Assembly: GCA_028825265.1 (NCBI GenBank)
Contig: JAPKAM010000019.1
Location: 1-32,105, forward strand
Origin: Planctomycetota bacterium
GTDB taxonomy: Bacteria; Planctomycetota; UBA8108; UBA1146
Length of the DNA stretch: 32,105 bases
Reading direction: 5' to 3'
Under the pieces are notes generated by a model. It saw only the letters and a list, made by a program, of their open reading frames with translations, ran no database searches and was not told the origin of the DNA. The position numbers and the translations under genes were made by a program. Of this stretch, positions 1 to 32,105 are shown one piece after another. The stretch's first letter is position 1. Each line of letters starts with the position of its first letter.

Positions 1-52
1 CTTAAAATCCCCTCCTCGTTCGAGGGTCCGGGTTCGAGTCCCGGCTCGCCTA
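1..52 (+). tRNA. tRNA-Leu (anticodon UAA), 3' part only
   Basis: The window opens inside a tRNA. Bases 1-7 (CTTAAAA) read as a seven-base anticodon loop with anticodon TAA. They are followed by the 3' anticodon stem and a long variable arm with a stem (CCTCG/CGAGG, about 14-24). The T arm is CCGGG-TTCGAGT-CCCGG (28-44), then the 3' acceptor strand CTCGCCT (45-51) and discriminator A at 52. The long variable arm, anticodon and A discriminator all point to leucine. CCA is not encoded. The 5' half lies outside the window. Confidence 0.88.
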
Positions 53-126
53 TTTCTCATGACCACGGCTGATCTTCTGGGGGGCCACTTCCCGAGGGAT
101 CTCAGGACAAATGACGGTCAAGATCT

Positions 127-153
127 GCACTGGAAGTTCTGAGCTTCCAGTGC
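127..153 (-). terminator. Stem-loop after the sigma/anti-sigma operon
   Basis: A perfect 10-bp inverted repeat (GCACTGGAAG / CTTCCAGTGC) encloses a 7-base loop, 29 bp past the stop codon of the anti-sigma gene. There is no T-run on either side, so it is either a weak or Rho-assisted terminator or an mRNA 3'-end stabiliser. It also separates the minus-strand operon from the tRNA on the other strand. Confidence 0.45.
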
Positions 154-181
154 GGGATCCATCGGCCTTGATCGGCTTCGA

Positions 182-1009
182 TCAGCCCAACGGACTTTCG
201 ACGGGTATTTCTTCTTCGCAAGTACATTCTTCGCAATTACATTCTTCGCAAATACAGGAGTTGAACCAATCCTGGCACTGCTTGGCATCCTTGTTGGTGG
301 CAAACAAATAACAGACCGATTCTCCCGGTAAACAGAAGACAGCAAAGTTACGACCTTCTTTGATGCAATAACATCCGTCCTGAACTTCGGGTGCCCTTGG
401 AATGACAAAGATGGAGAGGCACTCGTCGGCGCCAAACTGGTAAAAAACCTTGGCGATCCGCAGATCGCCCATCTTGATAAAGGAAACCCCGCGCAGAGAC
501 TCTTCTGGATTGGGCAAGATCACCGACGGAACTGACAGTTCAGATGAAATCCTGGCCGCAGCACTCTCGGCACCCCCGAAGAACCAGGTCGGGCCATCGT
601 CCCCATGGATGGACCGCAAATGGGAATCAAAAACGAACTCACCAACACTGGCCTGGAGTTCCTGATGATTGATGGTGGAGAAGGGATTGAGGGAGGACAA
701 GATCACGAGAAGAACTGCAGCGGCGGTGGCGAAGGGAATCAGTTTCCGGCCGGTCCATCGCCTACGATAAGACTGACGAGAAGATTCGACGGTGATCGCC
801 TGACGAACCTTTTCCTGCAGACCATCTGGAATCCGAGCAGGACGAGCTTTCGCTTGTACCAGTAACTTCATGTGCTCGATCGCCCTGGCGGTATCGGCAC
901 ACTCGGAGCAGAGAGTGAGATGGAGATCGACCTCATCGGCGTCTCCGTCGACCAACTCACCATCGACCCATTCATGCAACTTGTCCTTGTATCGAATGCA
1001 ATCGTCCAT
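182..1009 (-). CDS. Zinc-finger anti-sigma factor with cysteine-rich outer domain
   Basis: A 275-residue membrane anti-sigma factor, expected to hold the neighbouring ECF sigma factor inactive until an envelope signal arrives. The N-terminal cytoplasmic part has the zinc-binding anti-sigma signature H30-x3-C34-x2-C37. One membrane span follows at about residues 90-107, then a domain of about 165 residues predicted to lie outside the membrane. That domain has twelve cysteines, ending in repeated CxCEEC motifs (C252, C254, C257, C259, C262, C264). The start at 1009 is preceded by GAGGA. It lies 62 bp after the sigma gene on the same strand, the usual sigma/anti-sigma order. The tail repeats come from a 15-bp tandem duplication (212-256). 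The fold assignment is confident; the signal sensed by the cysteine tail is unknown, and metal or redox sensing is only inference. Confidence 0.85.
   Translation of the reverse strand: MDDCIRYKDKLHEWVDGELVDGDADEVDLHLTLCSECADTARAIEHMKLLVQAKARPARIPDGLQEKVRQAITVESSRQSYRRRWTGRKLIPFATAAAVLLVILSSLNPFSTINHQELQASVGEFVFDSHLRSIHGDDGPTWFFGGAESAAARISSELSVPSVILPNPEESLRGVSFIKMGDLRIAKVFYQFGADECLSIFVIPRAPEVQDGCYCIKEGRNFAVFCLPGESVCYLFATNKDAKQCQDWFNSCICEECNCEECTCEEEIPVESPLG
212..256 (-). repeat. 15-bp tandem repeat x3 inside the anti-sigma gene
   Basis: Three 15-bp units of the form TTCTTCGCAAxTACA (212-226, 227-241, 242-256) differ at one or two positions. Being five codons long, the repeat keeps frame and encodes the CxCEE/CEEC series at the C-terminus of the anti-sigma factor. 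Confidence 0.85.
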
Positions 1010-1071
1010 CGGTCCTCGTCTTTCATGCCCATATCTTCAGTGTCTAGATCGAACGACACCAGAAGATTGTA

Positions 1072-1647
1072 TCACTGGCGCCCATAGCCAAGTTCTTCAG
1101 CGTATTCCTCCAAGCGTCCCTTCAGGAACGCCCTTCCTCTGGAAATCCTCGACCGAATGGTACCGATCGGCACATCCAGAATCTCTGAGATTTCCTCGTA
1201 ACTGAGTCCATTCACATCGCACATCAGCAAAGCTCGGCTGTAGACCTCAGGTAATTCCCTCAGGTGGCGATTGACTTCGTCTCCGAACAGGTCGAGAAAT
1301 GTCTCCGGATTCTCAATCCCCTGCCTTTCGAAAACTGCGATCGAATGCCGAACCGGATCAACCGCCAACTCCTCGACTTCGCCACCGTGGTGAGGGCGGC
1401 GAGCCCTTTGTCGGTAGCCATCGATGAAGTGATTCTTGCAGATTCTGAACAACCACGCCTTGGCATTACTTTTGGCCCGAAATCCACCAAAGGCCTTAAA
1501 TGCCTTGATGTAAGTCTCCTGCACCAGATCTTCCGCCTGAACGGGATTCTTCGACAAACCCAATGCGAATCGAAAAACGTCATCCATGTGAGGGAGAGTG
1601 ATCTCTTCGAACAGATCCTTGTTTCCCATGTCCATCGTATCGCTCAT
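1072..1647 (-). CDS. ECF-type sigma-70 family RNA polymerase sigma factor
   Basis: A 191-residue extracytoplasmic-function sigma factor that would direct RNA polymerase to a specific promoter set. Region 2 spans about residues 12-80 (AEDLVQETYIKAFKAF, then a WLFRICKNHFID segment). Region 4 spans about 125-180, with a helix-turn-helix LSYEEISEILDVPIGTIRSRISRGR, seen as LSYEEIS then IGTIRSRISR. Length and the lack of regions 1 and 3 fit the family. The reading frame extends upstream to 1677, but AAAGGAG sits five bases before the ATG at 1647, so that start is chosen. The anti-sigma gene follows 62 bp downstream. A possible self-directed promoter lies just upstream. Confidence 0.93.
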   Translation of the reverse strand: MSDTMDMGNKDLFEEITLPHMDDVFRFALGLSKNPVQAEDLVQETYIKAFKAFGGFRAKSNAKAWLFRICKNHFIDGYRQRARRPHHGGEVEELAVDPVRHSIAVFERQGIENPETFLDLFGDEVNRHLRELPEVYSRALLMCDVNGLSYEEISEILDVPIGTIRSRISRGRAFLKGRLEEYAEELGYGRQ

Positions 1648-1680
1648 GGGTACTCCTTTCGCGCGGGCAGTGTTCACGCA

Positions 1681-1706
1681 TACCGTGTCAGAGGAAGAGG
1701 CGTTCC
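1681..1706 (-). promoter_or_regulatory. Candidate ECF-type promoter for the sigma gene
   Basis: On the minus strand GGAAC (1706-1702) is followed by 17 bases and then GGTA (1684-1681). This resembles ECF promoters (-35 GGAAC/TGAAC, -10 CGTA or similar). A start about 7 bases downstream would give a leader of roughly 28 bases before the ATG at 1647. Autoregulation is common in this family, but the match is by eye and short. Confidence 0.25.
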
Positions 1707-1766
1707 CGGCGAATCCACTCTGTTCCGATCTCCACTCTGGGCCGATCGTGCCGATCCTTTCTCTCT

Positions 1767-2789
1767 CTACTTCTTCTCCAACGAAGGTCTATTGGTCGAG
1801 GTTCCAGGCTTTTCTTTTATGACTCTATTCACCAGGATTTGCACGTCCTTGGTCGATTCTAGCCATAATTGGCTCCAGGGCATCCGCTCGGGATCATACA
1901 CTTGAGCCAGCAAGATCCTCGGCAGGCTCCAGGACGACTTCGCCAGTTCCGCGCCGGACCACTGCTGCCACGGCTGATCCGCCAGTTGCAGGCGAAATTG
2001 GCCGATCCTCGCCTCCACATCCCCTTCAAGGAGTTGTTGTTGCAACCCCCTGAGGAGTCTATTGAGGCGTTTTTCGTCCCGCTCTCGACTGCGGTGTCGA
2101 GTCAGCACTTCCGACTCCTCGCCGTGCTGCAGGATCAGCCACTCCTCGGCCAGCCGGGATCCAAGAAAAGTCGCCAGCCCCTCATTCAGATCGGACTCCC
2201 CCGAGATGTGAATCGTCCGGTGGACCAGCTCATGAAGCACCGTGGTCGCAAAACGATGCTCTGCCAGATCGAGCAAAGAGGACGGCAGCGGTTCGGGAAA
2301 CCAGCCGAGGCTACTCCACGCGGAGACCGGCATCACCTCGACGATGAGGCCGCGATCTGACAGCGTCTCCGCCTCCCTCACGGCATGCTCCCGGAATCGA
2401 AATCCCTTGTAGGGAACGACACCCACGATGGGGAACTTCCAGTGGTAGAGACTCACCGTCTTCGGGTCCGCGGCAACCACGATCCAACTGGCTGGCAGTG
2501 GGGTCGATTCCACCCTGCGGTACGCCCCCCCGACTCGCAGTCCTCGGTTCCGCGCGAACTCGAGTAATCCAGGTAAGATCTTCAACCGAGCCCGAGCTTC
2601 GGGGGACAGATCCGGATCGCGTGAAATCTGCTCGATGGGAATCGAGCCTGCGAGGCCATGCACCACTCCGCTGCCATTGGAGAGCAAGTAGGAGGCGTGG
2701 CACCCTGAGCCACTCAAACTGGAGATCATCAATAGCAAAAGGAGCCAGCGGCCTGCCCATCTTGGATGATTTTCCTGACAGAAGTTCAT
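1767..2789 (-). CDS. Lipoprotein aminopeptidase-like protein (PF10023/DUF2265 type)
   Basis: A 340-residue protein resembling the bacterial putative-aminopeptidase family annotated as DUF2265. The chosen start at 2789 gives a hydrophobic N-terminus ending at Cys30 (SLSGSGC), a likely but not canonical lipobox. Just after it, YLLSN...HGLAGSIPIE is the family's usual post-cysteine region. The zinc-protease motif HELVH is at 186-190 with a downstream NEGLATF (Glu203) as probable third ligand. It is therefore probably an envelope metallopeptidase. The open frame runs back to 2945, but that would overlap the 3' end of the S45 gene and bury the signal peptide, so it was rejected. No clear ribosome-binding site precedes 2789. 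It sits between the S45 hydrolase and the sigma gene on the same strand. Confidence 0.8.
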   Translation of the reverse strand: MNFCQENHPRWAGRWLLLLLMISSLSGSGCHASYLLSNGSGVVHGLAGSIPIEQISRDPDLSPEARARLKILPGLLEFARNRGLRVGGAYRRVESTPLPASWIVVAADPKTVSLYHWKFPIVGVVPYKGFRFREHAVREAETLSDRGLIVEVMPVSAWSSLGWFPEPLPSSLLDLAEHRFATTVLHELVHRTIHISGESDLNEGLATFLGSRLAEEWLILQHGEESEVLTRHRSRERDEKRLNRLLRGLQQQLLEGDVEARIGQFRLQLADQPWQQWSGAELAKSSWSLPRILLAQVYDPERMPWSQLWLESTKDVQILVNRVIKEKPGTSTNRPSLEKK

Positions 2790-2795
2790 GCCGCT

Positions 2796-2801
2796 ATTGT
2801 A
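2796..2801 (-). promoter_or_regulatory. Possible -10 element directly before the aminopeptidase gene
   Basis: The minus-strand hexamer TACAAT lies 6 bases before the ATG at 2789, where transcription would begin at or near the start codon. No Shine-Dalgarno sequence and no convincing -35 box are visible. A leaderless transcript is possible but weakly supported. Confidence 0.2.
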
Positions 2802-2865
2802 TACCGAGTCGAGGTCACTCACCCCCGAGTTTTCCGCGATCGCGACCTGACCGAAGTGCGACCTC

Positions 2866-5520
2866 TTACCGCTCCGACTCGAAAGTGGGGAACGAACGTG
2901 GCTGAAACCCATCGAAGATTTCGGTGAAACCGAAGTAGAACTCATCGAATAGAGGTTCGCCGGTCGGGCCTTGATAGATCATCCCTGATTGGCCCAGAGG
3001 AATCATCGATTCGATTCTCACCGGCCCCTGGGGTCCGAGTTCGACCACCTGGGTGTAGGTCGATCGATCGAGCCAGGGTGTGGTCCAGACCTCCCCCACC
3101 ACCTGCCCGGTGAAACTGATATTGGCCCGTGGTTGATCCCACGGCCTCGGACCCAACTGAGCCAGCGTATCATCGAGTGCCTGCACGATGATCCCAGCGG
3201 CATCCGTAGGTTTGGGTGTCAGACCTCGATTCATAAACCAGTTGATCCGATTCTGCAGCAGGGTTTCGGACCCAGGTAATGCCCGAAGAAACACATTGAA
3301 GAGTAAATTGACCCCCTGCTGATTCCACTGCAAACTCTCGGTATCCAGTTCGTCCTCGAAGGTCAGTTGCAGCACCCTGCGGATCCAGCGGTCCTGAAGA
3401 GTCCAGGCATCCGCTTCAACCTCAGCGGTGGTCCAAGCATCCGGCCCACCGGGTACGAAATAGCCATCCCATTCTCCGAGCAGCGCTAGGGCATCCAGTC
3501 GATCGAGATCGGGATCCGATTCGATCGCAGCCACGAAGGCATCGCGAACGAAGAACCAGCGGTTTCCCCCGCTGGAGCCGAGGTTGCAACAATCGGTCGA
3601 ACTGATAGTCGGGGCCAGTTCACGAAGAAACTCGAAGGAAAGTGGCCCCTCCTCGATGGCCTCTGCGATTCGATCTTGCATTGCATGGGCGCGGTGAAAA
3701 CGGCCGTAGGCATGACCCGGACTCGCCCCTCCGGCAGGACCTCCTCCCGCCTTGTTGTTCCAGCCCCCAATCCAGCCCCGCTGAGGATTCCGAACCGTCT
3801 TGCGCGGCTTGTAGGTGACCGGCTCGGTCCATTCCATCGATCCGTCACCGAGTTGCGGTAACCGAGGATCGGCATCGACCGATCTCTCGGGGTCGAGTCC
3901 TGCCATCCAGTAGCCGACATTTCCCCGCCGATCGGCGTAGCAAACATGCAGACCCACACAGAATCGATCCATCGCATCCCCGAAATCATCGATGTTACGA
4001 GCCATGATGAAATCAAGATTCACATCGATGGTGTTCAATTCCTTGCCCCAATGGGAATACTTCCAGCTCGCAACCGGACCATCCACCGAAGACGGGTCCA
4101 GGATCAGAGGTGCCACCACTGGACCGTGCTGAGTCCGGTACACCGGCAAGTCGAGGAACTGGTTATTACCCAGAGGAATCGTTTCGACCCGGTGCAAGAA
4201 CAGGTCATCGGCATCGTCGAGGTAAATATCCACGGTATGAGGGTGGGCCACCTGGCCAGACCAGGCGTGCCGAGGTGTCCGCCCGATGATGATTCCCGGT
4301 AATCCGGCCAGTGCCATGCCAGAGACATCGATCCCTGCGCCTCGCAAAGATCCCTCCACGATAATGCCGGGCGCACTGAACTCCATCTGCGGCCCAGAGT
4401 ACAGGATCGGATTGCCCGTATCGGTGTGATCGCCCGACACCACCCATGCGTAACTCCCCAGGCGAATCGGTGATCCGATGTCAGAGAGCCGCTGGGCGGT
4501 ACCCGCAAACACATCCTGTACCCGATCTCTCAGGGCTCGTAAATTCTCGACTTGATATTGCTGGGGCAAGGGTTGAGCAGGCGCGGCGCCACCCTGGAAT
4601 GGAATCGAAAAGTCTTCCGGGGGGATCATCGTCGGAGCCTCTGGATCATCGAGCCAGCGAAGGTCATCGAACATGTCCCCACCGTCGAGGGGATGCTCAT
4701 CGATCAGTTCCGCCAGCAACAAGGCATTATCCAACTGATGAGTCGAGAGTGCTTCCGAATCAAAATTCCTCAACAAGGTGACCTGTAATGCCATCACATC
4801 CTGGATCGTCCACGGATCCGGCATGAAACCCAGTTGATGGAATTCATAAGGAAGCAGATCAGGATTCGCAATTACTTCCGCGATCCTGCGATTCATTCCA
4901 TCGATGTATGCCAGAACCACCAGTTGTCCCAGTTCAGAGATTCCATCGAAACCATCCAGCATCTCCTGATCGGAGTAGCCCAGTATATTGATGGCGATAT
5001 CGGTATTGAGTTGGCCAGCACCGAGAATTTCCGTGAGCCGACCCGATGAGAGTCTGCGAAATAATTCGCTCTGCCACAATCGATCGGTGGCGATCTCGTA
5101 GCCGAAGGCTTCGTACAACTGATACTGATCGCCGCCTTCGATGAACCAGACTCCCAATTCATCTCGGGTCACTGTCAATTCTGGAATCGGCGGACAGACC
5201 AGGTAACTGTCGCACTCGCCTATGGCGGAGATGCCACAGTAAGGAAATGGATAATCGGGAGCCCTACCATCGAGCAGCCTGAAACCGATGACCACCGTCG
5301 CATCGGCGAGATCCACATCCCCATCGGCATTGGCATCCATCGCAGCCAAGCACTCCGAGGCGGGTCCTCCAAGATAGAGGTACTGGAGTAGCCAGATCCC
5401 GTCGGCGAGATTGACATGGCCGTCGACATTGGCATCGCCGCGGATAAAGGGGATTTCAGCCGCTGGCATGGGAGCCGCAGCCAACACCATAATCAGTAAT
5501 ACACCGGCAATTCGCAGCAT
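2866..5520 (-). CDS. Secreted penicillin-acylase family (S45) hydrolase with N-terminal dockerin module
   Basis: An 884-residue secreted N-terminal-nucleophile hydrolase. These enzymes cut amide bonds of acylated compounds such as beta-lactams or acyl-homoserine lactones; the substrate here cannot be told. Numbering from the upstream GTG at 5529: signal peptide at about 1-24; dockerin-type module at 28-98 (GDANVDGHVNLADG and DANADGDVDLADA, closing PFPYCG); then the acylase domain. The self-cleavage/nucleophile site is GSYAWVVSG with Ser359, and WNNKAGGG downstream supplies the conserved Asn. The ATG at 5520 is preferred because GGAGG lies eight bases upstream, while the GTG would overlap it; the mature protein is unchanged. 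A dockerin between signal peptide and catalytic domain is unusual, since its neighbours carry theirs at the C-terminus. Confidence 0.9.
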   Translation of the reverse strand: MLRIAGVLLIMVLAAAPMPAAEIPFIRGDANVDGHVNLADGIWLLQYLYLGGPASECLAAMDANADGDVDLADATVVIGFRLLDGRAPDYPFPYCGISAIGECDSYLVCPPIPELTVTRDELGVWFIEGGDQYQLYEAFGYEIATDRLWQSELFRRLSSGRLTEILGAGQLNTDIAINILGYSDQEMLDGFDGISELGQLVVLAYIDGMNRRIAEVIANPDLLPYEFHQLGFMPDPWTIQDVMALQVTLLRNFDSEALSTHQLDNALLLAELIDEHPLDGGDMFDDLRWLDDPEAPTMIPPEDFSIPFQGGAAPAQPLPQQYQVENLRALRDRVQDVFAGTAQRLSDIGSPIRLGSYAWVVSGDHTDTGNPILYSGPQMEFSAPGIIVEGSLRGAGIDVSGMALAGLPGIIIGRTPRHAWSGQVAHPHTVDIYLDDADDLFLHRVETIPLGNNQFLDLPVYRTQHGPVVAPLILDPSSVDGPVASWKYSHWGKELNTIDVNLDFIMARNIDDFGDAMDRFCVGLHVCYADRRGNVGYWMAGLDPERSVDADPRLPQLGDGSMEWTEPVTYKPRKTVRNPQRGWIGGWNNKAGGGPAGGASPGHAYGRFHRAHAMQDRIAEAIEEGPLSFEFLRELAPTISSTDCCNLGSSGGNRWFFVRDAFVAAIESDPDLDRLDALALLGEWDGYFVPGGPDAWTTAEVEADAWTLQDRWIRRVLQLTFEDELDTESLQWNQQGVNLLFNVFLRALPGSETLLQNRINWFMNRGLTPKPTDAAGIIVQALDDTLAQLGPRPWDQPRANISFTGQVVGEVWTTPWLDRSTYTQVVELGPQGPVRIESMIPLGQSGMIYQGPTGEPLFDEFYFGFTEIFDGFQPRSFPTFESER

Positions 5521-5664
5521 CCTGCCCACCTCCAGAGTTTCTACCTTCCATCGTATCAGTGCTGGAATCCAGTACGAGCCCCGGTTGGCCTCCCGGCGGT
5601 GGCTGGTAGAATGGCATCTGGTCGGCGAGTCCTTTTTTCCGGATCCGCCCTGAGAAGGGTCCCC

Positions 5665-6654
5665 ATGACCAGAACCACTGCTCTTTTGCCCCTGATTCTG
5701 TTATTCGCCATTCCCGGCCAGGCCGGAGAACCGATCGAAACGGCTTTCGTGGCCTCCGGTGTCCAGATCGTCGGTGGGGAACTGGGAGCGGTGGCGGATC
5801 TGCTCAATCCGGTGCTCCAGGAGCAGTTCGATACGGGCGGGCTCCGCAACCTGCTCGAGGTTCAGAACCTCGACGATCTGTCGATGCAGAATGATCCAGA
5901 GGTCCAAGTCGCTTCGTTCCCAGGCATCGATCAAGATGGCGATCCAGGAAATGACTTCGATGGAAACAACCTGTTTCAGGTCGACCCCTTGGGCCTCAAT
6001 GCGAATGGCCAGCCCTTGACCGTGTTCACTCCTGGATCGATCACCAACGGATTACTGATCGCTGGGCCGGCAGACCTGGACCTGGGCGGTGGCCTGGTGA
6101 TTCCCGGCACGATTCTTGAAGGCACCATTGCGGTGGGTGGCTCATCGCTGACCACGCCTCCCATCGCTGCGGCGATCCCTGTGGCGGTCTTCGATGCGAT
6201 TCCAGCTCCCGCACCCTTCAATGGTTTCCCCTTTAATTATGACACTCTCACCGAGGTCCTCGGATTCTTCGGTGTCAATCCAGATGTGGACATCGATGGG
6301 GACGGCGTCTTCGATGCCTTTTCTGTGGAGTTCGTTCTGGCATTTGTTTCCTGTCAGATCATCTATCCCAGCAGTGAGCCACTCTTCCTGCGCGGGGACA
6401 TCAACGATGACGGAACGACTGACCTGAGTGACGCGATCAACCTGCTCGATTACTTGTTCACCAGTGGAGCCGAACCCAGCTGTTATGACGGGGCCGACAC
6501 CAATGACGATGGAGCACTCGACCTAGCGGATGTCATCCTCGTCCTCAGTTATCTGTTCACAGGAGGCCCTCCTCCTGAAGATCCATTCGTTGGTTGCGGA
6601 AGCGATCCGACCGCTGACAGCATCGACTGCTTGACGATCCCCGGGAGTTGCTAG
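5665..6654 (+). CDS. Secreted protein of unknown function with C-terminal dockerin module
   Basis: A 329-residue protein with a signal peptide (MTRTTALLPLILLF, cut near GQAGEP). The middle region of about 215 residues matches no family I recognise. It is rich in Gly, Asp and Asn, with acidic stretches such as DQDGDPGNDFDGN and DVDIDGDGVFDAF that could bind calcium. Residues 240-329 are a clear two-loop dockerin-type module (RGDINDDGTTDLSDAINLL, DTNDDGALDLADVILVL), ending PFVGCG and a short Cys-containing tail. The frame opens at 5599, but the ATG at 5665 has AAGGG upstream and begins the signal peptide. It is divergent from the S45 gene (144-bp gap) and convergent with the YaiI gene, only 9 bp from its stop. 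Confidence 0.85.
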   Translation: MTRTTALLPLILLFAIPGQAGEPIETAFVASGVQIVGGELGAVADLLNPVLQEQFDTGGLRNLLEVQNLDDLSMQNDPEVQVASFPGIDQDGDPGNDFDGNNLFQVDPLGLNANGQPLTVFTPGSITNGLLIAGPADLDLGGGLVIPGTILEGTIAVGGSSLTTPPIAAAIPVAVFDAIPAPAPFNGFPFNYDTLTEVLGFFGVNPDVDIDGDGVFDAFSVEFVLAFVSCQIIYPSSEPLFLRGDINDDGTTDLSDAINLLDYLFTSGAEPSCYDGADTNDDGALDLADVILVLSYLFTGGPPPEDPFVGCGSDPTADSIDCLTIPGSC

Positions 6655-6663
6655 ATCGGTCGA

Positions 6664-7134
6664 TCAGGTGCCGGTTCGAGCCAGACGCCGAACCACTCCC
6701 TGGATGACCCGATCGAGAGCTTGCAGAAACGCGGATCGGTCGCGCTGATCAAAGGGAGCGGGCCCCGAAGTGGGCAAGCCAAGATCTCTCAGATGAGTCG
6801 CCAGGTCTCGCCGCGCCAACGCTTCCCCGACCGATTCCTTGTCAAAAATCCTGCCATGGGGCGAAACCACCTCAGCACCCGCGGCAACACATCGTGAAGC
6901 CAATGGGACGTCTCCGGTGACCACAACCGTTTGATCGTCGCAATTCTCGGCGATCCAGTCATCGGCCGCGTCGAACAGTTGCGCAACCACCTGGAGCCGA
7001 CAACGTGGCCCCTGCGGAATTTTCATCTGCCGATTGGCGACAAAGATGACCGAGAGATCGAGGCGCTTTGCGACCTTGACCACCTCATCCTTGACCGGAC
7101 ATCCATCCGCGTCGACGACCAGTTGAATCTTCAT
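6664..7134 (-). CDS. yaiI: YaiI/YqxD family protein (UPF0178, DUF188)
   Basis: A 156-residue member of UPF0178, a PIN-like family of uncertain biochemical role. Its hallmarks are the opening VVDADGCPVKDEV, TGDVPLASRCVAAGA with the conserved Asp of a PIN-type acidic site, and SPHGRIFDKESVG. The open frame extends to 7443, but the family begins at MKIQLVVDADG, so the ATG at 7134 is used. The longer version would overlap the yyaL-like gene by more than 250 bp. It lies 37 bp after that gene on the same strand, so the two are probably cotranscribed. Confidence 0.93.
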   Translation of the reverse strand: MKIQLVVDADGCPVKDEVVKVAKRLDLSVIFVANRQMKIPQGPRCRLQVVAQLFDAADDWIAENCDDQTVVVTGDVPLASRCVAAGAEVVSPHGRIFDKESVGEALARRDLATHLRDLGLPTSGPAPFDQRDRSAFLQALDRVIQGVVRRLARTGT

Positions 7135-7171
7135 CGGATGTGGCTTTCTTCGAATATGGTGGCTGCTGAGT

Positions 7172-9481
7172 TCAACGGGAACCTTCCGGATCCTTTTCCT
7201 CGATCGCCTCGACTTTCCCATCGCTGGCTTCTGTGGCGGGCGCATCGGTCGAAGGGGCTTCCTCCGATTCTCCAACAACACTCTCACGGGCGAGTTCTTC
7301 CAATCGGCTCGAAAGCGCATCGACATCGACAGTGGGAAGATCGCATTGCTGATGGATGCACAGGTAAGCACATGGCTTTCCTTCCAGCGGACCTCGATCC
7401 GCCAGCAGCCCCACCACTTCGGCCGCACGATCCCCCTTCTCACCGGGAGAACGCAGCGCCACGATCGGAAACGGTACCTTTGAATGGGTCACGGCATGAA
7501 TCAAGTTCCGCGTCTCCGGTGCCGCTGGATCTCCCACCACGGCGACCGCTGGCGCGGCGCGGGTCAGCGCCTGCACCGCCAGCAACAGTTCCGCCGAACC
7601 GGTCGGATAGGGTCCAATCGAACGTAATCCTGCCGCGATAATGTGCTCGCCCGCCTCGCGGAACTCGCCGGTTCCGGTCAACTCGTAAAGGCGTAACAAA
7701 GAACGTGCCACGGTGGCATTGCCCGAAGGAATCGCTCCATCGAAGAACTCCTGTCTCCTTCCGAGCAGCACCTCGTCGCCGGCAGGAGCCTCGAACAGAC
7801 CTGCGTTCTCATCCAATGGGCCGAACTCCTTCAGGATCAATTGCCAGGAGCGAATCGCCTCGGCCACGAATTCAGCCTCGAAGGTCGCATCGTACAGATC
7901 GAGACAACACTTCATCCATAACGCCGCATCCTGGAGGGTGGCAGGGTTGCCGGCGACCTGAGTCACGCTCTGCCCGCCACCATCACTGGACCCGATCCCG
8001 GTAGGATAGTCGCGGCGGCGCAGGAACTGATCATCCAGAACCAGCGAACCCTTCATCGATGAGTAGGCCCCCACCGCAGCCTGGCGAAAACGGGGTTCAT
8101 CGAGCAGTGCCGCTCCACGTGCCAGTGCCGAGATGGCGAGAGCATTCCAGCCCAGCACCACCTTCGGATCTCGCTTGGGAGCCACTCGATGACTTCGGTG
8201 TTCTTTCATCAAGGCCACTCCGGCGACAAACTTCTGAACCGCCTGCGCTAGATCGATCGAGAGAGATTTAGCGGCATCTTCGAGCGACATCGCCTTGCGT
8301 GGGACGCTCGCCTCTCCCCCCTCGAAGTTTCCCTGCTCGGAGATTCCGAGAACCTTGCAGATGAGAGGGGTCGATTCCACCCCCACCACCTCGGTCACCT
8401 GCTCAGGAGTCCAGACGTAGTATGAGCCCTCGACTCCTCCAGAATCTGCGTCCCACGAACCTGCGAATCCTCCGTCGGGAAGCAAGAATTGCTCGAGCAA
8501 GGCATCACAGGTGGCCACCCCGACCGCAGTCAGTTGTGGATCTTCGGTGATACGCCCCGCCTCGAAAAAACTCTCCGCCAGTGATCCCTGATTGTAGAGC
8601 ATCTTCTCAAAGTGCGGGACCTGCCACTGGGCATCGACACTGTATCGATGGAATCCCCCACCGACCTGATCATAGATCCCCCCGTTGGCCATCGCTCGCA
8701 GCACCGAGACTCCTCGATCGACGGACGCTGAATCGCCACGCATCTTTCCCTCACCGATGAGATATTGCAGCAATCTGGGATTGGGAAAGCGTGGGGCCTT
8801 GCCGAAGCCGGCCGGTTCCTCGGTGTAACTACTGGCGGCTCCGTCGATCCCCCCCGACAGATACTCCGCCGGTTCGATTCCGTCGTAACTCCGCTTTGCC
8901 CGAGCCAACAAGTGCGCATTCAATTTTCCGGCACTGTCGACCATCTGTGCCCGGTCCTCACTCCACGCTCGTGAGATGGAACCGAGGATTTCCATAAATC
9001 CAGGTCGGTTGAATCGAGCTCTGGGAGGGAAATAGGTGCCCCCAAAAAACGGTTTCAAATCGTGGAGTAGAAAGGCCGATAGGGGCCACCCCCCTCCACC
9101 GGTCATCGCCCTCACCGCATCCATGTAGGCATCATCGACATGAGGAAGGTCTTCGCGGTCGACCTTGATGGAGATAAAGTTCTCGTTCATGAATGCAGCA
9201 ATCGCTGGATCCGAAAAAGACTCACGACGCATCACATGGCACCAATGGCATGACGAGTAGCCGATCGACAGGAAAATGGGGCGATCCAGTTTCTTGGCCT
9301 GCTCGAAAGCCTCTTCCCCCCAAGGGTACCACTCGACTGGATTCTCCGAATGTTCACGCAGGTAGGCGCTGGGGCTATTGGCCAGTCGCCAGCCACCCAA
9401 CTGAGTTTCACCTGATTCTTGTGCTCGTCCCGGGATTCCCGCGCAGAAGAGAGTGCAGGTGCAGATAATCCATCGATTCAT
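7172..9481 (-). CDS. yyaL: YyaL-type protein: DUF255 thioredoxin domain plus six-hairpin glycosidase-like domain
   Basis: A 769-residue protein of the YyaL/spermatogenesis-associated-20 family: an N-terminal thioredoxin-like DUF255 domain joined to a long alpha/alpha-toroid region. Family hallmarks are NPVEWYPWGEEA, the CxxC site SSCHWCHVM (Cys78, Cys81), KVDREDLP, GGGGWPLSAFL and GGTYFPP, then GGGFHRYSVD and PHFEKMLYNQ. The exact reaction of the family is not settled. Residues 1-20 look like a signal peptide ending GRAQ, which suggests an exported form. GGAGG five bases before the ATG at 9481 decides the start over the longer frame to 9550. It is divergent from the DoxX-like gene and followed by yaiI. 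Confidence 0.93.
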   Translation of the reverse strand: MNRWIICTCTLFCAGIPGRAQESGETQLGGWRLANSPSAYLREHSENPVEWYPWGEEAFEQAKKLDRPIFLSIGYSSCHWCHVMRRESFSDPAIAAFMNENFISIKVDREDLPHVDDAYMDAVRAMTGGGGWPLSAFLLHDLKPFFGGTYFPPRARFNRPGFMEILGSISRAWSEDRAQMVDSAGKLNAHLLARAKRSYDGIEPAEYLSGGIDGAASSYTEEPAGFGKAPRFPNPRLLQYLIGEGKMRGDSASVDRGVSVLRAMANGGIYDQVGGGFHRYSVDAQWQVPHFEKMLYNQGSLAESFFEAGRITEDPQLTAVGVATCDALLEQFLLPDGGFAGSWDADSGGVEGSYYVWTPEQVTEVVGVESTPLICKVLGISEQGNFEGGEASVPRKAMSLEDAAKSLSIDLAQAVQKFVAGVALMKEHRSHRVAPKRDPKVVLGWNALAISALARGAALLDEPRFRQAAVGAYSSMKGSLVLDDQFLRRRDYPTGIGSSDGGGQSVTQVAGNPATLQDAALWMKCCLDLYDATFEAEFVAEAIRSWQLILKEFGPLDENAGLFEAPAGDEVLLGRRQEFFDGAIPSGNATVARSLLRLYELTGTGEFREAGEHIIAAGLRSIGPYPTGSAELLLAVQALTRAAPAVAVVGDPAAPETRNLIHAVTHSKVPFPIVALRSPGEKGDRAAEVVGLLADRGPLEGKPCAYLCIHQQCDLPTVDVDALSSRLEELARESVVGESEEAPSTDAPATEASDGKVEAIEEKDPEGSR

Positions 9482-9655
9482 TTGGTCCTCCGTCAGGCGG
9501 TATCCTATCGGTTCAGCGAGCCTCAGGGGAGGGTAACCTGCAGAATGCACAACGACCCCAGCAGAATAACGCCCGACAAAAATAAATTACGTCAGCCTTA
9601 TGGGTCGCGATTCCTGTAGATTGTTTTGCCATAACCTCAGCGTAAAGGAGTGCAA

Positions 9656-10081
9656 ATGACCGACCACGATGGTCCAGAAAAACAGGGACTTCACATCGGG
9701 ATCTTGATCCTTCAAGGCCTCTACGGTGTGTTTTTCATCATCATAGGGCTCAATCATTTCTTTCACTGGTTCGCAGCCGGCGGTGACCAACCTCCGACCA
9801 ATCCGGAGGCGACCGGTGCGTTCTGGGGAGGAATCACAGCCAGCGGCTACATGTTCAACCTGATCTTTGCCACACAGGCGGCCACTGGCCTGTTGATCGC
9901 TTCACGGAAATTCAGCGCCCTAGGACTGCTCCTGTTGAGTCCGGTGCTGGTCAACATCGTGGGATATCATCTCTACGTGGAACCCAATGGTTTGGGGATG
10001 GCCATCGGACTTTCTGCAGTACATCTGGTACTCGCCTGGTGCCACCGAAAAAGTTATCAGCCGCTCTTCTGCAGTGGCTAG
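9656..10081 (+). CDS. DoxX-like small integral membrane protein
   Basis: A 141-residue protein with four predicted membrane spans, at about 14-37, 66-84, 88-106 and 112-128. The first contains LYGVFFIIIGLNHFFHW, the pattern seen at the start of DoxX-like proteins. A glycine-rich second span and the length also agree. The family is linked loosely to redox or membrane stress roles, and nothing here narrows that. The ATG at 9656 is preceded by AAAGGAG at ideal spacing; the GTG two codons upstream overlaps that site and was rejected. It is divergent from the yyaL-like gene and convergent with the DUF885 gene. Confidence 0.75.
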   Translation: MTDHDGPEKQGLHIGILILQGLYGVFFIIIGLNHFFHWFAAGGDQPPTNPEATGAFWGGITASGYMFNLIFATQAATGLLIASRKFSALGLLLLSPVLVNIVGYHLYVEPNGLGMAIGLSAVHLVLAWCHRKSYQPLFCSG

Positions 10082-10098
10082 TGTGTCCGCAGATTCGT

Positions 10099-10129
10099 GC
10101 CAGCCGGGGAGATTCACTCCTCGGCTGGC
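10099..10129. terminator. Shared hairpin between convergent genes
   Basis: A 13-bp stem (GCCAGCCGGGGAG / CTCCTCGGCTGGC, one G-U pair on the plus strand) closes a 5-base loop, ATTCA. The loop contains the stop codon of the DUF885 gene (10114-10116), so the stem includes its last four codons. It lies 18 bp past the stop of the DoxX-like gene. Neither side has a T-run. Confidence 0.55.
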
Positions 10130-11970
10130 GCGATTCCACCTTCTTTAACCGCACCGTAGAACTGCCAGGTGGGTCGATGATCCCTCTTCAGTTCGACACC
10201 GCTGAGCGCAGCACGAACCATATCGATGGGGATCGAGTTATTCTTCAGCACCAGATCATGAAACTCACGATCGCTCATCTGACCTGACTCGACCAGTTCA
10301 TCGTGAAGAGCCATCAACTGGAGCCCCCCGAGCATGTATGCGGCCTGGTAGAGTGGTCCGTAACTGCCGCTGACTGAACGGCGCACCTCGGCAGTGGCAT
10401 TGTTTCGTTCATGGCCAACATTCTCGACCAGGAAATCGATCGCTTCATCGGCACTCATCTGCTCCAGATGATAACTGAGCGAGAAGATGATCCGTGCACA
10501 TCGATGAGTGCGCCAGAACAGCATCCCCACGCGATTTTCGGCGGACTCTGCGAAGTCCTTCTTCCACAGCAGCATCTCCCAGTAGAGCGCCCACCCCTCC
10601 ATCCAGAAAGGAGTACCGAAACCACGGCGATGAGTTCGATGTCTGCTGGTCATGAACCCCTGCAAATGATGACCGGGAATCAACTCGTGATGGACCGTCG
10701 CACGGGCAAAGTGACGGTTGTTCCCTCTCATGCTCATCCGCTTGTCTTCGTGTTCCATCTCATGGGTGGGAAAGGCCACCATGATGGTTTCGCCACCGAG
10801 AAAGTATGGACTGGTCTTCTGTCGAGCGGCGGAAAGCATCTCCATTCGCCAGGTCTCCTTGCAAAGATCTGGAATGGTGACCAGTTCTCTCTGCTCGATA
10901 AACTCGACCGCCTCGTGAGCCAGTTCGCGGATCAGGTCAGGCTGCTTTCCCGGCTCCACATGAAGTTCCTTGACGTGATCCAGAGCCTTGCGCCAGTCAT
11001 CTCCGTATCCAAGATCTTGCGCCGCACGAATCATCTCCTTGCGACACCAATCGAATTCCGTGCGCGCAATCTCGATCAGTTGTTCCGGGGAGTAGGCGAT
11101 CATCTCGTGCTGTAGCAAGCTCATCAGTTCTTCGCGTCCGACCGGATCTCCGATGATGGGTGGATCGGTCTCGTCCTCGATAGCCATCACCTTGTTACGG
11201 ATGAACTTCGAGTAACCCTTGAGGGTCTTCTCTAGTCCTTTGTAAGGTTTTTCTACCCACCAGGTGAAGAGTGGATCGTATCCTGCATAGAATCCGTACC
11301 AGCCAGAAAGGGTTCTCTGAAGACGATCCACCATCCGTGATGCCCGGTTTGCGACAGCGATCTCGAACACTATCTCTCCGTCGCCACCCTCCTTCAGTTG
11401 TTTCTCGAGCGCCGTCCTGGCTACCTTCACGGCTTCATCCAGATCCGTGATGATATTGGCGATCTGCTTCCCATCGACCGGCTTCACTTGCCTCCGGTTC
11501 TCCTGCAAACTTGTGATCACTCCTGCGAAGGGCACAAACTGCTCGATCTGTTGCTCTTTCAACTGCTGGTGTTGTAGCGAGCGAAGTCGAAAACGGAGAT
11601 CGTTTTGAAAGAGCACGTAATCCACTTTTTGATCGCGAACCAGGGCATCAAAGTCGATGGCTTCGAGAACTTTCTGCCAGTGTTGCAGAGACTCCCGAGT
11701 TCTCTCCGATGCGATCTTTGACATCGGTGCATCATAAAACCTGCCGATATTCCTTCGATCCGCAGAATAGAGTTCAATCATGCCGCGCAGTTGAGGGAGG
11801 GTAGAATCGATCACTCCACCCGGATGCTGCTTATCGTCGGATACCAGTTCGGAACTGGGAGGCGATTCCACGGCGAGTTCAGTCCGAACGGGTACCCCGC
11901 CCAGGATCGGGATCATGACCGAAATCATGACCAGGCTCATGACTAGATGAGTAAGCGCATGGCTGAGCAT
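10114..11970 (-). CDS. DUF885 family metallopeptidase-like secreted protein
   Basis: A 618-residue member of the DUF885 family (PF05960), putative zinc carboxypeptidases/aminopeptidases of the thermolysin-like superfamily. Counting from the chosen start, HHELIPGHH lies at about 427-435, and MEGWALYWE at about 457-465 supplies the downstream glutamates. This is the standard pair for the family. An N-terminal hydrophobic stretch (residues about 5-24) suggests export. The frame extends to 12024, but AAAGGA lies seven bases before the ATG at 11970, which begins the hydrophobic segment. The last codons lie within a hairpin shared with the convergent DoxX-like gene. The family is certain; the peptide substrate is not known. 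Confidence 0.9.
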   Translation of the reverse strand: MLSHALTHLVMSLVMISVMIPILGGVPVRTELAVESPPSSELVSDDKQHPGGVIDSTLPQLRGMIELYSADRRNIGRFYDAPMSKIASERTRESLQHWQKVLEAIDFDALVRDQKVDYVLFQNDLRFRLRSLQHQQLKEQQIEQFVPFAGVITSLQENRRQVKPVDGKQIANIITDLDEAVKVARTALEKQLKEGGDGEIVFEIAVANRASRMVDRLQRTLSGWYGFYAGYDPLFTWWVEKPYKGLEKTLKGYSKFIRNKVMAIEDETDPPIIGDPVGREELMSLLQHEMIAYSPEQLIEIARTEFDWCRKEMIRAAQDLGYGDDWRKALDHVKELHVEPGKQPDLIRELAHEAVEFIEQRELVTIPDLCKETWRMEMLSAARQKTSPYFLGGETIMVAFPTHEMEHEDKRMSMRGNNRHFARATVHHELIPGHHLQGFMTSRHRTHRRGFGTPFWMEGWALYWEMLLWKKDFAESAENRVGMLFWRTHRCARIIFSLSYHLEQMSADEAIDFLVENVGHERNNATAEVRRSVSGSYGPLYQAAYMLGGLQLMALHDELVESGQMSDREFHDLVLKNNSIPIDMVRAALSGVELKRDHRPTWQFYGAVKEGGIAPAEE

Positions 11971-12109
11971 CGATGAGTCCTTTCTGAAGCCTGTCCAACA
12001 ACCACTACAGTTTATGAGGAACACTCATCGATACAACGATGCATTCACGAAGTGAGGATCAGTACCAAGCATGAGAGCCGAATAGATGTCGCCGAAAGAT
12101 CGATGAGAA

Positions 12110-12143
12110 GGGGGACGGAGCCTCGCTTCAGGCTCCGTCCCCC
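12110..12143 (-). terminator. 13-bp perfect palindromic hairpin
   Basis: GGGGGACGGAGCC and its exact complement GGCTCCGTCCCCC flank an 8-base loop, TCGCTTCA. It lies 27 bp after the stop of the small membrane-protein gene. On the minus strand it is followed by TTCTCATC, a poor T-tract. It probably ends that transcript, but its length and G+C make a dispersed palindromic repeat equally possible. Confidence 0.55.
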
Positions 12144-12170
12144 ATGCAGTTCACAATCGTATGCTGTGGA

Positions 12171-12359
12171 TCAGGCTTCAACCTTCTCTGCCTTCGAGGC
12201 AAAGAGGTTGGCAAACAACGACCCAAAGAAACCCGCCAATCCGACAGCCACGTAAACATTAGGCTCAGGCACGATCATGTTAAGCACGTACCAGCAAGCC
12301 ACCGATATGATTCCACCGATGACTCCCGCGAACATTGCGCCTCCGAGATTATTCCCCAT
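12171..12359 (-). CDS. Small two-helix membrane protein
   Basis: A 62-residue protein with two predicted membrane segments. One contains AMFAGVIGGIISVACWYVL and the other VYVAVGLAGFFGSLFANLFA; a short charged C-terminus follows (KAEKVEA). The alternation GGAMFAGVIGG/GLAGFFGSLFA resembles small GlsB/YeaQ-like or glycine-zipper proteins, but I cannot assign a family. The ATG at 12359 has GGGAG eight bases upstream; the in-frame ATG at 12374 (67 residues) has only a poorly spaced GAG. It stands alone between the DUF885 gene and a divergent dockerin gene and is followed by a strong hairpin, which supports a real gene. Confidence 0.6.
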   Translation of the reverse strand: MGNNLGGAMFAGVIGGIISVACWYVLNMIVPEPNVYVAVGLAGFFGSLFANLFASKAEKVEA

Positions 12360-12410
12360 CACCCGATCTCCCATCTCTACACGGGGACTACCCCCGCATG
12401 CACAAACGGT

Positions 12411-12446
12411 ATGTCAAATCGCCCTTCCATGTCAAATCAACCATCC
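12411..12446. repeat. 18-bp direct repeat x2 in a divergent intergenic region
   Basis: ATGTCAAATCGCCCTTCC and ATGTCAAATCAACCATCC lie back to back and agree at 15 of 18 positions. They sit between the small membrane-protein gene and the dockerin gene at 12581. The position would suit an operator, but nothing else supports that. Confidence 0.4.
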
Positions 12447-12580
12447 ATACCGAACACTTCCTGCCGGTAAAAAACATGGTCCGAACCTAGCGATTCTACG
12501 GATGTAACCATCCTGAGCCACATTCAGGCGGCATTCGCCATGGGGGCGATTGTCTTCCAGCCCACTGAAAGGGGGTCTCC

Positions 12581-14455
12581 ATGACCCACTCCATTTTCGG
12601 GACCAAGGCGATTCTTCGTCTCTTCTCCCTCTCATTCTTGGTGCTCGCCTTACTGCCCGCCACCCCCCTCTACTCCCAGGTGTACATGAAAAACCTGGGC
12701 ACTCGGGGAGCAGAGCTCTCTCTCGAGATGACGCCGACCAGTGATGGAAACTACGTCACAGTCGGTCCCGTCACTCGACCTCCCGGCGGACCACCTGGCT
12801 TTGACATCTACCTCAACAAGGTCAGCCCTGGCGGCAACCTGATCTGGACGCGTCAGATCCTCGAATCCAATGTGCAAGGATTCGGCAATGCGGTTCCTGT
12901 TTCGGTGACGGAAACATTCTCCGCTGGAGTTTCCAGTGGTTTTGCGGTGACTGGTATCGTCCGAAACGGAATTTCGGTCGACGATCCGGTGATGGTGGTC
13001 ACCACTAACGTCGTTGGGATTCCCACCGGCTACAGTTCCTATGGCGGACCACTACCCATCAATAATGTCGGCATCATCAGCGGGGCAGGCGTGAAAATCA
13101 TCCAGATCCCAGATGGGCGACTCGCCATCTGCGGATCGGTCACGCTCGCCAACTCTGCCGGTCAGCTTCCCTTCATCCTCGTGGTACACCAAGACCTCAC
13201 GCTGGATTTCATGCGGGTCTACGAGGATGGTGCGTTCAGTATCCCGGGAGCCAATCTGTTCGGATTCAATACCCAGGCTCATTTCGCCGACATCGAATAT
13301 GTCGAGGAGTTGATTGATCCCGATGGTACCGTTCTCCAGGAAGCGGGATTCATGGTGGTAGGATACACCGGTCCGATGAACTCGTACTTCTCTGAAATCC
13401 TGGTGATGCGCACCAGGATCGATGGGAATCCATCTCAGGTGACACTACATGGCCCGCAACAGGTGAAATCGATCGGGACCGCTCTCACCATCACCCAGGC
13501 GGGCAATGTCGAGGTCGCCGGGCTGGTCATCCCTTCGCCAAGCGCCACAGGCGCACCCGCGACCCCACCGTCGACTCTGGTCCTCAAACTGGAACCACAC
13601 TTTCTCGGAACCCTCGATCAGGACGAATACCATGGATTCATCGCCCACAGCGACATTCGAGAAGTGGGAGCGGGTGAGTTCATCCTGGCAGGTCGAGATG
13701 CAAACCCGGCGATCGGCCCTGGCGGCAACCTGATCTGGAACGGAGCTGTGCTTCGAATCAAGAACAGTGGAACCGTGGTCTTCGCCAATGGATACGGGAG
13801 TCTCAATGGTGTGGAGGTTTTCACCGACGTTCACGAGATGGCGGGAGGAGATCTGCTCTCCAGTGGAATCTCCACTGTCTGGTGTAGAGGCCCCATGGAC
13901 GAATACCTGAACAGAACTCTAGGCGATGGTTCCATCGTCGGTTGTAACTTTTACTCGCTCAACTACGCGCACGTCGAGCCAGTATACCCGGTTCGAGAGA
14001 CCTGGCTCCCATCGGAGTTACTCGACCTGGTCAGGGTCCACTCTCATGATCTCATCACCCCGGACACACGGATATTCTTGATCTGTCCGCTAATATTCGT
14101 TCCAAATATAGTATTTCCGATTCCCTGGGACTGGTTCAGGCGCGCGGACTTCACTCGTGATCTCCAGATCGACATCGGAGACGTCATCGCCAGTCTCGGC
14201 CGACTCTTCGGTGGTGGTCAGCCTTCTGTCCCCGAACAAGCGGCAGACTCCAACAGCGACGGAGCCCATGACGTCAGCGATGTCATCCACACCCTGACTT
14301 ACCTGTTCGGCGGTGGATCTCCTCCCGCGGCCCCCTTCGACGAGCCGGGCCCGGATCCAGAGAATGACCAGGGTAACATCTTCAACATCGATGAACTGCT
14401 CCAGTGGATCGATCAGTCGTTGCTGGCTGAAGGAGGAATCCTTGCGGAAGAGTGA
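12581..14455 (+). CDS. Secreted beta-propeller-like protein with degenerate C-terminal dockerin module
   Basis: A 624-residue exported protein: signal peptide of about 32 residues ending LYSQ, then a long repetitive region. Recurrent motifs such as MTPTSDGNYVTVG, GFAVTGIVRNG, IPDGRLAICGSV and GGNLIWTRQ/GGNLIWNGA look like blades of a delta-60 or PQQ-like beta-propeller. This is a structural guess; no enzyme motif is visible. A dockerin-type module occupies about 521-586: the second loop is intact (DSNSDGAHDVSDVIHTL) but the first (RDLQIDIGDVIASL) has lost the usual GDxNxDG ligands. About 40 residues follow it, unlike the other dockerin proteins here. AAGGGGG precedes the ATG. A strong terminator lies 41 bp downstream. 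Confidence 0.82.
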   Translation: MTHSIFGTKAILRLFSLSFLVLALLPATPLYSQVYMKNLGTRGAELSLEMTPTSDGNYVTVGPVTRPPGGPPGFDIYLNKVSPGGNLIWTRQILESNVQGFGNAVPVSVTETFSAGVSSGFAVTGIVRNGISVDDPVMVVTTNVVGIPTGYSSYGGPLPINNVGIISGAGVKIIQIPDGRLAICGSVTLANSAGQLPFILVVHQDLTLDFMRVYEDGAFSIPGANLFGFNTQAHFADIEYVEELIDPDGTVLQEAGFMVVGYTGPMNSYFSEILVMRTRIDGNPSQVTLHGPQQVKSIGTALTITQAGNVEVAGLVIPSPSATGAPATPPSTLVLKLEPHFLGTLDQDEYHGFIAHSDIREVGAGEFILAGRDANPAIGPGGNLIWNGAVLRIKNSGTVVFANGYGSLNGVEVFTDVHEMAGGDLLSSGISTVWCRGPMDEYLNRTLGDGSIVGCNFYSLNYAHVEPVYPVRETWLPSELLDLVRVHSHDLITPDTRIFLICPLIFVPNIVFPIPWDWFRRADFTRDLQIDIGDVIASLGRLFGGGQPSVPEQAADSNSDGAHDVSDVIHTLTYLFGGGSPPAAPFDEPGPDPENDQGNIFNIDELLQWIDQSLLAEGGILAEE

Positions 14456-14496
14456 TCGCAGTGACCCAGGGCCGATCCAGCCCTGACTTGAATCAA

Positions 14497-14537
14497 AGAG
14501 GCCTCGTCGGTGACCACCGGCGAGGCCTCTTTTTTTT
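14497..14537 (+). terminator. Intrinsic terminator
   Basis: AGAGGCCTCGTCGGTG pairs with CACCGGCGAGGCCTCT, with one G-U pair, and is followed directly by eight T (14530-14537). It ends transcription of the dockerin gene 12581-14455. The stem is stable in both directions, but only the plus strand has a long T-run. Confidence 0.93.
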
Positions 14538-14556
14538 GCCAACATCTGCAACGTGG

Positions 14557-14736
14557 CTAGATCCCAAGTAACTCGGGTAGTCGCTCGGTCATCCAGCGAT
14601 TCGCCTCGTCAGGGGAACGGGCAATAGCAATCACATCGAACTTCCCCGAACCGATCAGCGGGCCGACATTGTAGAGCAGGAACTGTCCGTCACCGCTGCC
14701 GGCATCGAACAAAGGACGCGGAGAAAACGAATGCAT
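14557..14736 (-). pseudogene. 3'-end remnant of an ATP-grasp gene
   Basis: A 59-codon reading frame whose residues 9-59 match the C-terminus of the ATP-grasp protein encoded at 18080-19507. Residues 9-39 (starting LFDAGSGDGQ, ending KFDVIAIA) come from the perfect 91-bp repeat. The rest, RSPDEANRWMTERLPELLGI, is homologous but diverged from the other copy's ADSTEADRLLTEVLPEILGV. The first eight residues are not related. It is therefore the displaced 3' tail of an ATP-grasp gene, cut off from its body, and no ribosome-binding site suggests translation. Its stop codon lies 20 bp from the terminator of the convergent gene. Confidence 0.8.
14621..14711. repeat. 91-bp direct repeat, left copy
   Basis: Identical over all 91 bases to 18144-18234, in the same orientation. 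Identity starts and stops abruptly: 14620 G against 18143 T, 14712 A against 18235... G on the other side. It encodes the conserved LFDAGSGDGQ...VIAIA segment of the ATP-grasp C-terminus within the remnant. Confidence 0.95.
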
Positions 14737-14794
14737 AAAAGCCCTCTGGAGAATTTCACGCTACCGATCTAACGCCTGCAATTTCCTCCCAAGT

Positions 14795-15238
14795 TTGAGC
14801 TGTTCAGAACTCATCGGGTCTACCGGGGTAGATTCAGAACTCTACAGGAGTGCAGAGAAGGACGTCAATCGGGTCCCGGACGACTATGACGAAATTCTAT
14901 CGGAAACCGGAGGACATGGTCTCTTGTTCGTTCTGGAACGAGAATACTCTTACCATCTTGAGCGCGGAGATCAGCTGGCATGGATCGCCAACTACTCTTG
15001 CTGTGGAATCCTCTGGCTATTACATCGGCGAAATTCCGAACCAAACTTCTTGGCCCCCAATTTCCTCCAAGCACTCATGGCGAAAAAACTGGCAAAGAGA
15101 ATCCTCAATGCTTTACAGAACCGCAGAATAGAGGCCGTCAACGCAAGATTCTCACAGAAACATCTTCTGAAAGAATTCATCAAATACATCGATCAACAAG
15201 GTGGACAACTACCGGCAGAATTGTTCGAGAAAGGTTAA
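14795..15238 (+). CDS. Hypothetical protein inside the putative insertion
   Basis: A 147-residue frame of no recognised family. It has a plausible protein composition: acidic N-terminal third (DDYDEILSETGG), a middle with LLFVLEREYSYHLERGDQLAW and CCGILWLLHRR, and a basic C-terminal half (MAKKLAKRILNALQNRR). No signal peptide or convincing membrane span is seen. The only available start is TTG at 14795, with no ribosome-binding site, and the frame stays open upstream through the left 91-bp repeat. It may therefore be a 5'-truncated gene carried in by the insertion, or not expressed. It is convergent with the 706-residue gene. Confidence 0.4.
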   Translation: MSCSELIGSTGVDSELYRSAEKDVNRVPDDYDEILSETGGHGLLFVLEREYSYHLERGDQLAWIANYSCCGILWLLHRRNSEPNFLAPNFLQALMAKKLAKRILNALQNRRIEAVNARFSQKHLLKEFIKYIDQQGGQLPAELFEKG

Positions 15239-15298
15239 GAAAAAACTGCCATCCTCTTCCAACAAGAGCCACCCAAACCACATCGATGAAAAACAGGA

Positions 15299-17419
15299 TC
15301 AGGGGCAGTTCGAAAAAGAATCACATCCACCGAGGATGCCTACACGAATACCACAGGAAGGAAAAGGAGCAGCAGGAGCCAGTCCACCCTGGAAAATGTA
15401 GTCCAGCAGGTAAACCACATCAGAAATATCTGCTGTGCCACTTCCATTCGTATCTAGAGAGTAAGGACAAACGGAAATCACATTCCCGAAGAGTACACTC
15501 AAGATTTGAACAGCATCGGTAATGTCAATCACCCCATCCTGGTTCCCGTCACCGCTAATAAATGGCACCCCTTGGCAACGATCCAGAATGCCATCCAGGT
15601 TTCCGTCTACAGCACCGGCAGCGAGATCGCAACTATCAGGAACACTGTTTCCATCACAATCGACATCACCTGAAGCGAGGTCACAACTGTCTGGAATTGC
15701 GTTGCCGTTGCAATCGAGAGCGGCCCCGGTAGCGATCTCACAAAAATCGAGAAGACCGTTCAGATTGCAGTCATCTTCAGAAATCTGACATTCGTCAGGG
15801 ATTCCATCACCATTACAATCCTCGGAAGTTCCAGATGCGAGATCATCAGGGTCAGGTACAGAGTTGCCGTTGCAATCCGGTGTCGGAAATGCGCCAAGAA
15901 TCAAAAACACCGTGGTCGTGCCGCTGATCTCATTACCGGTAATCAGGAGTGGCTGCCCCAGAGCATTATCCTCCGGCTTGACGTAGACGATGGATTCTAC
16001 CCCCAGATCACCAGCAGCCTGGCTCTCGATATTAGCGCCGAAATTTCGATTACTGAAGTATCCCAGCAACTGCGAAGAAGCAGGCGTGGTCACGTCGTAG
16101 GCGAAAATCCCCCCCTGCCTTTCCATACCAATGAAGGCCAGATTTCGGTCTCCGATTTGCGCAACAACCACCGCTTCGGGTTCACAACCCTTGTTGTCGG
16201 ACCGACCATCCGCAGAATTATTACTGGTGCTATTCGAGTTGAAATTTTCTGTTTCAAGAGCGGCGATGGTCACCGCAAACTCGTCGCCACTGTCGTAAAC
16301 CAGTTCGGCACCCGCACTCATATTAAAGATGGAGAAAGAGCGACTTCCGTAGCAATAGACCTCATCAAAATCACCATCTCCATCGAGATCCCCGTCGATG
16401 GTTGAAACGAAAAGACGACCCATATTGCCATTTTGTTGCAAAAAAGCGGCATTCGGAAAAGTGACCGGATCCAGATTCAGAGTTCTCGCCCTTCCGGCTT
16501 CGTTACGGGCATCTCCTTCATTAGCCGTGAGCAGATAATTCTGCCCGTTGACCTGATAAGTGACGGAGCTGTCCGGCATGTACATGCCGTGGACTGGCCA
16601 GTTACTGATGTTGATTCCTCCATCCGAATCGCTTCCGTCGAGACCGTTTCCGACGATTGAATGGTCCTTGGTACCCAGCGTATGAATCGAAGTTGCGGTC
16701 GCAGTAGGGATATCGATGACCACCACAGAATTCTGCTCCTGGCAAACCGCATAGGCGGTCGTGTTGTCGGGCGTCACGGCTATGTACTCAGGCTCAAGAT
16801 CTATGCTGGCCGACAAGCCCGGGAAGATTCGAACTCCTGCATTTCTCAGGGCTGCTTCCTGGCCGTTGAACACGGCAAAACTGACGGTCGAAACAAAACC
16901 AGTCTGAAGATTCACAATCGAAACTGAACCTGGTGGATTCGCGGCTCCTATCGGTTGTCCCTCGTTTGCAGTCAAGGCCAGATGATTGGATGTGACATAG
17001 AGCATATCGGGTAAGGCGCCAACCACATGAGTGGCTTGTAGCACGCCCGAGGTCGTGAAGACCTGAACCGAGCCTGGATTGGCCAAGTTTGCTGCAGGCA
17101 CGGCAGCCACCACAAAACTAGTGGTCCCATTATCCCAGATCCGTACATGACTGGCAGCGCCGATGGTGTTCACGAAACCGATCAGAGACAAAGTACCAGT
17201 CGGATTCAATTGTAGTATATCCAGATTTCCGGTGCTGGCATTGGTCACAAAAATCCGATCGCTTCGCGGATCGTGAGCGACGATTTCCGACGCACTCCCC
17301 TCAAAAACACCCGAGTGATGGGTGCCCAAAGGCACCAGATCCAGAGATCCTCCGGCAATAAGACACGAATTGAAGACACAAAAAACACCAAGAATGGAAG
17401 CTATTACACCAGGACGCAT
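15299..17419 (-). CDS. Choice-of-anchor-I family surface protein with calcium repeats and C-terminal dockerin
   Basis: A 706-residue exported protein. After a signal peptide (about 1-22) comes a seven-bladed-propeller-like choice-of-anchor-I region of about 490 residues. Its hallmarks are SASEIVAHDPRSDRIFVTNA, SLTANEG-type motifs (LALTANEGQP, YLLTANEGDARNE), SIDLEPEYIAVTPD and LGTKDHSIVGNGLDGSDSDGGI. Residues 515-619 are five or six copies of a Cys-containing calcium-binding repeat (DCNGNxIPDxCDLASG). Residues 620-706 are a dockerin-type module (GDGNQDGVIDITDA, DTNGSGTADISDV, closing PFPSCG). No catalytic residues can be assigned; a structural or adhesive surface role is inference. GAGGG precedes the ATG at moderate distance. 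It lies inside the putative insertion, downstream of the SRPBCC gene with a 196-bp A/T-rich gap. Confidence 0.88.
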   Translation of the reverse strand: MRPGVIASILGVFCVFNSCLIAGGSLDLVPLGTHHSGVFEGSASEIVAHDPRSDRIFVTNASTGNLDILQLNPTGTLSLIGFVNTIGAASHVRIWDNGTTSFVVAAVPAANLANPGSVQVFTTSGVLQATHVVGALPDMLYVTSNHLALTANEGQPIGAANPPGSVSIVNLQTGFVSTVSFAVFNGQEAALRNAGVRIFPGLSASIDLEPEYIAVTPDNTTAYAVCQEQNSVVVIDIPTATATSIHTLGTKDHSIVGNGLDGSDSDGGINISNWPVHGMYMPDSSVTYQVNGQNYLLTANEGDARNEAGRARTLNLDPVTFPNAAFLQQNGNMGRLFVSTIDGDLDGDGDFDEVYCYGSRSFSIFNMSAGAELVYDSGDEFAVTIAALETENFNSNSTSNNSADGRSDNKGCEPEAVVVAQIGDRNLAFIGMERQGGIFAYDVTTPASSQLLGYFSNRNFGANIESQAAGDLGVESIVYVKPEDNALGQPLLITGNEISGTTTVFLILGAFPTPDCNGNSVPDPDDLASGTSEDCNGDGIPDECQISEDDCNLNGLLDFCEIATGAALDCNGNAIPDSCDLASGDVDCDGNSVPDSCDLAAGAVDGNLDGILDRCQGVPFISGDGNQDGVIDITDAVQILSVLFGNVISVCPYSLDTNGSGTADISDVVYLLDYIFQGGLAPAAPFPSCGIRVGILGGCDSFSNCP
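15563..15877 (-). repeat. Tandem Cys/Asp calcium-binding repeats in the surface protein gene
   Basis: This coding stretch holds five to six imperfect units of roughly 16-19 codons with the pattern DCxGNxxPDxCxLAxG, resembling thrombospondin type-3 or EF-hand-like repeats. The units between about 15570 and 15720 are the most alike at the DNA level, suggesting recent duplication. Confidence 0.75.
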
Positions 17420-17615
17420 CGGTATATCCCTCGCTGAATAGAGAAGACCTATAACGCTAAATTTTTCAAATACTCGGCCTGGTTATACAATCGGAACTGC
17501 GCGTCTCACTACAGAAACTCATCGTCAAAAATTCCCAAAATAGATCATCGTTTCCATGAATAGAAGGCAACAAACTATCATTACTTTCCAGTACCAGACA
17601 CTTCAAAAACGCTGT

Positions 17616-18056
17616 TCATTGCATTATGGGGTAAGCAATGATTCGTTTCAATTTTGATTTCACGTACAGTGCATGTGCCAGAGTTCCCAACGGCCCCAGG
17701 GGAAGCGCGGAAGTCACGAGATGAAAAAAACGAATGTCCTCCGGTTGTTCGGTTATTTCGTGATAATGATGCAAGTATCGGTAGGGACCGACATGTTGGA
17801 CATCGAAAAAGGAACGTCTCTCCTGAATATTCTGGATTTCTGAAAGCCAAGTTTGCCCCCCCAGGAAAGGTATTGATATCTGATACTTGATGAGAAGCCC
17901 GTCGAATATTCCAGCAGGTATATCGCTAACGATGGGAAAAGACAAATTCTCAGGAGTGCTATGATCTAGATTCTTCGGCGTGCTGATAAATTCCCATGCC
18001 CTGTCAAGATCTGTGGGAATCACCTGTTCGCGTACAAGATGGGAAATTCTGGACAT
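17616..18056 (-). CDS. SRPBCC (START-like) ligand-binding protein
   Basis: A 146-residue member of the SRPBCC hydrophobic-ligand-binding superfamily, in the subgroup often labelled cyclase/dehydrase-like. Diagnostic features are the opening VIPTDLDRAWEFISTPKNLD, the central LSFPIVSD...GLLIKYQISIPFLG, a Q-x-W-x-SEI strand and GPYRYLHHYHEI. The family ending ALPLGPLGTLAHALYVKSKLKRI completes the match. The ligand is unknown. GGGAG lies six bases before the ATG at 18056. It starts 23 bp after the ATP-grasp stop on the same strand, so the two are probably one transcript. Because it lies inside the putative insertion, that pairing may have been brought in together with the replacement gene end. 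Confidence 0.85.
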   Translation of the reverse strand: MSRISHLVREQVIPTDLDRAWEFISTPKNLDHSTPENLSFPIVSDIPAGIFDGLLIKYQISIPFLGGQTWLSEIQNIQERRSFFDVQHVGPYRYLHHYHEITEQPEDIRFFHLVTSALPLGPLGTLAHALYVKSKLKRIIAYPIMQ

Positions 18057-18079
18057 TGCGATCTCCCGAAAAGTAGTTT

Positions 18080-19507
18080 TTAAACCCCCAGAATCTCAGG
18101 AAGGACCTCTGTCAGCAACCGATCCGCTTCAGTTGAATCTGCTGCAATAGCAATCACATCGAACTTCCCCGAACCGATCAGCGGGCCGACATTGTAGAGC
18201 AGGAACTGTCCGTCACCGCTGCCGGCATCGAACAGGTGACTACCGATCCGCTGGCAGATTTCCGTGAAGGAAACTCCGATCAAATCTTGATGGACGAAAT
18301 CCTGTGCTCTGTACGCTGGCCGCTGGCCGGGAATCACTCGATCGACCAGATGCATCGGAGTGCTAGTTCCTCCCCAGCGTCCGTTGCATTCAGTGATCTT
18401 CAGCTGCGGGTCTCGCTCCAGATCGCCGACCACCAGGTGATCGAAGGAACAGCGACCGACGTACCCGAGTTGTTGTAATGCGAAGGCAATGGCGAACGAT
18501 TGCCGCTCCAGCCCCTGATTGATCTCATCTGGCAAGGTCGAGGGGTGGCTCCCGATAAACAGTTTCTCCTCACCGGCCAGGATCTGTTCATAGACTCCAT
18601 CGAGCCGCGGCAGTTCGCTCCCCTTGGGCGGGATCCACCACTGGGTGGAGGGCGAGAGATCGGTCTCTTCCCAGACACAGGCGAGCACCTCTTCCCCTGC
18701 AGGCCAGTCCATCGACAACAATGACTCTTCGACCACTTTTTGCAGTGCCGCTTCATCGAGATGCTGCAACGGCTCCACCAGCAGCAGGCGATTTCCCATG
18801 GCAGAAGCGCAGCGGGTTCTCTTGATCGCAACTCGTTTGACCCCGGAAAACATCTGGCGCAGATGCTTCGTCAGGGTCGGAACATCGGTGGCTGTGCGGG
18901 TGAGCACCAGAGCATCCTCCCCCAGTACTGCAGCGACCAGTTCAGAGAAATGAGCCTTGTCATTAGCGATCCAGGTCACCACAGGAGGAGGGGCGATCAC
19001 TTGCACCGGCACTTTCGCCTCGCGGTGGATACGTGCGGCGAGTTCCCACGAGTCCTCGATCCCCATGTACGGCTCGATCAATAGTCCCTGACCACTGCGT
19101 GCGCAATCCACCAAGGTCGAGAAGGCCGGTGGAGCCCAGCAACCGCTCGATACTTTCAAAGGTCCATCGGGAGGGAAGGCAAAGATGTGCCGGGGAGAGC
19201 CGAGGAGCAGTTGATCGCGGCAGTACTCCTCGTATCCGGCGGCCGGTTCGGTGACGGTGGCGAACAGGTCACCATCGCCACAGCGTAATCGGGCCCGGTG
19301 CTGGTACTGGTCCACCCCATCGATGCCATCGAGGAAGGGGATCCCCGACACGTCATCGAGGTGCAACACCGGCCAGCGACGATCACCTTGCCAGCGATGC
19401 GCATCCAAGTGGCTCTGAACCGTCGCTAAGGCATGCTTCTCGGAGAAGGCTGCTGCGGCGATTTCCATCGAGCTCAGGTCCGTTCGCTGCGGATCCCCCA
19501 ACGACAT
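18080..19507 (-). CDS. ATP-grasp family protein (pre-ATP-grasp/PGM1-like)
   Basis: A 475-residue probable ligase of the ATP-grasp superfamily; such enzymes join a carboxylate to an amine or thiol using ATP. The C-terminal half holds GYVGRCSFDHLV (349-360) and the metal/ATP site ITECNGRWGGTSTP (371-384), close to the E-x-N-x-R-x-GG-T-x-x-P of peptide-ligase relatives such as PGM1. The N-terminal half has SPRHIFAF and IANDKAHFSEL typical of the pre-ATP-grasp domain. AGGAGG lies seven bases before the ATG. Residues 425-455 are encoded by a 91-bp sequence repeated at 14621-14711, and the last 20 residues differ from those of the displaced copy. The present gene may therefore be a chimera with an imported 3' end. 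Substrate unknown. Confidence 0.85.
   Translation of the reverse strand: MSLGDPQRTDLSSMEIAAAAFSEKHALATVQSHLDAHRWQGDRRWPVLHLDDVSGIPFLDGIDGVDQYQHRARLRCGDGDLFATVTEPAAGYEEYCRDQLLLGSPRHIFAFPPDGPLKVSSGCWAPPAFSTLVDCARSGQGLLIEPYMGIEDSWELAARIHREAKVPVQVIAPPPVVTWIANDKAHFSELVAAVLGEDALVLTRTATDVPTLTKHLRQMFSGVKRVAIKRTRCASAMGNRLLLVEPLQHLDEAALQKVVEESLLSMDWPAGEEVLACVWEETDLSPSTQWWIPPKGSELPRLDGVYEQILAGEEKLFIGSHPSTLPDEINQGLERQSFAIAFALQQLGYVGRCSFDHLVVGDLERDPQLKITECNGRWGGTSTPMHLVDRVIPGQRPAYRAQDFVHQDLIGVSFTEICQRIGSHLFDAGSGDGQFLLYNVGPLIGSGKFDVIAIAADSTEADRLLTEVLPEILGV
18144..18234. repeat. 91-bp direct repeat, right copy
   Basis: Identical to 14621-14711 and in the same orientation, 3,432 bp apart. It covers codons 425-455 of the intact ATP-grasp gene. 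Confidence 0.95.
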
Positions 19508-19715
19508 CTTCTGTCCTCCTGCCGCTCATCTGATGAACAGAAATCACCTTACGTCTTCATTCCTGAAATCCAGGAAATGGCCCCAATTGAACGGGTGGCG
19601 GCCAGTTCCCATCCGGTTTCGAACCCAGCATACACGACCCAACGGAAATTTCCTTCCGGTAGGTTGACCCTTGCACCACGACTCGAACCTGCGATCTTTC
19701 GCAGCAGGAGGTTCG

Positions 19716-20534
19716 ATGGAAGTACTGCGACACGGGCGACTCGGGCCATCGATCGGACTCACGCTGGCGTGGCTGGCGTGGCTCCCGTGGCTGCTACTGG
19801 GTTGTCAGACTCCGGAGACTGGGCACGAATCTGCGGCCATCGGTAGTCACCCTCCAGCCCGAGTGCTCTTCGTCGGCAACAGTTTCACCTTCTGGCGAGG
19901 GGGGCTCGCCCAGCATCTCCAGGCCCTCTCCGATTCGATGGACCCCCCTCTCGGATACGAAACCGCACAAGTGGTCCAGGGGGGAGCATCGCTCGAGGTG
20001 ATGTGGAATCAGACCGATGCGCGCGATCAGATCGCCCATGGCCAGTTCGATGTCGTGGTGCTTCAAGAGGACCTGCCCGAGACCGATGTCGAATCGTTCC
20101 GCAAGTACTCACGCAAATTTGTCGAGGCGGTGCGGGATGCGGGAGCCAGGCCGATCCTCTTCATGGCCTGGGAGTATGATCGGCTCCGCTGGATCTCGCT
20201 GGATGAGATCATTGCGGCTCACCAGCAGGTGGCCGATCAACTACAAGTCGAGGTGGCTCCGGTGGGGCTGGCGTGGCGCAATTCAACGAACCAGCAACCC
20301 GAACTGAATATGTACGCCAGAGATGCCGAACATCCGAGCGTCGCTGGCATGTTCCTCTCTCTGATGGTGATCGAGAGCACCATCTCAGGGATCGATCCTG
20401 TCGAACGGGCCCCGAAGACTCTTCCCATCCGCGGCCTGCAAGGACTCCACGAAGATGCGCTTAATTTCCTGCGCAGCATCGCCCAACAGTCAATTCAACA
20501 ATGGAATCAACAGTGGAATCATCGGCCCCGCTGA
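19716..20534 (+). CDS. SGNH/GDSL-like hydrolase lipoprotein
   Basis: A 272-residue envelope lipoprotein with an SGNH-hydrolase fold, expected to be an esterase or related hydrolase. The signal peptide ends in the lipobox LLLGC with Cys30. Conserved blocks are VLFVGNSFTFW with the nucleophile Ser56, the oxyanion glycines VVQGGASLE (89-90), VVVLQEDLPET, and DAEHPSVAGMFL with Asp203 and His206 as the acid/base pair. The usual GDSL is GNSF here, as in a known subgroup. The frame opens at 19671, but AGGAGG lies four bases before the ATG at 19716. The 3' end has a 12-bp duplication encoding QQWN twice. It is divergent from the ATP-grasp gene and convergent with the methyltransferase gene. Confidence 0.85.
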   Translation: MEVLRHGRLGPSIGLTLAWLAWLPWLLLGCQTPETGHESAAIGSHPPARVLFVGNSFTFWRGGLAQHLQALSDSMDPPLGYETAQVVQGGASLEVMWNQTDARDQIAHGQFDVVVLQEDLPETDVESFRKYSRKFVEAVRDAGARPILFMAWEYDRLRWISLDEIIAAHQQVADQLQVEVAPVGLAWRNSTNQQPELNMYARDAEHPSVAGMFLSLMVIESTISGIDPVERAPKTLPIRGLQGLHEDALNFLRSIAQQSIQQWNQQWNHRPR

Positions 20535-20640
20535 CCCCCGTCTCGACGATCGATCGAACTTTGGGTGCTAGCCCCCATCGGGTGCGAAATTTCACCGAAG
20601 CAGACCGTGGGCGGCGTTCTCGATTCAGCGGTGAGTGGCT

Positions 20641-21753
20641 TCACTCCACATCATAGATGAGCAAGTGTACATCCAGGTCGCCATTGACCAGCGGGATCTT
20701 GTGGCTCGGCTGCAGCAGGATCGCCTTCTCGTAAGCATCGGTGCCTGACAGCAACGCCACGCGCCAACCATGCAACCTTCGGATGGCCCGACCCAACCGA
20801 GCCGGGAAATCAGGCTCCGTCCCCAGTCTTTTTCCATAGGGAGGATTGGTCACCAACAACTTGGGTGCTCCATCGGGTTGCAGGTCGAGTATCGATTGCT
20901 GACGAAAGGCGAGCTTGATTCCAGCAATCTTGGCATTTTCTCGAGCGATCTCGAGAATCTCGGAGTCGGAATCTGCGGCGATAATGGAAGGCTTCTGGCC
21001 AGTCACATCGCCACGGAGAGATCCTCGCAGTGCCCGCATCTGTTGCGCTTGAGTCTCTCCATGACACGCCCAGCGCTCGAAGCCAAACCGCTCACGCGCG
21101 AGCCCGGGAGCGACCCCGGAGGCCCACAACGCCGACTCGATGGCGATGGTTCCGGATCCACACATCGGATCGATCAGGGGAGAACGGCGATCCCAACCGA
21201 CCATGCGCAAGATCGCTGCGGCCAGCGTCTCTCGTAATGGTGCCCCACCCCCCTTGGCCCTGTATCCACGGAGATGAAGTGGCGAACCAGACATGTCGAG
21301 ATAGAAGGTCGCCTTGTCATTGGCAAGGTACACAAACACTCGAACATCTGGATCATCCCGGTCCACCGAAGGGCGATCCCCTTCCCGATCACGGACCTGA
21401 TCCACGATGGCGTCCTTGACTCGTAACGCCACGAAGCCGCTGTGATTCAAGGTGCTGCCCACGGCCACAGAACTGACGGCAAAGGTTTGCTGGGTTGTGA
21501 TGTACGGTGACCAATCCACGGCACGAACGGCATCGTACAGCTGATCCGCAGTGGTCACCGGACCGCGCCCCATGACCACGAGAATTCTCTGAGCGATACG
21601 GCTCTCTAGGCAGGCTCTCCAGCCTTCACTCCAATCGCCACGAAACGGTATGCCGCCGCGATTCAACCGAACACTCCTGAAATCGAGTTCCCGCAATTCA
21701 TCGCACAGTACATCTTCGGTGAGGCGAATCGCCGATGCGTAGAACTCCTGCAT
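20641..21753 (-). CDS. rlmL: THUMP-domain 23S rRNA methyltransferase (RlmL-like)
   Basis: A 370-residue protein: N-terminal THUMP RNA-binding domain (about 1-155) and C-terminal class-I SAM-dependent methyltransferase. HLRGYR (160-165) is the linker signature of the YcbY/RlmL group. The SAM-binding loop is DPMCGSGTIAIE (195-206), the acidic residue after strand 2 is in AADSDSE, and the catalytic motif is TNPPYGKRLG (302-311). NPPY marks N-methylation, in this family of guanine 2445 of 23S rRNA (E. coli numbering). It corresponds to the N-terminal half of the fused E. coli enzyme. The start at 21753 has GGAG six bases upstream; the in-frame ATG at 21765 has none. Confidence 0.88.
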   Translation of the reverse strand: MQEFYASAIRLTEDVLCDELRELDFRSVRLNRGGIPFRGDWSEGWRACLESRIAQRILVVMGRGPVTTADQLYDAVRAVDWSPYITTQQTFAVSSVAVGSTLNHSGFVALRVKDAIVDQVRDREGDRPSVDRDDPDVRVFVYLANDKATFYLDMSGSPLHLRGYRAKGGGAPLRETLAAAILRMVGWDRRSPLIDPMCGSGTIAIESALWASGVAPGLARERFGFERWACHGETQAQQMRALRGSLRGDVTGQKPSIIAADSDSEILEIARENAKIAGIKLAFRQQSILDLQPDGAPKLLVTNPPYGKRLGTEPDFPARLGRAIRRLHGWRVALLSGTDAYEKAILLQPSHKIPLVNGDLDVHLLIYDVE

Positions 21754-21812
21754 CAAAAACTCCATCCAACACTGAAGCCTGAGGCTCTCCCGATGGAGAA
21801 ACCAGGAAGTAC

Positions 21813-21857
21813 ATCAAGCAGAAGTAGACCGAGCAGAAGTATATCGAGCAAGTGGCT
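21813..21857. repeat. 15-bp tandem repeat, about 3 copies
   Basis: Units ATCAAGCAGAAGTAG, ACCGAGCAGAAGTAT and ATCGAGCAAGTGGCT lie end to end in the gap between the oxidoreductase and methyltransferase genes. The first two agree at 11 or more positions; the third is partly decayed. No gene is supported in the 229-bp gap. Confidence 0.55.
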
Positions 21858-21982
21858 CACTCCCCTCGATTGAGTTCTGAAATCGCGGACTCTCCCGCGG
21901 ACACCGGAGAGCGCGGAAGAAGATGCCAAAGTACTGATCGATGCTTGGTGGTTCAAGTCGGAGCACAGTCCCATCGTATTTT

Positions 21983-23077
21983 TCATGCTAGCGGCCAATC
22001 GGTGTAGCCCTCTTCCCCACCCAGATAAAAGGATCTCCGGTTCCAGGGAGTCAGCGGCAAATCCTCGCGTAATCTTCGCCGTAAATCTGGATTCGAGATG
22101 AAATCACGACCGAAGATGACCCCATCGCATCGTCCAGAATCGAGAGCATCCCGCGCACTCTCACGGGTATATCCACCACCAGCCAGGTACAACCCCGCAG
22201 GTCCGCCGGAGAAGGACTTCCTCATTCGCTGACAGATCTCCGCCAGTCCGGGCTCACGTTGACCGACCGAGAAACTCTCGACCACATCCAGAAAAGCAAT
22301 CTTTAGCAGAGCCAGTTGCTCAGCAAGAGTTCCGTAGGTTTCCAGCATGTTCTCATCCCCCCGATCTCCAGCGAGATCACCGCTGATAGGAGAGACCCGG
22401 TATCCGACCTTTTCTTCTCCCCACACTCCGATCACAGCAGCGGTAACCTCGAGACAGAAGCGAAGCCGGTTCTCCAATGAACCACCGTACTGATCGGTTC
22501 GGTCATTGATGCCCGAACGAAGGAACTGCTCCAACAAGTATCCATTGGCCCCGTGGATCTCCACTCCATCGAATCCCGCTTCCATGGCATTGCTGGCAGC
22601 TCGTCGAAAAGACTCGACCAGTTGCGGAATCTCTTCACTCGACAACGATCTCGGAGTGGAGCAGGGAGCTCTGTTGCCCTGCGCATCGATATAGGTTTTG
22701 CTCTTTGCAGGCTGCTCGGTCGACGATACTGGGTCCTGATTTTCGGGCTGCAGAGATCTGTGGCTGACCCTTCCGACGTGCCACAACTGGCAGATGATCT
22801 GACCTCCGACTCGGTGAACCTTGTCGGTGACCTGCTTCCACCCCTGAACCTGATCGCGCTGGTGAATCCCGGGGGTCGCAAAATAGCCGTGCCCCTCGGG
22901 ACAAATCGGGGTCGCTTCGGAGATGATGACCACCGCCCCATCGGAGGGATCAGCCCTTTGAGCGTAGTATTCTGCCTGCATCGCTCCAGGGAGATTTCCC
23001 GGCTGAATCGCTCTCGAACGGGTCAAGGGAGCCATCCAGATGGGCCACCGCCCGCCCTGTTCACTGATCAGCGACAT
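21983..23077 (-). CDS. Old-yellow-enzyme family NADH:flavin oxidoreductase (NemA-like)
   Basis: A 364-residue FMN-dependent ene-reductase of the NemA/OYE class, which reduces activated C=C bonds or nitro groups with NAD(P)H. Evidence in order: MAPLTRSRA near the N-terminus, SEATPICPEGHGY, QLWHVGRVSH (Gln97 region), then the active site EIHGANGYLLEQFL with substrate-binding His175 and Asn178 and proton donor Tyr180. SGINDRTDQYGGSLENR and, near the end, GVIFGRDFISNPDL (FMN phosphate site) follow. Length matches the class. GAGGGG five bases before the ATG at 23077 fixes the start; the frame extends to 23173 without a better site. It is divergent from the phosphate cluster. Confidence 0.93.
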   Translation of the reverse strand: MSLISEQGGRWPIWMAPLTRSRAIQPGNLPGAMQAEYYAQRADPSDGAVVIISEATPICPEGHGYFATPGIHQRDQVQGWKQVTDKVHRVGGQIICQLWHVGRVSHRSLQPENQDPVSSTEQPAKSKTYIDAQGNRAPCSTPRSLSSEEIPQLVESFRRAASNAMEAGFDGVEIHGANGYLLEQFLRSGINDRTDQYGGSLENRLRFCLEVTAAVIGVWGEEKVGYRVSPISGDLAGDRGDENMLETYGTLAEQLALLKIAFLDVVESFSVGQREPGLAEICQRMRKSFSGGPAGLYLAGGGYTRESARDALDSGRCDGVIFGRDFISNPDLRRRLREDLPLTPWNRRSFYLGGEEGYTDWPLA

Positions 23078-23178
23078 CGTCACCCCTCTTCGATGAATAG
23101 AACTGGCTCCAGCAAGCCTCAGGGGCTCTCCTGAGGCGTTACAATACTGGATCTGATCTTCCGACCCGAGCAATTATT

Positions 23179-23222
23179 CGCTCATCACTTCTCCTTAACT
23201 TCTTCTTCACATTCACCTCATA
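23179..23222 (+). promoter_or_regulatory. Candidate Pho box: four 11-bp direct repeats
   Basis: Four adjacent 11-base units, CGCTCATCACT, TCTCCTTAACT, TCTTCTTCACA and TTCACCTCATA, have related cores (ATCACT, TTAACT, TTCACA, CTCATA) spaced exactly 11 bp apart. Response regulators of the PhoB/PhoP type bind direct repeats with this period, and TTAAC/TTCACA cores resemble known Pho boxes. The repeats lie 94 bp upstream of the OprO/P-like porin gene, the first gene of a phosphate-uptake cluster, which makes the reading attractive. The units are imperfect and the case rests on inspection alone. Confidence 0.4.
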
Positions 23223-23315
23223 CTCTCCCACCGAGGAGATCATGGCGTTTTCAGAGGAGATTCCTCGTCTCGCGCTCCGATACAGGACGCGACCGAAAGA
23301 CAGAAAGGCACAGTA

Positions 23316-24572
23316 ATGCGAACTCGAATGCTAACGCGATGGCTCACGCGAATGACCACGCCGATAAATACGCGCAGTTGGACCCTTAGATTCGTGACAT
23401 TGCTCACCATCACCTTGTTCCCATCCGGCCTCGAGGCCATGCAAGAGATGAACGCGACCTGGAAGAACGGTCTTCGCCTCTCCACTGCCGACGGAGCCAA
23501 TTCCATCTCCATCGGGGGTCGCTTCCAGATGGATGCTGGGTTCTTCAATGAAGTCGATGCCGTCGAAGGAATCGTTGGACTCGAGAGAGAACAGGATGGC
23601 GTCGAGATGCGAAGAGCAAGATTAGCCATCGCAGGAGTCATCGGTGGAAATGTTGAGTTCAAAACACAATACGACTTCGGTGGCGGAGATGCCGACTTCA
23701 AAGACGCTTATGTTGGCCTGACAGACGCTGGCTTCCTCGGACATGTTCGTGTCGGGCAACTCAAAGAGCCGATGGGTCTCGAGTGGGCCACCAGCAGCAA
23801 GTACATCACCTTTGCCGAACGCAGTTTTACTTCCGCGATCAATCCGGGTCGAAACACCGGCCTCCTCTCGATGCATTCACTCGGGACCGAGGACCACGGT
23901 TCAGTCGCCATCGGTTACTTCAAAGATGTCGACGGTTACGGAAATGGACAAGAAGATCATCAGAGTTCGCTCACCGGACGAGTGACATACCTTCCCATCT
24001 TCGAGGACAACGGAAATCACTTGCTTCACCTAGGCGCCTCTTTCAGTTCACGAGATGCCTCAGAAGGACAGGTTCGATACCATTCAGACTCTCTCTCTCA
24101 CATGGGAGCAGATATCGTTGATAGTGGTGACATCCTCTCGGCCAGTGCCGATCTTCTCGCAACAGAAATTGCCTATCTTCAGGGTCCCTGGTCAGTTCAG
24201 GCTGAAATGATCACCTCGACTCTCGAAGATGACTCCGAAGTGACCGCCTGGTACGCCCAAGGTAGTTACTTTCTCAGCGGTGAGAATCGTCCCTACAAGA
24301 AGTCGACCGCATCATTTTCGCGGGTCAAGCCGACAAACAACTACGGCAAAAATGGCCACGGAGCCATAGAACTGGCCATCCGTATGCAGGAGATTGAACT
24401 GGAGGAGATGAATCCCGATGAAAATGCCGAGGCGTTATCCATCGGTATCAACTGGTACCTGAACGCCAATGCTCGGGTGATGTTCAACATCATCAACGCT
24501 TCCCCCGATGCAGCCTCCGTATACGGCAACGATGTCAACAGTTACGTCATGAGGTTTGCAGTGAACTTCTAG
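23316..24572 (+). CDS. Outer-membrane porin, phosphate-selective OprO/OprP type
   Basis: A 418-residue outer-membrane beta-barrel of the OprO/OprP family (PF07396), which lets phosphate or polyphosphate cross the outer membrane. After a signal sequence come the family's first strands (SISIGGRFQMDAGFF, RRARLAIAGVIGGNVEFKTQYDFGG). DAYVGL...VRVGQLKEPMGLEW, TFAERS and NPGRNTG follow; these three blocks are very characteristic. The protein ends in FAVNF, a terminal Phe recognised by the barrel-insertion machinery. AAGG precedes the ATG; in-frame ATGs at codons 5 and 13 are alternatives that also leave a signal peptide. The DUF47 and PiT genes follow on the same strand. A candidate Pho box lies upstream. 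Confidence 0.92.
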   Translation: MRTRMLTRWLTRMTTPINTRSWTLRFVTLLTITLFPSGLEAMQEMNATWKNGLRLSTADGANSISIGGRFQMDAGFFNEVDAVEGIVGLEREQDGVEMRRARLAIAGVIGGNVEFKTQYDFGGGDADFKDAYVGLTDAGFLGHVRVGQLKEPMGLEWATSSKYITFAERSFTSAINPGRNTGLLSMHSLGTEDHGSVAIGYFKDVDGYGNGQEDHQSSLTGRVTYLPIFEDNGNHLLHLGASFSSRDASEGQVRYHSDSLSHMGADIVDSGDILSASADLLATEIAYLQGPWSVQAEMITSTLEDDSEVTAWYAQGSYFLSGENRPYKKSTASFSRVKPTNNYGKNGHGAIELAIRMQEIELEEMNPDENAEALSIGINWYLNANARVMFNIINASPDAASVYGNDVNSYVMRFAVNF

Positions 24573-24717
24573 TTCGCACTGTTGTGGACCATTATTGGAT
24601 TCACATCCAGTCGATGCATCTGGCATACTCCGCAGGTGCCCGAGGGGCTGGTGAACCCACTTCCGGCCCCGTTGAAGACGGTCAAGAATTTGTCAGAAAC
24701 AGATCACAGGAGAACTG

Positions 24718-25392
24718 ATGCGTACCTTTGCCAACTTGTTCGGAAAATCGCCCTTCGTTCCTTTGCAATCTCATATGCGAAAGGTCAGTGAATGCATCGA
24801 CGGTCTTGTTGAGTTGCTCACTGTTTTCATCAACGAAGACCATGCTTCCATCGGGGAGATCGCCAGAAAAATCTCCAAGACCGAACATGAAGCGGATTTG
24901 GTCAAGAATGACATCCGCAATCACCTGCCGAGGGGCCTGTTCCTTCCGGTGGATCGAGGGAAGTTGATGGAAATCTTGTCCACCCAGGATGAGATTGCGG
25001 ATACGGCGGAGAACATCGGAGTTCTGTGCGATCTGAAGAATCTTCCGGTGCCAAAATCGATGAAGGCCTTGTTTCAAGAATTCTGCAGCAAGACCACGGA
25101 ATGCTTCCATCTCAGTCGAGGAGTGATTGAAGAACTCGATGAACTACTGGAAAGCGGCTTTGGAGGAGTCGAAGCCGACAAGGTGCGGGATTTAGTCCAC
25201 GCCGTGGCTGTCAAGGAACACGAAGTCGATATTTGCCAGCGTAAACTGCTCAAAGTTGTTTTTGATTCGGAAGACTCTCTCAGTTACACGCAGTTTCATC
25301 TTTGGTTGAAAATCTTGTCTGAGATTGCAACCATCAGTGATCTTAGTGAAAACTTGGCGGACAAGGTCCGGACGACTCTGGAAATAAAGTAG
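24718..25392 (+). CDS. DUF47 family PhoU-like phosphate transport accessory protein
   Basis: A 224-residue all-helical protein of the TIGR00153/DUF47 family (PF01865), distant relatives of PhoU that accompany PiT transporters and appear to modulate them. Features are the opening LFGKSPFVPLQSHMRKV, the conserved ISKTEHEADLVKNDIRNHLPRGLFLPVDR, LSTQDEIADTAENI, and VKEHEVDICQRKL. The acidic residues in these helices bind metal clusters in PhoU relatives. It is predicted to be cytoplasmic. AGGAG five bases before the ATG fixes the start. The PiT gene starts 71 bp downstream on the same strand, the standard pairing. Confidence 0.95.
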   Translation: MRTFANLFGKSPFVPLQSHMRKVSECIDGLVELLTVFINEDHASIGEIARKISKTEHEADLVKNDIRNHLPRGLFLPVDRGKLMEILSTQDEIADTAENIGVLCDLKNLPVPKSMKALFQEFCSKTTECFHLSRGVIEELDELLESGFGGVEADKVRDLVHAVAVKEHEVDICQRKLLKVVFDSEDSLSYTQFHLWLKILSEIATISDLSENLADKVRTTLEIK

Positions 25393-25463
25393 AGATCCAA
25401 GACTCCGAATTCGTTTCTTTTACTGACTGATCCTACCTCTTTTGGAATTGACCTGAAGGACTC

Positions 25464-26885
25464 ATGGAACACGCAGATATCTTGTGGGCTCTGGCGGGAA
25501 TCTTCGGATTCTATATGGCGTGGAACATCGGTGCCAACGATGTGGCCAACGCCATGGGCACATCGGTCGGCTCCGGGGCACTCACCCTCCGTAGAGCTGT
25601 GCTCGTGGCTGCGGTGCTAGAATTCGCAGGGGCATTCCTTGCCGGATCTTCCGTTTCGGATACGGTCCGCAAGGGAATCGTCGATTCCAAAATGTTCGAA
25701 AACGATCCCACAGCATTCGTATGCGGGATGCTGGCGGCACTGCTGGCGGCGGGAGCGTGGCTCCAGATCGCCTCGTATTTCGGTTGGCCCGTCTCGACGA
25801 CACATTCCATTGTGGGCGCCATCATCGGCTTCGGGGTTCTCTATGGTGGGGTCGAGGCGGTTCACTGGTCCAAGGTGTGGCAGATTGTCTCCAGTTGGAT
25901 CATCTCTCCACTGCTCAGTGCCTCGATCAGTTACCTGACCTTCAAATTACTGCTGAAGAACATCTTCTATCAAAAGAACCCCCTGGCAGCCACCAAGAAA
26001 CTAGCCCCGATCATCGTCTTCATCGTCTTCACCATCCTGACCCTGACGATGGCCTTCAAGGGTCTGAAAAATCTTCATCTGGATCTCCCCCTAGGGGATG
26101 CATTGCTCATCGCCATGGGCGTCGGTTTGATCTCGGCCATCGTCACAGGATTCCTGGTTCGCAGGATCGAGGTCAAGGATCAATCGGGAATTCCCAGCAA
26201 CCACAAAATTCAATACCAGGAACAATCCCTGCAAAAGGCGAGGAAGCATCTGAGACGCCTTCAAGATGTGTCCGATGCTGGCACCCAGGAGGAAATCGCA
26301 ACCTTGCTCAAGGGTGCCGAGGACCTCGGATCACGCCTCGTGAAGGAACGGGGCCCGACCGACAATCCGGCACTCAACCAGGTCGAAAAAATATTCATCT
26401 ACTTGCAGATTCTGAGTGCCTGCTTCGTCGCATTTGCTCATGGATCCAACGATGTCGCCAATGCCATCGGCCCCCTCTCTGCGGTTCTGCAAACGATTGA
26501 AGATGGCAAGGTCGCACTCAAATCGACGGTGGCGCCGGAAGTCCTGGCTCTTGGCGGACTAGGAATTGTGATCGGTCTGGCCACCTGGGGCTGGCGGGTG
26601 ATGGAGACGGTCGGACGCCGCATCACCGAGTTGACTCCCTCACGCGGATTCACCGCTGAATTCGCAGCGGCCACCACCATTGTGCTGGCCACTAAACTGG
26701 GAATACCGATATCGACCACCCATACGCTGGTGGGAGCGGTGGTCGGAGTGGGCTTGGCTCGGGGAATGGGCGCACTGAACCTGAACACGGTCCGAGACAT
26801 CGCCATCTCCTGGGTCATCACGGTGCCAGCGGGAGCCCTGTTCGCGATGATCTTCTACAAGATCCTGATGGCGTTCTTCGGCTGA
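25464..26885 (+). CDS. pit: PiT family inorganic phosphate transporter
   Basis: A 473-residue inner-membrane phosphate permease of the PiT family, low-affinity and driven by H+ or Na+. It has the family's inverted duplication: NIGANDVANAMGTSVGSGAL (21-40) in the first half and HGSNDVANAIGPLSAV (326-341) in the second. Each is followed by an STTHSIVGA/STTHTLVGA motif (111-119 and near 427). Ten or so membrane spans are visible. A hydrophilic cytoplasmic loop of about 70 residues (235-305) with predicted helices separates the halves and may contact the DUF47 partner. GAAGGA precedes the ATG. It is the last gene of the phosphate cluster. Confidence 0.96.
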   Translation: MEHADILWALAGIFGFYMAWNIGANDVANAMGTSVGSGALTLRRAVLVAAVLEFAGAFLAGSSVSDTVRKGIVDSKMFENDPTAFVCGMLAALLAAGAWLQIASYFGWPVSTTHSIVGAIIGFGVLYGGVEAVHWSKVWQIVSSWIISPLLSASISYLTFKLLLKNIFYQKNPLAATKKLAPIIVFIVFTILTLTMAFKGLKNLHLDLPLGDALLIAMGVGLISAIVTGFLVRRIEVKDQSGIPSNHKIQYQEQSLQKARKHLRRLQDVSDAGTQEEIATLLKGAEDLGSRLVKERGPTDNPALNQVEKIFIYLQILSACFVAFAHGSNDVANAIGPLSAVLQTIEDGKVALKSTVAPEVLALGGLGIVIGLATWGWRVMETVGRRITELTPSRGFTAEFAAATTIVLATKLGIPISTTHTLVGAVVGVGLARGMGALNLNTVRDIAISWVITVPAGALFAMIFYKILMAFFG

Positions 26886-26892
26886 GCCGGTC

Positions 26893-26925
26893 GATGCGAG
26901 TTCCACGATGCGAGTTCCACGATGC
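26893..26925. repeat. 14-bp tandem repeat, 2.4 copies
   Basis: GATGCGAGTTCCAC occurs at 26893-26906 and 26907-26920, followed by a partial copy GATGC. The copies are identical. It begins 8 bp after the PiT stop codon. Confidence 0.9.
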
Positions 26926-26986
26926 TAAAAGTCCGCTTCGATTCAGACCGGCTCGCGCACTCGTTTGCAGTTCCCCGGCGGCCTCA

Positions 26987-27014
26987 CGGCATCGATCTGT
27001 CGGCATCGATCTAT
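26987..27014. repeat. 14-bp tandem repeat, 2 copies
   Basis: CGGCATCGATCTGT and CGGCATCGATCTAT are adjacent and differ at one position. The array runs directly into the 15-bp array at 27015. Confidence 0.88.
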
Positions 27015-27086
27015 CGGCCCACTGTCTAACGGCCCAGTGTCTAACGGCCCAGTGTCTAGCCGCCCAGTGTCTAGCCGCCCAGTGCC
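27015..27086. repeat. 15-bp tandem repeat, 4.8 copies
   Basis: Units CGGCCCACTGTCTAA, CGGCCCAGTGTCTAA, CGGCCCAGTGTCTAG and CCGCCCAGTGTCTAG, then a partial CCGCCCAGTGCC, lie head to tail. Neighbouring units differ by one or two bases, with the variants ordered along the array, as expected from stepwise duplication. Confidence 0.93.
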
Positions 27087-27246
27087 ATCCCCTACGCTGC
27101 GGATGGATTGACCTGAACTCGATCTTGGCTTGGACCATGGGATGTCTCCAGCCGGCACTTGACGCTGACCCGATTCCGGAAGACCATCGCTTCTCGATAC
27201 TGAATACAACATGACCCCTGCGCCGCCGATTCCAAAGGAGCCCATG

Positions 27247-29337
27247 ATGCGATCACTTCCCTTCTTCTTGGCATCGATTTTGACGCTCTTGGTGACCGTC
27301 TGTTGCCACGATCTTGCCGCTGCGAGCCGCGCTCCAGAGGATCCACGATCGGGACAGATCAGCGCAGTCGAGTGGAGCGAGGATGGTCAGTTCCTGATCT
27401 ACACCCACATGAAAACCCAGTATCGATTTCATCTGAGCAGCGCTGTGCGTGAAGAGTTCGGAGCCGCAAAAGACACGCCGGCTCCACCTCGGAGAAGGTC
27501 TCGGAGGGCTCGTGGAGGCGGAGAGGATCTGACCGGCACCTATGTCGGAAGGCCGACACGCGGTCGCCAGTACACCCAGGTAGATTCTCCCAATGGGCGC
27601 TGGGAAGCGCATTACGAGAACTGGAATGTGGTGCTCAAGGAAAAGGACTCGGGCGAGAAGATCGCCGTCACCATCTCCGGAAATAAGGACATTCACTATG
27701 GTACCGCCAGTTGGGTATACGGCGAAGAGTTGGGGCAAAACCGAGCGATGTGGTGGACTCCCAATTCGCAGAAATTGCTCTTTTACAGGTTCGACGATAC
27801 TGATGTGCAACCGTTTCACCTGGTGACCGGCTGGTCCAAGTTCAATACCGTTCACTATCCAGAGTACTACCCCAAGGCGGGCGCCAAGAATCCAGGGGCC
27901 CAGTTGATGGTGTACGACCTCGCTTCCCAGGAGATCACCCACATCGATGTCGGCGGTGGCTCCGACGAGTACATTTACAACATCCGGATCTCACCGGATG
28001 GAGCCGTGATGCTGGTCAACTGGACCGATCGACTGCAACAACACCTCAAGGTGATGGCGATCGATCTGGAAACGGGTGCCTGTCGCGTGGTGGTCGAGGA
28101 ACAACAGTCCACCTGGCAGCGAAACAGCCCCGATATGCGGTACCTAGCCGACCACCAGCGATTCATCTGGACCAGCGAACGCTCCGGGTACAGCCACTAC
28201 GAGTTGCGCAATTTAGCGGGCGAGCGGCTCAACAACATCTCGAGTGGTGACTTCCAGACTGCAGGCATCGACTTTGTTGATGAGGAGCAGGGGCAGATCG
28301 GTTTCCGTGGCTACAGTTCGCCCATCAATCCGTATTACATGCAGTACCACATCGCCGACCTCGATGGGAAAAACCACCGTCGGGTCACGACCCTTGACTT
28401 CCATCACTCCAGTTTCCAGTGGTCCCCCGACAAGAAGTGGCTAGTCGCCCAGTACGAAGAGGTCAACACCCCACCGTCAACGGCGCTCTACAGTTCCGAT
28501 GGAAGATTGGTCGCCAAACTCGCCGAGGGGGATCCCGCCACGGCAGCCAACATCGCCGAGATGTTCAGCTTTCGCTCCAACGATGATCAGCATGAAATCT
28601 ATGGCATTCTATACAAACCGAAGGACTTCGATCGAACCCGGCAGTACCCCGTCATCAATTCCCTCTACGGCGGTCCCGGTTCCAATGAGATCTCGGCTCG
28701 CTATGTCGCCAACCCACGATCGGAGAACAATCGTGGATACCTGGTAGTCAAGGTCAACAATCGTGGCACCGGAAATCGCGGCAAGAAATTTCTCGGAGCC
28801 GCTTATCGCCGTCTGGGTGACATCGACATCCAGGACCATGCCGATGCGATTCGCATGCTTCGCGAACGCGATTATGTCGACGGGGAACGGGTAGGGATCG
28901 TCGGATTCTCCTATGGCGGGTACATGGCTGCGATGGGGATTTTGAAACATCCAGATGTCTACACCGCTGCGGTCAATGGATCAGGAGTCACCGACTGGCG
29001 TCACTACGACACCATCTACACCGAACGCTACATGAGTACTCCCCAACTCAATCCCGATGGTTACGACATCGGTCGAGCCACTCGCGAGGATTACGTAAAG
29101 AATTTCAAGGAGTCCGGTGGCCACCTGCTGATCATGCACGGAATGGTCGATGACAATGTTCATCCCAGTAATGCATTCCAGCTGATCGATGCTCTCGACA
29201 AGGGAAGTGCTCCCTACGAGAGTCGCTTCTTCCCTAACAACGGCCACGGCCTCGGACGCGGCGCCGGCAAGACCCAGTGGGAGTTCTTCGACCGAGTTCT
29301 GCAACCCGTATTCAAGGGTCGTCGAATCTCGCTTTGA
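27247..29337 (+). CDS. S9 family prolyl oligopeptidase, DPP-IV-like
   Basis: A 696-residue exported serine peptidase of the dipeptidyl-peptidase-IV type, expected to remove X-Pro or X-Ala dipeptides from peptide N-termini. The signal peptide (about 1-25) is followed by a DPP-IV beta-propeller and an alpha/beta-hydrolase domain. The substrate N-terminus is gripped by the Glu pair in WVYGEEL (E160-E161). The catalytic triad is Ser555 in GFSYGGY, Asp635 in HGMVDDNVH and His667 in NNGHGLG. Residues about 78-93 form an unusual Pro/Arg/Gly-rich insert (PAPPRRRSRRARGGG) early in the propeller. AAAGGAG suits the ATG at 27247 (spacing 6) better than the one at 27244 (spacing 3). A low-complexity spacer precedes the gene. 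Confidence 0.94.
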   Translation: MRSLPFFLASILTLLVTVCCHDLAAASRAPEDPRSGQISAVEWSEDGQFLIYTHMKTQYRFHLSSAVREEFGAAKDTPAPPRRRSRRARGGGEDLTGTYVGRPTRGRQYTQVDSPNGRWEAHYENWNVVLKEKDSGEKIAVTISGNKDIHYGTASWVYGEELGQNRAMWWTPNSQKLLFYRFDDTDVQPFHLVTGWSKFNTVHYPEYYPKAGAKNPGAQLMVYDLASQEITHIDVGGGSDEYIYNIRISPDGAVMLVNWTDRLQQHLKVMAIDLETGACRVVVEEQQSTWQRNSPDMRYLADHQRFIWTSERSGYSHYELRNLAGERLNNISSGDFQTAGIDFVDEEQGQIGFRGYSSPINPYYMQYHIADLDGKNHRRVTTLDFHHSSFQWSPDKKWLVAQYEEVNTPPSTALYSSDGRLVAKLAEGDPATAANIAEMFSFRSNDDQHEIYGILYKPKDFDRTRQYPVINSLYGGPGSNEISARYVANPRSENNRGYLVVKVNNRGTGNRGKKFLGAAYRRLGDIDIQDHADAIRMLRERDYVDGERVGIVGFSYGGYMAAMGILKHPDVYTAAVNGSGVTDWRHYDTIYTERYMSTPQLNPDGYDIGRATREDYVKNFKESGGHLLIMHGMVDDNVHPSNAFQLIDALDKGSAPYESRFFPNNGHGLGRGAGKTQWEFFDRVLQPVFKGRRISL

Positions 29338-29507
29338 TCATCGCGGCCTCGATAGAATTCGAGCGACGGCGACAAAGATCGCACAAATCACTGCTAACCC
29401 CCTCCAGCGGCGCGATCCGCGTGGTTTCACGGCATCCTTGGATCCAACAATATTGCGAGCATCTGGCACCCCTGCGGTAGAATCGTAAGGTGGAAGAAGG
29501 AACTCAA

Positions 29508-31430
29508 ATGAACCGATTGACCCTACTGCTGCTGCTACTGACCAGTACGATCCCAGCCTCAGCCATCGCGGAAGAAGGCGAACAGACGGTCGGTTGGTTT
29601 CATCGGGCCCCTGCCACCTATGGCGGCTACAGTTTCTTTGCTCCCGGCCGTGACTCCACCACCTACCTGATCGATGAAATTGGCCGCGTCGTTCACAGTT
29701 GGCCCAGTGATTTCAATCCTGGCGCCTCCTCCTACCTTCTCGAGGGGGGAGACATCCTCCGAACGGCTCGAATCCCAGGCAACCCACCGATCTCTGCAGG
29801 CGGAACCGGCGGTCGAGTGGAACGAATCGCATGGGATGGAACCCTCATGTGGAGCTTCGAGTACTCCAGTGCAGTAGTTCAGCATCATCATGATGTGGAG
29901 CCGCTCCCCAATGGAAATCTGTTACTGGTCGCCTGGGAACTAAAAAGTGTCGCAGAAGCGACGGCAGCGGGACGTGATCCCACGCTGCTCCCCGACAACC
30001 AGTTGTGGCCCGATCACATCATCGAGGTCGAGCCTGGTGGAACGAGCGGCGGCACCATTGTCTGGGAATGGCACGCTTGGGATCACCTGGTTCAGGATCT
30101 TGACCCGACACTGGCCAACTTCGGAGTGGTCGCAGATCACCCCGAGAAAATTGACCTCAATTACATTGGAACCAACGCAGGGGCCGACTGGTTACATGTC
30201 AATAGCGTCGATTACAACGCCGAGCTCGATCAGATCATGCTGAGCGTTCCGACCTTTGCAGAGGTGTGGATCATCGATCACAGTACCAGCACTGCGGAAG
30301 CCGCCAGTAGCAGTGGTGGCCTGCGCGGCCACGGTGGCGACCTGCTCTATCGCTGGGGTAATCCACGCACCTACCAGGCAGGAACCACGGCCAACCAGAT
30401 GTTATTTTTCCAGCACTGTGCCGAATGGATCGCTCCCGGACTGCCAGGAGCGGGAAATGTCATCGTCTTCAACAACGGAGTCAATCGCCCCGGCGGAAAT
30501 GCTTCGTCGGTCGATGAATTGGTTCCGCCGATCGATAGCAACGGTGACTATCTTCTCGATCCCGGCAGCTCCTTTGGGCCCGCTGCCCTGCAATGGACCT
30601 ACATGGCTCCGATTCCCACCGATCTCTACGGTCGCATCCTGGGAGGGGTCCAGCGGCTGCCCAATGGAAACACCCTGCTCTGCGAAGGCGCTCATGGAAA
30701 CTTCATCGAGGTCACCGATGGCGGCAGCGAAGTGTGGCGCTATGTCAATCCGGTCGGCCCCGGTGGTCCTTACACTCAGGGGGTCTCGGTTCCAACCAGT
30801 CCGGTCGCGGGAGACAACACCGTGTTTCGTGTTCAACGATATTCCAGTACCTCACCACAGTTGATCGGCCGCGATCTGACCGCTGGCGAGCCGATTGAGA
30901 ACTATCCCCTTCTTGGCGATTTTGATGACAGCAGCAGCATCTCAACACTCGACTTCAATTGCTTTGCCAGCGTGTTCACCGGTCCTTGCTCTGCGACTCC
31001 CTGTGCCGACACCAACTTCAACAGTGCCATGGCCTTCTTCGGCGACTTCGATTTCGACGGAGATGTGGACTGCACCGACTGGGATTCTTTTCAACTGGCG
31101 TGGACCGGCCCGCCGGCATCCGCTCCCGATTTCGGCCCCTGCCTTGTCGTTGATTCGCTCTTTCTTCGCGGGGATTCGAACCTCGACCAGGCGATCAATG
31201 TTGCCGATGTGGTGACGATTCTCGGTTACCTCTTCTCTGGCGATAGCGTCGGCTGTTTACAGAGTTGTGACACCAACGATGATGAAAGTAACGACATCAG
31301 CGATGCCATCGCACTGCTCAGTTTCCTGTTTGGTAGTGGTGTCCCATTGCCCGCCCCCTACCCCGACTGTGGCCTCGATGGCACCGCTAATGGTGCCCTC
31401 ACCTGTGAGACTCCAGCCACCTGTCCCTGA
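29508..31430 (+). CDS. Secreted aryl-sulfotransferase-like protein with two C-terminal calcium modules
   Basis: A 640-residue exported protein resembling arylsulfate sulfotransferases (ASST/PF14269-like propellers), which move sulfate between phenolic compounds. Signal peptide is about 1-21. The propeller shows the family's spaced motifs: GGYSFFAPGRDSTTYLIDEIGRVVHSW, HHHDVEPLPNGNLL (His127-129, likely catalytic region), DWLHVNSVDYN, and GVQRLPNGNTLLCEGAHGNFIEV; each is a His/Asn-rich turn typical of the fold. Residues about 469-551 form one calcium-loop module (GDFDFDGDVDCTDWD). Residues 552-640 form a second, dockerin-type module (GDSNLDQAINVADV, DTNDDESNDISDA, closing PYPDCG). Sulfotransferase activity is inferred; the assay substrate is unknown. 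AAGGA six bases before 29508 fixes the start over the frame from 29490. Confidence 0.85.
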   Translation: MNRLTLLLLLLTSTIPASAIAEEGEQTVGWFHRAPATYGGYSFFAPGRDSTTYLIDEIGRVVHSWPSDFNPGASSYLLEGGDILRTARIPGNPPISAGGTGGRVERIAWDGTLMWSFEYSSAVVQHHHDVEPLPNGNLLLVAWELKSVAEATAAGRDPTLLPDNQLWPDHIIEVEPGGTSGGTIVWEWHAWDHLVQDLDPTLANFGVVADHPEKIDLNYIGTNAGADWLHVNSVDYNAELDQIMLSVPTFAEVWIIDHSTSTAEAASSSGGLRGHGGDLLYRWGNPRTYQAGTTANQMLFFQHCAEWIAPGLPGAGNVIVFNNGVNRPGGNASSVDELVPPIDSNGDYLLDPGSSFGPAALQWTYMAPIPTDLYGRILGGVQRLPNGNTLLCEGAHGNFIEVTDGGSEVWRYVNPVGPGGPYTQGVSVPTSPVAGDNTVFRVQRYSSTSPQLIGRDLTAGEPIENYPLLGDFDDSSSISTLDFNCFASVFTGPCSATPCADTNFNSAMAFFGDFDFDGDVDCTDWDSFQLAWTGPPASAPDFGPCLVVDSLFLRGDSNLDQAINVADVVTILGYLFSGDSVGCLQSCDTNDDESNDISDAIALLSFLFGSGVPLPAPYPDCGLDGTANGALTCETPATCP

Positions 31431-31526
31431 GTTCTTCATCGCTTGATCCTGACGATTCATTGGCGCTGCCGGACACTCCTGGCTTCGCAACGATCACCAT
31501 CCGACACTCGCCGTAGGAGCAGGGTC

Positions 31527-31706
31527 GTGATCATCGAACCAGAAGTCTTGGTCGTCGGTGCTGGACTGACGGTTGGTGTCGTCGCAACCCTGCTGCGGCG
31601 CCACGGACACTCGGGTTCTCTGATCAGTGGAGGGGGTCGACCTGTCGTCGTGGGTCTTCACTTCGATCCAGATCACCCACCGAATGAAGAGAGACTCGAT
31701 GACTAG
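31527..31706 (+). CDS. Small single-span membrane protein, hypothetical
   Basis: A 59-residue frame starting at GTG with AGGAG at suitable distance upstream. Residues about 5-22 (EVLVVGAGLTVGVVATLL) form one predicted membrane segment, followed by basic RRHGH and a Pro/Asp-rich tail. No family is recognised. An in-frame ATG at 31443 would add 28 residues of Arg-rich sequence without a ribosome-binding site. The stop codon overlaps the ATG of the next small frame by eight bases, suggesting coupling. Confidence 0.4.
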   Translation: MIIEPEVLVVGAGLTVGVVATLLRRHGHSGSLISGGGRPVVVGLHFDPDHPPNEERLDD

Positions 31707-31962
31707 GATTCTAGATTTCGACAGCGATCGATGGCCGCGCAGGAATGCGCAGCTTCAGAGGCTAACTACGCAGGCTACGACCCGCTTTCGATCGCCGTTC
31801 GACCGATGCCACTCGTCGATGAGAAGTTCTACGATGCTCCTGCTGCTGATCCTGCTCCTAGGCCTCTGTGCCTGCCGAGCGGTCGCCCCCACTGTGCAGG
31901 CGACCACCCATCTGACTGAGGGACTCGAGACAGGATCACGCACATCAGTAGTTGACAGGTAG
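31699..31962 (+). CDS. Small lipoprotein-like hypothetical protein
   Basis: An 87-residue frame starting at the ATG that overlaps the previous stop. Its first 40 residues are Arg-rich and not protein-like. The C-terminal part, from ATG at 31819 or 31834, resembles a small lipoprotein precursor: MLLLLILLLGLCAC with a possible lipobox LCAC, then about 28 polar residues. The true start may be one of these later ATGs. The last 18 bp overlap the 3' end of the minus-strand gene at 31945, which lowers confidence that this frame is used as drawn. Confidence 0.3.
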   Translation: MTRILDFDSDRWPRRNAQLQRLTTQATTRFRSPFDRCHSSMRSSTMLLLLILLLGLCACRAVAPTVQATTHLTEGLETGSRTSVVDR

Positions 31963-32105
31963 CAGGTGAGTCGAGAACGAGCGGCGGAAGACGATCTCCG
32001 ACGTCTTAAATCGATCCTTCTTGAACTGCACCTCGAAAGGCGAAAGCGTAATCTTCACGGGCTGGCTGTTGGTGCTAGAAGACGGCAGCGGAATCTGATA
32101 GCGCA
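31945..32105 (-). CDS. 3' end of an unidentified protein (partial)
   Basis: The last 52 codons of a minus-strand gene that begins outside the window. The translation, starting RYQIPLPSSSTNSQPVKI and ending HLLPVNY, is continuous and looks like a C-terminal beta-rich domain (ITLSPFEVQFKK). Similar endings occur in some glycoside hydrolases, but the fragment is too short to assign. It is convergent with the small plus-strand frames. Confidence 0.5.
   Translation of the reverse strand, partial: RYQIPLPSSSTNSQPVKITLSPFEVQFKKDRFKTSEIVFRRSFSTHLLPVNY

Follow-up and report, generated by a model that had tools for sequence, protein, structure and literature searches.

The 3' end of an ATP-grasp-type gene in this planctomycete contig is foreign, and the native 3' end of the gene lies on the far side of a 3432-bp inserted segment. 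The gene is made whole by a replacement tail that came with the insert, while the native tail remains beside the flanking gene that it adjoins in relatives lacking the segment. Comparison with related genomes confirmed both the insertion and the tail replacement. As to how the layout arose, we favor, at a probability of roughly 0.5, 3'-end displacement by incoming DNA through homologous recombination at the gene and an illegitimate joint inside a cargo gene. This kind of event is known; the locus would be a natural example of it at a non-toxin gene. Coordinates refer to the window, the whole 32,105-nt stretch of DNA that was analysed. The genome of this contig is G000; G001, G002, G003 and G004 belong to the same genus and G006 to another genus. 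The features of the locus are as follows.

12581-14455, plus strand: native left-flank gene (624 aa), adjoining the ATP-grasp-type gene in empty-site relatives
14557-14620, minus strand: tail B, the displaced native 3' end, beside the native left flank in conserved gene order; 47/64 bases identical to the native tail of G003 and G001
14621-14711, minus strand: left 91-bp core, an exact repeat abutting the broken cargo gene
14712-15238, plus strand: 5'-truncated 3' remnant of a longer cargo gene (about 175 codons, including the ORF at 14795-15238), recognized by homology to a G004 ORF
15299-17419, minus strand: cargo gene for a choice-of-anchor I protein (PF22494, E 2e-98; NF038117)
17616-18056, minus strand: cargo ORF of 146 aa with no Pfam or NCBIfam match
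18080-18143, minus strand: tail A, the foreign 3' end of the gene; 35/64 bases identical to tail B, its G004 counterpart resembling another genus (54/64 to G006)
18144-18234, minus strand: right 91-bp core, an exact repeat inside the ATP-grasp-type gene
18080-19507, minus strand: intact ATP-grasp-type (PreATP-grasp/PGM1-like) gene with the foreign tail, 475 codons (475 aa)

The two 91-bp cores (14621-14711 and 18144-18234) are, as the sequence-only reading of this DNA had reported, exactly identical direct repeats; their start-to-start distance is 3523 bp. They are by far the longest exact repeat in the window (runner-up 24 bp), the sequence has only these two copies in G000, and no other exact repeat above 55 bp was found in 80 G000 contigs (up to 20 kb each) plus the window, 1.06 Mb altogether. 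Within the 91-bp core, dyad symmetry or inverted repeats did not rise above chance. The GC content of the segment is about 44-53%, compared to mostly 54-62% around it. That reading had also placed the right copy within an intact gene and the left copy at the head of a diverged homologous tail, and both placements were borne out. Elsewhere in the window, short exact repeats of 20-23 bp are clustered at 26892-27085 with a spacing of 14-15 bp, and positions 1-53 resemble the 3' part of a tRNA gene truncated where the contig begins; ARAGORN called no tRNA in the window.

The ATP-grasp-type gene is a single full-length copy with 84-85% amino acid identity in three genus members, and is distributed over a small set of Planctomycetota plus genomes labelled Myxococcales and others. 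The PreAtp-grasp match of the 475-aa protein is sub-threshold, as is that of a distant homologue, which falls slightly short of the same cut-off. The label 'ATP-grasp' given in the sequence-only reading is therefore kept here as a type and not as a family assignment, resting as it does on that sub-threshold match plus an E-x-N-x-R-like motif.

In G001, G002, G003 and G006, the gene is followed by a single tail and then by the left-flank gene. The tail of G001 and G003 is of the tail B type (47/64 bases). The segment had been read as an insertion, with the prediction that relatives lacking it would show one tail; these four empty sites, each with a native-type tail followed by the left flank, support the former and agree with the latter. 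We conclude that the segment is an insertion and that tail A, the new tail of the G000 gene, is foreign. A second occupied site was found in G004 (DUAN01, UWMA-0276), which is sister to G003 (about 96% identity over the gene). Two of the five genus members (G000 and G004) are thus occupied, with different cargo. On G004 contig C205, the gene is followed by a different tail and other genes; the native left flank is on contig C133, which runs through tail B into 88 bp that match the C205 core exactly and stops only 4 bp past the G000 repeat edge. C133 is either the far end of the same G004 island or an empty-site strain in the same sample, and extension of the island via contig-end overlaps found no neighbor. 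In both occupied genomes the tail of the gene is unlike the tails of the relatives and the native tail is still beside the left flank; in G000 this old 3' end (14557-14620) lies downstream of its replacement.

The switch from host to foreign sequence in G004 was located with diagnostic sites (host = G003 versus G006) to within 2 bp, about 72 nt before the gene end. Nearly all sites are host-type down to 73 nt from the end, and from 71 on the gene copy is mostly G006-like. The orphan copy of the tail is host-type throughout, and the tail of the gene copy matches G006 at 54/64 bases but the G000 tail A at only 42/64. The G004 core is host-type in both copies and only the tail is foreign; in G000 the core copies are identical, with no foreign half visible. 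Cores are identical within each of these two genomes and different between them. The switch points in G000 and G004 are no more than about 8 bp apart in a gene of 1.4 kb. This near-coincidence mildly favors a preferred site, but both switches could also have been drawn there by local conservation of the SGKFDVI-coding stretch. Apart from the one in G004, no orphan tails were found in Planctomycetota (11 other genomes having the gene), nor in viral (IMG/VR), phage and plasmid collections. A candidate orphan tail in G045 was discarded; the gene there is cut by the contig end.

The segment contains the 146-aa ORF, the choice-of-anchor-I gene and the broken gene. The choice-of-anchor-I protein is the only product in it with a curated family match, which backs the original call (PF22494, NF038117), and homologues of its gene, 65-66% identical at the DNA level, occur in a different genus of the family. 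The call of the 146-aa ORF as SRPBCC found no support in Pfam or NCBIfam. This ORF starts 23 bp past the ATP-grasp-type stop in the same direction, and the two may be co-transcribed. What had been taken for an orphan ORF (14795-15238) proved to be what is left, in frame, of the 3' part of a cargo gene whose G004 version is longer: the remnant at 14712-15238 has 62% amino acid identity to residues 411-585 of a 586-aa G004 ORF (dN 0.27, dS 1.11), and its reading frame is otherwise open. The homology starts at the left repeat edge, the gene being broken mid-frame at the core. Relatives of the broken gene elsewhere in the phylum are open frames of 828-1017 aa (homologues L159, L160, L161, L162 and L163, an unassigned family in diverse Planctomycetota), and no viral relatives of the G004 cargo gene were found in IMG/VR.

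In G004, the long cargo gene adjoins a gene for a DUF2357 protein, directly beside the tail of the ATP-grasp-type gene (L016:2-1183 and L016:1183-3837 on G004:C205; the long protein is broken by a 10-N gap and frame changes). The pair may be a CoCoNuT/McrC-type defence pair. The likeness to such systems (PMC11090510) concerns the G004 cargo only and consists of a DUF2357 protein beside a long cargo gene; in contrast to them, the G004 partner, with its 828-1017-aa relatives, matches no Pfam or PDB family, and PADLOC returned no defence-system match for it or otherwise. An Hsp70-like (CnuD) identity of the cargo gene was suspected and not confirmed by any Pfam or PDB family. No variable toxin C-terminus or immunity genes were found; the tails are homologous and conserved.

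Under displacement, the donor molecule would come from the same or a very close species in which the foreign-tail allele was already present, and the identity of the cores would follow from this origin. The incoming molecule would have recombined homologously within the ATP-grasp-type gene, and its other end, broken in the cargo gene, would have been joined illegitimately to the recipient gene about 155 bp before the gene end. Such a joint could be of the homology-facilitated illegitimate type, or could result from a single crossover if the incoming molecule had re-circularised after its anchor was shortened to 91 bp and the tail. Since tail A is a complete homologous tail, the gene would remain whole; tail B would be a relic lacking its own 5' part. 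Crossing over between the two cores could still remove the segment precisely. The anatomy of G000 is explained if donor and recipient were conspecific and differed in the tail allele. The sequence-only reading had argued against a single crossover on the grounds that it should leave the 5' part of the incoming gene before the left repeat; that argument fails if the incoming anchor was truncated, the remaining 91 bp being what is left of that 5' part (PMC3240628).

Several observations fit displacement. Among them are the single-tail empty sites of four relatives, the sharp switch in G004, cores that agree within a genome but not between genomes, and the lack of a recombinase gene in the segment and of dyad symmetry in the core. 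The switch lies within the conserved 3' region of the gene, as befits a homologous joint, and the second joint is non-homologous, the cargo gene being cut exactly at the core with its frame otherwise intact, as expected of a broken fragment end. No deletion of recipient DNA is visible; native tail and flank are retained, which fits the duplication form (PMC3240628). DNA uptake is conceivable, since a ComEC homologue is present in 4/4 genomes tested. Other points weaken the displacement reading. By our estimate, random crossover would place two switches as close together as about 8 bp in only 1-10% of cases, the G004 contig with tail B ends 4 bp beyond the G000 repeat edge, and the classic form of the reaction usually deletes recipient DNA, whereas nothing is visibly lost here. 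The proposed conspecific donor allele was not found, which also counts against it.

The main rival to the homologous-recombination reading, possible but distinctly less probable, is a site-specific integrative element that targets the gene 3' end and carries a replacement tail, like prophage e14 at icd; the window would then hold a decayed non-autonomous copy, its left part lost and its integrase in trans or gone. The occupation of two of five genus members with different cargo, the foreign tails in both and the switch points within about 8 bp of each other would all suit such an element, and for the same occupancy and spacing mobility is still conceivable. The second edge may coincide as well, given where the G004 contig ends, although a contig end may be an assembly matter; and e14 itself splits off 163 bp of icd and provides a substitute end (PMC6379469). 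As the sequence-only reading had stated, however, the segment holds no integrase or other recombinase gene. The search of G000 (90% complete) yielded no serine recombinase and two Xer-like tyrosine recombinases, both encoded on other contigs. In G004 (where one of the two is apparently split across contigs and the unclosed island may yet hold an integrase) the same pair of Xer-like proteins and again no serine recombinase were found, as in G001 and G003 with their empty sites. If a foreign element had recombined conservatively at a specific site, each att site should be foreign to one side of the crossover point, yet neither G004 core copy is part-foreign. An element end normally does not fall mid-gene, and the broken gene at the left end of the segment therefore argues that this is not an element end. 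The core has no dyad symmetry, and the orphan tails were absent from the mobile-element collections and the 11 other genomes. The earlier inference of an attachment site found no support in these results, and a dedicated attachment-site element is the less probable reading. We consider it improbable, too, that a family of non-autonomous elements in this Planctomycetota lineage integrates at a defined 84-91-bp target at the ATP-grasp gene 3' end; such elements would duplicate host sequence, use a recombination enzyme in trans or an unrecognised one, and carry variable cargo including the DUF2357 gene pair.

De Bruijn contigs can share exactly k bases at branch points, which could mimic such a layout. 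Among the 80 G000 contigs, four pairs of ends share exactly 55 bp, one pair 29 and one 21; none share 91. A k-mer overlap artefact was ruled out as the source of the 91-bp repeat, since contig ends overlap by 55 bp (K = 55) and a branch chimera would give a 55-bp repeat. It is unlikely, if less remote than an ancestral insertion, that foreign-tail and native-allele strains coexist and were joined by the assembler, or that the true forms are an empty chromosome and a 3523-bp circle (14621-18143). The G000 assembly is a draft (200 contigs, 4.27% contamination), the repeat exceeds K, which also allows the graph alone to be read as empty site plus circle, the two tails of G004 are on separate contigs, and the cargo gene breaks exactly at the repeat. 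Set against this, joining at a branch would make a repeat of about 55 bp and not 91, the contig contains no N run, and ordinary contig joining does not make the cargo-core junction unless it is present in reads. Least probable, and very unlikely in our view, is a single ancestral insertion in the genus that persists in G000 and G004 and was precisely removed from G001 and from G003, gene conversion having made the two cores alike. The common tail position and the homologous cargo gene (62% amino acid identity) of the two islands speak for it, but the G004 tail A is far closer to G006 than to the G000 tail A, and two independent losses plus concerted evolution of an 84-91-bp stretch would be needed.

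Displacement as favored here has counterparts in described systems. In homology-facilitated illegitimate recombination and truncated-anchor crossover (PMC3240628), one homologous joint is likewise combined with one illegitimate joint in non-homologous DNA, and a shortened stretch of anchor is duplicated. In its classic form, this reaction usually costs the recipient some DNA, and the joint has 3-10 bp of microhomology, for which the G004 homologue of the broken cargo gene is too diverged to serve as a reference here. In one E. coli system, with a degraded anchor and a re-circularised molecule, shortened-anchor duplications were the commonest product (56/60 recombinants with duplications, those sequenced duplicating 109-950 bp of anchor; PMC3240628). 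The present case differs in being a natural event inferred from a draft genome, and its 91 bp are slightly below the published range. In C-terminal displacement at Rhs/CdiA and T6SS loci (PMC5361080, PMC3150448), a new 3' end similarly comes with downstream genes and the old 3' end or gene is orphaned behind it; at Vibrio T6SS effector loci, a new end plus genes were inserted ahead of the old genes, which stayed on downstream, an outcome ascribed by the authors to the same recombination (PMC5361080). Here, in contrast, the exchanged part is the conserved homologous tail of an enzyme gene and not a variable toxin domain, and no immunity genes accompany it. Prophage e14 (PMC6379469) shares the insertion at a protein gene 3' end and the element-borne diverged replacement tail; unlike e14, the present locus has no integrase and no recognisable left element end, and the G004 core is host-type in both copies.

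A layout of this kind can readily pass for an integrase attachment site. If the element alternative were true, uncultured Planctomycetota would have in this gene end a new hotspot of insertion, whose cargo may include defence genes. The displacement reading suggests that the end of an ordinary enzyme gene, besides those of toxin genes, can anchor the entry of foreign DNA and a swap of the 3' end.
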